Source of the DNA: Rossellomorea aquimaris
GTDB lineage: Bacteria; Bacillota; Bacilli; Bacillales; Bacillaceae_B
Length of the DNA stretch: 64,000 nt
Assembly: GCF_000935355.1 (NCBI RefSeq)
Contig: NZ_JXZC01000006.1
Location: 1 to 64,000 of the forward strand
Direction: 5' to 3'
The translations under genes and the position numbers were made by a program. Shown here piece after piece: positions 1 to 64,000 of the stretch. Positions within the stretch are counted from its first letter, which is position 1, and the number at the start of each line of letters is the position of its first letter. Below the pieces are notes generated by a model. The model worked only from the letters and a program-made list of their open reading frames with translations. It was not told the DNA's origin and did not search any database.

Positions 1-36
1 GCGGAAAGCAAGTGCCTGGAGCGAAAAGGAACGAAC
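1..36 (+). repeat. Right-hand end of a dispersed palindromic repeat
   Basis: The first bases closely match the right end of the complete repeat at 8452-8577: both carry GCGGAAAGC, then CCTGGAGCG, then a short A-rich end. Only the terminal part is inside the window, so the element is cut by the window edge rather than shown to be truncated. It lies just upstream of lonB. Function unknown. Confidence 0.6.
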
Positions 37-185
37 TCTGTTTTCATTCCATCACTTCTTACCATCAGTAGTCGTTCCATAATTCTTTTTTTTACTCATT
101 TTAGAACCAGAATTTTTTTGTTTATTCCCACAAGGTCAAGGAGATACTAACCGATAACAACTTGTATCTACTTGGAGGGAGACGA

Positions 186-1844
186 ATGAGCTTTACTAGC
201 ATCGCTTTGTTTATCCAGTTATTCTTCGGAATAATCATTGGATTGTACTTTTGGAACCTATTGAAAAATCAGCGAACGCAAAAAGTTTCCATTGATCGAG
301 AGTCAAAAAAAGAGATGGAAGAATTACGAAAGATGAGATCCATTTCGTTAACTGAACCTCTTGCAGAAAAAGTAAGGCCATCAAGCTTTGAAGATATTGT
401 AGGCCAAGAAGATGGAATTAAAGCACTGAAAGCAGCATTATGCAGTCCGAATCCTCAGCATGTCATCATCTATGGACCTCCTGGCGTCGGGAAAACCGCA
501 GCTGCCCGATTGGTCTTGGAAGAAGCCAAGAAGAATATGAAATCCCCTTTTAAACCTGCAGCTGTATTCGTTGAACTGGATGCAACAACCGCACGCTTCG
601 ATGAACGGGGAATTGCCGATCCGCTGATCGGGTCTGTCCATGATCCCATCTATCAAGGAGCGGGAGCCATGGGACAAGCGGGGATTCCCCAGCCGAAGCA
701 AGGGGCTGTAACGAATGCCCATGGCGGGGTTTTGTTCATTGATGAAATAGGAGAATTGCATCCTATCCAGATGAATAAGTTATTAAAAGTATTAGAAGAT
801 CGCAGAGTGTTTCTTGAAAGTGCCTACTACAATGAAGAAAATCATCAGATTCCTACTCACATACATGATATTTTTAAAAATGGCCTCCCGGCAGATTTCC
901 GTTTGATCGGTGCAACCACTCGTACCCCGAGTGAAATCCCGCCAGCTATCCGCTCTAGATGTATGGAAGTATTCTTTAGAGAGCTTGAGCATGATGAAGT
1001 GAAGAAAGTAGCTGCCAGAGCCGTTGAGAAAGTGGAAATGACGATTAGTGACAAAGGTCTTGAAACGCTTTCCTCATACGCCCGTAATGGACGTGAAGCG
1101 GTTAATATGGTCCAGATCGCAGCTGGAGTAGCCATTACCGAAAATAGAAAAGAAATCTTTGATCATGAACTGGAGTGGATTATCCAATCCAGTCAGCTTT
1201 CTCCCCGCTATCAGAAAAAAATCAATGAAGAAGCTACCATTGGATTAGTAAATGGGTTAGCTGTAACAGGGCCCAATACAGGTTCCCTACTCGAAATTGA
1301 AGTAACCGTTATCCCGGCAACGGATAAAGGGCTGATCAATGTGACGGGAATCGTGGAAGAAGAAAGCATCGGAGATCGTAGTAAATCAGTCCGAAGAAAA
1401 AGTATGGCGAAAGGCTCAATTGAAAACGTGATTACAGTGCTTCGATCCATGGGTGTCCCTGCCGATCAATACGATATTCATGTGAACTTTCCTGGCGGAG
1501 TACCCGTAGACGGTCCTTCTGCAGGGATAGCCATGGCACTCGGCATCTATTCTGCCATTTACCGAATTCCAGTGAAACATACCATAGCTGTTACCGGTGA
1601 AATCAGTATCCACGGTCTCGTGAAACCGGTTGGCGGCGTGACCGCGAAAGTGAAGGGCGCGAAATTGGCTGGTGCCACTATTGCGATCATCCCTTATGAT
1701 AACCAGCAAGCAATGTTGAGTGAAATCGAGGGGATTGAAGTGATCCCGGTAAAACAGCTTAAAGAAGTATTGGATCTGGCATTAATGAAGGAAGCGCCAC
1801 TTCAAACTGATCTCATAACAGAACAAAATAAGAAAAGTGTATAG
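186..1844 (+). CDS. lonB: LonB, ATP-dependent protease (forespore-type Lon)
   Basis: ATP-dependent serine protease of the LonB type, which in B. subtilis is made in the forespore. An N-terminal hydrophobic segment (residues about 5-25) suggests membrane association. A AAA+ module follows, with Walker [12 protein letters not shown] and Walker B LFIDEIGE. The C-terminal Lon protease domain has the catalytic Ser445 in DGPSAG and Lys488, 43 residues later as in other Lon proteases. The ATG at 186 follows GGAGGGAGACG and gives 552 aa, the B. subtilis length as I recall it; an in-frame TTG at 162 lacks a ribosome site. Next to lonA as in B. subtilis, but separated by a terminator. No convincing sigma-F promoter was identified upstream. 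Confidence 0.96.
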   Translation: MSFTSIALFIQLFFGIIIGLYFWNLLKNQRTQKVSIDRESKKEMEELRKMRSISLTEPLAEKVRPSSFEDIVGQEDGIKALKAALCSPNPQHVIIYGPPGVGKTAAARLVLEEAKKNMKSPFKPAAVFVELDATTARFDERGIADPLIGSVHDPIYQGAGAMGQAGIPQPKQGAVTNAHGGVLFIDEIGELHPIQMNKLLKVLEDRRVFLESAYYNEENHQIPTHIHDIFKNGLPADFRLIGATTRTPSEIPPAIRSRCMEVFFRELEHDEVKKVAARAVEKVEMTISDKGLETLSSYARNGREAVNMVQIAAGVAITENRKEIFDHELEWIIQSSQLSPRYQKKINEEATIGLVNGLAVTGPNTGSLLEIEVTVIPATDKGLINVTGIVEEESIGDRSKSVRRKSMAKGSIENVITVLRSMGVPADQYDIHVNFPGGVPVDGPSAGIAMALGIYSAIYRIPVKHTIAVTGEISIHGLVKPVGGVTAKVKGAKLAGATIAIIPYDNQQAMLSEIEGIEVIPVKQLKEVLDLALMKEAPLQTDLITEQNKKSV

Positions 1845-1851
1845 ACTGTTG

Positions 1852-1885
1852 ACCGATTCGGGTCTATCCGAATCGGTTTGTTTTT
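1852..1885 (+). terminator. Rho-independent terminator after lonB
   Basis: A perfect 10-bp stem, ACCGATTCGG paired with CCGAATCGGT around a 6-nt loop, is followed by TTGTTTTT. It separates lonB from lonA, consistent with independent expression. Confidence 0.9.
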
Positions 1886-2015
1886 GAATGGAAGAGAAAA
1901 TGGAATAAGCGTTAAATGGACTGAATAAAGTTGTAAATACCTATTTAATAGACACTACCTAGTAAATAAGTTAGAATTGTACAAAGACTTAGAGCAAAAT
2001 TCGGAGGTGTTATAT

Positions 2016-4340
2016 GTGGCAAATCAAAATAATTTAACGGTTCCCCTCCTTCCATTAAGAGGCTTACTTGTGTATCCAACAATGGTCTTACATTTAGATG
2101 TTGGACGTGAGCGCTCCGTACAAGCTTTAGAAAAAGCAATGATGGATGATCATTTAATTTTCTTAACAACTCAAAGAGATATGAATATAGATGAGCCAAC
2201 ACAAGAAGATTTTTACGAAATGGGAACTCTTACAAAGGTAAAGCAGATGCTTAAATTACCGAATGGAACGATCAGAGTTCTGGTTGAGGGTTTAAACAGG
2301 GCATCGATTGAATCATTTACTGAGCAAAAAGACTTCTATGAAGTGGAAGTAAAGGAATTCAAAGATTCCGATGTGAAAGAATCAGAAACAGACGCTTTAA
2401 TGAGGACGTTATTGAATTATTTCGAACAATACATAAAGCTTTCAAAAAAAGTTTCAGCCGAAACGTATTCCACTGTTTCAGATATTGAAGAGCCGGGAAG
2501 ACTTGCGGATATCGTTGCCTCCCATCTTCCATTGAAAATGAAAGAAAAGCAAAACGTTCTTGAAACCCTGGATATCAAGAAGCGACTTCAAATGGTGATC
2601 GAGACCATAAACAATGAAAAAGAAGTGCTCAGCCTGGAGAAGAAAATCGGGCAGCGTGTGAAACGTTCCATGGAAAGAACCCAAAAAGAGTACTACTTAC
2701 GGGAACAAATGAAAGCCATTCAAAAAGAATTGGGCGACAAAGAAGGAAAAACCGGTGAAATTGAAGATTTAACATCGAAGATAGAACAAGCGGATATGCC
2801 GGAGGATGTTGAAAGAACAGTATTGAAAGAGTTGGCACGCTATGAAAAAGTTCCATCAAGCTCTGCTGAAAGCTCTGTCATACGTAATTATATCGAATGG
2901 CTTGTATCACTGCCATGGTCGACGGAAACAGAAGATCAATTAGATATAAAACGTTCTGAGCAAATATTGAACCGGGATCATTATGGCCTTGAAAAGGTAA
3001 AAGAGCGAGTGCTTGAGTACTTGGCTGTTCAGCAGTTAACTCAATCCCTTAAAGGACCCATCCTATGCCTTGCCGGGCCTCCGGGTGTCGGGAAAACGAG
3101 TTTAGCCCGTTCAGTGGCTGAATCACTGGGGCGAAACTTTGTCCGCATTTCCCTCGGAGGCGTTCGAGATGAGTCAGAGATCAGAGGTCACAGGCGTACC
3201 TATGTAGGTGCGATGCCCGGCAGAATCATCCGTGGCATGAAAAAAGCAGGCACCATCAATCCTGTTTTCCTTCTTGATGAAATTGACAAAATGTCAAGTG
3301 ATTTCAGGGGTGACCCTTCTTCTGCGATGCTCGAAGTACTTGATCCTGAGCAGAATTCGAATTTCAGTGATCACTATATTGAAGAAACGTATGATTTATC
3401 CAAAGTCATGTTCATCGCAACGGCGAATGATTTATCGACCATTCCAGGCCCGCTCCGTGACAGAATGGAGATCATTACGATCGCAGGTTATACAGAGCTT
3501 GAAAAATTGAATATTGCGAAGCACCATTTATTGGAGAAGCAAATTAAAGATCATGGCCTAAATAAATCGAAGCTTCAGGTCAGAGATGAAGCGATTGTGG
3601 ATATTGTTCGTTATTACACAAGAGAAGCTGGTGTGAGGAGCCTTGAACGCCACCTTGCAGCCCTTTGCAGAAAAACGGCCAAGATCATTGTCTCTGGTGA
3701 CAAGAAGCGTGTCGTGATTACTTCCAGCAATATTGAAGAGTTCCTGGGGAAGAAAAAGTTCCGCTATGGTCAAGCTGAAATAGAAAACCAAATCGGTGTT
3801 TCAACAGGTCTTGCTTACACCACGGTTGGAGGAGATACGTTACAAATCGAGGTTTCCTTAGCACCGGGTAAAGGAAAGCTTGTGCTGACGGGAAAATTGG
3901 GAGATGTCATGAAAGAGTCGGCTCAGACGGCATTTAGTTATGTACGTTCGAAAGCGAATGATCTTGGGATCGACGAGTCTTTCCACGAGAAATATGATAT
4001 TCATATCCACGTTCCTGAAGGAGCAGTTCCAAAAGACGGTCCTTCAGCAGGAATCACCATTACGACGGCACTTGTATCAGCCCTGACAGGTAAATACGTC
4101 AATCGTGAAGTAGGGATGACAGGTGAAATCACCCTGAGGGGAAGAGTCCTTCCAATCGGGGGAGTGAAAGAAAAAACATTAAGCGCTCATCGTGCGGGAA
4201 TTAAAACGATTATCCTTCCGAAAGATAATGAAAAGGATATAGATGATATTCCTGAAAGTGTAAGGGGAGAATTAACGTTCATCCTTGTATCCCATATTGA
4301 TGAAGTCTTAGAGAAAGCATTAGTAGGTGAAAAGAAGTGA
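2016..4340 (+). CDS. lonA: LonA, ATP-dependent protease La
   Basis: Cytosolic Lon protease that degrades misfolded and regulatory proteins. The order is an N-terminal LonN substrate domain (about 1-200), a coiled-coil linker, a AAA+ domain with Walker [10 protein letters not shown] and Walker B FLLDEIDK, and a protease domain with Ser677 (DGPSAG) and Lys720 as the dyad. The GTG at 2016 lies 7 nt after GGAGGTG and yields 774 aa, the B. subtilis length. The in-frame TTG at 1977 lacks a ribosome site, and an ATG overlapping the GTG is out of frame. The last 4 bases overlap ysxC, so the two are probably translationally coupled. Confidence 0.97.
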
Positions 4341-4921
4341 AAGTAAATCAAGTTGAGCTAGTCATCAGTGCAGTCAGGCCTGAACAATATCCTGGCGATT
4401 TTCTTCCTGAGTTTGCCTTAGCGGGACGCTCAAACGTAGGGAAATCCTCATTCATCAATAAAATGATCGGCCGCAAGAGTATGGCAAGGATTTCATCCAA
4501 GCCAGGTAAAACCCAGACGCTGAACTTTTATAAAATAGAAGAAACCCTCTATTATGTGGACGTACCCGGTTACGGTTTTGCCAAAGTATCAAAAACGGAG
4601 AGGGAAGCATGGGGCAAGATGATCGAAACCTACATCACTTCCCGTGAGCAGCTAAGGGCGGTCATCCTGATCGTGGACCTGCGACATGCGCCAACCAATG
4701 ATGATGTCATGATGTACGATTTCCTCAAGCATCATGAACTTCCATGCATCGTCATTGCCACGAAAGCGGATAAGATCCCGAAAGGCAAATGGCAGAAGCA
4801 CTTGAAAGTAACAAGAGAAACACTAAATATGGACAAAGAAGACGACCTCATCATGTTCTCTTCCGAAACAGGCCTTGGAAAAGACAAAGCCTGGGACGCC
4901 ATCAAGTCGTTCTATAAATAA
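4337..4921 (+). CDS. ysxC: YsxC/EngB, ribosome-assembly GTPase
   Basis: Small essential GTPase of the TrmE-Era-EngA-EngB superfamily, needed for late assembly of the 50S subunit. Visible G motifs are G1 [10 protein letters not shown]3 [10 protein letters not shown]4 TKAD and G5 SSETG. The 194 aa match the family length. It starts at GTG 4337, overlapping the lonA stop by 4 bases; the ribosome site lies inside the end of lonA (GGTGAAAAG). A strong terminator follows, so lonA-ysxC form one unit. Confidence 0.95.
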
Positions 4922-4929
4922 GCCTTGAA

Positions 4930-4971
4930 AAGAACCGATTTCCACATATGTGGAGATCGGTTCTTTTTTTA
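4930..4971 (+). terminator. Rho-independent terminator after ysxC
   Basis: AAGAACCGAT pairs with ATCGGTTCTT, the loop itself contains the palindrome TCCACATATGTGGA, and seven T follow. It closes the lonA-ysxC unit. Confidence 0.92.
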
Positions 4972-5252
4972 TGACTAAACATGACAGCACCAATCTAGCT
5001 TAAAAGTAGTATAAAAGAGGGTCTACTGAACTCCGTATAAGGTTGATAGACCTATATCATCAAAGGATATGAAAGGAAATGAAAGGATAGAGACGCATAT
5101 GTATCTATAACAAAGCTGAATCTCTTTCATCCAAGAAAATGGATAATTATAAGCTGTAGAAGCTATATTTGAATTTTGAGAATTTTCTCTTTTGTTGATA
5201 AAATTATGAAAGATTAAAAATATTACAAGCTACATAAGGGGGACTCTAGACA
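4972..5252. other. Gene-free leader before the amino-acid transporter
   Basis: About 280 bases of AT-rich DNA with no credible ORF. A weak complementarity (GGGTCTA near 5020 with TAGACCT near 5050) could form a leader hairpin. A TTGATA at 5195-5200 could be a -35 box, but no good -10 follows. I recognise no known riboswitch class here. Confidence 0.4.
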
Positions 5253-6035
5253 GTGAAGAATTGGAAAAGCCTAGTCTTGTTAGTCATTTCTGCGCTTCTT
5301 CTATCAGCCTGTGGCGACAAAGCCACAACGGAAAATGGTGCGAAGTTAGTAGAGGAAGGCAAATTCGTTTATGCAGCTTCAGGTGAATTTAAGCCATTCA
5401 GTGTAACAAATAATGATGGAACCATGTCTGGTTTCGATATTGAAGTGGCAGAAGCCGTTGCAAAAGAAATGGGGCTAGAACCTGAACAGAAGAAATTCAA
5501 GTTTGCAGGAATTGTAGAAGGAGTGAAATCCGGACGTTTTGATGCGGCGGTTGCCAGCCATACGATCACGGATGAACGCTTGAAGGAAGTAGACTTCTCA
5601 ACTCCTTATTATTATTCGGGACCACAGATTTTCGTTCGCCCGGACAGTTCTGTAGAAAAATTGGATGATTTGGAAGGAATGGAGATTGCCGTTTCCAAAG
5701 GATCTACTTACGCAGAGACTGCTCAGGGAGTAACGGATAATATTCAACAATATGATAGTGACGTAGTCGCATTAGAAGCTTTAAATAAAGGAAAGCATGA
5801 TGCCGTCATTACCGACTTCATCACAGGGAAAGAAGCGATCGCAGCAGGGCTGAACGTTGAAGCCCGTGAGCTGATCGGCCGCAGTGAGCAAGCCATCGCT
5901 GTAAGCAAAGAAAATGAAAAGTTATTGGATGAAATCAATAAAGCGCTTGAGACCTTAAGAGAAGACGGTACGCTGAAGAAAATCAGTGAAAAATATTTCA
6001 ATACAGACATCACATCAGATCCAGAAGAAGAGTAA
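5253..6035 (+). CDS. Amino-acid ABC transporter substrate-binding lipoprotein
   Basis: Extracellular solute receptor of the SBP_bac_3 (GlnH/HisJ) family, anchored to the outer face of the membrane as a lipoprotein. The signal peptide ends in the lipobox LSAC with Cys20 as lipid site. The mature part contains the family features: the FKPFS substrate-loop region near the start, GFDIEVAEAVAKEMG, and DFSTPYYYSGPQIFV. Starts at GTG 5253 after AAGGGGG. First gene of a receptor-permease-ATPase unit; a hairpin after it may set a higher receptor level. The substrate is probably a polar amino acid or cystine and cannot be fixed from sequence alone. The unit sits between ysxC and hemA, which are adjacent in B. 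subtilis. Confidence 0.9.
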   Translation: MKNWKSLVLLVISALLLSACGDKATTENGAKLVEEGKFVYAASGEFKPFSVTNNDGTMSGFDIEVAEAVAKEMGLEPEQKKFKFAGIVEGVKSGRFDAAVASHTITDERLKEVDFSTPYYYSGPQIFVRPDSSVEKLDDLEGMEIAVSKGSTYAETAQGVTDNIQQYDSDVVALEALNKGKHDAVITDFITGKEAIAAGLNVEARELIGRSEQAIAVSKENEKLLDEINKALETLREDGTLKKISEKYFNTDITSDPEEE

Positions 6036-6051
6036 AGGCAGCATGACACAG

Positions 6052-6084
6052 AGCGAATGTGCTTCTATGCGCATTCGCTTTTTG
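6052..6084 (+). terminator. Intercistronic hairpin (partial terminator) between receptor and permease
   Basis: An 11-bp stem with one G-U pair (AGCGAATGTGC with GCGCATTCGCT) is followed by TTTTTG. Because permease and ATPase genes follow without a clear new promoter, it probably acts as a leaky terminator or 3' stabiliser giving more receptor than permease. Confidence 0.75.
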
Positions 6085-6124
6085 TCCGTTATTTACACGT
6101 ATTGAATAGACTGGAGGGAAGTTC

Positions 6125-6772
6125 ATGCACTTTTTTGAAACCTTAACTGGTACATATGATGTTTTTCTAAAAGGGATGTTATTAACATTCCAATTAACCT
6201 TTGTATCTGTTCTTATTGCGATCGTGATTGGTTTGTTTTTCGCGTTTCTCAAGATTTCAGGAATCAAGCCATTGGAACTATTAGCGGATTTATACATTTT
6301 CGTTGTTAGGGGAACACCATTAATTGTTCAAATCTTTATTTTCTACTTCGGATTAACTTCATTAAATATTTCAGGCTTCTGGTCTGTTGTCATGGGTCTT
6401 GCTTTCCATAATGGTGCATACATCGCCGAGATTTTCCGTGGAGCCATTCAATCCATTGATAAAGGGCAAATGGAAGCGGGACGCTCCTTGGGGATGTCTC
6501 TTGGATTATCCATGAGAAGGATCATTTTGCCTCAAGCATTCAGACGGGCCCTGCCACCACTTGGTAATCAATTCATCATTGCATTAAAGGATTCATCTCT
6601 TGCTTCATTCATAGGGATGTTCGAATTGTTCAGTGTGGCAACGACGCTTGGATCCAACAACTTTGATTACATGACCTACCTGCTCGTTGTAGCGATCTAT
6701 TATCTGGTTCTGGTACTGGTATTCTCAACGATTGTCAATATCATAGAAAAGCGGATGTCGGTCAGTGATTAA
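6125..6772 (+). CDS. Amino-acid ABC transporter permease
   Basis: Inner-membrane permease of the HisM/GlnP family. About five hydrophobic segments are visible. The cytoplasmic EAA loop that contacts the ATPase reads EAGRSLGMS followed by RRIILPQA. 215 aa is normal for the family. The ATG follows GGAGGGAAGTTC. One permease gene is present, so a homodimer is expected. The ATPase gene begins 22 nt after its stop. Confidence 0.93.
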
Positions 6773-6794
6773 TAAAGATGCGGGAGGGATGAGT

Positions 6795-7529
6795 GTGAGT
6801 CAGGAAATGATTAAAGTGGAGAAATTAAATAAATCCTTTGGTGATTTACATGTATTGAAGGATATTGATATCAGTGTAAAGGAAAGTGATGTGGTTTGCC
6901 TCATTGGAGCCAGTGGATCGGGGAAGAGTACATTACTCCGCTGCTTAAACTTCCTTGAACTGAAAGACAATGGAAAGGTTGTCATAGAAGGCGATGAAGT
7001 CAATCAGGATACACATGATTTGAATAAAATCCGTCAGAAAGTAGGTATGGTATTTCAACATTTCTACCTTTTCCCTCACAAAACGGTGCTGGAAAATGTG
7101 ATGGAAGCTCCGGTATATGTCAAAGGGGTTTCGAAGGCGGAAGCAAAGAAGGATGCGAAAGAGCTATTAAAGAAAGTCGGCCTTGGGGATAAGGAAAATG
7201 TCTACCCATCCAAGCTTTCCGGTGGCCAGAAGCAGCGTGTGGCCATTGCAAGGGCCCTGGCCATGAAGCCTGAAATCATGCTCTTTGATGAACCTACCTC
7301 AGCACTTGACCCTGAATTGGTCGGAGAGGTCTTGGCTACCATGAAGGAGCTTGCTTTAGAGGGGATGACGATGGTCGTGGTGACCCATGAAATGGGGTTT
7401 GCCCGGGAGGTAGCCGATTGGGTCGTGTACATGCATGATGGCAGGATCGTGGAAGTAGGTCCTCCCCAGGAATTGTTCAACGCTCCAAAAGAGCAGAGGA
7501 CGAGAGAGTTTTTGGATTCAGTCCTCTAA
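6795..7529 (+). CDS. Amino-acid ABC transporter ATP-binding protein
   Basis: Cytoplasmic ATPase that powers the transporter, of the GlnQ/ArtP family. It has Walker [10 protein letters not shown], the Q-loop in [11 protein letters not shown], signature LSGGQKQR, Walker [14 protein letters not shown] and the switch His in VVVTHEM. Start choice: GTG at 6795 lies 6-7 nt after GGGAGGG and gives 244 aa; the ATG at 6789 abuts the ribosome site and the GTG at 6765 lies inside the permease gene. Followed by a terminator shared with a convergent gene. Confidence 0.94.
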
Positions 7530-7539
7530 TAGTACGTAG

Positions 7540-7572
7540 AAAAGCCCGGAACAAATTCCGGGCTTTTCTTTT
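7540..7572. terminator. Bidirectional terminator between ABC operon and membrane gene
   Basis: AAAAGCCCGGAA pairs with TTCCGGGCTTTT around CAAA. T-runs occur in both directions, suiting the converging genes on either side. Confidence 0.92.
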
Positions 7573-7584
7573 GATCAAATAGAA

Positions 7585-8070
7585 TTATTTCTTCTTTATA
7601 AACAATAAGTAGACGCCAATTCCGATAATGATGATAGGCCAGAATTCCCAGGCCGTTCCCACACTTCCCTCGATCAAGCCAAACCATCTCACCACTTTAT
7701 CATAGAAAAGGAGAATGATAGATAGTGTTAAAAAGAGCACCCCTTGAAAAAGTCCTGATCTCGTTTTCTGGTATCTAAGCAGAAAACCCAATGCAATGAT
7801 CAGTATGAAGGTCCCCATGTGATCTGGCCAGATTTCGAGTTTATTGACAACATGAAAATGCAGACCGAACCCAACGAGGATCGTACCGGGTAAAATGGCT
7901 TCAAAGTCCCTTCCCCCGTATCCCTGTCCCAGAAATGCCAGTCCGACAATCATCAATAAAGTGGGCCAGGTGAAGAACTCCTGAAATAGCACGATGTTTG
8001 CTTGCTGTAAGTAAAAGTAGGCTCCAAACCCAATCAAAATGATCCCTGGGAATATTCTTTGTTGTCTCAT
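7585..8070 (-). CDS. Small polytopic membrane protein (LiaI/LiaF-like transmembrane region)
   Basis: 161 aa with about five to six hydrophobic segments arranged as repeated short hairpins, each opening with a motif like FPGIILIGFGAYF or LPGTILVGFGLHF. This resembles the LiaI-LiaF-like transmembrane region (DUF5668 type) found in cell-envelope stress proteins; the assignment rests on pattern, not a search. It ends in a Lys-rich tail. The ATG on the minus strand follows GGGAGGAAGAGT. No partner such as liaR or liaS is adjacent, so its role is unknown. It lies in the segment inserted between ysxC and hemA. Confidence 0.75.
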   Translation of the reverse strand: MRQQRIFPGIILIGFGAYFYLQQANIVLFQEFFTWPTLLMIVGLAFLGQGYGGRDFEAILPGTILVGFGLHFHVVNKLEIWPDHMGTFILIIALGFLLRYQKTRSGLFQGVLFLTLSIILLFYDKVVRWFGLIEGSVGTAWEFWPIIIIGIGVYLLFIKKK

Positions 8071-8165
8071 ACTCTTCCTCCCGTACTTTATTAATACTTC
8101 TTCCCCGAAAAGAATGTTGTTTTTAACAAAAAGTCCTCTTTGGCTCTGTCAATTAGTATGTGCTG

Positions 8166-8284
8166 GATGGTGAGGGGAACTGCTCCGCTTTCCGCGGACG
8201 TTCGGCCGAGCCTCCTCAGCTTCGCTTCCGGGGTCTCGGCACGCCCGTACTTCCGCAGGAGTCTGCGCAGTTCCCCTCACCATC
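8166..8284 (-). repeat. Palindromic dispersed repeat, copy in reverse orientation
   Basis: A 119-bp element bounded by a perfect 18-bp inverted repeat (GATGGTGAGGGGAACTGC and its complement). Read on the minus strand its core shares blocks with the copy at 8452-8577: ACTCCTGCGG, GAGACCCCGG, GAGGAGGCTC and CCGCGGAAAGC. Similar GC-rich elements are, as I recall, widespread in Bacillaceae intergenic regions. It has no coding capacity of its own and could fold as one long RNA hairpin. Confidence 0.8.
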
Positions 8285-8451
8285 TTTAATGGAATTTTCA
8301 TGACAGAGCTTCAAAGTGTGCAATAATACAATGTAACTAGAAAAAAATATTCTTCCTTAAAAGGAAAATCAATCATTACTTAGGATAAATGTAGATTGTT
8401 TGCAAAAAGACTTGTTTATATTGTTTTTCATCAAGGATACATGCTCAGAAA

Positions 8452-8577
8452 GTTGATTGGAGCGGAAGGATGCTCGACTCCTGCGGGAATAGCTGGACAG
8501 GTGAGACCCCGGAGGCGCAGCCGAGGAGGCTCACCGCCAGCCCCGCGGAAAGCGAGCATCCTGGAGCGGAAATCAAC
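8452..8577 (+). repeat. Palindromic dispersed repeat, copy in forward orientation
   Basis: A 126-bp element. GTTGATT at the left end pairs with AATCAAC at the right, and GGATGCTCG pairs with CGAGCATCC further in; between these arms both ends carry the same sequence GGAGCGGAA in direct orientation. The core shares blocks with the reverse copy at 8166-8284 and its right end matches bases 1-36. A 77-codon ORF across it is an artefact of the GC-rich repeat. Confidence 0.82.
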
Positions 8578-8960
8578 TAGTACTTTCTCTTCTACAATAG
8601 CAACAAACTTTACGAAAAGAGCCTATTAGAAATTAAAGTTTTAATTACTGTTTTTTTAGGGAAAATAATACATAATAAGAAAAATAAGCTCAGATGTTTC
8701 GACAAATAGATGAGAAACCTTTCCATTACTTGATTCTTCAGGCTTGTTTTGGTACCCTACATTAGTAGGTAATGTCGAAATATATAAGATTGTTTAGAAT
8801 TGAAAATGCTTTCATATTGATTCTTTGTTAATCTTAAATGTATATGAAAAAATGAATGTTTAGCAAGTCCCGGAAGAAGCATGCCCTTCGTACCTTATAA
8901 ATGTATCATACTTAGGTTTCAATTTCTGTTCACATTTACGGGTCAGGAGCTTTTTCGGAC

Positions 8961-8978
8961 ATGTTATAATGAGAGTAA
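8961..8978 (+). promoter_or_regulatory. hemA extended -10 promoter overlapping a PerR-box-like sequence
   Basis: TGTTATAAT at 8962-8970 is an extended -10 element with a poor -35. The 15 bases 8964-8978 match the Fur-family PerR box TTATAATNATTATAA at 11 of 14 fixed positions, with the left half perfect. B. subtilis hemA is known to be PerR-controlled, so peroxide control is plausible here. Confidence 0.45.
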
Positions 8979-9007
8979 TGATTTTAGTTGGGGGTGTAGT
9001 GCATAGC

Positions 9008-10360
9008 ATGTATACAATAGTCGTTGGTTTGAATTATAAAACGGCCCCTGTTGAGATTCGTGAGCGTTTATCATTCAATGAAACTGATCTTCCTTTCGCT
9101 ATGAAGGCTTTAAAGGAAAAGAAGAGCATTCTGGAAAATGTGATTGTTTCTACATGTAACAGAACGGAAGTTTATGCAGTAGTAGATCAGCTTCATACAG
9201 GTCGTTATTATATTAAAGATTTCTTATCTCAATGGTTCGATATAGATAAAGAGGAGTTCACGCCTTATCTTTTCATTTATGAACAAGAAGGGGCAGTTGA
9301 GCACCTTTTTAAGGTTGCGTGCGGATTGAACTCAATGGTATTGGGGGAAACCCAGATACTCGGTCAGATTCGTTCAAGCTTCCTGAATGCACAGGAGTCA
9401 GGAGCGACCGGTACAGTATTTAATCATCTGTTCAAGCAGGCAGTGACGGTGGCCAAAAAGGGTCACTCTGAAACAGATATCGGTTCCAATGCCGTGTCTG
9501 TCAGCTATGCAGCTGTTGAACTGGCTAAAAAAGTATTCGGCAGCCTGGAGAAAAAGCATGTTCTCATTCTGGGAGCAGGTAAAATGGGAGAGCTTGCGAT
9601 CCAAAACCTTCATGGCAGTGGGGCTACTAAGGTGACGGTCATTAATCGTACGTATGAAAAGGCCCAAACCTTGGCAGAACGTTTCAGCGGTAATGCGAAA
9701 ACATTGCAGGAGCTTCAATGTGCCCTTGTAGAGGCTGATATTATGATCAGTTCTACCGGTGCAAAGGATTTTGTCATAACAAAAGAGATGATGTCCCATG
9801 TGGAAAGCATGAGAAAGGGTCGTCCTCTCTTCATGGTGGATATTGCAGTACCACGTGATCTGGATCCCTCCATCGGTGAATTAGAAAGTGTTTTCCTTTA
9901 TGATATCGATGATCTGGAAGGCATCGTCCAGGCAAACCTGTCTGAGCGTAAGAAAGCAGCCGAGCAAATTGAAATCATGATTGAAGCTGAAATTGTGGCT
10001 TTTAAAGAGTGGTTGAATATGCTTGGAGTCGTCCCTGTTATTTCGGCTCTTCGACAAAAAGCACTCTCCATCCAGGCTGAAACGATGGAAAGCATCGAGC
10101 GGAAAATGCCTGACTTAACAGATCGTGAGCGAAAAGTGTTAAATAAACATACGAAGAGTATCATCAATCAGTTGTTAAAGGATCCGATCCTGCAAGCGAA
10201 GGAATTAGCGGGTCTTCCCGATGCGGAAGATAAACTGGATTTATTCATCAATATTTTTAACATTGAACAACAAGTGCTGGAGCAGAAACAAGTAAAAGCA
10301 GCCAATGAAAAGACTGAGAGCGATCTTAAGCTTATACCACAACCTTCTTTTCAAGCATAA
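9008..10360 (+). CDS. hemA: HemA, glutamyl-tRNA reductase
   Basis: First enzyme of the C5 haem route: reduces glutamyl-tRNA(Glu) to glutamate-1-semialdehyde with NADPH. The nucleophile is Cys50 in STCNRTE, the NADPH fold shows GAGKMGELA, and the C-terminal part is the dimerisation domain. The start at ATG 9008 lies downstream of GGGGGTG (8990-8996) and gives 450 aa; the upstream in-frame ATG at 8969 lies inside the -10 box, so it cannot be used. A GTG at 8999 is too close to the ribosome site. Heads the hemAXCDBL operon, in the B. subtilis order. Confidence 0.96.
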
Positions 10361-10375
10361 GTGAGGTTATTGACT

Positions 10376-11209
10376 ATGTTTGAACAAACGATGACTAGGC
10401 TGCATGAACTTATGATTGTTCTGTATGCTATTAGTATTCTCTTTTACTTTATAGATTTCTTAAACAAAAACCGGAAGGCGAATCTGTTTGCCTTCTGGTT
10501 ACTTGCGATTGTTTGGGTTCTTCAAACAATCTTTTTATTTCTATACATGATCAACACAGGCAGGTTCCCGGTCCTCACCATTTTCGAGGGACTTTATTTT
10601 TATGCCTGGGTCCTCATTACCCTGTCACTGGTCATCAATCGATTATTAAGAGTGGACTTTACGGTGTTTTTCACAAATGTACTTGGTTTCATCATCATGG
10701 CGATCCATACGTTTGCACCGGTACAGGTAGAGTCCCAGGCAATGGCCGAACAGCTCGTATCCGAATTATTGTTGATTCATATTACGATGGCCATCCTTTC
10801 ATATGGCGCCTTTTCATTATCCTTTGTGTTTTCCTTGCTTTATCTCCTCCAATTTAAATTATTGAAGGAGAAGAAATGGGGACAGAGGCTTTGGCGGATC
10901 AGTGATTTGTCCAAACTTGAGAAGATTTCATATATCTCAAATTCCATTGGAGTAGCGATGCTTCTACTTAGTTTGATACTTGGGCTCCAATGGGCTTATA
11001 TTAAGCTGCCGGAATTTCTTTGGTATGATCCGAAGATAGTAGGGTCATTCATTCTATTAATTTTATATAGTAGTTATTTATATCTCCGCATTAAAAAAAA
11101 TGTATTTGGTAAATCATTAGCTTTTCTAAATGTTGCAGCCTTCTTGATCATATTAATTAACTTTTTCCTGGGAAGTCGGTTGTCTTCATTTCATTTCTGG
11201 TATTCATAA
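10376..11209 (+). CDS. hemX: HemX, membrane protein that limits HemA level
   Basis: Integral membrane protein of the cytochrome c assembly (CcsA/ResC-like) superfamily with about eight transmembrane segments. In B. subtilis HemX lowers the cellular amount of HemA, acting as a negative effector. 277 aa. The ATG at 10376 follows GAGGT at a good distance; the GTG directly after the hemA stop has no ribosome site. Translation is probably coupled to hemA, whose stop is 15 nt upstream. Confidence 0.93.
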
Positions 11210-11226
11210 GATTTCAGGAGGTCATT

Positions 11227-12159
11227 ATGAGAAAAATCATTGTTGGATCGAGACGAAGTAAATTAGCACTGACACAAACAAATTGGGTGATCGATCAGTT
11301 GAAAGCACTGGATCCCTCTTACGAATTCGAAGTGAAGGAAATTGTGACAAAAGGGGATCAGATCCTTGATGTCACCCTATCGAAAGTCGGTGGAAAAGGC
11401 TTGTTTGTAAAAGAAATCGAACAAGCGATGCTGGATAAAGAAATCGATATGGCCGTTCACAGTATGAAAGATATGCCTGCGGTCTTACCTGAAGGACTGA
11501 CCATCGGATGTATACCGGTTCGCGAGGATCACCGCGATGCGTTCATTAGTAAAAATCATGTGGCACTTAAAGATTTACCGGGGGGAGCAATCGTAGGAAC
11601 GAGTAGTCTTCGCAGGGGAGCACAGATCTTATCCGTACGTCCGGATCTTGAAATCAAATGGATCCGTGGTAATATCGATACGCGCTTAACGAAGCTTCAG
11701 AATGAGGACTACGACGCAATCATCCTTGCAGCGGCAGGATTATCCCGTATGGGCTGGACATCGGATGTTGTAACGGAATTCCTGGATCCCGATCTTTGCC
11801 TGCCTGCAGTCGGTCAAGGAGCGTTGTCCATTGAATGCAGAGAAGATGATTCTGAGGTGCTTGAGCTTCTGCAGAAGTTTGCGTGTGTTGAGACCACAAA
11901 GACTGTAACGGCTGAAAGGGCGTTCCTTCACAAGATGGAAGGTGGATGTCAGGTGCCGATTGCAGGGTTTGCCGAGCTGCATGACAATGGAGACATTGCC
12001 TTAACGGGACTTGTAGCTTCTCCTGATGGGAAAACCATTTATAAAGAATACATGGTGGGTCAGGATCCTGTACAAGTAGGTGAAAAAGTGGCTGAAAGTT
12101 TAACAGAACTGGGTGCTAAAGCCCTTATCGATCAGGTGAAAGAGGAGCTTGATCACTAA
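11227..12159 (+). CDS. hemC: HemC, porphobilinogen deaminase (hydroxymethylbilane synthase)
   Basis: Joins four porphobilinogen molecules into hydroxymethylbilane. The dipyrromethane cofactor is attached to Cys241 in GGCQVPIAG. Other family signatures are [23 protein letters not shown] and GTSSLRR. 310 aa is the usual length. ATG after AGGAGGTCATT. The stop TAA overlaps the hemD ATG by one base. Confidence 0.97.
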
Positions 12160-12950
12160 TGAAGGGGAAAAGGCCTTTAGAAAATATAAAGGTTTTGATT
12201 ACTCGTGGCAGTGAGGGATCCAGTGAAACGGCCTCCCTCATTGAAGTCGAGGGAGGGATTCCGGTTGTGGTGCCTCTCCTTCATTTTCACCCTCATGAAG
12301 ATAAGTGGGAAAAGAATCTTCACACAACCATACATACGTACGAATGGATTATTTTCACCAGCAAAAATGGAGTTAGATTCTTTCATCAAGCATTGAAACG
12401 ACTACAGCTCGATCTATCTTCCTTTTCCGGGAAGTTTGCTGCTGTTGGAAGTAAAACCGAACAATATTGCAAGAAATACGGAATCCCTGTTTCCTTTGTG
12501 CCTGAACATTTTACAGGGGATGACTTTGCAGAGGAATTCATTTCGAAAGTGAAGCCTTCAGGGGGCGTCCTGATACCAAAAGGGAACCTGGCAAGAAACG
12601 TCATTGCTTCAGAGTTAACCTCTGCAGGAGTACCCTGTCAGGAATGGATTGTCTATGATACCGTCCTTCCAGAAGGGAGCATCGGTCAGTTGAAGGATAT
12701 CATTGAAGAAGAAAAACTTGATATCATTACGTTTACCAGCTCATCAACGGTTCACCATTTTATGAAGGTGATCGATCAGTATAGCCTTCATGATGAAATT
12801 CAGGACATTCCCATTGCGTGCATTGGCCCCATTACAAAAAATACGGCTGAAAAGTACGGATTGCATGTAAAAATCTGTCCAAGCATTTATACTGTAAATG
12901 AAATGGTAAACGATATGAAAGAATTTATTATGAATAGATCATCAAAATAA
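12159..12950 (+). CDS. hemD: HemD, uroporphyrinogen-III synthase
   Basis: Cyclises hydroxymethylbilane to uroporphyrinogen III with inversion of ring D. Families of this enzyme are poorly conserved; recognisable parts are VLITRG near the N-terminus, IIFTSKNGVRFF, AAVGSKTEQYC, and the C-terminal TFTSSSTVHHF and IACIGPIT. 263 aa. The ATG overlaps the hemC stop, so the two are coupled. Confidence 0.94.
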   Translation: MKGKRPLENIKVLITRGSEGSSETASLIEVEGGIPVVVPLLHFHPHEDKWEKNLHTTIHTYEWIIFTSKNGVRFFHQALKRLQLDLSSFSGKFAAVGSKTEQYCKKYGIPVSFVPEHFTGDDFAEEFISKVKPSGGVLIPKGNLARNVIASELTSAGVPCQEWIVYDTVLPEGSIGQLKDIIEEEKLDIITFTSSSTVHHFMKVIDQYSLHDEIQDIPIACIGPITKNTAEKYGLHVKICPSIYTVNEMVNDMKEFIMNRSSK

Positions 12951-12977
12951 AGCTTTATTTACTCAGGAGGTTCATAC

Positions 12978-13952
12978 ATGAAAGATCTGCACTTTAACCG
13001 TCATCGTCGCCTGCGTCAATCAGACAATATGCGTGCGTTGGTAAGAGAAACTCATCTAAGAAAAGAAGATTTAATCTATCCATTGTTTGTAGTGGAAGGG
13101 GATAATATCAAGAATGTCGTTCCTTCCATGCCTGGAGTTTATCATATTTCCCTTGATAACTTAAAAGCAGAGATGGATGAAGTGGTTTCCTTGGGTATCA
13201 AATCCATTATTCTTTTCGGTGTTCCAGCTGAAAAAGATGAGGTGGGAACACAAGCGTATCATGACCACGGGATCGTCCAACGGGCAACACGCTTTGTGAA
13301 AGAGCATTATCCGGAACTGGTTGTGATTGCTGATACCTGCTTGTGTCAATATACCAGTCACGGTCATTGCGGAATCGTGAAAGACGGAAAAGTATTGAAT
13401 GACCCAACCCTTGATTTATTAGCGAAAACGGCTGTAAGCCAGGTTGAAGCGGGTGCTGATATCATTGCCCCTTCAAACATGATGGATGGATTTGTAGCGG
13501 CGATCCGTCACGGATTGGATGAAGCCGGCTATCACGATGTGCCGATCATGTCATATGCCGTCAAGTATTCTTCAAGCTTCTATGGCCCATTCCGTGATGC
13601 AGCACACTCCACACCTCAATTCGGAGATCGCAGAACCTATCAGATGGATCCTGCCAACCGCCTTGAAGCGTTAAGAGAAGCACAGTCGGATATTGAAGAA
13701 GGCGCAGACTTCTTAATTGTGAAACCTGCCCTGTCCTATTTAGATATCATGAGGGAAGTGAAAGACCGTTTTAATGCACCCGTTGTCGCTTATAATGTAA
13801 GTGGTGAGTACAGCATGGTAAAAGCAGCGGCTCAAAACGGCTGGGTAAACGAACAGGAAATCGTAATGGAAAAGCTGACAAGCATGAAACGTGCGGGTGC
13901 AGACCTCATCATCACGTATTTCGCAAAAGATGTAGCGAATTGGTTATCCTAA
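12978..13952 (+). CDS. hemB: HemB, porphobilinogen synthase (delta-aminolevulinate dehydratase)
   Basis: Condenses two 5-aminolevulinate molecules into porphobilinogen. The zinc-type cysteine cluster [14 protein letters not shown] is present, and the Schiff-base lysine lies at Lys249 in VKPALSYLD; a second conserved lysine is in [15 protein letters not shown]. 324 aa. The ATG follows CAGGAGGTTCATAC. Confidence 0.97.
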
Positions 13953-14007
13953 TTGGTGGAAAGTTCCTGTAAGGATGACTAAAAGATCACTAAAGGAGGA
14001 ACCGATA

Positions 14008-15300
14008 TTGCGTTCATATGAGAAATCGAAGCAAGCGTTCAAAGAAGCAGTGGAATTAATGCCCGGCGGAGTGAATAGTCCCGTACGAGCATTCAAATCC
14101 GTAAAGATGGATCCCATTTTCATGGAAAGAGGAAAAGGGTCTAAAATTTACGATATCGATGGAAATGAATACATTGACTACGTTCTATCCTGGGGACCGC
14201 TTATTCTTGGTCACAGCAATGATCGTGTGGTGGAGTCCATTAAAAAAGTAGCAGAGAACGGGACAAGCTTCGGTGCCCCGACGGAAATCGAAAACAAGCT
14301 TGCCCAGCTTGTGATTGAAAGAGTACCAAGTATTGAAGTCGTGCGTATGGTGTCTTCCGGTACGGAAGCGACGATGAGTGCCCTTCGTCTGGCTCGCGGA
14401 TACACAGGCCGCAATAAAATCATCAAGTTCGAAGGCTGCTACCACGGTCATGGTGATTCTTTATTAATCAAAGCAGGGTCCGGTGTGGCGACTCTTGGCC
14501 TGCCTGACAGCCCTGGTGTACCTGAAGGCGTGGCAAAGAACACGATTACGGTGCCTTATAATGACTTGGAAAGCATCCGCTATGCCTTTGAACAATTTGG
14601 AGATGATATTGCCGGAGTCATTGTAGAGCCTGTTGCCGGAAATATGGGTGTCGTTCCACCTCAGCCCGGCTTCCTGGAAGGACTGCGTGAAATCACGGAG
14701 AATCATGGTTCCCTGTTAATATTTGATGAAGTCATGACCGGGTTCCGTGTCGGATACGGATGTGCCCAGGGCTACTATAATGTAACACCTGACTTAACTT
14801 GCTTAGGTAAAGTGATCGGTGGGGGTCTGCCGGTAGGTGCATATGGCGGTAAAGCTGAAATCATGGAGAGGATTGCTCCGAGCGGTCCGATTTATCAAGC
14901 CGGAACCCTATCTGGAAATCCATTGGCCATGACAGCTGGATATGAAACCCTGAGCCAGCTGACTCCTGAAACGTACAAAGAGTTCGCACGCAAAGCGGAC
15001 CTGTTGGAAGAAGGCTTAAAGAAAGCGGCAGAAAAACATAACATCCCTCATAGAATCAATCGTGCAGGCTCCATGATCGGGATCTTCTTCACGAATGAAG
15101 AAGTAACCAACTACGAAGGTGCCAAGTCATCAGACTTGGAGATGTTTGCTGATTACTACCGTGAAATGGCCCATGAAGGTGTATTCTTACCACCTTCACA
15201 ATTCGAAGGACTATTCTTATCGACAGCTCATACAGATGAAGATATTGAAAAGACCCTCGAAGCAGCTGATAAAGCGTTTGAGAAAATCAGTAAGAAGTAA
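14008..15300 (+). CDS. hemL: HemL, glutamate-1-semialdehyde 2,1-aminomutase
   Basis: PLP enzyme that converts glutamate-1-semialdehyde to 5-aminolevulinate, the step after HemA. The PLP lysine is Lys268 in CLGKVIGGG; the class-III aminotransferase core [12 protein letters not shown] precedes it. TTG at 14008 lies 7 nt after AAAGGAGG and gives 430 aa, equal to B. subtilis HemL; the longer ORF from 13975 would put the ribosome site inside the coding region. Last gene of the operon, followed by a strong terminator. Confidence 0.97.
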
Positions 15301-15305
15301 TGATG

Positions 15306-15345
15306 ATAGCCGATCCTATTTTTAGGATCGGCTATTTATATTCGT
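15306..15345 (+). terminator. Terminator of the hem operon
   Basis: A 13-bp perfect stem (ATAGCCGATCCTA with TAGGATCGGCTAT) around TTTT. The T-tract after it is weak (TTATATT). Confidence 0.82.
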
Positions 15346-15354
15346 TTTCCTATC

Positions 15355-15381
15355 ATAATCCTCCTTTTCGTTTCATAAAGT
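15355..15381 (+). promoter_or_regulatory. Candidate sigma-E promoter of spoVID
   Basis: ATAAT at 15355-15359 and CATAAAGT at 15374-15381 are separated by 14 bases, close to the sigma-E pattern (ATATT, 14-15 bases, CATACAAT). B. subtilis spoVID is mother-cell expressed, which fits. Confidence 0.45.
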
Positions 15382-15435
15382 GATAATGGCATTGTTTACT
15401 ATTTCTTTGTTTAGAACTGGAAGGAGGAATTTCTT

Positions 15436-16644
15436 TTGTCACAAGAACAACAATCGTGTTTGCGATTTTCTTTGGAAGAATCAATTTGGTTTAAAAAAGG
15501 ACAGGAAGTTGAAGAATTGCTATCTATCTCCTTAGATCCTCATATAACGATTCAAGAACAAGAGCAATACGTACTTATCAGGGGTAGTCTTGATCTCTCG
15601 GGTGAATATTTACCCACCTCACCGAGAGGGGAAGAAGAGGATGAGTTTGAAGCTGGTGGAAAGTTTGTTCAAATTGTAGAAAAAAGGGAAAAAGGTGAAT
15701 ATGAATTTGTTCATCGTTTCCCGGTGGATGTGACCATTCCGAAAAATCGAATTGCTAATTTAGGAGACATTGATGTGTTCGTTGAGTCATTTGACTACAT
15801 CGTTCCTGAGAATGCATGCTTGAAATTAAATGCCGATTTAACGATTACCGGGATTTATGGAGAACAGCAGACGCATCCTCCCCTTGAAGCTGAATATAGC
15901 AGAGAGGAAGAATACGAGCCGCTTTACCGTTCGAGTGCAGTGGCCGAAGTAGAAGAAGAAACAGCGGAGGAAGAAGTAGAAACAGAAGAAGAGCAAGAAG
16001 AAAGAGAAGAAGTATACGAGTATGAGAACTACGACGTCGAAGAATTGGCGGCGAACGTTGAAGAGGATGAAGAAGAAGAGGATTTTGAAGACGCCGAGTA
16101 CCAGCCGTTTAACCTTGAAGGACGGACCCCGCCTGCCGGAGAAGAGGATGAAATACCGGTACAGATTCAATACGATGCCCATCCGACTCATTCCTATGAG
16201 GAAAATTATTTCCGGAAAGAAAACGTGTTTGAACTGCCGCAGCATGAACTGAGTGAGTCATCGGAAGAGCAGCCTGCCGAACCAAAGGCCGCCTACACCC
16301 CGCCTCCTAAATACAAGCAGCAGGAGGTCGAAGAAGAATCCTCCTCCTCACCCGCAGTAGAAGCGGAGATGGAAGAAGGAGAGGAAGAAAAGAAAAAGAC
16401 AAAAGGTAAAAAGAAATATGAAAGCATTTCATTGACCGACTTCTTTGCAAGAAAAGATGAGGAAAAGGGTGCAACGTTACGGGTATGCATTGTTCAAGAG
16501 GGTGAGACCCTGGACTATATTGCAGAAAAGTATGATTTGACCATTCCGCAGCTATTGAGGGTCAATCAACTTGAAGCCAATCAAGACGTCTATGCAGGGC
16601 AGGTTCTTTATATCCCGAAAAGCGAGTACGTCTTCAAGGGTTAA
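15436..16644 (+). CDS. spoVID: SpoVID, spore-coat morphogenetic (encasement) protein
   Basis: Mother-cell protein needed for the coat to wrap the forespore. The N-terminal region (about 1-140) opens with CLRFSLEESIWFKKGQEV, typical of SpoVID. The middle (about 150-340) is low-complexity and very rich in Glu. The C-terminus (about 350-398) is a LysM domain (VQEGETLDYIAEKYDLT, ending VLYIPKSE). At 402 aa it is clearly shorter than B. subtilis SpoVID (575 aa as I recall), with the loss in the acidic spacer. TTG start after AAGGAGGAATTTCT. Pairs with ysxE and functionally with safA at 54540. Confidence 0.92.
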   Translation: MSQEQQSCLRFSLEESIWFKKGQEVEELLSISLDPHITIQEQEQYVLIRGSLDLSGEYLPTSPRGEEEDEFEAGGKFVQIVEKREKGEYEFVHRFPVDVTIPKNRIANLGDIDVFVESFDYIVPENACLKLNADLTITGIYGEQQTHPPLEAEYSREEEYEPLYRSSAVAEVEEETAEEEVETEEEQEEREEVYEYENYDVEELAANVEEDEEEEDFEDAEYQPFNLEGRTPPAGEEDEIPVQIQYDAHPTHSYEENYFRKENVFELPQHELSESSEEQPAEPKAAYTPPPKYKQQEVEEESSSSPAVEAEMEEGEEEKKKTKGKKKYESISLTDFFARKDEEKGATLRVCIVQEGETLDYIAEKYDLTIPQLLRVNQLEANQDVYAGQVLYIPKSEYVFKG

Positions 16645-16715
16645 AGGATTCGGGTGAAGTCGTTCCCATTTTTAAGACCCATGAATAGCGTAATGGATAT
16701 ATAAAAGAAACAATG

Positions 16716-16755
16716 GGGCTGACACCAAATTCATTGGAGTTAGTCCGTTTTTTTT
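16716..16755 (+). terminator. Intercistronic terminator between spoVID and ysxE
   Basis: GGGCTGACACCA pairs imperfectly (two G-U, one mismatch) with TGGAGTTAGTCC, then eight T. It probably lets only part of the spoVID transcripts continue into ysxE. Confidence 0.75.
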
Positions 16756-16783
16756 AGAAAAGTAATCTTAGAAGGTGAGAGGA

Positions 16784-17812
16784 ATGGTACAAACGCTTGA
16801 TGGATTAAAGCATGTCTTACAACCTTATGGCGTCGAACCCCATTTTGTTGAGAGCTACGGGAAGATTTCCAAAGTGTTTTCCAATAAAGGCACACTGGCT
16901 GTTAAGCAGATCCCTGCCCAGACTGGCGTTGATTTTGTCCGGAATGTGCAACTATTGTTTCAGAGGGGATATAACCGCATTGTCCCGATCTACCCGACCT
17001 TGGATGGGCGTTATGCGGTATGGAATGAAGGGGAGTTATACTATGTGATGCCCTGGCTCTTGAACCTGGAAAGGGAAGATCAATTTGAAAAGCATCAGAA
17101 AATGTTCAGGGAATTGGCAAGATTGCATACTCTTTCGTCTCAAGAAGTGAAGATTGATAAGGAGGAGAGAGAATCTCATTACGAGCAGTTGACATCCAGG
17201 TGGGATAAAGAACAGCAGTTTCTTGATGAGTATGTTGAAGCATGTGAAAAAACAACGTATATGTCCCCTTTTCAATTGCATTTCTGCATGTATTACAAGG
17301 ATGCCACTCAAGCGTTGAAATTTTCACGCAAGATGCTTGATGAGTGGTATGAGGAGACGAAGGAGCTTGAAAAGGTGAGGACCGTCATCACTCACGGAAA
17401 GGTTTCCACGGAGCACTTTCTATTCGATGAAAGAGGCTTGGGGTATTTCCATAACTTTGAGAACTCAAAGATGGCTTCTCCCTTTCATGATCTCTTGCCG
17501 TTTTTGTCGAGAACATTGAAAACCTATCCTAAGTATTACGAGGAATGTGTCGAGTGGCTCACCACCTATTTTCAGCATTTCACAGTACGCAATGAAGAGC
17601 GGCTCCTGTTCATGAGTTATTTAGCTTATCCAAGCTCTGTCATTGCAGTGGTGGAAAAGTATTTTCATACACCGAAGGATAAGCGGAATGAACGGAAATC
17701 ACTCAAGAAATTGCAACGGCACTACTGGCTGCTGAAAAATACGGAATACGTGGTCATGCGGTTGGATGAAATGGAAAAACAGAAGCAGGAGCAGGCGGCT
17801 GAAGCAGAATAA
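16784..17812 (+). CDS. ysxE: YsxE, spore-coat protein of the CotS/APH fold, degenerate kinase
   Basis: Homologue of the SpoVID-dependent coat protein YsxE, in the CotS family with an aminoglycoside-phosphotransferase-like fold. The expected catalytic HGDxxxxN reads HGKVSTEHF and the metal-binding DFE/DFD reads NFEN, so the catalytic Asp, the Asn and the second Asp are all replaced: I infer a pseudokinase with a structural role. 342 aa. The ATG at 16784 follows AAGGTGAGAGGA; the in-frame GTG at 16775 overlaps that site. The intact relative at 56110 is a useful contrast. Confidence 0.9.
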   Translation: MVQTLDGLKHVLQPYGVEPHFVESYGKISKVFSNKGTLAVKQIPAQTGVDFVRNVQLLFQRGYNRIVPIYPTLDGRYAVWNEGELYYVMPWLLNLEREDQFEKHQKMFRELARLHTLSSQEVKIDKEERESHYEQLTSRWDKEQQFLDEYVEACEKTTYMSPFQLHFCMYYKDATQALKFSRKMLDEWYEETKELEKVRTVITHGKVSTEHFLFDERGLGYFHNFENSKMASPFHDLLPFLSRTLKTYPKYYEECVEWLTTYFQHFTVRNEERLLFMSYLAYPSSVIAVVEKYFHTPKDKRNERKSLKKLQRHYWLLKNTEYVVMRLDEMEKQKQEQAAEAE

Positions 17813-17814
17813 AT

Positions 17815-17850
17815 AAAAAAAGGACTGGCGAAGTCCAGGTTCGTCAGTCC
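17815..17850 (-). terminator. Terminator for the small minus-strand gene
   Basis: GGACTGGCGAA and TTCGTCAGTCC pair with one G-U. The run of A at 17815-17821 makes a seven-T tract on the minus strand, so it serves the gene at 17852-18040; it may also stop ysxE transcripts less efficiently. Confidence 0.85.
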
Positions 17851-17851
17851 A

Positions 17852-18040
17852 TTAAATCCAATCGAAATAAATGGCAAGCCCAATACCGATAAAAAGGGTT
17901 AAAAGAAGGACATCGAAAGTGGTTGGAAGCAAGATGGTCCGGACCCCTTGGAAGATGGTAAAGGGAATGATGAATTGCTTACATATCAACCTGGCGTTTC
18001 CCATCCATTTCTGCATGGTGTATTGATTGATTTTTTTCAT
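17852..18040 (-). CDS. Small membrane protein of unknown function
   Basis: 62 aa. Basic N-terminus (MKKINQY, then MQKWMG), a short hydrophobic region around QFIIPFTIF, and a C-terminal hydrophobic segment of about 20 residues ending in FDWI. The ATG follows AGGAAAGTGAGTGG on the minus strand, and a dedicated terminator lies just beyond the stop, which together argue for a real gene. I recall similar short proteins beside valS in other Bacillus species but cannot verify that here. No function is assigned. Confidence 0.65.
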   Translation of the reverse strand: MKKINQYTMQKWMGNARLICKQFIIPFTIFQGVRTILLPTTFDVLLLTLFIGIGLAIYFDWI

Positions 18041-18153
18041 ATTCGACCACTCACTTTCCTGGGTATATTCACTACTTTATCTTATGATTTCAATGCGTAA
18101 TGGTGCCTGGAGTAGGCGGAATGAATATTTTTCAGGAAAATTGGCGATAATGA

Positions 18154-18181
18154 TTGACGAAAGTTTATCTTATCCTATACT
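18154..18181 (+). promoter_or_regulatory. Sigma-A promoter of valS
   Basis: TTGACG (18154-18159), 16-bp spacer, TATACT (18176-18181). It lies directly upstream of the T-box leader. Confidence 0.75.
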
Positions 18182-18194
18182 ATAATGAGTAAAT

Positions 18195-18453
18195 AAATAA
18201 TCACGAAAAGCAATGAACAGGAAGAGTACATTGATTCTTACTTTCAGAGAGGAAAATCGTTTGCTGAGAGATTTTCTACGTTAAGACAATGGAAGGTCGC
18301 CTGGAGAGCTGTTTCTATGAATAACAGTAGTAGAAGCCGGTTAAAAGCCGTTATTGATTGTCGAGAGTTCAGGAAGCTTATTTTTCCTGAGAAAAAAGGT
18401 GGTACCGCGAATGGAATCCTTCGTCCTTTTCATAGGACGGGGGATTTTTTTAT
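18195..18453 (+). ncRNA. T-box leader controlling valS (specifier GUC)
   Basis: tRNA-sensing riboswitch that allows transcription of valS when uncharged tRNA(Val) binds. Stem I holds the AGTA-containing internal loop (GAAGAGTACA), the distal arm, and GGAAGGTCGCCTGGAG, in which GTC at 18296-18298 is the likely specifier codon for valine. The conserved T-box sequence AAGGTGGTACCGCG spans 18397-18409. A terminator stem (AATCCTTCGTCC with GGACGGGGGATT, then TTTTTTT) ends the leader; its left arm overlaps the competing antiterminator region. Confidence 0.95.
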
Positions 18454-18500
18454 TTTTTTAGAAAAGTGTAGTTATTCGCACTAATATAGGAGGAAAACAA

Positions 18501-21152
18501 ATGGAAACTCAAGATCAGCAATTATCTATGCCGACAAAATATGATCCCAATGCCATTGAGCAAGGCAGATACAAATGGTGGCTGGAAGGTAAATATTTCG
18601 AAGCCCAAAACGATAAGGAGAAGGAGCCTTACACAATCGTCATCCCTCCCCCGAACGTAACGGGAAAACTTCATCTTGGTCATGCTTGGGACACAACCCT
18701 GCAAGATATACTCACAAGAATGAAGCGCATGCAAGGTTACGATGTATTATGGCTGCCGGGTATGGACCATGCAGGAATCGCAACACAGGCGAAAGTGGAT
18801 GAAAAACTTCGCAATCAAGGCATTTCACGCTATGATTTAGGCCGTGAAAAGTTCGTGGAAGAAACGTGGAAGTGGAAAGAAGAATATGCCGAGCATATCC
18901 GTCAGCAATGGTCCAAGGTTGGATTAGGCCTTGATTATAGCCGTGAACGTTTCACGTTGGATGAAGGTTTATCGGAAGCTGTACAAAAGGTATTTGTCGA
19001 CCTTTATAACAAAGGCCTGATTTACCGTGGTGAATACATCATCAACTGGGACCCGGCAACGAAAACGGCCCTTTCAGACATTGAGGTTATCCATCAGGAT
19101 GTACAAGGTGCATTCTATCATATGAAATATCCGCTGGCTGATGGAAGTGGGCACATTGAAATTGCCACAACCCGCCCGGAAACCATGCTTGGTGATACGG
19201 CCGTTGCGGTTCATCCGGAAGATGATCGCTACAAACATCTGATCGGTAAAACCGTTACCCTTCCAATCGTGGGTCGTGAAATTCCGATTGTAGGAGATGA
19301 TTACGTTGATATGGAATTTGGTTCCGGGGCAGTGAAAATAACGCCTGCTCACGATCCGAATGACTTTGAAATCGGTAATCGCCACAATTTAGAACGTGTT
19401 CTTGTGATGAACGAAGACGGAACCATGAATGACAAGGCGGATAAATACCAAGGGATGGATCGGTTCCAATGTCGTAAGGAAATCGTGAAAGACCTTCAAG
19501 AAGCCGGCGTTCTGTTCAAAATTGAAGAGCATATGCATTCAGTCGGTCACTCGGAAAGAAGCGGAGCGGTGGTTGAGCCTTATCTTTCCACTCAGTGGTT
19601 CGTTAAGATGGATCCTCTGGCAGAAGAAGCTGTAAAACTTCAGCAGGAAGAGAACAAGGTCAACTTTGTACCTGACCGCTTTGAGACGTCTTACCTGCGC
19701 TGGATGGAGAACACGCGTGACTGGTGCATTTCCCGTCAGCTTTGGTGGGGACATCGCATCCCGGCCTGGTATCATAAAGAAACGGGCGAAATCTATGTAA
19801 ACAACGAAGCGCCGGAAGACATTGAAAACTGGACACAAGAAGAGGACGTACTGGATACATGGTTCAGTTCAGCTCTATGGCCGTTTTCTACAATGGGCTG
19901 GCCTGATCTGAATGCAGAGGACTTTAAACGCTACTACCCAACCAACACACTTGTGACGGGATATGACATCATCGGATTCTGGGTATCACGCATGATCTTC
20001 CAAGGCCTGGAGTTCACGGGTGAACGTCCATTTAAAGATGTACTGATTCACGGACTTGTTCGCGATGCAGATGGACGTAAGATGAGTAAGTCATTAGGAA
20101 ACGGTGTAGATCCAATGGATGTCATTGAAAAGTACGGAGCAGATTCACTGCGCTACTTCCTATCTACAGGCAGCTCACCGGGTCAGGATTTACGCTTCTC
20201 CTTTGAAAAAGTAGAATCTGTATGGAACTTTGCAAATAAAATCTGGAATGCATCCCGTTTCGCCCTTATGAATATGGATGGCATGACATATGACGAAATT
20301 GATTTATCAGGTGAAAAATCAGTTGCTGACAAATGGATCCTTACTCGTTTAAATGAAACGATCGAAACTGTGACACGTTTAGCAGATCGATACGAGTTCG
20401 GTGAAGTTGGTCGCGTCCTTTATAACTTTATCTGGGATGACTTCTGTGATTGGTATATTGAAATGGCGAAACTGCCTCTATATGGAGAGGACGAAGCAGC
20501 TAAGAAAACGACCCGTTCGATTCTCGCTCATGTCCTCGACAACACAATGAGACTTTTACACCCGTTCATGCCGTTTATTACCGAGGAAATATGGCAGAAC
20601 TTGCCGCATCAAGGCGAATCCATTACGGTCGCTGCATGGCCGACGGTTCAAGAAGACCTGACAGATCAAGCAGCAGCGGAAGAGATGAAGCTTCTCGTTG
20701 ACATCATCCGTGCCGTACGTAATGTCCGTGCAGAGGTTAACACGCCGATGAGCAAGCAGATCAACTTGATGCTGAAGGCAAAAGATGCACATACGCTAAC
20801 GATCATCGAAAAGAACAAAGCGTATATCGAAAAATTCTGTAACCCGGAGAAGCTTGAAATGGGTACAGATTTAGAAACACCGGAAAAAGCGATGACCGCG
20901 GTCGTTACGGGTGTAGACTTATTCCTTCCATTGGAAGGGCTGATCAATATCGAAGAAGAGATTGCCCGCCTGCAAAAAGAACTGGAGAAATGGACGAAAG
21001 AAGTTTCCCGTGTTCAAGGTAAGCTGAACAATGAAAAATTTGTAAGCAAAGCCCCTCAGAAAGTAGTAGATGAGGAAAAAGCAAAAGAAAAAGATTATTT
21101 GGAAAAACAAGCGACTGTCAAAGCCAGAATAGAAGAGCTGAAATCAGTTTAA
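18501..21152 (+). CDS. valS: ValS, valyl-tRNA synthetase
   Basis: Class-I aminoacyl-tRNA synthetase that charges tRNA(Val) and edits threonine. The HIGH motif appears as [15 protein letters not shown] near residue 50 and KMSKS as [11 protein letters not shown] near residue 530. The editing domain lies between ([15 protein letters not shown]). A C-terminal coiled coil (about 815-880, rich in Glu and Lys) is typical of ValS. 883 aa. ATG after AGGAGGAAAACAA. Regulated by the T-box immediately upstream. Confidence 0.98.
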
Positions 21153-21180
21153 TTGTACCGAGTGCATAAAGGTTAAGAAG

Positions 21181-21254
21181 AGGGCTTTAAAAGAAGGTCT
21201 GATTGTTACAGGGGAAATCCTATCCGCAATCAGACCTGATTAGAGCCCTTTTTC
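21181..21254 (+). terminator. Terminator after valS
   Basis: Nested stem: AGGGCT with AGCCCT outside and AGGTCTGATTG with CAATCAGACCT inside, followed by five T. It separates valS from folC. Confidence 0.85.
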
Positions 21255-21286
21255 TAATGAAACCTGAAAGAGGGAGTGAATAAGAA

Positions 21287-22600
21287 GTGTTAACCTATGA
21301 AAAAGCCGTTGAATGGATACACTCAAGACTCAGACTAGGAATCAAACCAGGGCTAAAGAGAATGCAGTGCTTGTTAGAGGAACTTGGTAATCCCCATGAA
21401 AGAATCAAAACCGTTCATATCGGTGGAACAAATGGTAAGGGGTCCACTGTAACCTATTTGCGAAATGTATTGCAGCAATCAGGGTATTCTGTAGGCACGT
21501 TTACCTCACCTTATTTTGAGAGGTTTAATGAGAGAATCAGTATCAATGGAGAGCCTGTTTCAGATGCAGACTTAACTCTTCTTGTGGAAAAAATAAAGCT
21601 CATTGCCGAGAGCATGGAACAATCCGAATGGGGAAGTCCATCTGAATTCGAGGTCATAACAGCCATGAGCTTTTACTATTTTGCAGAAGTGAAACCTGTC
21701 GATCTCGTCCTTTATGAGGTTGGACTCGGTGGAAGACTCGATTCAACGAATGTCATCACCCCCATGGCTTCAGTCATAACGAGCATAGGCCTTGACCATA
21801 TGCAATTCCTGGGGAACACATTAGAAGACATCGCCTTTGAGAAAGCCGGTATCATCAAGGGCTCCGTTCCTGTCATATCAGGGGTCCACCAAGAAGAAGC
21901 AGCGAATGTGATAAGAGATAGAGCGTTAAAAATGGATAGCGATTTATTTGAACTTGGAAAGGATTTTTCAGTGGAACGCCTTTCGATCCTTGAAAAAGGT
22001 GAAAGATTTTCCTATCACTCACCTTCATTGAATGAAACGTACGAGCTTTCGATGATTGGCACTCACCAAATGAACAATGCGGCAATTGCCATAAAGGTAA
22101 TAGAACTGCTTACTGAAAAGCAGGTCATTAAAGTAGAAGGGACACACATAAAAGCTGGATTGAAAAAAGCCTCGTGGCCGGGAAGGATGGAACTCCTTTC
22201 AAATAAACTGGAAATATATATAGATGGTGCTCATAATCCTGAAGGAATCAAGGCCTTGGTGAAAACGATCCAGGATCGCTTTATGGAGAAGAAGGTGACG
22301 GTTCTATTTTCCGCATTGAATGACAAAGACTTACAGCCGATGATTTCCCATCTCGAAGAAGCAGTCGATGCGATCGGGTTTACGACCTTTGACTTTCCAA
22401 GAGTGGCTTCAGCAGAAGAGCTTTACAGATTATCTTCCCATCCCCATAAGGAAGAAGTTCCGCATTGGAAAGAGTATCTTCACGAGAAAATCCCCGAGCT
22501 GAAAGAAAATGAAGTACTGCTCGTAACAGGTTCTTTGTATTTTCTATCTGAGGTAAAACCCTATCTTCTTAAAGAATTAGAAAATTACAGAAAAAAGTAA
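21287..22600 (+). CDS. folC: FolC, folylpolyglutamate/dihydrofolate synthase
   Basis: Adds glutamate to dihydropteroate and folates, using ATP. The P-loop is GGTNGKGSTV near residue 47; other Mur-ligase-like motifs are SPYFERFNERI, YEVGLGGRLDSTN and IDGAHNPEG. 437 aa. GTG start at 21287 after an AGAGGGAGTG ribosome site. In B. subtilis the next gene is comC; here the pilus cluster follows. Confidence 0.95.
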   Translation: MLTYEKAVEWIHSRLRLGIKPGLKRMQCLLEELGNPHERIKTVHIGGTNGKGSTVTYLRNVLQQSGYSVGTFTSPYFERFNERISINGEPVSDADLTLLVEKIKLIAESMEQSEWGSPSEFEVITAMSFYYFAEVKPVDLVLYEVGLGGRLDSTNVITPMASVITSIGLDHMQFLGNTLEDIAFEKAGIIKGSVPVISGVHQEEAANVIRDRALKMDSDLFELGKDFSVERLSILEKGERFSYHSPSLNETYELSMIGTHQMNNAAIAIKVIELLTEKQVIKVEGTHIKAGLKKASWPGRMELLSNKLEIYIDGAHNPEGIKALVKTIQDRFMEKKVTVLFSALNDKDLQPMISHLEEAVDAIGFTTFDFPRVASAEELYRLSSHPHKEEVPHWKEYLHEKIPELKENEVLLVTGSLYFLSEVKPYLLKELENYRKK

Positions 22601-22639
22601 GTGACTTAATTGAACTGCTTTGATACACTATTCTTAAAC

Positions 22640-22668
22640 TTGTGACTATTTGACTAGTGTAGTATGAT
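22640..22668 (+). promoter_or_regulatory. Sigma-A promoter of the diguanylate cyclase gene
   Basis: TTGTGA (22640-22645), 17-bp spacer, TATGAT (22663-22668), 42 nt before the start codon. Confidence 0.55.
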
Positions 22669-22709
22669 CGGACTATATTAAATCGAATGTAGACCTTTGG
22701 GGGATAGAT

Positions 22710-24422
22710 ATGACATTATCAGTAAAAAAGAAGCTGTACATATTGCTGGCCTGGCTAGCCCTTGTACCTGCTGGATTGTATTTTACATATCAGAACTATC
22801 CTCCTGAAAATATTGCAGGAAATGAGCTGGAGCTTTTAACCTTAGTGGCTTTTGCCACCTTTATCCCACTTATGCCCATTGTGATAAATGGTGCCACCAT
22901 TTTCTTCATCCAGTGGGTGACCCTCGTAGGGTTTATAAAGTATGGATTATTTATTGAGATCGTCCTCATGCAATTCTCTATTATCCCATTGCTTATCCGA
23001 CTCAGGCTGACCAAAACCGATTGGCATAGAATTCCCTTGAATTCAGTGATGTTCTTTCTTGTTTCGTTAGTGAGCGGCCTCATCTATTTTCTATTTGGTG
23101 GAGAAGTGGGATTAAGGGATATCGGTCAATTACTATTTCCGATTCTCAGTTATCAAATCGTTTCGATCATGATCAATCAAATTCTACTTTTGTTGTATCA
23201 ACACTATGTAGTGAACAATGATGTCCGGTTTTACAGCAAGGATTTCGTTTGGGACTTTACCGCAAACATGATCATGTTCCCTCTCTCATTATCTCTCTAT
23301 TATTTAACGTTTGAACTGGGAGCCTTCGCTTCTCTATTGATCGGTATCCCTTTTGTGAGCTTATCGATCATCTTAAAGCTCTATAACTCTTCTGAAAAAA
23401 TCAATGAATACCTTCAAAAAGCGGGTGAAATCGGTCACCAATTAACGGAAAGCCTGAAAGTAAAAGAAGTGCTTGATATATTCATCGAGAAAATCATTGA
23501 GACCCTGCCCGTTGAGTATGCATATATCCTTGATTGCCAGGATGAAGAACTTGTTCTCTTAAGGCGTGTAGAAAATGGTGAAATGAAGGCGAATAACCTG
23601 CGTCCCTTAAAGAAAAGCCAGGGAATCAGCGGTGTAGTGTGGGAAACCGGGACGTCCGTCCTTTATACTTCCCGATCTGAATGGACCGACATCGCTGAAG
23701 GGTATATGCCCGATGGAGTGGAAAGCGTTTTGTGCGTTCCCATTGTAAGAAGCCAAAAGGTAAGAGGGATTCTTCTATTGGCCTCTTCCAAAAAGAAAGC
23801 CTATGAAAAATATCAATTGATGATCGTCGATATTTTATGTTCCTATTTAGGGGTGGCAATCGCAAATGCAAGGCACCATGAACGGACGAAGAAAAACAGT
23901 GAAAGATGCGCCCTGACAGGACTATACAATTACCGCTATTTTGAAGATCTCCTGTCGCTGGAGTTCAATCATCTCGATGCTGGGAAAAGACAAAGTCTCT
24001 CTCTCATCATGCTCGACCTGGATCACTTTAAGGTGATTAACGATAACTATGGTCACCAGAGCGGTAACGAAATCCTGATTGAACTTGCCGACCGCCTTCG
24101 CACCCTTATTGATTCAAGGGGGACAGTTGCGAGATATGGAGGGGAGGAATTTGTCATCCTTCTTCCGGATACGAAACGGGATGAAGCACTCCGACTTGCT
24201 GAGCATGTGAGAGGTGCGATTGCCAATGAGCCCTTCACCCTCCATGACAGCCTGGACGAATCCAACAAACGAATGATGGTCAGGATCACAGCGAGTATCG
24301 GGGTCTCGACCGCACCGGAGGACGCCGATGATACGCTTGCTCTTATCCGCCATGCGGATCGGGCATTATATACAGGTGCCAAGCAGGCTGGGCGGAATCG
24401 GGTGGCTCAGTATGTGAAATGA
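22710..24422 (+). CDS. Membrane-bound GAF-GGDEF diguanylate cyclase
   Basis: Predicted to make c-di-GMP from two GTP at the membrane. Residues 1 to about 215 form roughly six transmembrane helices with no catalytic motif, a likely sensory anchor. A GAF domain spans about 245-390. The C-terminal GGDEF domain (about 395-570) opens with ALTGLYNYRYF, has DLDHFKVINDNYGH and the active-site GGEEF at residues 477-481, so it should be active. The inhibitory I-site RxxD expected just before GGEEF is not present (the residues read DSRG). No EAL domain. It has its own promoter and terminator and lies directly before the pilus cluster, whose PilB carries an MshEN-type domain. Confidence 0.93.
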   Translation: MTLSVKKKLYILLAWLALVPAGLYFTYQNYPPENIAGNELELLTLVAFATFIPLMPIVINGATIFFIQWVTLVGFIKYGLFIEIVLMQFSIIPLLIRLRLTKTDWHRIPLNSVMFFLVSLVSGLIYFLFGGEVGLRDIGQLLFPILSYQIVSIMINQILLLLYQHYVVNNDVRFYSKDFVWDFTANMIMFPLSLSLYYLTFELGAFASLLIGIPFVSLSIILKLYNSSEKINEYLQKAGEIGHQLTESLKVKEVLDIFIEKIIETLPVEYAYILDCQDEELVLLRRVENGEMKANNLRPLKKSQGISGVVWETGTSVLYTSRSEWTDIAEGYMPDGVESVLCVPIVRSQKVRGILLLASSKKKAYEKYQLMIVDILCSYLGVAIANARHHERTKKNSERCALTGLYNYRYFEDLLSLEFNHLDAGKRQSLSLIMLDLDHFKVINDNYGHQSGNEILIELADRLRTLIDSRGTVARYGGEEFVILLPDTKRDEALRLAEHVRGAIANEPFTLHDSLDESNKRMMVRITASIGVSTAPEDADDTLALIRHADRALYTGAKQAGRNRVAQYVK

Positions 24423-24430
24423 ATCCGGAG

Positions 24431-24460
24431 AACACCTTCCTGCATGGGGAGGTGTTTTTT
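24431..24460 (+). terminator. Terminator after the diguanylate cyclase gene
   Basis: AACACCT pairs with AGGTGTT, extended inward by TCC/GGG pairs, then six T. The cyclase gene is thus probably transcribed separately from the pilus operon. Confidence 0.8.
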
Positions 24461-24684
24461 GTATGAACGAAAATTATGACTTTTCTTCTATTTTTTTCTA
24501 TTAATAACAGATAGTAGCTTTTCATTTGCAAGTGTATATACTAAAATAGTAGTAGTCGAATTTTGTTAATTTTCATCGAATTATACTTCTAAGTTCCTAC
24601 TTCAACAAAATTTAAATCAGCTTTCAATCATTCTTCAAAACATCTAAAAACCAATAAGGAAAATGTAAAAAAGGGGCATCTGTG

Positions 24685-25740
24685 ATGAGTAAAAGAATAC
24701 CTATTACAAAGCTATCCGTATTTTTAGTGTTATGCAGCATAGGTTTATTCAGTCTTGCTCATCTGGGTGCTTTTGCCTATGATCGCTTGCTATCACCGAC
24801 TCAACCCGTTTCCGATAGTGGAATGAAAGACGTGGCCGGTCTTTCTGATCAAAATCCAGAAGACAAACGAGGTGGCGAGACTCATGCCGCGTCCATTGAA
24901 ACCATTTCGGAGGTCAACGTAAAAAGTCTACCATTAACACCGGGGCTTCAGCAGTTCATTGATTCGTACCCTGAGATTGTAATAGGAGGGACCTCACCGT
25001 TTTCCTTACTGGAGTTTATTGAAGGGGAAGGATTCACTGGAGCAACTGACCAGGATCTCAGCACTCTCGCTTCATATCTTTATGAGCTGATACTGCCGAC
25101 AAACTTTGAGGTGATTGAGAGAAATCAGAGCAGGGGGCTTCCTGATGGTATTGAATTAGGATTGGAAGCTTACATAAATAAAGAGCAGGATAAGGACTTT
25201 GTTTTCTCAAATCCTAACGATGGATCTTATACGATCATACTTCAATGGCAAGGAGATGTGCTTTCCATCTCACTGAAAGGTGCCGAACTTCCATATAGGG
25301 TGACCGTGGATCGACGGAACGAGCAGTCATTTAAACCGAAAGTGATCAAGCAGTACAGCCCATATTTACATTTAGGTGAAATAATGGTGACGGAAGAAGG
25401 CCGAAATGGCATGCAGGTTGAAGTATGGAGAAGCTTTCAGACGATGAAGGGTGAACTTCTCAAGGAAGAGAAAGTATCAGAAGACTTTTACCTGCCCGTT
25501 CATAAAGAAGAGTTACATAGTATGAAAGATTACGTGGCAGGGGAAGCGGTCGATGTTTCAGGGGCGGATGAAACGACTTCTGAGGTCGGAGAGCAGGTAT
25601 CCCAGGGGAGCTCAAATCCTCAAAAGAGTCCATCTAATCAAGAGGAAGAAGAAAAGTCGGATTCAAATTCTGCTTCACAGAAAGAGGAGTCCAATGCTTC
25701 TTCTTCTGAAAAGGATCTACCAGTGACCGATATGAAATAA
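24685..25740 (+). CDS. VanW/G5-like surface protein at the head of the pilus cluster
   Basis: 351 aa with an N-terminal membrane anchor or uncleaved signal (about 8-32). The central part resembles a VanW domain: DLSTLASYLYELIL, then FEVIERNQSRGLPDGIELG, KDFVFSN and a strand-rich ILQWQGDVLSISLKG. After it, LGEIMVTEEGRNGMQVEV looks like a G5-type domain. The last 70 residues are low-complexity, rich in Ser, Glu, Lys and Asn, like a wall-spanning tail. Both domain calls are by eye. The canonical VanW GGxCQVSSTLY signature is degraded. ATG at 24685 after AAAAAGGGG. Its stop is 25 nt before pilB, so it is probably co-transcribed with the pilus genes; its job is unknown. Confidence 0.65.
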   Translation: MSKRIPITKLSVFLVLCSIGLFSLAHLGAFAYDRLLSPTQPVSDSGMKDVAGLSDQNPEDKRGGETHAASIETISEVNVKSLPLTPGLQQFIDSYPEIVIGGTSPFSLLEFIEGEGFTGATDQDLSTLASYLYELILPTNFEVIERNQSRGLPDGIELGLEAYINKEQDKDFVFSNPNDGSYTIILQWQGDVLSISLKGAELPYRVTVDRRNEQSFKPKVIKQYSPYLHLGEIMVTEEGRNGMQVEVWRSFQTMKGELLKEEKVSEDFYLPVHKEELHSMKDYVAGEAVDVSGADETTSEVGEQVSQGSSNPQKSPSNQEEEEKSDSNSASQKEESNASSSEKDLPVTDMK

Positions 25741-25765
25741 GAAAATGACAGGCAGGCGGGATAGC

Positions 25766-27424
25766 ATGGCGCAAGAGCGGAAACGTTTAGGCGATTTATT
25801 AGTTGAATCAGGTTTGTTGACAGAAGAAAAGCTTCAAACGGCTCTTAGGGAAAAAGGGATCGATCAGAAGCTGGGAGATGCAATTTTACAAAAAGGATAC
25901 ATTACGGAGCAGCAGCTGATTGAAGTGCTGGAGTTTCAACTGGGCATACCTCACGTCAGCTTATTTCGATACCCGTTTGACCCAAAGCTGTTTCATTTGA
26001 TTCCAAAAGAAGTGGCCAAGCGGAACCTCATCATCCCGTTAAAAAAAGAAGGAGATAAGCTGTTCGTGGCGATGGCAGATCCAATGGATTTCTACACGAT
26101 CGAGGATCTGAGATTGTCCACTGGATTCTATATTGAGACATCCATCGCAACAAAGGACGATATCCTCCGTTCAATCAATAAGTATTACGATATGGATGAA
26201 AGCTTTGAAGAGTTGAAAGGGATGGGGAATGAGCCTCCTCCATTAGAGGACGAAGCTTTGACAGATCAGGACTCCCCCATCGCGAGACTCGTCAATCAAT
26301 TGCTATCCAATGCCATGACGCAAAAGGCGAGCGATATCCATATCGATCCCCAGGAAACAAAAGTACATATACGCTACCGGGTGGACGGCATCTTACGGAC
26401 AGATCGATCCCTCCCCAAGCATATGCAAAGTATGCTGACGGCCCGCATCAAAATCATGTCTCAATTGGATATCACGGAGCACAGGGTACCTCAGGATGGA
26501 AGAATCAAAACGAACATCGATTTCCGCCCGATCGACTTAAGGGTATCCACACTTCCGACAGTGTATGGGGAAAAGATCGTCCTCCGTATACTGGACCTGA
26601 GTTCATCGTTGAATGACCTGGGGCAGCTTGGTTTCAACAGCTTGAACCTTAAACGATTTCAGGACCTGATTGATCGGCCCACCGGGATCGTGCTTATTAC
26701 AGGTCCCACTGGTTCAGGTAAATCTTCCACTCTGTATGCAGCCTTGAACAAGCTGAATAGTGAAGAGGTCAATATCATTACCGTCGAGGATCCGGTTGAA
26801 TATCAATTGGAGGGGGTCAACCAAATCCAGGTGAACACCAATGTCGGCCTTACTTTTGCTGCAGGCCTCAGGTCCATCCTGAGACAGGATCCCAACATTA
26901 TCATGGTGGGGGAAATCCGTGATAGAGAAACGGCTGAAGTAGCGATACGAGCCTCGTTGACGGGACATTTGGTTCTCAGTACGATCCATACGAATGATTC
27001 CTTGAGTACCGTGACCCGCCTGATCGATATGGGGGTCGAGCCCTTCCTGGTCGCGACTTCCGTCAGCGGAATTGTCGCTCAACGGCTTGTCCGGAAGGTG
27101 TGCCGGGATTGTGCACAGGAAGAAATCCCCACAGTGAGGGAGAAAGAAATCTTTGATCGCAGAGGCATGACCATCGAAAAGGTCATCCGTGGCAGAGGGT
27201 GTGCTTCGTGCAATATGACGGGCTATAAAGGAAGAATGGCCATTCATGAAGTGCTGGTCGTAAACGATGAAATGAAGAGGATCATCATGAACAATGAATC
27301 CCTTTCCACTTTAAGGGAAGTTGCCATCAATCACAAAACCATTTTTCTTTTGGACGATGGATTGTTTAAGGTGAAGCAGGGATTGACGACGACAGAGGAA
27401 ATACTGCGTGTAGCAATAGAGTAA
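25766..27424 (+). CDS. pilB: PilB/GspE-type pilus assembly ATPase with MshEN domain
   Basis: Cytoplasmic hexameric ATPase that drives pilus extension. The N-terminus (about 1-65) reads KRLGDLLVESGLL, then LGDAILQKGYI and FQLGIPHVSL, the pattern of an MshEN (T2SSE_N) domain; MshEN domains of this type bind c-di-GMP in other bacteria. The ATPase part has Walker A GPTGSGKSS, Walker B ending IIMVGEIRD, the His box LSTIHTNDS and a tetracysteine zinc site (CRDC and CASC). The ATG at 25766 gives 552 aa and places the RLG motif at residues 6-8; the ribosome site (GGCGGGA) is weak. An earlier ATG at 25745 has no ribosome site. Confidence 0.92.
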   Translation: MAQERKRLGDLLVESGLLTEEKLQTALREKGIDQKLGDAILQKGYITEQQLIEVLEFQLGIPHVSLFRYPFDPKLFHLIPKEVAKRNLIIPLKKEGDKLFVAMADPMDFYTIEDLRLSTGFYIETSIATKDDILRSINKYYDMDESFEELKGMGNEPPPLEDEALTDQDSPIARLVNQLLSNAMTQKASDIHIDPQETKVHIRYRVDGILRTDRSLPKHMQSMLTARIKIMSQLDITEHRVPQDGRIKTNIDFRPIDLRVSTLPTVYGEKIVLRILDLSSSLNDLGQLGFNSLNLKRFQDLIDRPTGIVLITGPTGSGKSSTLYAALNKLNSEEVNIITVEDPVEYQLEGVNQIQVNTNVGLTFAAGLRSILRQDPNIIMVGEIRDRETAEVAIRASLTGHLVLSTIHTNDSLSTVTRLIDMGVEPFLVATSVSGIVAQRLVRKVCRDCAQEEIPTVREKEIFDRRGMTIEKVIRGRGCASCNMTGYKGRMAIHEVLVVNDEMKRIIMNNESLSTLREVAINHKTIFLLDDGLFKVKQGLTTTEEILRVAIE

Positions 27425-27438
27425 AGAAGGTGTATGAC

Positions 27439-28476
27439 TTGAAGGAACGGATAGATCATCTATTACGGGCGGCATTTGAATTAAAGGCCTCTGATATTCA
27501 TTTAACAGTAGGATCGGCACCGGTTTTCCGCATTCATGGAGACTTGAAGAGGTATGGGCAGGATGTGCTGAAGCCGGAAGATACAGAGCAAATGGCTAAA
27601 GCCATTGTTCCCGATCATTTATGGACGGAATTCAAGGAGCGGGGGGAATTGGACTTTTCTTATGCACTCCCAGGTGTCTCGCGATTTCGTGTGAATGCCT
27701 ATTTTCAACGATCTTGTATTTCGATTGCCTTACGGGTTGTGCCTGGGAATATTCCGACCCTGGAAGAACTGAAGCTCCCGCCTGTTTTAATGAAAATAGC
27801 AGAAAAGCATCAAGGGTTGGTGTTAGTGACCGGGCCGACCGGAAGCGGGAAATCGACGACCCTCGCTTCGATGATTCATTATATGAACCAGACGATGAGG
27901 AAGCATATCATAACGCTTGAGGATCCGATAGAGTACTTACATACGCACGGTTCTTCCATCATTGATCAACGGGAAGTCGGGTTTGATACAAAGTCCTTTG
28001 CATACGGATTGCGGAGTGCATTGAGGCAGGACCCCGATGTCATTCTGGTAGGGGAAATGCGTGACCTGGAAACCATTCAAACAGCCATCACAGCAGCCGA
28101 GACCGGTCATTTAGTCCTGGGGACCCTGCATACGTCCAGTGCCGTTTCGACAATCGAGAGGATCATAGATGTATTCCCGGCCGAACAGCAATCCCAGGTC
28201 CGGGTTCAGCTAGCATCGGTTCTGCAGGGAGTGATTGCTCAGCGCCTCCTGCCTACGGTTGATAAAAATGGAAGGATTGCTGTCTCGGAAATCCTTTTGA
28301 ATAATTCAGCCGTTGCCAATCTTATCCGGTCCGAAAAGATTCATCAAATTCCCTCTGTTATGCAAACCTCTAAAGCGCAGGGAATGGAGCTCTTTGAATC
28401 GAATGTCAGCAGATATCTGCACGCCGGTATGATTTCAATTGAAGTGGCATCTCCATTTCTTCAGGAGAACCGTTAA
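27439..28476 (+). CDS. pilT: PilT, pilus retraction ATPase
   Basis: Retraction motor for type IV pili, absent from the B. subtilis competence system; its presence implies pili that retract. The N-terminal ASDIHLTVGSAPVFR, Walker A GPTGSGKST, Walker B VILVGEMRD and the PilT-type His-box stretch LVLGTLHTSSA are visible, as is the C-terminal AIRNLI-like element NLIRSEKIHQIPS. Start TTG 27439 lies 8 nt after AGAAGG and gives 345 aa; a GTG at 27430 overlaps the ribosome site. Confidence 0.93.
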   Translation: MKERIDHLLRAAFELKASDIHLTVGSAPVFRIHGDLKRYGQDVLKPEDTEQMAKAIVPDHLWTEFKERGELDFSYALPGVSRFRVNAYFQRSCISIALRVVPGNIPTLEELKLPPVLMKIAEKHQGLVLVTGPTGSGKSTTLASMIHYMNQTMRKHIITLEDPIEYLHTHGSSIIDQREVGFDTKSFAYGLRSALRQDPDVILVGEMRDLETIQTAITAAETGHLVLGTLHTSSAVSTIERIIDVFPAEQQSQVRVQLASVLQGVIAQRLLPTVDKNGRIAVSEILLNNSAVANLIRSEKIHQIPSVMQTSKAQGMELFESNVSRYLHAGMISIEVASPFLQENR

Positions 28477-28478
28477 AG

Positions 28479-29690
28479 ATGAGCAGATTCAGGTACGAAG
28501 GACGAGACAAAAAAGGGAAGAAAAAAGGCCACATCACGGCTCCCACAAAAAAAGAGGCCATGCTCAGGCTGAAGAATCAAGGCATCCGCATCATTTCAGT
28601 TGAGGAAATCCCGGAGACTCTACTGACGAAAGAGATTACTTTAGGGAACCCTGTCAAGCTTCAGCACATGGTGATTTTTCTCAGGCAATTCTCTACTCTA
28701 TTGAAAGCGGGGGTCACCGTGGTGGACGCGACCCGCATTCTCGGCAGTCAAACAGATAGTAAAGCTTTGACGAAAATTCTTACGGACGTAGAAATGGAAT
28801 TGAGGGAGGGACATCCCCTTTCCGAGGCATTCGGCAAGCATAAGAAAGTGTTTGAGCCCCTCTTCATCAATATGCTGAAAGCCGGGGAAGCAACGGGGAG
28901 TCTGGATGAAACCCTGGAAAGACTCGGAGATCACTATGAAAAGCAGCATGGTACCCGGCAAAAAGTGATTGCGGCCCTGTCCTATCCTGCAGTGGTCGGT
29001 GTCATCGCCATTGGGGTGGTCATCTTCTTACTGGCAGCTGTCGTGCCGACTTTCGTGGATATGTTTGACGATTTCGGGGGAGAATTACCGTTAATCACGA
29101 GATTCGTCCTAGGGGCAAGTGAAACCGTGCAGCGTTTTTGGTACCTTCTTTTATTCCTTGTTCTGCTCATGATCACAGGAATCGCAATGGTAAGACAGAG
29201 AAAAGAGTCAAAATACTATCTGGATTACTTTTTACTGCGCATCCCAATATTCGGCAAACTACTCCAAAAAGCGGTTTTAGCCCGCATGACAAGGACATTG
29301 AGTTCCCTATTCTCAAGCTCGGTTCCCATCCTTCAGTCCCTGGCCATCGTCGAACGGGTTGTGGAAAATGAAGTGATTGCGGCGGTTCTCAAAGAATCGA
29401 GAGAATCACTGGAAAAAGGCGGAACGTTAACGGAACCCATGAAAAAACACTGGGCCTTTCCCCCCATGGTCTCACAAATGATTTCCATCGGAGAAGCAAC
29501 GGGATCACTTGACAGCATGCTTTCCAAGGTGGCGGACTTCTACGAAAAAGAAGTGGAAAACTCCACAGATCAACTTAAAGCACTGATAGAGCCACTCATG
29601 ATCGTCCTATTGGCGGGACTTGTCGGCACGATCGTAACAGCCATCATGATCCCAATGTTTGAAATATTTAACAATGTACAAAAATTCTAG
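28479..29690 (+). CDS. pilC: PilC, inner-membrane platform protein
   Basis: Polytopic protein on which PilB and PilT act. Two T2SSF repeats are visible, each beginning with a cytoplasmic bundle: FLRQFSTLLKAGVTVVDA and MTRTLSSLFSSSVPILQS, with the signatures MLKAGEATGSLDETL and MISIGEATGSLDSML. Three transmembrane helices occur near residues 165-195, 215-240 and 370-395. 403 aa is the normal PilC length. The start lies 2 nt after the pilT stop, so translation is coupled. Confidence 0.94.
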   Translation: MSRFRYEGRDKKGKKKGHITAPTKKEAMLRLKNQGIRIISVEEIPETLLTKEITLGNPVKLQHMVIFLRQFSTLLKAGVTVVDATRILGSQTDSKALTKILTDVEMELREGHPLSEAFGKHKKVFEPLFINMLKAGEATGSLDETLERLGDHYEKQHGTRQKVIAALSYPAVVGVIAIGVVIFLLAAVVPTFVDMFDDFGGELPLITRFVLGASETVQRFWYLLLFLVLLMITGIAMVRQRKESKYYLDYFLLRIPIFGKLLQKAVLARMTRTLSSLFSSSVPILQSLAIVERVVENEVIAAVLKESRESLEKGGTLTEPMKKHWAFPPMVSQMISIGEATGSLDSMLSKVADFYEKEVENSTDQLKALIEPLMIVLLAGLVGTIVTAIMIPMFEIFNNVQKF

Positions 29691-29721
29691 AAAATATGAT
29701 AAATTTTTACACATTTAGACT

Positions 29722-29749
29722 TATATTTTATTTTCTGTGTTGTATAATA
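29722..29749 (+). promoter_or_regulatory. Candidate internal promoter of the pilin gene
   Basis: A perfect -10 TATAAT at 29744-29749 lies in a 116-bp AT-rich gap before the pilin start, with a poor -35 (TTATAT at 29722-29727). The gap is large compared with the rest of the cluster. A small hairpin AGTAC/GTACT follows in the 5' leader. High pilin output from a separate promoter would make sense. Confidence 0.5.
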
Positions 29750-29806
29750 TAGGTAGATTAAAAGAGTACTAAAGTACTACATAAGGTTATGGGAGGAAAT
29801 GAAAAC

Positions 29807-30253
29807 ATGTTGAAGAAAATGAAAAAGATGTTGAAGAATGAGAGAGGTTTGACCCTGGTCGAGCTTCTTGCTGTTATTGTGATTTTGGGGATTATTGCGG
29901 CGATTGCTGTGCCGAGTATTGGGAATATTATTGAGAAGTCACGTGCGGATGCAGTTAAAGCTGAAGGAATTCAAGTCTTAAATGCGGCAAAATTATATGT
30001 TTCTTCAGAAAGTATTCCAGAGGATAAAACATTAGAAGCTACTGATTTAGAAGACTATCTTGAAGAAAATGATGACATTATGGAGTCAGGATATTCGGTA
30101 ACTGTAAATGATGATAATACATTAACTTTAAATGGTACCGGTACTAAAGGGAGTGTAACTATAAAATTTGCAAATGCTTCTGTAAGGGATATTAATGATG
30201 CAAAGAGAGATGCAGAAACTATCCCAGCTCCTGCACCTAAAGAAGGAGAATAA
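29807..30253 (+). CDS. Type IV prepilin (major pilin)
   Basis: 148-aa precursor with a 14-residue basic leader ending in KNERG, cleaved before LTLVELLAV. Gly(-1) and Glu(+5) needed for processing and assembly are present, followed by a hydrophobic helix of about 25 residues. The mature protein is about 134 aa; its C-terminal half is acidic and lacks cysteines, so no disulfide-bounded D-region. The ATG at 29807 lies 10 nt after GGGAGG; an earlier in-frame ATG at 29789 would put the ribosome site within the gene. The conserved 5' third and the AT-rich variable remainder differ visibly in base use. It is the only pilin gene in the cluster. Confidence 0.92.
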   Translation: MLKKMKKMLKNERGLTLVELLAVIVILGIIAAIAVPSIGNIIEKSRADAVKAEGIQVLNAAKLYVSSESIPEDKTLEATDLEDYLEENDDIMESGYSVTVNDDNTLTLNGTGTKGSVTIKFANASVRDINDAKRDAETIPAPAPKEGE

Positions 30254-30262
30254 TTTTAAAGA

Positions 30263-31006
30263 GTGATAATCCTTATTATTTTCTACGCACTCCTCCTAGG
30301 CTCCTTCTACAACGTAGTCGGCCTACGGGTGCCGTTAAAGAAATCCATCGTAAAGCCAAGGTCAAGCTGTCCGTATTGCCGTCATCAACTGACTGCCATC
30401 GAGCTGCTCCCTGTCTTTTCTTATCTCATTCAAAAGGGGAAATGCCGCCGGTGTCAAGGGCGCATTTCTCCTTTATATCCGTTTATGGAAGCTTTGAATG
30501 CTAGTCTATTTGTCCTGGCGTATCTGGAGTTTGGATTCGTATGGGAGCTCCTTGTGGCATGGACGCTCATTTCATTGTTCATCATCATTACGGTTTCTGA
30601 TTTAACGTATATGGTCATCCCTGATAAAGTCCTTTTGTTTTTTGGGGGGATTTTTTTGCTGGAACGCCTGTTTATTCCCCTGACCCCGTGGTGGGATGGT
30701 CTGGTCGGTGCCGCTGTTGGCTTTGGGCTCCTTCTTCTTATCGCCATCGTCAGTAAAGGCGGGATGGGTGGAGGCGATATCAAGCTTTATGGAGTCATCG
30801 GTTTCGTTGTCGGATTGAAGGTCACGGTCCTGTCCTTTATGCTGGCAACCTTCTTTGGAGCGGTCTTTGGCTTGATTGCACTGGCATTCAAAGTGATCGA
30901 AAAAGGGAAGCCGATTCCGTTCGGGCCGTTCATCGCTTTAGGGACCATCCTTGCTTATCTGTATTACGATAGCATCCTATCCGCTTATCTATCTTTTTTC
31001 TATTAA
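30263..31006 (+). CDS. comC: Prepilin leader peptidase/N-methyltransferase (PilD, ComC)
   Basis: Polytopic aspartyl protease that cleaves and N-methylates type IV prepilins. The N-terminal methylase part has the two zinc cysteine pairs CPYC and CRRC; the peptidase aspartates are in SDLTYMVIPD and MGGGDIKLYG. About seven transmembrane segments, 247 aa. Starts at GTG 30263 with a weak ribosome site, only 9 nt after the pilin stop. It holds the position of comC in B. subtilis, between folC and spoIIB, so it may process both this pilin and any ComG pseudopilins encoded elsewhere. Confidence 0.93.
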   Translation: MIILIIFYALLLGSFYNVVGLRVPLKKSIVKPRSSCPYCRHQLTAIELLPVFSYLIQKGKCRRCQGRISPLYPFMEALNASLFVLAYLEFGFVWELLVAWTLISLFIIITVSDLTYMVIPDKVLLFFGGIFLLERLFIPLTPWWDGLVGAAVGFGLLLLIAIVSKGGMGGGDIKLYGVIGFVVGLKVTVLSFMLATFFGAVFGLIALAFKVIEKGKPIPFGPFIALGTILAYLYYDSILSAYLSFFY

Positions 31007-31027
31007 TGTAAAGAAAGGGTTCATTCT

Positions 31028-31999
31028 ATGGGTTTACTATCGTTTCTCTCTAGCAGCAAAAAAACATCCAATATCGTGTTTACAGACAATTCCATCCGCT
31101 TTCTAGAGGTGAAGCAGACTTCTCCACTACTGGTTCAGGCATTTGGGGAGCGCTCCCTTCCTGACGGAGTCATCAAAGGTGGGAGGATCATGGATGTACA
31201 GACTCTATCATTTATTTTGGAAGAATGTATAGAGGAGTGGGGAATTAAAGGAAAATCGATCCGATTTGTCGCACCCGATCCGTTTGTTGTGGTACGAAAA
31301 GTGACGATTCCCCTTGATCTTAAAGAGGATGAAATAGAGGGGTACTTGTTTTTGGAAATTGGTACAAGCATTCATTTACCTTTTGAGGATCCTGTTTTTG
31401 ATTTTGCTTTATTGGGTGAAGTGCAGGACGGCAGGGAGGTTCTTTTGATCGCATCTCATCAGGAAGTGGTGGATAGCTACAAAGACGTCCTGGAGGATGC
31501 GAAATTGAAGCCTGTTGTTGCAGATATTTCCCCCCTCGCTCTTTACAGATTATCAGTGGAGCAAGGGTCCGTTTCACCACATGAGCATACAATGTTCCTG
31601 CATTTTGATGAGAGATTATTAACCATCTCCATTTTCCGGGGACATAAACCGATCTTTACAAGACCGATTGTGTTGGAGCAGGAAAATAAGAATGTATTGA
31701 TGGAAGAGCATCTCTCTTGGAGAAATGTCGAAGATGCGTTCAGTGAAATAGAGAAAGTGATGAACTTTTATCAGTATTCACTCCATAAAGGGGAGTTCTC
31801 TGTTGAACGGGCTCTCATTAGTGGAGATCATCCGAATATAAATGAGATTGATAGATATATAAAGGAAAGACTCAGCATCCCCGTCGGCTTTCACCGTCTG
31901 GAAGGGATCAACACGGTGAATGACGGGAAGATACCCGGTAAGTTTGCCATAGCCCTGGGTCTCGCGCTAAAAGAGGTGCAATATGTTGAATCTCATTGA
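31028..31999 (+). CDS. pilM: PilM, actin-like cytoplasmic pilus assembly protein
   Basis: Cytoplasmic actin/FtsA-like protein of the pilus alignment complex that binds the N-terminal tail of PilN. The start region NIVFTDNSIRFLEVK resembles phosphate-loop 1 of PilM, and VRKVTIPLDLKEDEIEGYL matches the typical region after it. LISGDHPNINEID is the second nucleotide-site strand. 323 aa. The last 17 bases overlap pilN. Confidence 0.85.
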   Translation: MGLLSFLSSSKKTSNIVFTDNSIRFLEVKQTSPLLVQAFGERSLPDGVIKGGRIMDVQTLSFILEECIEEWGIKGKSIRFVAPDPFVVVRKVTIPLDLKEDEIEGYLFLEIGTSIHLPFEDPVFDFALLGEVQDGREVLLIASHQEVVDSYKDVLEDAKLKPVVADISPLALYRLSVEQGSVSPHEHTMFLHFDERLLTISIFRGHKPIFTRPIVLEQENKNVLMEEHLSWRNVEDAFSEIEKVMNFYQYSLHKGEFSVERALISGDHPNINEIDRYIKERLSIPVGFHRLEGINTVNDGKIPGKFAIALGLALKEVQYVESH

Positions 32000-32600
32000 T
32001 ATTAACCTATTGCCAGAAAAAGAAAAGAAGAATTCCGTGTTTGTTTATAGTATCGCTATCATTCTTTTCGTCTTTTTTATTTCATGTCTATTCTTCTTTT
32101 TTTCTCTTCGAAGTGTTCAAACGGAAACGGAAAGAACTCTTGAATCAATCTCTCAAACGAAAAAAATCATTGACGCACAGCAAACCAAACTGCTTGATTC
32201 CGAGTCTTCCCAAGGAGCGCGGCAGCTTGAGGAAACCATTGAATGGATGACAAATTATCCAATCGAGACAGTTCCTGTACTCAATGAGCTGATCTCGTTA
32301 CTTCCTCCCCGCGGTTTCATTCAGACCTTTGAATATAGTGGGAGACAATCGATTAATGCTTCTATACAATTTGATTCATCCCGGGAAGCAGCCTATTATT
32401 TGCATCATTTAAAGGAAGTAGAATGGATGAAAGAAGCGGAAATCCTGGAAATCACGACAAATAATATGACCTCTGAAGAAATGGGCTGGGGTGAAAGTGG
32501 AGTGGTCCCCAGGTATCTGGCTGATTTTTCACTTTCCCTTGATTTAATTAAACTTCAAGAGTTAGATGACACCTCCTTAGAAGAGGAGGTCGGGGAATGA
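31983..32600 (+). CDS. pilN: PilN, pilus alignment-complex membrane protein
   Basis: Bitopic protein whose N-terminus starts LIDINLLPEKEKK, matching the INLLP motif that PilN inserts into PilM. One transmembrane helix (about 20-42) is followed by a coiled-coil region and a small periplasm-side (here wall-side) domain. 205 aa. Overlaps pilM by 17 bases and pilO by 4. Confidence 0.86.
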   Translation: MLNLIDINLLPEKEKKNSVFVYSIAIILFVFFISCLFFFFSLRSVQTETERTLESISQTKKIIDAQQTKLLDSESSQGARQLEETIEWMTNYPIETVPVLNELISLLPPRGFIQTFEYSGRQSINASIQFDSSREAAYYLHHLKEVEWMKEAEILEITTNNMTSEEMGWGESGVVPRYLADFSLSLDLIKLQELDDTSLEEEVGE

Positions 32601-33355
32601 TATCAGCACTGAACAAAAAAGAAAGAATGCTTTTAATAGGAATGACGTCAGCGTGCCTCATTACCCTGTTTCTCTTTTATTTCTTCGTCTATTCTCCTCA
32701 AAAAGACAGGCTGAGGGTTACACATGAGGGACTGAAAACAGAACAAAAGATTTTAGCGGCAATCGAAAAAAAGACCTCTCAAATAGAAAATCATTCATAC
32801 AGGGATACTAAAAGTTTGCAAGGGCAGATCCCCGTCGATCCGCTGACGGAACAGCTCATCCTTCAGCTTGAAAAAGCGGAGGTGAGGTCACAAAGTACCA
32901 TTCAATCTATGAGCTTTTCGAAGGAAGACTTCCTGTTTTTCAGTGAAGAAAATGAAGATCCCGCCCCGGGAGATGGAGGAGAACCTCCAGTGGAGCAAGT
33001 GACGGACGGGGACACTTCTTCTGTAAAGAGATTACAGATTACCATGACAGTAGAATCGGAGAACTATTTTGCCATGGAGAAGTTCATTAGTGAATTAGAA
33101 AATCTTGAACGGATAGTAGAGATCAATCAACTTGTGTTTGAAGGAAAGGAAGAAATGAGCCCCGTACTGGATGGGGGGCAGCCTCAAGCTTTAAGCTATC
33201 AACTGGTGGCTTCTGCTTTTTACTTACCCGGACTTACGGATTTACAAGACAGTGTGCCTTCCATTGATAGTCCGTCTCCTTCGATGAAGAAGGATCCTTT
33301 TATTCAGTATACGGATCCATCCATGACAACGAATGACAGTGACAATGAAAACTAA
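32597..33355 (+). CDS. pilO: PilO-like pilus alignment-complex protein
   Basis: 252 aa with a short cytoplasmic tail (LNKKERMLL), one transmembrane helix (about 13-33), a coiled coil, and an outer domain likely of the ferredoxin-like PilO fold. The insert at about 115-145 is acidic and the C-terminus is Ser/Pro/Asp-rich. Identity comes mainly from position after pilM and pilN and from topology; sequence similarity is low, as usual for PilO. ATGA overlap with pilN. A terminator follows and ends the pilus operon. Confidence 0.75.
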   Translation: MISALNKKERMLLIGMTSACLITLFLFYFFVYSPQKDRLRVTHEGLKTEQKILAAIEKKTSQIENHSYRDTKSLQGQIPVDPLTEQLILQLEKAEVRSQSTIQSMSFSKEDFLFFSEENEDPAPGDGGEPPVEQVTDGDTSSVKRLQITMTVESENYFAMEKFISELENLERIVEINQLVFEGKEEMSPVLDGGQPQALSYQLVASAFYLPGLTDLQDSVPSIDSPSPSMKKDPFIQYTDPSMTTNDSDNEN

Positions 33356-33376
33356 AAAATTTGACGAAAACCTATT

Positions 33377-33411
33377 AGGACAAGACGACAAAAGTCTTGT
33401 TCTTTTTTTTA
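33377..33411 (+). terminator. Terminator of the pilus operon
   Basis: AGGACAAGAC pairs with GTCTTGTTCT (one G-U), and the stem runs into eight T. Confidence 0.9.
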
Positions 33412-33455
33412 TTGTTTGTGATAGCATGGAAAAAAATAGATGAAGGAGGGTGGCG

Positions 33456-34436
33456 ATGATGGATAAACGAAAAGGGAATGATAAAAAGATTTCTATTAAA
33501 ATTAATGGTGAAAAAACACATTTTGAGGAAGATCTTCTTGTTTATGATTGGAAGTTGGGAGAATCTGAAGCGGCTGCCGGTGAAGAAGCGGAAGACAATG
33601 GATTCGACTGGATCCTTCCGGACGATGAGGAAGCCCAGCCTCCAAAGGAATACAAAAAAATCAACTATGTGACAGGAAGCAAAAAGAAGCGGAAGTCTTT
33701 CAAAAATCCTTTTCAGGACTCTGTTAATCTTTTAATGTCGATCATTGGTGCGGTTGTGGTGGGGGCGGTGCTGGGATTCGGCACGCTTAAAGTCATTACG
33801 ACAACGGATGGTCCTTCCGTACCCGCGGCAACGCTGCAAGATAGTACAGCGGAAGGAAATACGGAAGGAAAGCAGGCTGTATCTGCTGTTGAATTACAGG
33901 ATTTCTCAACGTCGATTCTTCAAGGCGGTGTGTTTTCATCAGAGGAATCATTGAAGGCCATGAAGGACACCTTATCAGGGAAAGGCATTGCCAGTGCAAG
34001 CGTGGAAAAGGATGGACAATTCTTTCTCTTAGTGGGTGTGTCGGGAGATCTTGAGACAGCTAAAACACTGGGTGGAGAATTGAAAGGACAAGGGGTGGAC
34101 GTATATGCGAAAGACTTTGTCCTTGAAGCGAAGGGAATAAACGCTTCGGGTGAAGAGAAAACCTTTTTAGAAAAAGGGAATGCCCTGTACAACGCTATAG
34201 CAGAGGAGAGCAGCAAGGGAATGGCCGGCGGGTCCCCTGACGAAACTGCCATCCAAAGCATTCAATCGGGCGTAAAGGAATTGGAAGGGATCAAAGTAGG
34301 ACAGGAGTCCGTCGCTTCCATGAAAAAATCCCTGGTCAATGCAGGGAATCTTGCAGCAGCGATGAAGTCTCCGGCGGATGCACAAAAAGTCCAGGAAGAG
34401 CTATTGTCCTATCTTCAACTTTACAGCGGATTATAA
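33456..34436 (+). CDS. spoIIB: SpoIIB, sporulation septum protein
   Basis: Membrane protein that helps SpoIIDMP localise to the asymmetric septum during engulfment. Layout as in B. subtilis SpoIIB: a charged cytoplasmic region with SIKINGEK near the start, one transmembrane helix (about residues 90-115), and an outer SPOR-like repeat region (about 150-225). 326 aa against 332. The ATG at 33456 lies 6 nt after AAGGAGG; the next ATG, at 33459, is equally possible. Position before maf is conserved. Confidence 0.85.
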   Translation: MMDKRKGNDKKISIKINGEKTHFEEDLLVYDWKLGESEAAAGEEAEDNGFDWILPDDEEAQPPKEYKKINYVTGSKKKRKSFKNPFQDSVNLLMSIIGAVVVGAVLGFGTLKVITTTDGPSVPAATLQDSTAEGNTEGKQAVSAVELQDFSTSILQGGVFSSEESLKAMKDTLSGKGIASASVEKDGQFFLLVGVSGDLETAKTLGGELKGQGVDVYAKDFVLEAKGINASGEEKTFLEKGNALYNAIAEESSKGMAGGSPDETAIQSIQSGVKELEGIKVGQESVASMKKSLVNAGNLAAAMKSPADAQKVQEELLSYLQLYSGL

Positions 34437-34478
34437 TTTCGACTGAATTAGACTATTTTCTAGGAAATAATCCTTATT

Positions 34479-34548
34479 GAAAATAGGGCCTTTCTCTCAT
34501 TATGTCAGGTTTAATCCTGCTTGACATAAGAGTGGGGGCTCTATTTTC
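34479..34548 (+). promoter_or_regulatory. Long nested hairpin in the maf leader
   Basis: GAAAATAGGGCC at 34479 pairs with GGCTCTATTTTC ending at 34548. Inside, CTCT pairs with AGAG, TTATGTCA with TGACATAA, and AGG with CCT. The 70-nt structure has no independent T-run beyond the arm itself, so I describe it as structured RNA or a poor terminator after spoIIB rather than a standard terminator. Confidence 0.6.
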
Positions 34549-34623
34549 ACTTGTTTAGAGAGGAGGAATTTGGTAGTATATTCTTGTATCTCCCAATTTC
34601 TACTCTGAAAGGAATGGTATGGT

Positions 34624-35190
34624 GTGTCCAACCTCATACTCGCTTCACAATCTCCTCGTCGAAAAGAACTTCTTAAACAAATCCAACTCTCTTTTTCCGT
34701 CATAAGCTCTACTGTAGAGGAAACCTTCTCATCTGACTTATTGCCTCATGAAGTCGTCATGTACCTTGCACAGAAAAAAGCAAAAGAAATAGCGAATCAG
34801 TATCCCACTCATTATGTGATCGGGTCCGACACCGTCGTAACGAAGGATGGACAGATCCTTGGAAAACCGGAATCGATAGAAGAAGCGAAAGAAATGCTGA
34901 CGATGCTTTCAGGTTCTACCCATGCTGTCTACACAGGCGTTGCGATCCTGAATGGTGATGTGGAGAAACTTTTTTATGAAAAAACGGATGTTACGTTTTG
35001 GGAGTTGACCCCTAAAGAGATTGACGACTATATTGCATCGGAAGAGCCTTTTGATAAAGCTGGTTCATATGGGATTCAAGGGATCGGAGCGAAATTTGTC
35101 AAAGAAATAAAAGGCGATTATTTCTCCGTCGTTGGGTTACCCATCTCCCGGGTGAATCGTGTTTTACTTGAAATGGGCTATCTTCAATAG
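34624..35190 (+). CDS. maf: Maf, nucleotide pyrophosphatase
   Basis: Cytoplasmic house-cleaning pyrophosphatase of the Maf/YhdE family, acting on dTTP/UTP and modified nucleotides. The signature ILASQSPRRKELL lies near the N-terminus, GSDTVV supplies the catalytic Asp, and YGIQGIGAKFVKEIKGDY is near the end. 188 aa. GTG start with AAAGGA upstream. Next to radC as in B. subtilis. Confidence 0.94.
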   Translation: MSNLILASQSPRRKELLKQIQLSFSVISSTVEETFSSDLLPHEVVMYLAQKKAKEIANQYPTHYVIGSDTVVTKDGQILGKPESIEEAKEMLTMLSGSTHAVYTGVAILNGDVEKLFYEKTDVTFWELTPKEIDDYIASEEPFDKAGSYGIQGIGAKFVKEIKGDYFSVVGLPISRVNRVLLEMGYLQ

Positions 35191-35223
35191 AATGACTCCT
35201 TTACGTAAGAAAAGGAGGAACCA

Positions 35224-35934
35224 ATGGTAAAAACAAAACCCCACCAAGAAGAAAACAGGCTGATGATCCGGGATTTCCCTCAAGATGAAAGACCCCGGGA
35301 ACGATTGATTCATAGTGGAGCAGCCAGTTTATCCAACCAGGAGCTCCTGGCAATTCTACTCCGGACCGGAACAAAATCCGAGTCTGTTCTTCAACTTTCC
35401 AACCGGCTCCTCAATCATTTTGATGGATTGAATCTATTAAAGGATGCTTCCCTTGAAGAGATTACGAAAACGAGGGGAATCGGTCTTGCAAAGGCGGTTC
35501 AGATCATGGCCTCCGTCGAATTCGGCCGAAGAATCAGCAACTTGGCCTTTGATGACAGATACAGCATCCGTTCCCCCGAGGACGGAGCCAATTATGTCAT
35601 GAACGATATGAGATTCCTGGCACAGGAGCATTTTGTATGCTTATACCTCAACACAAAGAATCAAGTTCTCCACAAACAAACCATCTTTATCGGAAGTCTG
35701 AATGCCTCCATCGTACACCCCCGGGAGGTCTTCAAAGAAGCCTTTCGACGATCCGCCGCATCGATCATTTGTATCCATAACCATCCATCGGGAGATCCGA
35801 CTCCAAGCAGGGAAGATATCGAAGTGACAAAAAGATTAGTGGAATGCGGTCGAATCATTGGTATTGATATACTCGATCATCTTATAATAGGGGAGAAAAA
35901 GTTTATCAGTTTAAAGGAAAAAGGGTATTTATGA
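35224..35934 (+). CDS. radC: RadC, JAB/MPN domain protein
   Basis: Member of the RadC family, whose role in repair or recombination is not settled. N-terminal helix-hairpin-helix (ITKTRGIGLAKAVQ) and a C-terminal JAMM/MPN+ metal site HNHPSGDPTPSREDIEVT. 236 aa. ATG after AAAAGGAGGAACCA. Confidence 0.94.
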   Translation: MVKTKPHQEENRLMIRDFPQDERPRERLIHSGAASLSNQELLAILLRTGTKSESVLQLSNRLLNHFDGLNLLKDASLEEITKTRGIGLAKAVQIMASVEFGRRISNLAFDDRYSIRSPEDGANYVMNDMRFLAQEHFVCLYLNTKNQVLHKQTIFIGSLNASIVHPREVFKEAFRRSAASIICIHNHPSGDPTPSREDIEVTKRLVECGRIIGIDILDHLIIGEKKFISLKEKGYL

Positions 35935-36186
35935 CACTATGATTTTTTTCCTGGTTACGATATAATAAAGCTTATGATTTTTACAAACAATATGGTGATT
36001 CTATATAACGCAGTCTATGAAAAAGGGAGTCATTCTACAAAGGGATGAGTCTTTTCGTTATGCATGAACGTACAATTATTGTGACGAAAATTACGAGGAT
36101 AGAGAGTGATTGGACAACTCTCCTGTGAAAACACATATAAAACGTTAAAAACCAGCCAATTTGTATCAGAAAGGGAGATACCATTC

Positions 36187-37194
36187 ATGTTTGGAACGAA
36201 AGATTTAGGGATTGATTTAGGAACAGCTAACACATTGGTGTACGTGAAAGGCAAAGGGATTGTCGTTCGCGAACCTTCTGTAGTGGCACTTCAAACAGAT
36301 AATAAGCAAATTGTAGCAGTCGGGAATGATGCTAAAAACATGATCGGTAGAACACCGGGGAATGTAGTGGCACTTCGCCCAATGAAGGATGGGGTGATCG
36401 CTGACTACGAAACAACTGCCACGATGATGAAGTACTACATAAAACAAGCGACACGTAATAAAGGCGCATTTTCAAGAAAGCCTTACGTCATGGTTTGTGT
36501 ACCTTCAGGCATTACGGGCGTTGAAGAAAGAGCGGTTATCGATGCAACAAGACAGGCTGGCGCAAGGGATGCTTACACGATCGAAGAACCTTTTGCCGCT
36601 GCAATCGGAGCTAACCTGCCAGTTTGGGAACCGACAGGAAGTATGGTCGTAGATATTGGCGGAGGAACGACGGAAGTAGCGATCATCTCTTTAGGAGGGA
36701 TTGTGACAAGTCAGTCGATCCGTGTAGCAGGGGATGAAATGGATGATAGCATCATCAACTATATCCGCAAAACGTATAATCTCATGATTGGGGATCGTAC
36801 AGCGGAAAACATCAAGATGGAAGTCGGTTCTGCAGGGGACTCTGAAGGAATCGAAGCGATGGAAATCCGTGGGCGTGACCTTCTGACAGGCTTACCGAAA
36901 ACGATCGAAATAACGGCCGTTGAAATCGCATCTGCTCTTCGTGATACCGTTTATACGATTGTAGATGCGGTCAAGAGTACGTTAGAGAAGACACCACCAG
37001 AACTTGCGGCTGACATTATGGACAGGGGAATTGTGTTGACAGGGGGCGGAGCACTTCTTCGTAACCTTGATAAACTGATCAGTGATGAAACGAAAATGCC
37101 CGTCCTTATTGCAGAGGAGCCTCTGGATTGTGTGGCAATCGGTACAGGAAAAGCCCTTGACCACATTCACCTCTTTAAAAACCGGGGAAAATAA
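36187..37194 (+). CDS. mreB: MreB, actin-like rod-shape protein
   Basis: Forms membrane-bound filaments that guide the rod-complex wall synthases. The phosphate-1 motif is [11 protein letters not shown], phosphate-2 [12 protein letters not shown], and the adenosine motif [15 protein letters not shown]. 335 aa. The ATG at 36187 follows AGAAAGGGAGATACC; the ORF extends upstream to 36106 without a ribosome site. A TATAAT lies at 35961-35966 in the 250-bp gap after radC. First of mreBCD, but with a terminator before mreC. Confidence 0.97.
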
Positions 37195-37209
37195 TAATAG
37201 ATAATGTAT

Positions 37210-37267
37210 GGGGGACGTCTCCTTAAGGTTATTGATCTAACCTTAAGGCCGGCCCCATCTTTTTTCG
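37210..37267 (+). terminator. Terminator between mreB and mreC
   Basis: CCTTAAGGTTA pairs perfectly with TAACCTTAAGG, with GGGG/CCCC outside, followed by ATCTTTTTT. It should reduce mreCD relative to mreB. Confidence 0.88.
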
Positions 37268-37293
37268 GAGAACCATGAATATTTTGACGAATG

Positions 37294-37320
37294 ATATCAA
37301 AAACAAGCGATTTTTGATAT
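37294..37320. repeat. Perfect inverted repeat before mreC
   Basis: ATATCAAAAA and TTTTTGATAT, 10 bp each, separated by 7 bases, lie between the mreB terminator and mreC. This could be a protein-binding site near the mreC promoter or a second small hairpin. Confidence 0.6.
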
Positions 37321-37358
37321 AGTAATTACTAGAATGAGAAAAGGTTGAGGTGTACATC

Positions 37359-38240
37359 ATGCCACAATTCTTCCTGAATAAACGTTTGATCATTCTGCTA
37401 GTCAGTGTCATAGTCCTTGTGGGATTAATCGGATTTTCTTTGCGGGAGCGAGATAGCATCAGCTGGCCAGAGCAGTTTGTGAAAGATATGGTAGGATTCG
37501 GACAGTCATTGGTTTCAAAACCTGTTAACTATGTAGCGGGAGTTGTTGAAAACGTTCAAGATCTTCAAAATACATACACAGAAAACGAAAAACTGAAGAC
37601 ACGTTTAGATGAGTTAGTGAAGCTTGAAACAAAGGTCAAGGACCTTAAACAGGATAATGTCGAATTAAGGGCGGTCCTTGAAAAGAAAGAAGACCTTCGT
37701 GCCTATAACACGATTCAAGCCACCGTCATTGCAAGAAACCCGGATCGCTGGCAAGAGCTCCTGACGATCGATAAAGGGGAAGTGAACGGAATTAAATCAG
37801 ACATGGCCGTTATATCATCGGCCGGATTGATTGGAAAGATCAAGAGCGTAAATGAATTCTCATCCACTGTTGAATTAATTTCGACAAATAATACGAAAAA
37901 CCGGATTTCCACTGTGATTCAAGGGAAAGAACAAGATATTAACGGTTGGATTGAAGGGTACGACAGTGATAAAAAAGAGATCTTAGTCAAACGGATTTCA
38001 AACGATATGAAAGTGGACAAAGGCTCTAAAGTGATGACCTCCGGGTTAGGGGGAGTGTTCCCTAAGGGTCTGGTCATCGGGGAAGTAAAAGAAGTGAAAC
38101 CGGATCAATACGGGCTGACTCAGACGGCATATGTAAAGCCTGCTGCTGATTTTTATCACCTGGAGCACGTCATGGTCATCGACCGTGATATTCAAGGTGT
38201 GACAGAACAGGAAGCAGATGCTGAGGAGGAAGAGCAATGA
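37359..38240 (+). CDS. mreC: MreC, rod-shape determining protein
   Basis: Bitopic scaffold of the elongation complex. N-terminal transmembrane helix (about 8-28), a coiled coil (about 65-110), and two beta domains outside the cell (TVIARNPDRWQELLTIDKG, GLIGKI, GLGGVFPKGLVIGEV). A 12-residue acidic tail ends the protein. 293 aa. The ATG at 37359 follows GAGGTG; the GTG at 37350 overlaps that site. ATGA overlap with mreD. Confidence 0.95.
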   Translation: MPQFFLNKRLIILLVSVIVLVGLIGFSLRERDSISWPEQFVKDMVGFGQSLVSKPVNYVAGVVENVQDLQNTYTENEKLKTRLDELVKLETKVKDLKQDNVELRAVLEKKEDLRAYNTIQATVIARNPDRWQELLTIDKGEVNGIKSDMAVISSAGLIGKIKSVNEFSSTVELISTNNTKNRISTVIQGKEQDINGWIEGYDSDKKEILVKRISNDMKVDKGSKVMTSGLGGVFPKGLVIGEVKEVKPDQYGLTQTAYVKPAADFYHLEHVMVIDRDIQGVTEQEADAEEEEQ

Positions 38241-38758
38241 TCAGCAGGCTCCTCCTTCCTTTCATGACCCTGCTTTTCTTTTACAGCGAAAGTCTATTTG
38301 TTCATCTTTTCCCCAATGAAGAGTGGTTTGATCAGAAAATCATCGTTCCACATTTCCTGATCATTGTGCTGTTCTTTATTTGTGCGTTTTATCAATATCG
38401 GACTGCATTGCTTTATGGTTTCATCTTTGGCTTTCTATTTGATATTTATTACACAGAAATCAATGGGATTTACTTAGTGCTTTTTCCATTTGTCATCTTT
38501 TTATCTCACCAGATGATGAAGATTTTACATAATAACCTTTTTGTACTGGGAATAATCTCTCTTTTGAACCTTTCTGTATTGGAGTTTTTGGTGTATCAAA
38601 TCAATTTAATTATCCAACGGACAGACTTGACGTTTATGCAGTTCGTGGACTGGCGTTTATGGCCGACATTGGTCCTGAATATATTGTTTTATATAGTGAT
38701 GGCATTTCCACTTAGAAACTATCTTCTCCGTAAACGGAAAGAGTGGTTGGAAGATTAA
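38237..38758 (+). CDS. mreD: MreD, rod-shape determining membrane protein
   Basis: Polytopic protein of the rod complex with five to six transmembrane helices. 173 aa, matching the family. Starts within the mreC stop (ATGA), so it is translated together with mreC. Confidence 0.93.
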   Translation: MISRLLLPFMTLLFFYSESLFVHLFPNEEWFDQKIIVPHFLIIVLFFICAFYQYRTALLYGFIFGFLFDIYYTEINGIYLVLFPFVIFLSHQMMKILHNNLFVLGIISLLNLSVLEFLVYQINLIIQRTDLTFMQFVDWRLWPTLVLNILFYIVMAFPLRNYLLRKRKEWLED

Positions 38759-38843
38759 ATTCTATTAGTGATTTTTTCATAAAAAGAGGAAATGACACTG
38801 CTTATGTCGAATTTAATAGACGACTGAGGTGAAAAATAGCGCC

Positions 38844-39524
38844 ATGAATAAAAAGCCAAATGTGATGATAAAAGGAACAAAAGAAGGACTGACTCTTCAT
38901 CTCAATGATCAATGCTCCTTTTACGAGTTAAAGAAGGAATTGGCCGATAAGCTATCTGCACATTACCGGGAAACGGAAGGGACCAACCTGCTCACGGTCA
39001 ATATTCAGACAGGCAATCGTTACCTGACAGAAGATCAAGTAGAAGAGTTGAAAGATATTGTAAGACAAAAACGCAATTTAGTAGTGAATGAAGTATGGAG
39101 TAATGTGATAACAAAGAATGATGCAGAGAAACTCATAGATGAACGGAATATAGAAACTCTAACCGGCGTTATCCGGTCGGGACAAGTCGTGGAAGTATCA
39201 GGAGACATCCTTATTGTCGGCGATGTCAATCCCGGCGGGAAAGTTCTCGCTGGAGGGAATATATACATATTGGGTTCATTAAAGGGTATTGCCCATGCCG
39301 GCCACAACGGAAACCAGGAGGCGGTCATCGTGGCTTCGAAAATGGTTCCGTCCCAGCTCCGGATAGGGGAATCCCTGAACCGGGCACCTGATCGGGTGGA
39401 GGAAGACGATGAACACGAAATGGAATGTGCGTATGTCGACGATCAAGGGCAAATCGTTGTGGATCGATTACAAGTTTTAAAGCATCTTAGACCAAATATT
39501 ACTAGTTTTAAAGGAGGAAGCTAA
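38844..39524 (+). CDS. minC: MinC, septum-site inhibitor
   Basis: Inhibits FtsZ ring formation away from midcell, with MinD. N-terminal domain begins VMIKGTKEGLTLHLND; the C-terminal beta-helix contains VRSGQ-like VIRSGQVVEVSGD, GDVNPGGKVLAGGNI and LGSLKGIAHAG. The ATG at 38844 gives 226 aa, the B. subtilis length, though its spacing to GAGGTG is long; the GTG at 38829 overlaps that site. Its stop is 1 nt before minD. Confidence 0.95.
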   Translation: MNKKPNVMIKGTKEGLTLHLNDQCSFYELKKELADKLSAHYRETEGTNLLTVNIQTGNRYLTEDQVEELKDIVRQKRNLVVNEVWSNVITKNDAEKLIDERNIETLTGVIRSGQVVEVSGDILIVGDVNPGGKVLAGGNIYILGSLKGIAHAGHNGNQEAVIVASKMVPSQLRIGESLNRAPDRVEEDDEHEMECAYVDDQGQIVVDRLQVLKHLRPNITSFKGGS

Positions 39525-39525
39525 T

Positions 39526-40329
39526 GTGGGTGAAGCCATAGTTGTTACTTCAGGTAAAGGTGGAGTGGGAAAGACGACTACTTCTGCCAATGTTGGTACA
39601 GCATTAGCTCTACAAGGCAAAAAGGTTTGTTTAATTGATACAGATATCGGCCTCAGAAACCTCGATGTGGTGATGGGACTCGAAAACAGAATCATTTATG
39701 ACTTAGTAGACGTTGTAGAGGGCCGCTGTAAAGTACATCAAGCACTAGTAAAAGACAAGCGTTTCGAAGACAAACTATTTTTACTGCCAGCTGCACAAAC
39801 AAGTGATAAATCCGCTGTTAACCCTGAGCAAATGAAAAAGCTAGTATTGGATTTAAAGCAAGACTATGATTATATCATCATAGATTGCCCTGCAGGGATT
39901 GAGCAGGGATATAAGAATGCTGTAGCGGGTGCTGATCGTGCGATTGTCGTCACGACACCTGAAATTTCAGCTGTAAGGGATGCGGATCGAATTATCGGTT
40001 TACTGGAAAAAGAGAATATCGAGCCGCCTAAACTCGTCATTAACCGCATACGGAATCATATGATGAAAAATGGTGAAATGTTGGATGTGGATGAAATTAC
40101 AGCCCATCTTTCCATCGATCTTCTTGGAATCGTAGCAGACGATGATAATGTAATCAAATCTTCCAATAAAGGTGAGCCGATCGCTCTGGATTCAACAAGC
40201 AAAGCCTCCATTTCCTACCGGAATATTGCGAGAAGGATTTTGGGTGAATCGGTTCCGCTACAATCCTTGGAAGAGGAACGGACGGGAGTCTTTTCGAGAA
40301 TTAAAAAGTTATTCGGTGTAAAAGCATAA
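39526..40329 (+). CDS. minD: MinD, division-site ATPase
   Basis: Membrane-binding ParA-like ATPase that recruits MinC. It has the deviant Walker A GKGGVGKTT, switch I after it (DIGLRNLDVVMG), Walker B IIDCPAGIE, and a C-terminal amphipathic membrane-targeting helix (FSRIKKLFGV). 267 aa. GTG start at 39526 after AAAGGAGG; an overlapping out-of-frame ATG ends after 5 codons. Confidence 0.97.
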   Translation: MGEAIVVTSGKGGVGKTTTSANVGTALALQGKKVCLIDTDIGLRNLDVVMGLENRIIYDLVDVVEGRCKVHQALVKDKRFEDKLFLLPAAQTSDKSAVNPEQMKKLVLDLKQDYDYIIIDCPAGIEQGYKNAVAGADRAIVVTTPEISAVRDADRIIGLLEKENIEPPKLVINRIRNHMMKNGEMLDVDEITAHLSIDLLGIVADDDNVIKSSNKGEPIALDSTSKASISYRNIARRILGESVPLQSLEEERTGVFSRIKKLFGVKA

Positions 40330-40334
40330 GGATC

Positions 40335-40378
40335 AGTCCCGGTAAAGCGCATAGTGCGTTTTACCGGGACTTTTTTTA
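40335..40378 (+). terminator. Terminator after minD
   Basis: AGTCCCGGTAAA pairs with TTTACCGGGACT, with GCGC/TGCG pairing inside, then seven T. One of the strongest in the window; it ends the mre-min unit. Confidence 0.94.
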
Positions 40379-40388
40379 TTCTTCCCAT

Positions 40389-40417
40389 GAATATTCTTTA
40401 AGGACAAGTCATACATT
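40389..40417 (+). promoter_or_regulatory. Sigma-E promoter of spoIVFAB
   Basis: GAATATT (40389-40395), 14-bp spacer, CATACATT (40410-40417), an excellent fit to the sigma-E consensus. The B. subtilis spoIVF operon is transcribed by sigma-E, which supports this call. Confidence 0.72.
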
Positions 40418-40580
40418 GTAGCAAATCATGTGTAATCGAATGGACCTCTTTTTATATGGTTCTAACTTCCCTTGCCCATCATCATGGACAGAATCATTTA
40501 GTATAGAATCGGACATCTTGATGCATCCAGAAATGAACCAGACGTTTATCGACAATACCTTATAAAAAGGAATGGTGTAC

Positions 40581-41348
40581 ATGGGAAATCGTGCGGATGA
40601 AATACGTAAGCGGATAGCGAAACGAAAGAGAACGAATGCAGGCCAGAGCCCTTCATATTTTCTCCCATCGGACGAGGAACGTTATGGAATGGAACGCCAG
40701 ACAAGCTTTGAAGGCGGACCGCCACCTGAAGGGATGCATCCATTGTTTAAAAAGGAAACATTCATGCTTAAGATTCTTGGAGCCGGAATCATGGTATTAG
40801 TGACGGCCATTATGTTTAAGAGCCCTTCACCTGTATTCAATGAGGCGAAATCGATTGTCACGAAAACCATGGATACTGAGTTTCAATTTGCCGCCATTTC
40901 CACGTGGTATGAGGATCAATTCGGAAAGCCATTAGCCTTACTGCCTGCGAGTAATACAAAGAAGGAATCCACTTCAACCCAAAGCGCTGAATATGCCATA
41001 CCTGCTTCAGGGAAGGTCGTTGAAAATTTTAAAACAAATGGACAGGGCATCATGCTTCAAACGGGCTTGGGTGAGGATGTAGCGGCTATGAAGGGAGGCT
41101 TGATTATATTTGCAGGAAAGAAAGAGGAGCTTGGGAACACAGTCGTCATTCAACATGCAGACAAATCAGAATCCTGGTATGGCCATCTGGAGTCGATCGA
41201 CGTGAAACAGTATGAGTCGATTGAAAAGGGATCTCTTGTAGGCAAGGTTTCCACCAGCAGTCAGAACGATGTGACGGGAGAGTTTTATTTTGCGATAAAA
41301 ATGGGTGATACGTTTATCGACCCGATACAGGTGATGTCATTTGACTAA
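40581..41348 (+). CDS. spoIVFA: SpoIVFA, regulator of the pro-sigma-K protease
   Basis: Outer-forespore-membrane protein that scaffolds and inhibits SpoIVFB until the SpoIVB signal arrives. N-terminus GNRADEIRKRIAKRK is like B. subtilis, one transmembrane helix lies near residues 62-80, and an LytM/M23-like domain follows (PASGKVVENFKTNGQGI, IQHADKSESWYGHLE) that appears to lack zinc ligands. The ATG at 40581 gives 255 aa and matches the known N-terminus; ATG 40572 abuts the AAAAGG site. Overlaps spoIVFB by 8 bases. Confidence 0.93.
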   Translation: MGNRADEIRKRIAKRKRTNAGQSPSYFLPSDEERYGMERQTSFEGGPPPEGMHPLFKKETFMLKILGAGIMVLVTAIMFKSPSPVFNEAKSIVTKTMDTEFQFAAISTWYEDQFGKPLALLPASNTKKESTSTQSAEYAIPASGKVVENFKTNGQGIMLQTGLGEDVAAMKGGLIIFAGKKEELGNTVVIQHADKSESWYGHLESIDVKQYESIEKGSLVGKVSTSSQNDVTGEFYFAIKMGDTFIDPIQVMSFD

Positions 41349-42207
41349 TATCATTTCACTTATGAAAAAGTTCTATGTTCACCCTTTGCTTTGGCTTGTC
41401 ATTGCCATTGCCATTATGACAGCTCACTTTTTTGAGCTGATTCTGCTTCTGATCATCATTACCATTCATGAATTGGGCCACGGACTCACGGCTCAGTATT
41501 TTTCCTGGAGAGTGAAGAGGATTGCCCTGTTACCATTTGGCGGCGTTGCCGAGATGGATGAACACGGAAACCGTTCGCTGCGGGAAGAGTTCTGGGTGGT
41601 GGCAGCAGGTCCCCTGCAGCATATTTGGCTGATTGCCTTAGGGTGGGGACTCATGGGCATAGGCATGGTCAGTCAGGAAACATTCTCACTTTTTCTTCAA
41701 TTAAATATGATGGTCCTATTATTTAACCTCCTTCCCATTTGGCCATTGGATGGAGGGAAGTTGGTTTCTTTATTGTTAGCCACGAAGTTTAATTACTTGA
41801 GAGCGTATGAGTACACGCTCCTCTTTTCTTTTGGTCTATTATTGCTGTTCCATATCATTGTTCTCATAACCGCCCCCCTTCATTTGAATCTTTGGATTGT
41901 TCTTTCGTTCCTCTACTTCTCCCTTTGGGTGGATTGGAAACAGAGACGATATGCATTTATGAAGTTTTTATTGGAAAGGTATTACGGCAAGAGTCATCAA
42001 TTTGTGGAGCTGCGGCCACTTCCCATTGAAAGCGAAGAGTCCATTATTACAGTAGTGGAGAAGTTTCAGCGGGGGGTAAAGCATCCCCTCGTTGTCTTTG
42101 AAAAAGGGATCGAAGTAGGAAAGCTGGATGAGAACGAGCTTCTCCATGCCTTTTTTGCCGAAAAGATGACCTCCGCCAAAACGAAAGATCTTCTCTACCT
42201 TTATTGA
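41341..42207 (+). CDS. spoIVFB: SpoIVFB, intramembrane pro-sigma-K processing metalloprotease
   Basis: S2P-family intramembrane protease that cleaves pro-sigma-K in the mother cell. Zinc ligands are in HELGH (His43, Glu44, His47), numbering identical to B. subtilis, which supports the TTG start at 41341; the third ligand is in NLLPIWPLDGGK. About six transmembrane segments followed by a cytoplasmic CBS-like domain. 288 aa. AGGTGATG upstream is the likely ribosome site. Confidence 0.95.
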   Translation: MTNIISLMKKFYVHPLLWLVIAIAIMTAHFFELILLLIIITIHELGHGLTAQYFSWRVKRIALLPFGGVAEMDEHGNRSLREEFWVVAAGPLQHIWLIALGWGLMGIGMVSQETFSLFLQLNMMVLLFNLLPIWPLDGGKLVSLLLATKFNYLRAYEYTLLFSFGLLLLFHIIVLITAPLHLNLWIVLSFLYFSLWVDWKQRRYAFMKFLLERYYGKSHQFVELRPLPIESEESIITVVEKFQRGVKHPLVVFEKGIEVGKLDENELLHAFFAEKMTSAKTKDLLYLY

Positions 42208-42246
42208 CGAATGAAGATGAACTGTATAAAGTAAGGTCATACTAGT

Positions 42247-42273
42247 AAAAGGGTTGCGTTCAACCCTTTTTTC
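42247..42273 (+). terminator. Terminator between spoIVFB and rng
   Basis: AAAAGGGTTG pairs with CAACCCTTTT around CGTT, with further T. It separates the sporulation operon from rng and covers the first codons of the over-long rng reading frame. Confidence 0.9.
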
Positions 42274-42307
42274 TTATGACTTTTTTTGTAGAAGAGGGGA
42301 TTCCGCT

Positions 42308-43753
42308 GTGGAAGAAATCATTGTTCATAGTAAAGGCAGGGAAAAACGGTGGGTATACCGGTCGAATAATGAAATCATAGGTTTACATACATATCAGCCC
42401 GGAGAAGAAACGTTGACGGGCAATATTTATTTGGGAAGAGTCATCAAAGTTCAAAAGGGGCTGGGTGCGGCATTCGTGGATTTTGGTCACGGTAAAAACG
42501 GCTATTTGCATGAAAAGGACTTTCCCCAAAACGTCGAGGCGTATCATACAAACAGCACTCCTGCACCAATCGGGAAGTGCGTTCATGAAGGACAAAAAAT
42601 CATCGTGCAGGTCATGAAGGATGAAATTGGCACGAAGGGTGCAAGGCTGACGGCCGTTATTGAGCTGAAGGGGGAACACCTTGTGTACATGCCACAAGGG
42701 TACTACGTGGCAGTATCTAAAAAAGTGGATGAAAATAACAGGAAGGTATTAAGGCGTTTGGGGAACGAATGGAAGCAGCCTGAAGAAGGCATTGTCATGC
42801 GTACCGATGCGGCTGAAGCGGGAGAATCAGTGTTACAGGAGGAGCTCGTGTCATTACGTTCGAGATACGAAAGTCTGCTTAGGGTATCTATGAGAGCCAA
42901 ATGCCCCTCACTCTTATCAGAGAAGGACACATTCCAGGAAGATCTCCTTGAACAGCTGAAAAAGGGGAGGGGAGGTAAAATTGTCGTCGATGACTATGAT
43001 AGCCTCCTTCATTTAGAGGAAATGAGCGGACCCGGGATCAAAGATAAATGGACCTTCGAACTCTATCAGGGCCATGAAAATATCTTTCGTCATTATCACG
43101 TTGCCCTTGCTTGGGAGAACGCACTGAAAAAAGTGGTATGGCTGGATAAGGGGGCATTTCTCGTCATTGAATCCACAGAAGCCATGACTGTCGTGGATGT
43201 GAATTCCGGTAAGTTTACGGGTAAAGACGATTTAGAGCAAACCATCCTGCAAACCAATATATCAGCAGCAAAAGAAATGGCGAAGCAGCTCACACTCCGT
43301 AATTTGGGCGGCATGATATTAATTGATTTTATCGATATGAAAAAGGAAAGCCACAAACAGGAAGTGATGGATGCATTGTCTGATGCCCTAGTATCGGATA
43401 AGCAGCGCACGACGATTGTAGGCTTTACTTCCCTTGGCATTCTTGAATTAACTAGAAAAAGGACCCGTCAGCCCCTTGCTGCCTACTTGACCCGTCCTTG
43501 CTCGGTATGTCATGGTACAGGAAGGGAAATGACGCCGGAGACGCTTGCATTTCAGCTTGAACGGGAACTGTGGGAAATGCAGGGGAAGGATGGTTCCCAA
43601 ATTGAAGTGGAAGCGACCAGGGAAGTTGCAGCTGTTTTTTCTGGAAAACAGAACGTCCATCTCAGGCGTTTGGAAAAGGCGTTTAGTAAAAAGATCAAAA
43701 TAATAGAAATCGCCCATGATCATCCTCATTACCATATAATAAAGATAATATGA
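42308..43753 (+). CDS. rng: Ribonuclease G (RNase E/G family)
   Basis: Endoribonuclease that cleaves single-stranded, 5'-monophosphate RNA. N-terminal S1-like domain (GNIYLGRVIKVQKGLGAAFVDFG, interrupted here only by strand breaks), the DNase I-like catalytic part with VVDVNSGKFTG and ILIDFIDM holding the metal aspartates, and the zinc-link CSVCHGTGR with two cysteines. GTG at 42308 after AGAGGGGAT gives 481 aa; the ORF extends to 42254 but that runs through a terminator. B. subtilis lacks RNase E/G, whereas many other Bacillaceae have it here before rplU. Confidence 0.93.
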   Translation: MEEIIVHSKGREKRWVYRSNNEIIGLHTYQPGEETLTGNIYLGRVIKVQKGLGAAFVDFGHGKNGYLHEKDFPQNVEAYHTNSTPAPIGKCVHEGQKIIVQVMKDEIGTKGARLTAVIELKGEHLVYMPQGYYVAVSKKVDENNRKVLRRLGNEWKQPEEGIVMRTDAAEAGESVLQEELVSLRSRYESLLRVSMRAKCPSLLSEKDTFQEDLLEQLKKGRGGKIVVDDYDSLLHLEEMSGPGIKDKWTFELYQGHENIFRHYHVALAWENALKKVVWLDKGAFLVIESTEAMTVVDVNSGKFTGKDDLEQTILQTNISAAKEMAKQLTLRNLGGMILIDFIDMKKESHKQEVMDALSDALVSDKQRTTIVGFTSLGILELTRKRTRQPLAAYLTRPCSVCHGTGREMTPETLAFQLERELWEMQGKDGSQIEVEATREVAAVFSGKQNVHLRRLEKAFSKKIKIIEIAHDHPHYHIIKII

Positions 43754-43768
43754 ATTTCGTGATTGTTA

Positions 43769-43798
43769 TTGACAGTACATCAAATTTTATGATAGGAT
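43769..43798 (+). promoter_or_regulatory. Promoter of rplU-prp-rpmA
   Basis: TTGACA (43769-43774), 18-bp spacer, TAGGAT (43793-43798), just before the L21 leader. Confidence 0.6.
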
Positions 43799-43804
43799 TC
43801 TAAT

Positions 43805-43905
43805 GTTATTGATTGTAGCACCCGTGCTACAACCGCACATTACAGGTAGAAAAGCTTGGAGCAATCCAACACCTGTCATTGGCGAGTCTGAGTTTATAAG
43901 GAGGT
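43805..43905 (+). ncRNA. Ribosomal protein L21 leader
   Basis: A structured leader directly before rplU. TTGTAGCAC pairs with GTGCTACAA (43813-43832), and ACAGGT pairs with ACCTGT (43842-43880 region) with inner TTGGA/TCCAA pairing. Position and shape fit the autoregulatory L21 leader of Firmicutes (Rfam L21_leader), probably binding L21 itself. Confidence 0.8.
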
Positions 43906-43911
43906 GCGATT

Positions 43912-44220
43912 ATGTACGCAATTATCGAAACAGGTGGTAAGCAAATCCGTGTAGAAGCTGGTCAAGCTATCTACATCGAAAAGCTGAACGCAGAGCAAGG
44001 CGATACGGTAACTTTTGACAAAGTTCTATTCGTTGGTGGTGACGATGTGAAAGTAGGAAGTCCTTTAGTGGATGGAGCTACTGTAACAGCGAAAGTTGAA
44101 AAACAAGGCCGCGCGAAAAAGCTTGTAGTATTCAAATACAAAGCGAAAAAGAACTACCGTCGTAAGCAAGGTCACCGTCAACCTTACACTAAAGTTGTCA
44201 TTGACGAAATCAACGCGTAA
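43912..44220 (+). CDS. rplU: RplU, 50S ribosomal protein L21
   Basis: 23S rRNA-binding protein. Complete 102-aa L21 with [15 protein letters not shown] at the start and [15 protein letters not shown] near the end. ATG after AAGGAGGTGCGATT. First gene of rplU-prp-rpmA. Confidence 0.98.
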
Positions 44221-44231
44221 GGCGTGATAGC

Positions 44232-44567
44232 ATGATTAACGTTTACGTAGAGCGTTCCTCCGGAAAAAGGATCCGTTCTTTCTCCATGGATGGACATGCC
44301 GATTTTGCCGAAAATGGGCAAGACATTGTTTGTGCAGGTGCTTCTGCTGTTTCATTTGGCAGTATTAATGCCATTATGGCGTTAACCGGTGTAGAACCGG
44401 CCATCGAGCAATCCTCTGATGGTGGATATCTTCGCTGTGTCATCCCTGATGATCTACCGGAAGAAACAGAGGGCAAGATTCAGCTGCTACTGGATAGCAT
44501 GCTTATCAGCCTCCAAACAATTGAAAGAGACTATAGTGATTTTATTAAAATAACCTTCAAAAAGTAG
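44232..44567 (+). CDS. prp: Prp (YsxB), cysteine protease that matures L27
   Basis: Removes the N-terminal extension of ribosomal protein L27. The catalytic pair is His22 (in DGHADFAENG) and Cys34 (in DIVCAGAS), the same numbers as the characterised staphylococcal Prp. 111 aa. Between rplU and rpmA, as in species whose L27 needs cleavage. Confidence 0.95.
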   Translation: MINVYVERSSGKRIRSFSMDGHADFAENGQDIVCAGASAVSFGSINAIMALTGVEPAIEQSSDGGYLRCVIPDDLPEETEGKIQLLLDSMLISLQTIERDYSDFIKITFKK

Positions 44568-44870
<303 letters not shown>

Positions 44871-44888
44871 TCGCATATCTTTAACGAA

Positions 44889-44925
44889 AACTCTAACCGA
44901 CTTTCGGTTAGAGTTTTATTTTTAT
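44889..44925 (+). terminator. Terminator after rpmA
   Basis: AACTCTAACCGA pairs with TCGGTTAGAGTT around CTT, then TTATTTTT. Confidence 0.92.
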
Positions 44926-45098
44926 CGGGGATATGGGTGTATTATTGCAGGTTTTGATACTGTGTAGGTAAGATAGTGCGTTTATATATAGGTAAAGCGT
45001 TTTGTTTGAGAAGAAAAGGTGTCGAGTTTGCTCAAATTGCACATGTAGCGGTGAATTTAGTGAAGTTTGGCGTGAGTATGGACGGGTTTTATGTGGTT

Positions 45099-45202
45099 AT
45101 TATCGAGTTTGGGTGATATATTATCGAGTTTGAGACATATATTATCGACTTTTCGAATATATTATCGATTTCGGCCATTTTATTATCGACTTTCACTTTT
45201 CA
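45099..45202. repeat. Array A: five ATTATCGA units spaced 20-21 bp
   Basis: ATTATCGA begins at 45099, 45120, 45141, 45161 and 45182 (steps 21, 21, 20, 21). After the shared 8 bases each unit continues with a T-rich triplet and a variable part, usually ending ATAT. The regular period is directly visible. Not CRISPR: the constant part is only about 12 bases and the spacers are too short. Confidence 0.85.
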
Positions 45203-45322
45203 AGCTAAAAACGAAGTATTTTTGAGTAAATGTATGAATTTATCCTGAATAAGTTAAATTTCCGCTGAGAATAAGACCCAATGAAGGGAAATCATTCTTG
45301 ATAGCGATGGGAAAAGTGATAT

Positions 45323-45425
45323 ATTTTCAAATTCACACCATTTATTTTCAAATTTAGAATTTTATTTTCAATTCACACCCATTTATTTTCAAAAGTAAGG
45401 ATTTATTTTCAATTCCTTGAAAATC
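45323..45425. repeat. Array B: five ATTTTCAA units spaced 20-21 bp
   Basis: ATTTTCAA begins at 45323, 45344, 45364, 45385 and 45405 (steps 21, 20, 21, 20). Units 1 and 3 share TTCACACC after it. Units are related in layout to array A (about 12 of 21 positions agree), suggesting a common origin. A further degenerate TTTTCATTCACACCC follows near 45440, out of step. Confidence 0.85.
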
Positions 45426-45493
45426 CAGCATCCCCCCGATTTTCATTCACACCCATCAATTTCGCAGAAACGATATACGCACCACTCCCATCT

Positions 45494-45522
45494 TTGATAT
45501 ACTTACATGTAGCACTTAAAGT
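45494..45522 (+). promoter_or_regulatory. Possible promoter of spo0B-obg
   Basis: TTGATA (45494-45499), 17-bp spacer, TAAAGT (45517-45522), 14 bases before the spo0B start. The -10 is weak. Confidence 0.4.
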
Positions 45523-45536
45523 ATAGGAGTTAGATT

Positions 45537-46070
45537 ATGAGCGAAAATTGGGGTGTAGTCGAGGCATTAAGACATGCTCGCCACGACTGGATGAATGATC
45601 TGCAATTAATTAAAGGTAACCTGGATCTTGATCGTGTGGAGCGGGCGAAGCAAGTGATTGAAGAAATGGTCCTTGTTGCACAGAATGAATCAAAGCTATC
45701 AAATTTAAAACTTCCATTATTGGCAGAATGGATATTAACATATAATTGGTCAAGACATTTGATTAAGCTGGATTTTGAAGTCCTTCAATGTGAGTCCACA
45801 CACGGGCTTGAAGATAAGAGGCTTTTCAACTGGTGCAAGGAGTTTCTGGAATTCCTTGAATCAAATGTAATGAACAATGTAGAGAATCAATTATCCATCT
45901 TACTGGACATTACAAAAGAACATTCCCGTTTTATATTTGATTTCACAGGTATACTAAAGAGTACAAGCGTGGTAAAAGACTGGATTAAATATCAACAATC
46001 AAACGGAGAAAATATAGAAATAGAACAACTTCAAGAAGAGGTTCTTGTCATTCATGTAATTGCTGGATAG
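45537..46070 (+). CDS. spo0B: Spo0B, sporulation phosphotransferase
   Basis: Carries phosphate from Spo0F to Spo0A in the sporulation phosphorelay. The phosphorylated histidine is in HARHDWMN (His16 here); the N-terminus is shorter than in B. subtilis. Residues 1-65 form the two-helix dimerisation bundle and the rest is a degenerate kinase-like domain. 177 aa. ATG after ATAGGAGTTAGATT. Operon with obg is conserved. Confidence 0.93.
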   Translation: MSENWGVVEALRHARHDWMNDLQLIKGNLDLDRVERAKQVIEEMVLVAQNESKLSNLKLPLLAEWILTYNWSRHLIKLDFEVLQCESTHGLEDKRLFNWCKEFLEFLESNVMNNVENQLSILLDITKEHSRFIFDFTGILKSTSVVKDWIKYQQSNGENIEIEQLQEEVLVIHVIAG

Positions 46071-46111
46071 TCGCTTCAAGTCAGGCGGATATTCAACTGT
46101 TGCACGGATAA

Positions 46112-47413
<1,302 letters not shown>

Positions 47414-47443
47414 GTTTCATCCTTTATCTATTTCAGACGAAAA

Positions 47444-47477
47444 AGCAGGTGGCGGCAAATTTTAGCCGCCACCTGCT
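47444..47477. repeat. Strong hairpin after obg with its T-run on the opposite strand
   Basis: AGCAGGTGGCGGC pairs perfectly over 13 bp with GCCGCCACCTGCT around an 8-nt loop. On the plus strand no T-tract follows (CTACAAT). Read on the minus strand it is followed by TTTTTCG, so in form it is a terminator pointing against all genes nearby. It may still stabilise or end obg mRNA. Confidence 0.75.
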
Positions 47478-47557
47478 CTACAATAGGAAGCGAAAGCGGT
47501 TTTTGAAGGGGCATGCTGCCTCTAACCTCTGCAGCTAGACAATTGGAGGAATAGTCA

Positions 47558-48013
47558 TTGGGGAAAAAATTTCAAGAAGGCAAATTTTATTTAGTACGGG
47601 AAGACGTGCTGCCTGAAGCGATGAAGAAAACCCTGGATGCGAAAGAATTGATTGAAAGAGGCAAGGCTGACTCAGTATGGGAAGCGGTCCACCGGGTCGA
47701 TTTAAGCCGGAGTGCCTTTTATAAATATCGTGATACTGTGTTTCCTTTTCACACCGTGGTGAAGGAGAGAATCATCACGTTGTTCTTTCATCTGGAGGAC
47801 CGTTCAGGAACGTTGTCTCATTTATTGAGTGAAACGGCCAAGCATGGGTGTAATATATTGACGATCCATCAGACGATCCCGTTACAGGGAAGAGCGAATG
47901 TCACACTTTCTCTAAATGTGACTGACCTTACGATAGGATTGGAAGACTTACTCTCAAAACTAAGAAGATTGGAATTTGTAGAGAAAGTGGAAGTATTAGG
48001 TTCGGGAGCCTAA
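47558..48013 (+). CDS. pheB: PheB, ACT-domain protein
   Basis: UPF0735-type protein with an N-terminal region that looks like a small DNA-binding or helical domain ([21 protein letters not shown]) and a C-terminal ACT domain ([25 protein letters not shown], broken here by strand order) of the amino-acid-sensing type. Genetic neighbour of pheA, role not settled. 151 aa. TTG start after TTGGAGGAATAGTCA. Confidence 0.9.
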
Positions 48014-48029
48014 TGCTTCTTTTTTTTGT
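47996..48029 (+). terminator. Weak terminator between pheB and pheA
   Basis: A 5-6-bp stem (TTAGG with CCTAA) that includes the pheB stop codon, followed by CTTCTTTTTTTT. The long T-run is clear but the stem is short. Confidence 0.45.
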
Positions 48030-48105
48030 TTAAAAACTCTTCCTCTTTGTTTGTATACGTGTTAGAATGTTCAATAAATTTGGTGAGAGTGAGAGGAAGA
48101 TCAGA

Positions 48106-48957
48106 GTGAAAATTGCGTATTTAGGACCCCGGGCTTCCTTTACAGATTTAGCTGTTAAGAAGGCATTCCCAGAAGAAGATACGGTATCGTATGTGACGAT
48201 CCCGGACTGCATCGAAGCGGTGATAGAGAATGAGGTCGATTATGCCGTCGTCCCATTAGAAAATGCCCTCGAAGGCTCGGTACATATTACAGTCGACTAT
48301 TTGTTTCATGAAGCGAATTTAGCGATTGTAGCTGAATTGACTTCCGCGATTCAGCAGCACTTAATGATCCATCCAGGATGGAGTGAAAGTGAAGGTTCCA
48401 TCGAGAAGGTCCTTTCCCATTCCCACGCATTGGCACAGTGCCATAAGTTTTTACATAAGCAGTTTAAGGGAGTACCCTTGGAACAGACTACGAGTACGGC
48501 AGCCGCTGCTAAATTCGTGAGTGAGAATCCTGACATGTTCCTTGGTGCAATTGGAAACGAGCTGGCAGCAGAAAAATACGGATTGAACATCCTGCATGAA
48601 AATATTCATGACTTTGCCTATAATCATACCAGGTTCATCGTTTTACATAAGACGGCTGATCCGTTGTCGCTTTCACAGGAAAAAAGTATGGAGAAGACGA
48701 CCTTGATGGTGACTCTACCAAAAGATCGATCAGGAGCGCTGCATCAGGTATTATCAACCTTTGCGTGGAGACAATTGAACTTGAGTAAAATTGAATCAAG
48801 ACCACTGAAAACAGGTTTGGGGGATTATTTCTTCTTAATTGATGTGGCTCATGAAATGGATGATGTCCTTCTTCCAGGAGCGATCAGTGAAATGGAAGCC
48901 CTGGGATGCAAAGTGAAAATGATCGGGACGTATTCTTCTTATTTATTGGATAATTGA
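48106..48957 (+). CDS. pheA: PheA, prephenate dehydratase
   Basis: Converts prephenate to phenylpyruvate in phenylalanine synthesis. Catalytic part contains GPRASFTDLAV near the start and TSTAAAAK later; the C-terminal ACT regulatory domain carries the phenylalanine-binding ESRPLKTGLGDYFF. 283 aa. GTG 48106 lies 8 nt after GAGAGGA; the ORF opens at 48067 without a ribosome site. Confidence 0.95.
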   Translation: MKIAYLGPRASFTDLAVKKAFPEEDTVSYVTIPDCIEAVIENEVDYAVVPLENALEGSVHITVDYLFHEANLAIVAELTSAIQQHLMIHPGWSESEGSIEKVLSHSHALAQCHKFLHKQFKGVPLEQTTSTAAAAKFVSENPDMFLGAIGNELAAEKYGLNILHENIHDFAYNHTRFIVLHKTADPLSLSQEKSMEKTTLMVTLPKDRSGALHQVLSTFAWRQLNLSKIESRPLKTGLGDYFFLIDVAHEMDDVLLPGAISEMEALGCKVKMIGTYSSYLLDN

Positions 48958-48964
48958 ACAGTAT

Positions 48965-48999
48965 AAAGGCAGATTTCCGATCGGAAATCTGCCTTTACC
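48965..48999. terminator. Bidirectional terminator between pheA and niaR
   Basis: A perfect 32-base palindrome, AAAGGCAGATTTCC and its complement around GATC. Pheromone or binding-site roles are not needed to explain it, since it lies between converging genes. The T-runs are short. Confidence 0.78.
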
Positions 49000-49000
49000 A

Positions 49001-49537
49001 TTAAGATTCAATTAAAAACCCTGCTTCATGAAGGGCATTTTCCGCTTTTTCAAGGGTTTCTTCATTTGGAGCCAATAACGTATGTAAATGAACTCCATCT
49101 GTCAGTTCCGATAGGAAGGAAGCTCCTGTATCCTCAATTTTGTTCATGAATTGTTCTACCTCTTTACGGTTTGAAACCATGATTGAAGCCGTTAAATCTC
49201 CGTAAACGCCGTGCTCGATCTTCACATCTTTAACGGTGACACCGTGATCGACAAGTAAGAAGAGTTCTTCTTCCGACCGCTCAGGTGCATGCCGGCAAGC
49301 AACCGTCCGTTCAATCATCGTATCCTGATTCGAGGCAGGCATATATAAATAGCCCTGACTGGTTGCTATGATGGGTTCTCCTTTTGCTTTCAGCAATGTA
49401 ATGTCGCTTACGATGACTTGGCGGCTGACATTGGTCTGTTTAGCGAGATCGCCACCTGTTATAGGGGCCTGTTTTGTGATTAGTTTATCGAGGATCCATT
49501 GTCTTCTCTCATCTCCAAGGATCTTTTTTCCTGCCAA
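49001..49537 (-). CDS. niaR: NiaR (YrxA), nicotinate-responsive repressor of NAD synthesis
   Basis: Transcription repressor that binds DNA in the presence of nicotinic acid and controls nad genes. N-terminal helix-turn-helix (GGDLAKQTNVSRQVIVSDI) and a C-terminal 3H domain with the conserved histidines (CRHAPERSEEE, LVDHGVTVKDV, IEHGVYGDL, HLHTLL). TTG on the minus strand at 49537 lies 7 nt after GGAGGA and gives 178 aa; the ORF extends much further up but that part overlaps nifS. Downstream of nifS in one operon, as in B. subtilis. Confidence 0.94.
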   Translation of the reverse strand: MAGKKILGDERRQWILDKLITKQAPITGGDLAKQTNVSRQVIVSDITLLKAKGEPIIATSQGYLYMPASNQDTMIERTVACRHAPERSEEELFLLVDHGVTVKDVKIEHGVYGDLTASIMVSNRKEVEQFMNKIEDTGASFLSELTDGVHLHTLLAPNEETLEKAENALHEAGFLIES

Positions 49538-49590
49538 AGATATCTCCTCCGTCCCCAATTTATATAGGAAATCATACCACAACTTGTTCT

Positions 49591-50733
49591 TCAAGTTAAG
49601 GAAGATACATGAGCACCGTGTATTTCGTATAATGTGTGAACTAGTTTCTCTATATGCCCTTCCTTTGTCTCTTTCCCAAATGAAATGCGTATGAATTCTT
49701 TCCCCGCTCTTTGATCGACCCCCATGCTGGCCAGTGTTTTCGACATGTCCAGAGTCCCTGTCCCGCAAGCGCTCCCTGTGGAAATGCACATCCCCCTCCG
49801 GTTGCATTCAAGCATGAGCCACTGACCCTCAAGCCCATGGATTCCAAGGCCGATTACATGTGGCAGCTGTGCGTGTGCGGGTCCCTCATAGAGAGTGTAG
49901 GAACCCGGGAGAAGTTCTTCTAAAAGTGATAAGAAATGGTGTCTCAACCGGACATAATGCGGGATTGAAAAGGAATCATGACAAATGCCTGCGGCTGTAA
50001 CGAACCCTGCTATTCCGGGCAGATTCACCGTTCCTCCCCTGAAGCCATCCTCATGTGACTGTCCGGGGATCATAGGTTTGACATCGATAGAAGGATTGAT
50101 ATAAAGGGCTCCGACTCCTTTTGGTCCATAAATTTTATGAGATGATACAGTGAAGCTGTCTACGATGGAAGTGAATCCCGTGATGTCTATTTTCCCAAAA
50201 GATTGGACCATATCACTGTGCAGCAAAATATCATTGATCTCAAGCCGGTTCTTGATGTCCCGGAGAGGCTGGATCGTCCCGATTTCCCCGTTGCAATGTC
50301 CGATGCTCACGACGGTTGTTTCTTCTGAAATCGATTCTTCCAGTTTCTTTAGATGAACCAATCCTTGAGACGTGGTGGGGATCTTCGTCACGGTAAACCC
50401 CCATTGTTCAAGGAAAGCGGCAGAGGAATGCAGGGATGAATGTTCTGCACCACCAATGATGATGTGATTTCCCCTGTCCTTCCTGCTTAGTGCGAGCGTG
50501 ACAAGGGCTAAATGATTACCTTCTGTTCCCCCGGAAGTAAAGTAGATCCCTTTAGACGGGACACCAAGGATTCCAGCCAATTTTTCTCTGCAGTTTGTCA
50601 GTAGAAGCTGTGCTTTTCCGCCTATGTCGTGAAGACTGCTCGGATTCCCCCAGAACTCATCACTGACTGTTTGATACACATTCAGGCTTTCAGGGTCAAT
50701 AGGGGTTGTAGCAGCGTAATCAAAATAGTTCAT
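49591..50733 (-). CDS. nifS: NifS-type cysteine desulfurase for NadA
   Basis: PLP enzyme that supplies sulfur for the Fe-S cluster of quinolinate synthase in B. subtilis. N-terminal NYFDYAATTP, PLP lysine in SSHKIYGPKGVGAL, and active-site cysteine in STGSACGTG. 380 aa from ATG 50733; the preceding ATG at 50736 is equally possible (both after AGGTTAC). Divergent from nadBCA across a 121-bp control region. Confidence 0.94.
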   Translation of the reverse strand: MNYFDYAATTPIDPESLNVYQTVSDEFWGNPSSLHDIGGKAQLLLTNCREKLAGILGVPSKGIYFTSGGTEGNHLALVTLALSRKDRGNHIIIGGAEHSSLHSSAAFLEQWGFTVTKIPTTSQGLVHLKKLEESISEETTVVSIGHCNGEIGTIQPLRDIKNRLEINDILLHSDMVQSFGKIDITGFTSIVDSFTVSSHKIYGPKGVGALYINPSIDVKPMIPGQSHEDGFRGGTVNLPGIAGFVTAAGICHDSFSIPHYVRLRHHFLSLLEELLPGSYTLYEGPAHAQLPHVIGLGIHGLEGQWLMLECNRRGMCISTGSACGTGTLDMSKTLASMGVDQRAGKEFIRISFGKETKEGHIEKLVHTLYEIHGAHVSSLT

Positions 50734-50753
50734 CATGTAACCTGCCTTTGTTT

Positions 50754-50832
50754 AAAATAGTCTGAATATATGAGTCTTGTAAAAAACTCTTGTCATTAGT
50801 TTAAATATGTGTAAATATATGTGTCAAGACAC
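50754..50832. promoter_or_regulatory. Divergent nifS/nadB control region with NiaR operator candidates
   Basis: For nadB: TTGTCA (50790-50795) with a weak -10 near 50812. For nifS on the minus strand: TTTACA (50778-50783) and TATTTT (50754-50759), 18 apart. The palindrome GTGTCAAGACAC at 50821-50832, followed by CTGT, resembles the NiaR operator as I remember it; a second partial copy (CTTGT twice) lies at 50776-50793. Confidence 0.6.
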
Positions 50833-50857
50833 CTGTAAATAATCAGGAGGGTTTTTG

Positions 50858-52456
50858 ATGGAAAAGGCCGATGTTTTGATCGTTGGAAGTGGCATTGCAG
50901 CATTGCAATTGGCACGCCAACTTCAAGATCATTTTTATGTGATGATTATCACAAAGGATAAAATCGTAAGTGGCAACTCATATCTTGCACAAGGTGGTGT
51001 TGCAGCAGCTTTAGGACACAATGATTCCGTCCTTGCTCATTATAAAGATACATTAGAAGCAGGACGCTATCATCAGGATGAAGATAGCGTGAATCAACTC
51101 ATTGTAGATGGAAAACGAATCGTAGAATCCCTGGTCAACGAAGGGGCCCCTTTTGACCGGAAAGAAGATGGGAGTCTTTCCCTCGGGATGGAGGGAGCCC
51201 ACAGCTCAAATCGCATATTGCATAGTGGGGGAGATCAGACAGGGAAGTATTTGGTTAAGCATTTATTGAAATCCCTTTCAAAAAACAAAGTCGAATTTAT
51301 TGAAGGTGAAATGGTTTATGAGCTTGTTAAAGATGAAAGGGGTCACTGTTGCGGGGTGAAAACGAAGGATAACAGTGACGCTATCCGCTATTATTTCGCT
51401 TCCCACGTTGTTCTTGCCACGGGAGGGATCGGGGGCTTGTACCCCTCTACATCCAATCATCCGGCGGTAACGGGTGATGGAATGGCCCTTGCTTTTCTTG
51501 CCGGTGCTAAACTTGCGGATATGGAGTTCATCCAGTTTCACCCGACTTTGCTTTGGCTGAACGGGAAAACATGCGGTCTTATCTCAGAGGCAGTAAGGGG
51601 GGAAGGAGCTCTTTTGCTAAACGATAAGGGAGAAAGGATCATGGAGGGAGTGGATCCCCTCCTGGAGCTTGCACCACGCCATATTGTGGCTGAAAGCATC
51701 TTTAAGGAGCGGCAGAAAGGGAGAGAAGTGTATTTAGATATAAGTAGAATAGAAGACTTTCAACAGAAGTTCCCCTCCATCTCCTCCCTTTGCTCAAAAC
51801 ATTCGATTTCTGTTGAGGAAGGGAAGATCCCTGTTTCTCCCGGATGTCATTTCATGATGGGGGGAGTAGTGACCGATCGTGTGGGCAGGACCAATATTCC
51901 GGGACTATATGCGATAGGAGAGGTAGCCTGCAGCGGTATACATGGAGCCAACCGGCTGGCCAGTAATTCATTACTGGAAGGATTAGTATACGGAGACCGG
52001 CTTGGAAAATACCTTATTCAAAAGGGGGCAGGGGCAGGCAATCATTCACCCCCTCTGCTCTCTTCGATTGCTCCCATTAAAGAAGGAGAGTCGGCACATA
52101 TCCCTTTTCAATCCAGTGATGTGAAAGAAAAAATGATGGAACATGTAGGGATTATCCGTAAAGATGATGGACTGATGACTCATCTGAATTGGTTAAGATC
52201 CCAACCCCTGACATTTCATGAGCATATCGATTTCAATTCACGCGAAGAGATTCATACATACTTCATGTGGATTGTAAGCTTACTCGTCACTCAGTCCGCT
52301 TTATTGCGGACAGAAAGCAGGGGAGGGCATATTCGATCAGATTATCCCCTGGAAGATAATGAAACATGGTTCAAACGAAAAATGATTTTACAAAACAAAG
52401 ATGGGCGATTGAGGGTGGAATATCATGAACAAAATGAAACTAAAATCTATGCTTGA
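50858..52456 (+). CDS. nadB: NadB, L-aspartate oxidase
   Basis: FAD enzyme that oxidises L-aspartate to iminoaspartate, first step of de novo NAD synthesis. FAD-binding GSGIAALQLARQL at the N-terminus, the succinate-dehydrogenase-like SYLAQGGVAAALG, LATGGIGGLYPSTSN, and HFMMGGVVTD. 532 aa. The ATG at 50858 follows AGGAGGG; a TTG just before it is also in frame. Overlaps nadC by 32 bases. Confidence 0.96.
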   Translation: MEKADVLIVGSGIAALQLARQLQDHFYVMIITKDKIVSGNSYLAQGGVAAALGHNDSVLAHYKDTLEAGRYHQDEDSVNQLIVDGKRIVESLVNEGAPFDRKEDGSLSLGMEGAHSSNRILHSGGDQTGKYLVKHLLKSLSKNKVEFIEGEMVYELVKDERGHCCGVKTKDNSDAIRYYFASHVVLATGGIGGLYPSTSNHPAVTGDGMALAFLAGAKLADMEFIQFHPTLLWLNGKTCGLISEAVRGEGALLLNDKGERIMEGVDPLLELAPRHIVAESIFKERQKGREVYLDISRIEDFQQKFPSISSLCSKHSISVEEGKIPVSPGCHFMMGGVVTDRVGRTNIPGLYAIGEVACSGIHGANRLASNSLLEGLVYGDRLGKYLIQKGAGAGNHSPPLLSSIAPIKEGESAHIPFQSSDVKEKMMEHVGIIRKDDGLMTHLNWLRSQPLTFHEHIDFNSREEIHTYFMWIVSLLVTQSALLRTESRGGHIRSDYPLEDNETWFKRKMILQNKDGRLRVEYHEQNETKIYA

Positions 52457-53270
52457 AGAGTTTTATCGTGAAGATCTCGGGGATGGAGATCACTCATCGG
52501 AAATCCTGTTTTCTAAAGACGATGAAGGATCTTTTTCATTCCTGATGAAAGAGACAGGGATATTTTGTGGGAAAGATGTGATCGAGCTTGGGTTCGGGCT
52601 CTTCAATCCATCGATCCAGTCAAGGGTGTTCATTGAAGATGGGGAAAAGGTCGAAACGGGACAATTGATTGCAGAAATCAGGGGTCCTATGAGGGATCTT
52701 CTCCAGGCTGAACGGGTTGTCCTCAATTTGATCCAGCGCATGAGCGGGATAGCAACCGAAACCCACCGGGCTGTTGAGCAGGTGAAGGGTAGTGGAGTCC
52801 GCTTATGTGACACCCGGAAAACAACGCCGGGGTTACGGATGCTTGAGAAATATGCTGTAAGGACGGGGGGAGGATTCAACCACAGAAACGGCCTTTATGA
52901 TGCCGTCATGTTAAAAGACAATCACATTTCATTTGCCGGATCGATTACAAATGCTGTCAAGCAGGTGAAAAGTCAAATCGGTCATATGGTGAAAGTGGAA
53001 GTGGAAATTGAAACGAGGGAGCAGCTGATGGAGGCGATTGAAAGCGGAGCAGACGTCATTATGTTCGATAATTGCACTCCTGCCACCATAAGTGAGTGGA
53101 TGGCGCTTGTTCCTCCACATATTGTGACAGAAGCTTCAGGAGGTATTACGAGGGAATGTCTTTCAGCCTATGCGGCTACAGGAGTTCACTATATCTCCCT
53201 CGGATACTTGACACATTCAGTAAAATCACTTGATATCAGCGCACGTGCAGGAATCGCGAAAGGGGTATGA
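52425..53270 (+). CDS. nadC: NadC, quinolinate phosphoribosyltransferase
   Basis: Makes nicotinate mononucleotide from quinolinate and PRPP. Motifs [17 protein letters not shown] (PRPP and substrate site), [15 protein letters not shown] and MFDNCTP. 281 aa. ATG 52425 has AGGGTGGAATATC upstream and lies within the end of nadB; the third gene, nadA, begins 2 nt after its stop. Confidence 0.96.
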
Positions 53271-53272
53271 AT

Positions 53273-54379
53273 ATGGGGTTGCTTGATGAATTAACGAAAC
53301 AAACAGGAGTTCTGCCTGAATCGATAACAAGTCTATCGACAGAAGAGATGGAGAACCGGGTGAGGGAAATTAAGCTTCTACTTGGAAAGAAGCTTTTCAT
53401 TCCGGGGCATCATTATCAAAAAGATGAAGTGATCCAATTCGCTGATGCGGTTGGTGATTCTCTTCAGCTTGCCCAAATATCCGCTCAGAATAAAGAAGCG
53501 GAATACATTGTGTTTTGCGGAGTGCATTTTATGGCTGAAACGGCAGATATTTTAACGGATGAAAATCAAGTTGTCATCCTGCCTGATATGAGGGCGGGGT
53601 GTTCCATGGCCGATATGGCCGATATTTATCAGACGGAAAAGGCATGGACCAGACTGATGGAGATATTTGGTGACACAATCATTCCCCTCACGTATGTCAA
53701 TTCCACAGCAGCCATCAAAAGCTTTGTAGGAAAGAATGGGGGAGCGACGGTTACGTCATCAAATGCACATAGAATGGTTGAATGGGCATTAGGGCAGAAA
53801 GAGCGGATTCTATTCTTGCCTGATCAACATTTAGGGCGCAATACAGCAGCTGATCTTGGTGTTTCCTTGAGTGAGATGGCAGTATGGGATCCGATTCGAA
53901 ACGAGATGATCCATGATGGGGACCTTGATGGCGTGAAAGTGATCCTGTGGAAAGGGCATTGTTCCGTTCATGAGAATTTTACAGAGAAGAATATAGAAGA
54001 AATCCGGAACAATCATCCTGACATGAAGATTATCGTCCACCCGGAATGTCGCCGCGAAGTGGTAGAGAAATCAGACTTGAATGGAAGCACGAAATTTATA
54101 ATCGAAACCATCGAACAATCTCTTCCGGGCTCTGCATGGGCGATAGGCACAGAAATGAACCTTGTGAAGAGACTGATCAATCAGCATCCGGATAAAAACA
54201 TCGTTTCACTTAATCCTTATATGTGTCCTTGCTTAACGATGAATCGCATCGACTTACCACATTTAGTGTGGGCATTGGAGCGAATTATTGAAGGAATACC
54301 GGAAAATATCATTAAAGTCGATGAAGATGTATCAAAAAATGCAATATACGCTTTAGAACGCATGTTAAGCCGTGCTTAA
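53273..54379 (+). CDS. nadA: NadA, quinolinate synthase
   Basis: [4Fe-4S] enzyme that condenses iminoaspartate with dihydroxyacetone phosphate to quinolinate. Cluster cysteines are visible in [18 protein letters not shown] and [23 protein letters not shown] is the N-terminal substrate motif. ATG 53273 lies 7 nt after AAAGGGG and gives 368 aa, as in B. subtilis; the ATG at 53267 is too close to the ribosome site. NifS from the divergent operon should supply the sulfur. Confidence 0.96.
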
Positions 54380-54410
54380 TGAATATATAAATAATGAAAA
54401 GACCAAGCCG

Positions 54411-54452
54411 AAATATACCGTCTCATCGCCTGAGACGGTATATTTTTTTTTG
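54411..54452 (+). terminator. Terminator of nadBCA
   Basis: AAATATACCGTCTCA pairs with TGAGACGGTATATTT around TCGCC, then more T. Confidence 0.94.
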
Positions 54453-54539
54453 AACACACATAAGTTTTTATGTAGATGATTAGCAATTTGCCTATCTTGT
54501 CATAGGATATATAGACTTATGCCTGAGGAGGGAAAAAGA

Positions 54540-56108
54540 GTGAAAATCCATATTGTTCAAAAAGGGGATACTCTATGGAAAATCGCCAAGAAGTATGGCG
54601 TGAATTTCGAAGAGTTAAAACAAATGAATGCCCAGCTATCAAACCCTGATATGATCATGCCTGGCATGAAAATTAAAGTGCCGACTACAGGCGGATCCGT
54701 TAAAAAAGAGACACAAATCAAATACGGGTCCAAGGAAATGCCTAAGAAAGAGATGCCTAAAGCAGAGCATCCGTTCAAAGAGCAGAAGCCTATGGCCATG
54801 CCAGTCGAAGAGCCAAAGAAAGAAAAGCCGAAAGAAGCACAAAAGCCGTTTGCTCCAAAAATGCCTCAACCAGTAGTGCCGGAAATCGATATTAACAACT
54901 ACTACATGATGAATATGGCGAATATGCAAATGCAAATGCCAAAGCAGCAAGCAAAGCCAAAACCAAAACCTCAAACGCCGCCTAAACCTACTAATGTACT
55001 TCCGAAAGCAAAAGAACAACCTAAGCCAAAACCGAAGCAAGAAGCCGTCCAAGGTGTTCAAGAAGAAGAAAGCTTACAAATGCCATCACAACCACAAGGA
55101 GGGAACACCCAACCTATGTATAACCCAAATAATTGCGTACCTGTATCACCGGTAATGCCAGGACCAGGTTTCTGTCCACCACATGGATGGGGAATGCAGC
55201 CAGGAGGATATGGAATGCCGATGGGCCAAGGGATGCCAATGGGTCCTGGGAGCCAGGTTCAGGGGGCATCCATGATGCCGGGAATGCAGCAGATGCCAAT
55301 GATGCCTCAAATGGGATATGAAGAAGAATCTTCTTCCGTTATGCCATACATGCCGCATGGTCAAATGCCGATGCAACAGCCGATGCAACAGCCGATGCAG
55401 ATGCCGATGCACATGCAGCAGCCGATGCAAATGCCTATGCAGCAGCCAATGGGTCAGCCGTCAGGAGTGATGGGTGTATCAGATGAAGACGATTATCCAT
55501 CGGTTCAAATGCCACAACAGGTATCACCGGCCATGATGTGGCCACAGAATTGCTATCCGGTCTCTCCTGTCATGCCGGGACCAGGTTTCCAGGGAGGAAT
55601 GCCGGGTGGATATCCAATGGGACCTGGAGGCCAAGTACAGGGAGCGATGTCGGAAGAGTCTCCGTCTTCACCGATGATGCATGGCTATCAAATGCCAATG
55701 GGTCAGCCATCCGGAGTAATGGGTGCACAAATGGGCGGTCAAATGCCAATGGGTCAGCCATCCGGAGTAATGGGCGCACAAATGGGCGGTCAAATGCCGA
55801 TGGGTCAGCCATCCGGGGTAATGGGAGCAAATGATCAAGGTGATTGCGGATGCGGTGGACCTCAAGGGTATGGGCCAATGATGCATCATCCGATGATGCA
55901 ACAGCAAATGCCACAACAAATGCCTCAAGGAATGCAGCAACAACCATACGGCTTCGGACCAGGGATGATGGGTCAGGGAATGCCAGGTCAAGGAATGCCG
56001 ATGGGACCTCAAGGTCAGGGAATGGGAATGCCGATGGGACCTCAAGGAATGTTTGGTCCAAGAGCATTTTCCATGCCGAACTTCCATGACGATGACTTTG
56101 AGGGCTAA
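54540..56108 (+). CDS. safA: SafA, spore-coat morphogenetic LysM protein with repetitive tail
   Basis: Cortex-coat interface protein that organises the inner coat and interacts with SpoVID. N-terminal LysM (KIHIVQKGDTLWKIAKKYG to KIKVPT, residues 1-48), then a Lys/Pro-rich linker, then a long Met/Gln/Pro/Gly-rich tail with repeats. 522 aa, longer than B. subtilis SafA (387 aa as I recall), the gain being in the tail. Two copies of PVSPVMPGPGF occur. GTG 54540 after GAGGAGGGAAAAAGA; ATG 54519 would include the ribosome site. A CATAGGATA at 54501 resembles a sigma-E/sigma-K -10 box. Confidence 0.94.
   Translation: MKIHIVQKGDTLWKIAKKYGVNFEELKQMNAQLSNPDMIMPGMKIKVPTTGGSVKKETQIKYGSKEMPKKEMPKAEHPFKEQKPMAMPVEEPKKEKPKEAQKPFAPKMPQPVVPEIDINNYYMMNMANMQMQMPKQQAKPKPKPQTPPKPTNVLPKAKEQPKPKPKQEAVQGVQEEESLQMPSQPQGGNTQPMYNPNNCVPVSPVMPGPGFCPPHGWGMQPGGYGMPMGQGMPMGPGSQVQGASMMPGMQQMPMMPQMGYEEESSSVMPYMPHGQMPMQQPMQQPMQMPMHMQQPMQMPMQQPMGQPSGVMGVSDEDDYPSVQMPQQVSPAMMWPQNCYPVSPVMPGPGFQGGMPGGYPMGPGGQVQGAMSEESPSSPMMHGYQMPMGQPSGVMGAQMGGQMPMGQPSGVMGAQMGGQMPMGQPSGVMGANDQGDCGCGGPQGYGPMMHHPMMQQQMPQQMPQGMQQQPYGFGPGMMGQGMPGQGMPMGPQGQGMGMPMGPQGMFGPRAFSMPNFHDDDFEG
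55689..55829 (+). repeat. 51-bp tandem repeat inside safA
   Basis: Units start at 55689, 55740 and 55791, two complete and one partial, each encoding QMPMGQPSGVMGAQMGG. The copies are nearly identical at DNA level, so they are recent. A shorter irregular repeat of CAGCCGATG units precedes it at about 55374-55450. Confidence 0.93.
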
Positions 56109-56109
56109 C

Positions 56110-57084
56110 ATGCATGTACGGGGGGACGATTATTCACATCGTCTCCTTTCTTTTTTACAATATAAGCTGAACGATCCGGGAGCATCCCTCAAAATGTTAA
56201 AAGAAGGGAAATGGAAGCTGAAAAGCAATGGTAGAAAGTGGTTTGTGAAACGATTTCCAAATCAACTGAAATTCTTACAGCAGGAGCGGCTGATTTCAAC
56301 GCTGTTAAGAGAAAAATTCTATCACGTCCTGCCGTTTCATCCTATTCATGAGCGGGAGATATTATTATTTGAAGGATCGACAATCGGTATTACGGCGTGG
56401 TTAGAAACGTCTCAATCCATACGTTATGATCAATCCAAAGATCGGGAAGATGCATTAAAGGTCCTGAAAAAATTTCATTCAGTAACAAAAACAATCCGGG
56501 ATTCATGGACCACAGAGATTCCCAGATATCAATGGTTGAAAAAATGGAAAAAACGAATGGTGCAGTTTCAATATAATCTTCCCTATTTACAAGCCTTCAT
56601 TCAACCTTATTATTTGTATACGTATTTAGAATGGGGGAAGTGGGCACTGAAAGAATTAAAATCAATCGGCATCGATGAGAATGGAAAATGCATTACTCAT
56701 GGAGATGTAGCACATCATAATTTTTTAAGAGGAAAGAATGGAATCGTGTATATGATCGACTTTGATTTAATGTCAATTTCTACAGAATTAACCGATGACC
56801 TGCAGTTCTGCAACCGGATTTTACCATATTTAAATTGGACGTTAACTGACATCAAGCGCCAGACTCCGTTTCAATCCTACGAGGATGAGCTTATCTTTTA
56901 TCTTGGTTTAATGTATCCGTCAGATGTGTTTCGTGAGTGGAATCGATTCATCCGCGAAGATCAATCCTATAAACAGCGTGTGTGGGGTTATTTAATCGAT
57001 TTAACCCTTAACCAATTCCCACAGCGAATGCAATTCAATCAAGAGTTGCATGGGGAAGTGAAAAGGATCAATACCCAATTGTAG
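56110..57084 (+). CDS. CotS-like protein with aminoglycoside-phosphotransferase fold
   Basis: 324 aa. The catalytic loop HGDVAHHNFL and the metal site MIDFDLM are intact, so ATP-dependent kinase activity is possible, unlike YsxE. The N-terminal lobe shows KWFVKRF, a candidate for the ATP-anchoring lysine. Similar to CotS/CotI-type spore-coat kinases. Starts at ATG 56110, 1 nt after the safA stop, with GAGGG upstream; the ORF begins at 56053 in another frame of safA. Its placement between safA and coxA suggests a spore role. I do not recall this gene at this place in B. subtilis. Confidence 0.82.
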   Translation: MHVRGDDYSHRLLSFLQYKLNDPGASLKMLKEGKWKLKSNGRKWFVKRFPNQLKFLQQERLISTLLREKFYHVLPFHPIHEREILLFEGSTIGITAWLETSQSIRYDQSKDREDALKVLKKFHSVTKTIRDSWTTEIPRYQWLKKWKKRMVQFQYNLPYLQAFIQPYYLYTYLEWGKWALKELKSIGIDENGKCITHGDVAHHNFLRGKNGIVYMIDFDLMSISTELTDDLQFCNRILPYLNWTLTDIKRQTPFQSYEDELIFYLGLMYPSDVFREWNRFIREDQSYKQRVWGYLIDLTLNQFPQRMQFNQELHGEVKRINTQL

Positions 57085-57130
57085 GGGATGTCTCCAAACT
57101 TTGACCCGAATGAAAGGTGAGCCCCTTTCA

Positions 57131-57172
57131 CAACCTAATGGTGAGCACATAATATGCTCGAGAATTGGGTTG
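57131..57172 (+). promoter_or_regulatory. Hairpin abutting the coxA ribosome site
   Basis: CAACCTAAT pairs with ATTGGGTTG, with GAGCA/TGCTC inside (57143-57159). The stem ends at the base before AAGGAGG, so it could affect translation of coxA. No T-run follows. Confidence 0.6.
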
Positions 57173-57187
57173 AAGGAGGAATCACCA

Positions 57188-57925
57188 TTGAATAAACGAT
57201 TATTCATGGTACCATTAACAGCCGTCATGACATTGGGCCTTGCTGCATGTAATAGTGGAGAAGAAGAAGCTCAAGATCGATACACAGACTCCTATGAGCC
57301 ACTAGGCTTCTATTCAAACGAAGGCCACGGGGGAGATAAGGGAGATGAGAGGGACGGACCTCTAACGGAAATGTATGACCATTCTGTCGGGAAAGAGGGT
57401 CAGGATATCCGTCAAAAGAAACGAGATTTCCTTCAAGTAAGGGATGAGAATGGGAATCCTAAAAATCCTTCAAGACCACTTGCCAACTATGATGAGAATT
57501 TCTTAGCACAAGACGGTCGCGCAAGCCATGGCGATGCGAATTACCATGGACACCTTGATGATAATACACGAAATGCCAAGAGATCTTACTATACAGCTTA
57601 TGAAGGGGACTTAGCTGAGAAAATTGGCGATGTCACAGGGAAAGTTGAAAATGTCAGCGACGTTCGTGCGGTTGCTTATGGTTCAGATGTCCTCATTGCT
57701 GTAGAGCTGGATGACCACAGCAAAATCGAGGAAACGAAAGCTCGGGTCACAAAAGCCGTACAGCCTTATCTTCATGGAAGGTCCGTTTCCGTTGTGACTG
57801 ATGAAGGGACGTTCAGTCGGGTCAGGAATATTGACAATGATTTACGTGACGGCGGACCAAGAGAAGGAATCAACTTTGATATGCACGATATGTTTAAATC
57901 TGTGAAGAACCGTATCAATGAGTAA
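57188..57925 (+). CDS. coxA: CoxA/YhcN-type spore lipoprotein
   Basis: Spore cortex lipoprotein homologue with the YhcN/YlaJ domain. The signal peptide ends with the lipobox LAAC. The mature N-terminus is charged and low in complexity; the conserved domain (about 140-225) has DVRAVAYGSDVLIAVELDD and ETKARVTKAVQPYL. 245 aa, longer than B. subtilis CoxA. TTG 57188 after AAGGAGGAATCACCA; the ORF reaches 57101 through the hairpin and ribosome site. Position after safA supports the name. Confidence 0.85.
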   Translation: MNKRLFMVPLTAVMTLGLAACNSGEEEAQDRYTDSYEPLGFYSNEGHGGDKGDERDGPLTEMYDHSVGKEGQDIRQKKRDFLQVRDENGNPKNPSRPLANYDENFLAQDGRASHGDANYHGHLDDNTRNAKRSYYTAYEGDLAEKIGDVTGKVENVSDVRAVAYGSDVLIAVELDDHSKIEETKARVTKAVQPYLHGRSVSVVTDEGTFSRVRNIDNDLRDGGPREGINFDMHDMFKSVKNRINE

Positions 57926-57933
57926 CAAGTGTG

Positions 57934-57975
57934 AGACTACTTAAAGAGTTCAATCTCTTTGGTAGTCTTTTTTTG
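57934..57975 (+). terminator. Terminator after coxA
   Basis: AGACTAC and AAGAG pair with CTCTT and GTAGTCT, then seven T. Confidence 0.9.
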
Positions 57976-58145
57976 TTCAGCTCCGGTGTGTGCATCCTCC
58001 TCCCTTTAGTGAGGGTGGTAAAAAACTCCACTCCCCCCGAGGTCCGTCCCTCCTGAAAAATTTCACTCCGGACTGGATATTCTTAACAGGGTTTGGCAAG
58101 ACTAGTGGATAGAGCGTTACATAAATTAAGTTCGAGGTGATCACG

Positions 58146-58694
58146 ATGACGATTAAGGTTCGAATCGTGTTTATGGTGATGTTGTTAATAGGTGCTTTTT
58201 ACTTCACATTCTTTTATACAGAAGAGAAGCAGGCGGCTGACGGGGGCTCTCTTGAGGAGCTGAATGAAACGCCTGCAGAGGTAACTTCCGCCCACACGAT
58301 CACAGTCATACTTGAAAGAGTATATCTGGATGGTGAAGTGAGTGAGGAAATCGTACAGGAAACGATTTGGAGCATGGAAGATTTCTGGGCTGCATATGAG
58401 GATTGGCAGCTGATGGATATGACGGAAGAACAGATCGTGTTTCAAAAACAGATGGATGATATTTCACCACTATTAAAGACGAATGGATATTTTGGTATTT
58501 CTGACAATGGCGTCCTCTCCATATTCAATGGGAAACCCGGACAGGCAGAAATCATTCAGTCCTTCTTCCAGATTGATGTAAAGAGACTTGAAAGTAAACG
58601 ACATGATGATTTAGTCAAAGGCATCCCTATAAAGTCGAAGGAAGAGTATGAAGAGGTTCTCGAACAATTTAAACCTTACTTGGTGCCAAAATAA
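58146..58694 (+). CDS. bofC: BofC, forespore inhibitor of the sigma-K checkpoint
   Basis: Forespore intermembrane protein that restrains the SpoIVB signal to SpoIVFA/SpoIVFB. N-terminal transmembrane or signal segment (about 5-24), then a region with HTITVILERVYLDGEVSEE typical of BofC, and a C-terminal helical domain. 182 aa. ATG 58146 lies 7 nt after GAGGTGAT; the GTG at 58137 overlaps that site. Position before ruvA is conserved. Confidence 0.92.
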   Translation: MTIKVRIVFMVMLLIGAFYFTFFYTEEKQAADGGSLEELNETPAEVTSAHTITVILERVYLDGEVSEEIVQETIWSMEDFWAAYEDWQLMDMTEEQIVFQKQMDDISPLLKTNGYFGISDNGVLSIFNGKPGQAEIIQSFFQIDVKRLESKRHDDLVKGIPIKSKEEYEEVLEQFKPYLVPK

Positions 58695-58699
58695 CAGAG

Positions 58700-58732
58700 A
58701 AAACCAGTGCGCTCGCCACTGGTTTTTTATTT
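58700..58732 (+). terminator. Terminator after bofC
   Basis: AAAACCAGTG pairs with CACTGGTTTT (with GCGC-type inner pairing) and runs into T. Confidence 0.9.
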
Positions 58733-58774
58733 TGAATTTTTTTCTGCCCAATCCTGGTTCAATCTGATAAAATT

Positions 58775-58788
58775 AGAACAAGTGTTTC
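58775..58788 (+). promoter_or_regulatory. LexA (SOS) box candidate upstream of ruvAB
   Basis: AGAACAAGTGTTTC matches the Bacillus SOS consensus CGAACRNRYGTTYG at 12 of 14 positions, missing only the outermost C and G. ruvAB is DNA-damage inducible in B. subtilis, so function is plausible. Confidence 0.6.
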
Positions 58789-58888
58789 TCTTTTCATCAC
58801 TCTTTCCGATCACAGGAAATAGTGATATGATACAATAGGTTTTACATGACTTTTTACGCAGGGTTTTTTAATAGGGAGAGAAAAATAG

Positions 58889-59500
58889 ATGTATGAGTAT
58901 ATAAAAGGAACGGTTAGTCAAGTCGGTCCTGAATATGTAGTAGTGGAGAATAATGGGATCGGATATCAGTTATATACGGCGAATCCGTTTGTTTATTCTA
59001 AATATCAAAATCAAGAGATTCAGATTTTTACATATCAGCATGTGCGTGAAGATCTCATTGCCCTATACGGATTTTTGGCAATGGAAGAGAAATTACTTTT
59101 TATGAAACTATTAAATGTTTCAGGTATTGGTCCAAAGGGAGCTTTGGCGATTCTGGCCTCAGGTGCTCCCCAGCAGGTGATCACCGCCATTGAAGAAGAG
59201 AATGAGAGCTTTTTAACGAAATTCCCCGGGGTGGGTAAGAAAACGGCGCGTCAGATGATACTGGACTTAAAAGGGAAGCTTCAGGATGTTGTGCCTGATT
59301 ATTTTCCTAGTTTATTCTCAAATCCCGAGGAGGCAGAAATATCCTCAGGGAAGGATGAGGCCTTTGACGAAGCGATTCTTGCCCTTAAAGCCCTTGGCTA
59401 TTCTGAACGTGAAATCAAGAAAATCACTCCAAAGTTAAAAGGAGAAGGGCATACCTCGGACGAAATCATCAGAAAAGCTCTTCAGCTCCTATTGAAATAA
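58889..59500 (+). CDS. ruvA: RuvA, Holliday junction DNA-binding subunit
   Basis: Tetramer that holds the Holliday junction for RuvB. OB-fold N-terminus ([19 protein letters not shown]), two helix-hairpin-helix motifs ([26 protein letters not shown]) and the C-terminal RuvB-binding domain. 203 aa. ATG after GGGAGAGAAAAATAG. Confidence 0.97.
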
Positions 59501-59528
59501 GTGGATTCCATGAAGGGAGGAAGTCTGG

Positions 59529-60530
59529 ATGGAAGAAAGAATCGTATCAGGCGAATCAGAGTTAAATGAAGATTCCTTTGAATATTCCCTGCGTCCGCAG
59601 ACAATAAAACAATATATTGGGCAAGATAAAGTAAAGCATAATCTGGAGGTATTCATTGAAGCGGCCAAGATGCGTCAGGAAACCCTGGATCATGTTCTTC
59701 TTTACGGTCCACCTGGATTGGGTAAAACGACCCTTGCTGCTGTCATCGCAAATGAGATGGGCGTGAACTTACGTACCACATCCGGTCCCGCTATTGAGAG
59801 ACCGGGAGATTTAGCTGCGGTGTTAACGGCACTGGAGCCTGGTGATGTGCTGTTCATCGATGAAATTCACCGTTTGCCACGTGCCATTGAAGAAGTTCTT
59901 TATCCGGCGATGGAAGACTTTTGTCTGGATATCGTGATCGGAAATGGTCCGAGTGCCCGGTCTGTCCGTTTAGACCTTCCGCCTTTCACACTCGTGGGAG
60001 CGACGACCCGGGCCGGTGCATTATCGGCCCCGCTCCGAGATCGGTTTGGTGTTTTATGCCGATTGGAATATTATAATGAAGAACAGTTGAATGAAATTGT
60101 TCAACGGACAGCAGCAATTTTAAACACAAAAATCGAAGCGACCGCGTCCGAGGAGTTGGCGCGCAGGTCAAGAGGGACACCGCGTATTGCCAATCGATTA
60201 TTACGAAGGGTGAGGGATTTTGCCCAGGTGAAGGGGAATGGGGATATTACAACCACCCTCTCAAGTGAAGCCCTCGAGCTTCTTCAAGTCGACAAACTTG
60301 GACTTGATCATATCGATCACAAGCTCCTTAAAGGTATCATCGAACGCTTTAGAGGCGGACCTGTGGGACTTGATACAATCGCAGCGAGTATTGGGGAAGA
60401 ATCACACACGATTGAAGATGTATACGAACCCTACCTCTTGCAAATTGGATTTCTCCAAAGAACGCCAAGAGGAAGGATTGTCACGCATCTTGTATACGAA
60501 CATTTCCAGTTGGAGGTGCCGGACAATTGA
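59529..60530 (+). CDS. ruvB: RuvB, Holliday junction branch-migration ATPase
   Basis: AAA+ motor that drives branch migration with RuvA. Walker [12 protein letters not shown], Walker [10 protein letters not shown], sensor [11 protein letters not shown]-terminal winged helix ([16 protein letters not shown]). 333 aa. ATG after AAGGGAGGAAGTCTGG. Overlaps the next small gene by 4 bases. Confidence 0.98.
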
Positions 60531-60727
60531 CGGGAAAGGTACTGATGATTATAGGTGGAATCATTCTCATAATTGGATTCCTCATGCAATTTATCAAAAT
60601 AGGCAAGCTTCCTGGAGACATTATCATTAAAAAAGAAAACACAACATTTTATTTTCCACTTATGACTTCTATTCTGGTAAGTGTTATACTTTCCGTTGTC
60701 TTTTATTTAATTGGGCGATTTAAATAG
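60527..60727 (+). CDS. DUF2905 family small membrane protein
   Basis: 66 aa with two hydrophobic helices (about 5-24 and 42-62) and the diagnostic central [20 protein letters not shown] of the DUF2905 family. TTG start overlapping the ruvB stop; translation is coupled. Found between ruvB and queA in several Bacillus species as I recall; function unknown. Confidence 0.88.
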
Positions 60728-60766
60728 GATTCATGGGTGAGATTTAAGTAAGCTGGGTGACAAATT

Positions 60767-61792
60767 GTGAAAGTAGAAGATTTTGATTTTCATTTACCGG
60801 AAGAACTGATTGCACAGACCCCTCTGGAAAATCGTTCGGAGAGTAAATTGATGGTGTTGGATAAAAAGGATGGATCCATTGATCATCTCCAATTTAAAAA
60901 TATCGTAGATTTCCTGAACGAAGGGGATTGTCTCGTTTTAAATGACACAAGAGTACTACCGGCACGCCTTTTTGGACAAAAAGAAGATACGGGTGCCAAT
61001 ATTGAAGTGCTTCTTCTGAAACAAGAGGATGGAGATCAGTGGGAGACGCTGGTCAAGCCTGCGAAACGAATTCGTGTAGGGACGGAGATTGTCTTTGGAG
61101 ACGGAAAGTTAAGAGCAACCTGTGTCGGCTTAAAAGAGCATGGGGGAAGAATTCTTGAATTCCATTATGAAGGGATTTTCTACGAAGTTCTCGATGAATT
61201 GGGAGAAATGCCCCTGCCTCCATATATTCGCGAGCGATTGGAAGAACAGGACCGCTACCAAACCGTTTTTGCAAGGGAAAGAGGTTCAGCGGCAGCACCG
61301 ACGGCTGGTCTTCACTTTACGGAAAAACTGCTGGAAGAACTGAAAGAAAAGGGTATACATATTGCGTTCATTACCCTGCATGTGGGGTTAGGGACGTTCA
61401 GACCGGTTTCCGTCGATACGATTGAGGAACATGATATGCATGCAGAGTTCTATCAGGTTTCTGAAGGGACGGCCCGTCTTTTGAACGAGGTCAGAGCAAA
61501 GGGAGGCCGTATCATAACGGTCGGAACAACGTCTACGCGTACCCTTGAGACCATTGCGTCAAAACACGGAACATTCGTGGAGGAAAATGGATGGACCAAT
61601 ATTTTCATTTATCCCGGCTACGAGTTTAAAGGAATCGATGGGCTGATCACAAATTTTCATTTACCGAAATCAACCCTGATCATGCTGGTCAGTGCCTTTG
61701 CAGGGCAGGAAAACGTCATGCATGCCTATGAAACGGCTGTCAAAGAACAATACCGCTTCTTCAGCTTTGGAGATGCTATGTTTATTAAGTAA
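60767..61792 (+). CDS. queA: QueA, S-adenosylmethionine:tRNA ribosyltransferase-isomerase
   Basis: Transfers a ribosyl group from SAM to preQ1-modified tRNA, making epoxyqueuosine. Motifs [15 protein letters not shown] at the start, [31 protein letters not shown], and a C-terminal [19 protein letters not shown]. 341 aa. GTG 60767 after GGGTGA. Neighbour tgt catalyses the preceding step. Confidence 0.97.
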
Positions 61793-61824
61793 TACATCCA
61801 TGTAACAAATTATTAACCCCTTAA

Positions 61825-62985
<1,161 letters not shown>

Positions 62986-63026
62986 AAGCTAAACCATAAA
63001 TAGATAGATGAAAGGAGGGGAAAAGA

Positions 63027-63293
63027 ATGGGAGGAAGTTTAGGAACAATTTTACCTTTAATATTGATGTTCGTTCTGTTTTACTTTTTACTGATCCGTCC
63101 TCAGCAAAAGCGTCAAAAAGCCATTTCAAAAATGCAAAATGAGCTTGCTAAGGGTGATAGAATCATCACGATCGGTGGATTGCACGGTGCGATCGATGCG
63201 ATTGAAGAAGGAAAGGTAGTCATCCTATGTGGTGACGGCAGCCGTCTTACATATGATCGTAATGCGATCAGAGAAGTAGTGAGAGCAGATTAA
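63027..63293 (+). CDS. yajC: YajC (YrbF), Sec translocon accessory subunit
   Basis: Small SecDF-associated membrane protein. N-terminal transmembrane helix (about 5-22) ending in LLIRPQQKRQK, the family signature, and a cytoplasmic domain with GDRIITIGGLHG. 88 aa. ATG after AAAGGAGGGGAAAAGA. Confidence 0.95.
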   Translation: MGGSLGTILPLILMFVLFYFLLIRPQQKRQKAISKMQNELAKGDRIITIGGLHGAIDAIEEGKVVILCGDGSRLTYDRNAIREVVRAD

Positions 63294-63300
63294 GTATAAT

Positions 63301-63354
63301 AAAAAAGGGTTCCTCAACATTGTGCCAAGGCACTTTGGGAGGGACCCTTTTTTA
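63301..63354. terminator. Terminator between yajC and the convergent membrane gene
   Basis: AAAAAAGGGT pairs with ACCCTTTTTT, with an inner GTGCC/GGCAC stem. The A- and T-runs allow use from both sides. Confidence 0.9.
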
Positions 63355-63367
63355 TTCGGCGAGGGAA

Positions 63368-63739
63368 CTAATTATCCCTTTTTCCACCACTCATATTCAC
63401 TCCGAGGATCCCTCCCATCATGGCTGTGAGGATGTAGCAGCCGTGATAGATGAGCTGCTCCATTGAAAACAGACTATCGTATCCGAGGTATTGAAATAAG
63501 AAAATGACCAGGGTGTAAATGAGCCCTGTTGATCCCCCCAGAACCCATCCTTTTGTCTTTCCTTTCCCACCAGACATAAATCCTCCAACAAATAAAGACA
63601 GAAACGATATGATGGTGACAAATAATGTGATGGAGCTTTCCGTCAATTCCGTAAACCGAAGCAGTAAAGAGAATAATAAGCTTGCGACAATCGCTATGAC
63701 AAATATGGTTGTTGTCCCGTATAGAACGGCACCTCCCAT
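63368..63739 (-). CDS. yrzE: TIGR04086 family membrane protein (YrzE-like)
   Basis: 123 aa with four hydrophobic segments, a glycine-rich loop (GGFMSGGKGKTKGW) between helices 2 and 3 and another glycine-rich end (MGGILGVNMSGGKRDN), the pattern of TIGR04086/YrzE-like proteins near yajC. The start is taken as ATG 63739 on the minus strand after GAGGCG; the ORF continues 22 codons further without a ribosome site. Function unknown. Confidence 0.75.
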   Translation of the reverse strand: MGGAVLYGTTTIFVIAIVASLLFSLLLRFTELTESSITLFVTIISFLSLFVGGFMSGGKGKTKGWVLGGSTGLIYTLVIFLFQYLGYDSLFSMEQLIYHGCYILTAMMGGILGVNMSGGKRDN

Positions 63740-63901
63740 TTTTTTCGCCTCGATGATGGTCCTCTCCCTTCTAACTATATAAATTTTAATCATGTGATAG
63801 TACAAGCATATTCATCCAACATTAGAAAAAGACTAGAAATTTTTTGTGGTCAAGCCTCATAGACTAGTATGAAACTTCCTGGAGAAGGAGGGGCTGTGAC
63901 C

Positions 63902-64000
63902 ATGTCTCCGATGATCGTGTTGATTGTGTTTGTTTCCGTATACATCCTTCTGATGACTGAAAAATGGAACCGTGTACTCGCTGCCATGGCAGGCGGTGTT
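63902..64000 (+). CDS. N-terminus of an ArsB/NhaD-type permease (partial)
   Basis: Only the first 33 codons lie in the window. MSPMIVLIVFVSVYI is a hydrophobic helix, followed by TEKWNRVLAAMAGG, typical of the ArsB/NhaD (citrate-arsenite transporter) superfamily. The ATG follows AAGGAGGGGCTGTG; the GTG at 63896 is an alternative start. Family and substrate cannot be confirmed from this fragment. Confidence 0.6.
   Translation, partial: MSPMIVLIVFVSVYILLMTEKWNRVLAAMAGGV

Follow-up and report, generated by a model that had tools for sequence, protein, structure and literature searches.

The window analysed here, a stretch of 64,000 nucleotides from Rossellomorea aquimaris, encodes a putative diguanylate cyclase and, downstream of it, a type IV pilus cluster. 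The relevant features are as follows.

22710..24422, + strand: diguanylate cyclase with six predicted transmembrane (TM) segments, a GAF domain and a GGDEF domain with GGEEF; no RxxD I-site
24427..24460, + strand: intrinsic terminator directly 3′ of the cyclase, predicted from folding
24682..25740, + strand: VanW/G5-like protein of 352 aa, encoded ahead of pilB, with a single TM segment at its N-terminus
25745..27424, + strand: PilB extension ATPase with N-terminal MshEN domain (559-aa ORF; alternative start at 25766)
25784..25939, + strand: MshEN c-di-GMP motif of 52 residues, RLGDLLVESGLLTEEKLQTALREK-GIDQ-KLGDAILQKGYITEQQLIEVLEFQ
25853..25855, + strand: codon for Lys where MshE has Gln32, by alignment to MshE
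27430..28476, + strand: PilT retraction ATPase (TIGR01420, 481.5 bits; cut-off 319.1)
28479..29690, + strand: PilC (Pfam T2SSF, 215.5 bits)
29789..30253, + strand: PilA-like prepilin (N_methyl, 30.9 bits)
30263..31006, + strand: prepilin peptidase PilD (A24_N_bact and Peptidase_A24)
31028-31999, + strand: PilM, from family matches
31983-32600, + strand: PilN-like, named by position only, with no family match
32597-33355, + strand: PilO-like, from position and a T2SSM match below cut-off

Genes on the + strand are arranged in the order valS, folC, cyclase, VanW/G5-like, pilB, pilT, pilC, pilA, pilD, pilM, pilN, pilO, SPOR-like, maf and radC, where valS, folC, SPOR, maf and radC are names given by recognition of the sequences. 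The SPOR-like gene after pilO occupies the SpoIIB position. The best NCBIfam match of PilB is TIGR02538 (PilB; 619.3 bits, under the equivalog cut-off of 675.65) and that of PilC is GspF (388.8 bits, under the GspF equivalog cut-off). This PilB/GspE-type ATPase is encoded with PilT, PilC, a prepilin, PilD and PilM, a gene set that identifies it as a type IV pilus PilB, and the nearest pilB loci (L001-L003) share 85-94% identity with it. The original prediction had PilB at 25766, where there is indeed an ATG (MAQERKRLG), but this codon is internal and the ORF opens at 25745. It also described the cyclase as next to pilB; the two share a neighbourhood, but the VanW/G5-like gene and the predicted terminator lie between them. 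The VanW/G5-like protein scores below both Pfam cut-offs (VanW 25.3 bits, cut-off 27; G5 20.7 bits, cut-off 23), has a homologue in 68 of 80 pilB loci, no more than 0.5 kb ahead of pilB, and may help the pilus to pass across the thick wall.

The cyclase ORF (22710-24422, 570 aa) contains RYGGEEF, confirming the predicted intact GGEEF, and has Pfam matches to GGDEF (143.3 bits) and GAF; the N-terminal part with the six TM segments has no Pfam match at E <= 0.001. GGEEF occurs in 78 of the 79 aligned cyclases, window included, the exception being a truncated copy at locus L010. The RxxD inhibitory site, located by its usual spacing, is missing from the window cyclase (DSRG there) and from all 78 readable sequences, window included, among the 79 aligned. 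The enzyme is probably active, membrane-anchored and free of I-site feedback. The segment at 24424-24460 has a predicted folding energy of -19.2 kcal/mol (z -4.3), a stability that none of 200 shuffles reached, and a consensus scan lists a shorter stem, 24436-24452, at the same terminator. With so strong a predicted terminator directly 3′ of the gene, the cyclase is predicted to be on a separate transcript from pilB. A promoter scan of the window found 32 candidates against a shuffle mean of 25.4, near background, so none is claimed. No c-di-GMP riboswitch was matched in the window at the Rfam gathering threshold, only a T-box and an L21 leader; the T-box leader (18204-18431) precedes the valS-like ORF, where one would be expected.

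Across the genome, profile searches identified 6 GGDEF, 5 EAL and 1 PilZ domain matches in total, and the sole MshEN c-di-GMP motif genome-wide is that of PilB. A three-gene minor-pilin operon (L150:5963-7953, contig C12) lies outside the pil cluster and adjoins a histidine-kinase-like gene. A GGDEF-EAL gene 5.5 kb away was considered as a cyclase partner for these relocated minor pilins and rejected, as other genes lie between.

That PilB begins with an MshEN module holds at the level of the family, with 54.5 bits against NF053729 (MshE-related, c-di-GMP-binding; curated cut-off 38), a Pfam MshEN match of 75.7 bits and the overall MshEN fold predicted, but the motif is not canonical. In the receptor consensus the motif (R/K/L)LGxx..L...L..Q occurs twice, the copies being separated by a 5-residue spacer, and Lys is permitted at the motif start. 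In PilB motif II is complete, while motif I ends in Lys and the spacer has four residues. The comparison with MshE that had been proposed, made here by alignment to the MshE structure (PDB 5htl), recovers most of the contact residues: R9, L10, G11, L25, L29, L39, G40, L54, L58 and Q61 are retained and Lys replaces Arg38, but Gln32 is missing. With numbering from Arg9, Lys occupies position 32 and the linker before motif II has 4 residues, against 5 in MshE. In the HMMER alignment the gap falls one residue earlier and position 32 becomes Glu, so Gln is missing under both alignments. The predicted helix alpha2 of PilB stops at residue 29, directly ahead of the Lys.

These features recur among 81 PilBs (the window and 80 loci). 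At position 32, 77 of them have Lys and 4 (L022, L023, L064 and L080) have Gln; the linker has 4 residues in 79 and 5 in 2, and motif II is directly preceded by Gln in 77. At the eleven contact positions (R9, L10, G11, L25, L29, R/K38, L39, G40, L54, L58 and Q61) the commonest residue averages 95%, compared with 77% at other motif positions. The contact positions are retained to a similar degree whether the locus has an intact cyclase (38 loci) or lacks one (16 loci, L010 included; 26 loci left unclassified), so the PilB motif does not depend on the 22710 cyclase.

The shortened motif extends across the order. Among the 150 matches listed there, 144 are full-length once 6 partial ones are left out; the length is 52 residues in 135 of these and 53 in 9. 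Among 118 full-length matches listed outside the order, partial matches again left out, it is 53 in 115, and 51, 52 and 55 in a single match each. A 52-residue motif in 135/144 matches within the order and 1/118 outside marks this form as a property of the order, with Lys at position 32 read in the 81 PilBs only and the 135 order-wide matches scored by length. In a phylum control, 26 of 30 loci could be parsed (7 of the same 30 with a narrower motif pattern), all with Gln and a 5-residue linker; these 30 are best-scoring matches and therefore biased to canonical motifs, so motif length over full-length matches is the less biased control. What is new is an order-wide MshEN with a short linker and, in 77 of the 81 PilBs read, Lys in place of Gln: neither the Lys variant nor this cyclase-pilB linkage was found described in the open-access literature searched.

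We surveyed 199 genomes of the order, of which 94 have both cyclase and MshEN, 19 the cyclase only, 56 MshEN only and 30 neither. The two co-occur above independence (odds ratio 2.65, p 0.0046, Fisher test, uncorrected for phylogeny), but not exclusively: 19 of 113 cyclase genomes are without MshEN, meaning without an NF053729 match, so that a motif-less PilB could still exist elsewhere in them, and 56 of 150 MshEN genomes are without a cyclase orthologue at E <= 1e-80, a threshold that may overlook diverged orthologues. Each gene is lost independently of the other. MshEN positions are listed for 90 of the 94 co-occurring genomes. In 75 of them the cyclase precedes MshEN in the same orientation, at a distance of 1.4-14.1 kb; in the remaining 15 it is farther off, on the opposite strand or on a different contig.

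The surroundings of the cyclase were examined in these 15 and in all 19 cyclase-only genomes. In 34/34, folC lies upstream on the same strand; the distance is 1.6 kb in L113 and at most 0.33 kb in the other 33. None of the 34 fetched stretches around the cyclase contains a match to PilB, PilT or PilC; the contig of L100 stops 0.5 kb after the cyclase, so there a pil cluster could lie across the break. All 19 cyclase-only genomes retain GGEEF, and in all 19 the block extends as far as one or more of pilD, SPOR, maf and radC. Three loci (L084, L091 and L094) have further pil matches, among VanW, PilA, PilM, PilN and PilO, without pilB. Conversely, L010:4402-5070 is a truncated folC-linked cyclase, reduced to its membrane part, that adjoins an intact pil cluster with pilB. 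Since the gene is found at folC with or without pilB nearby, it behaves as a member of the folC block. Between cyclase and pilB, an opposite-strand match to the minor pilins of the R. aquimaris genome occurs in 23 of 38 cyclase-bearing loci; none was found there in the other 15, which include the nearest relatives L001-L003. We infer that a minor-pilin operon was lost from this position, and with minor pilins between the two genes elsewhere and on another contig here, the closeness seen in the window is probably derived.

We therefore favour, with a probability of about 0.6, a reading in which PilB is a c-di-GMP-responsive extension motor with an order-specific MshEN, and the cyclase is a conserved folC neighbour that feeds a general pool and is not dedicated to PilB. 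A dedicated local circuit, in which a membrane signal acts on the 22710 cyclase and the adjoining PilB receives c-di-GMP directly from that enzyme, was the central claim of the original prediction and now appears improbable. The uncorrected co-occurrence and the 1.4-14.1 kb linkage in 75/90 genomes leave room for coupling, and the available text of PMC8669469 describes precedents: in E. coli the cyclase DgcJ works locally on the MshEN effector NfrB, and in some Pseudomonas a cyclase gene adjoins the nfr genes. Against this, the cyclase stays by folC wherever pilB was not seen nearby, keeps its GGEEF in genomes without MshEN, is missing from more than a third of the MshEN genomes at the threshold used, and is predicted from the terminator to have its own transcript. 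It is also broken beside the intact pilB of L010, and the 2 of 113 cyclase matches that are partial or interrupted (G099 and G105) both come from MshEN-bearing genomes.

We also think it unlikely that the variant MshEN has ceased to bind c-di-GMP and is merely a structural module of PilB. Gln32 is lost and the linker shortened in nearly all 81 PilBs, with the motif shortened order-wide, and Gln32 is one of two residues that Roelofs et al. use to choose candidate receptors, the Q32A change in MshE costing 61% of binding (both as given in the available text of PMC4624772). XpsE and PilF GSPII-A, both non-binding, share the fold, and XpsE fits the PilB model as well as MshE does. In the accessible part of PMC11731258, GSPII-A has His at the Gln position among other changes, and restoring its binding needed Gln among other changes. 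Yet R9, G11, K38, G40 and Q61 are each the commonest residue in 84-100% of the 81 PilBs, unlike in XpsE, for which the portion of PMC5013675 available reports several changed contact residues, and the replacing Lys is itself 95% conserved. Moreover, single Gln mutants of PilF GSPII-B are reported still to bind: the Q190E protein has a KD of 950 nM, compared with 6 nM, and its complex was crystallised (PDB 9GL5; PMC11731258, same part). Because single Gln-to-Glu mutants still bind and the other contacts are conserved, PilB is probably, by analogy, a retuned receptor of the general pool. The proposal that PilB is a c-di-GMP receptor remains credible, with the qualification that Lys stands in for Gln32.

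Under the favoured reading of PilB as a receptor of the general pool, the 22710 cyclase, lacking I-site feedback, would contribute c-di-GMP to that pool. A rise in cellular c-di-GMP would then be bound by the variant MshEN, most likely with sub-micromolar to micromolar affinity, and the bound PilB would promote pilus extension. More tentatively, the pocket may have been rebuilt order-wide, the conserved Lys, together with the Gln before motif II and the shorter linker, replacing Gln32 as a phosphate contact; such an asymmetric site could have its own affinity or ligand preference and so set the c-di-GMP threshold for extension.

If the variant binds, the consensus by which c-di-GMP receptors are recognised becomes wider, and pili would by default probably be under c-di-GMP control in this order of Bacillus relatives, where the open-access literature searched offered only predictions of such control. 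If it fails to bind, curated annotation over-calls receptors in this order, since the variant scores above the cut-off. In either case, the synteny at this locus is a warning that the conservation of a cyclase next to pilus genes can arise as a side effect of a housekeeping-gene block.

Among described systems, MshE of Vibrio cholerae (PDB 5htl) has Gln32, a 5-residue linker and Arg38, where the window PilB has Lys, 4 residues and Lys. PilB2 of Clostridium perfringens, which we liken to it by description, is also the PilB of a Gram-positive type IV pilus; as cited in the available text of PMC6958937, it binds c-di-GMP, and surface pilin there is c-di-GMP-driven. Paenibacillus thiaminolyticus Mbale resembles the window in having an MshEN-PilB within a pil cluster in a Bacillus-like Gram-positive bacterium, and the part of its description available (PMC9765702) names the cluster of Bacillus sp. 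NRRL B-14911 as similar; the motif is called perfectly conserved there, whereas motif I is altered in the window. In the DgcJ-NfrB system the effector is a glycosyltransferase, whereas here it would be PilB, and the synteny at this locus speaks against a similarly local action of the cyclase.
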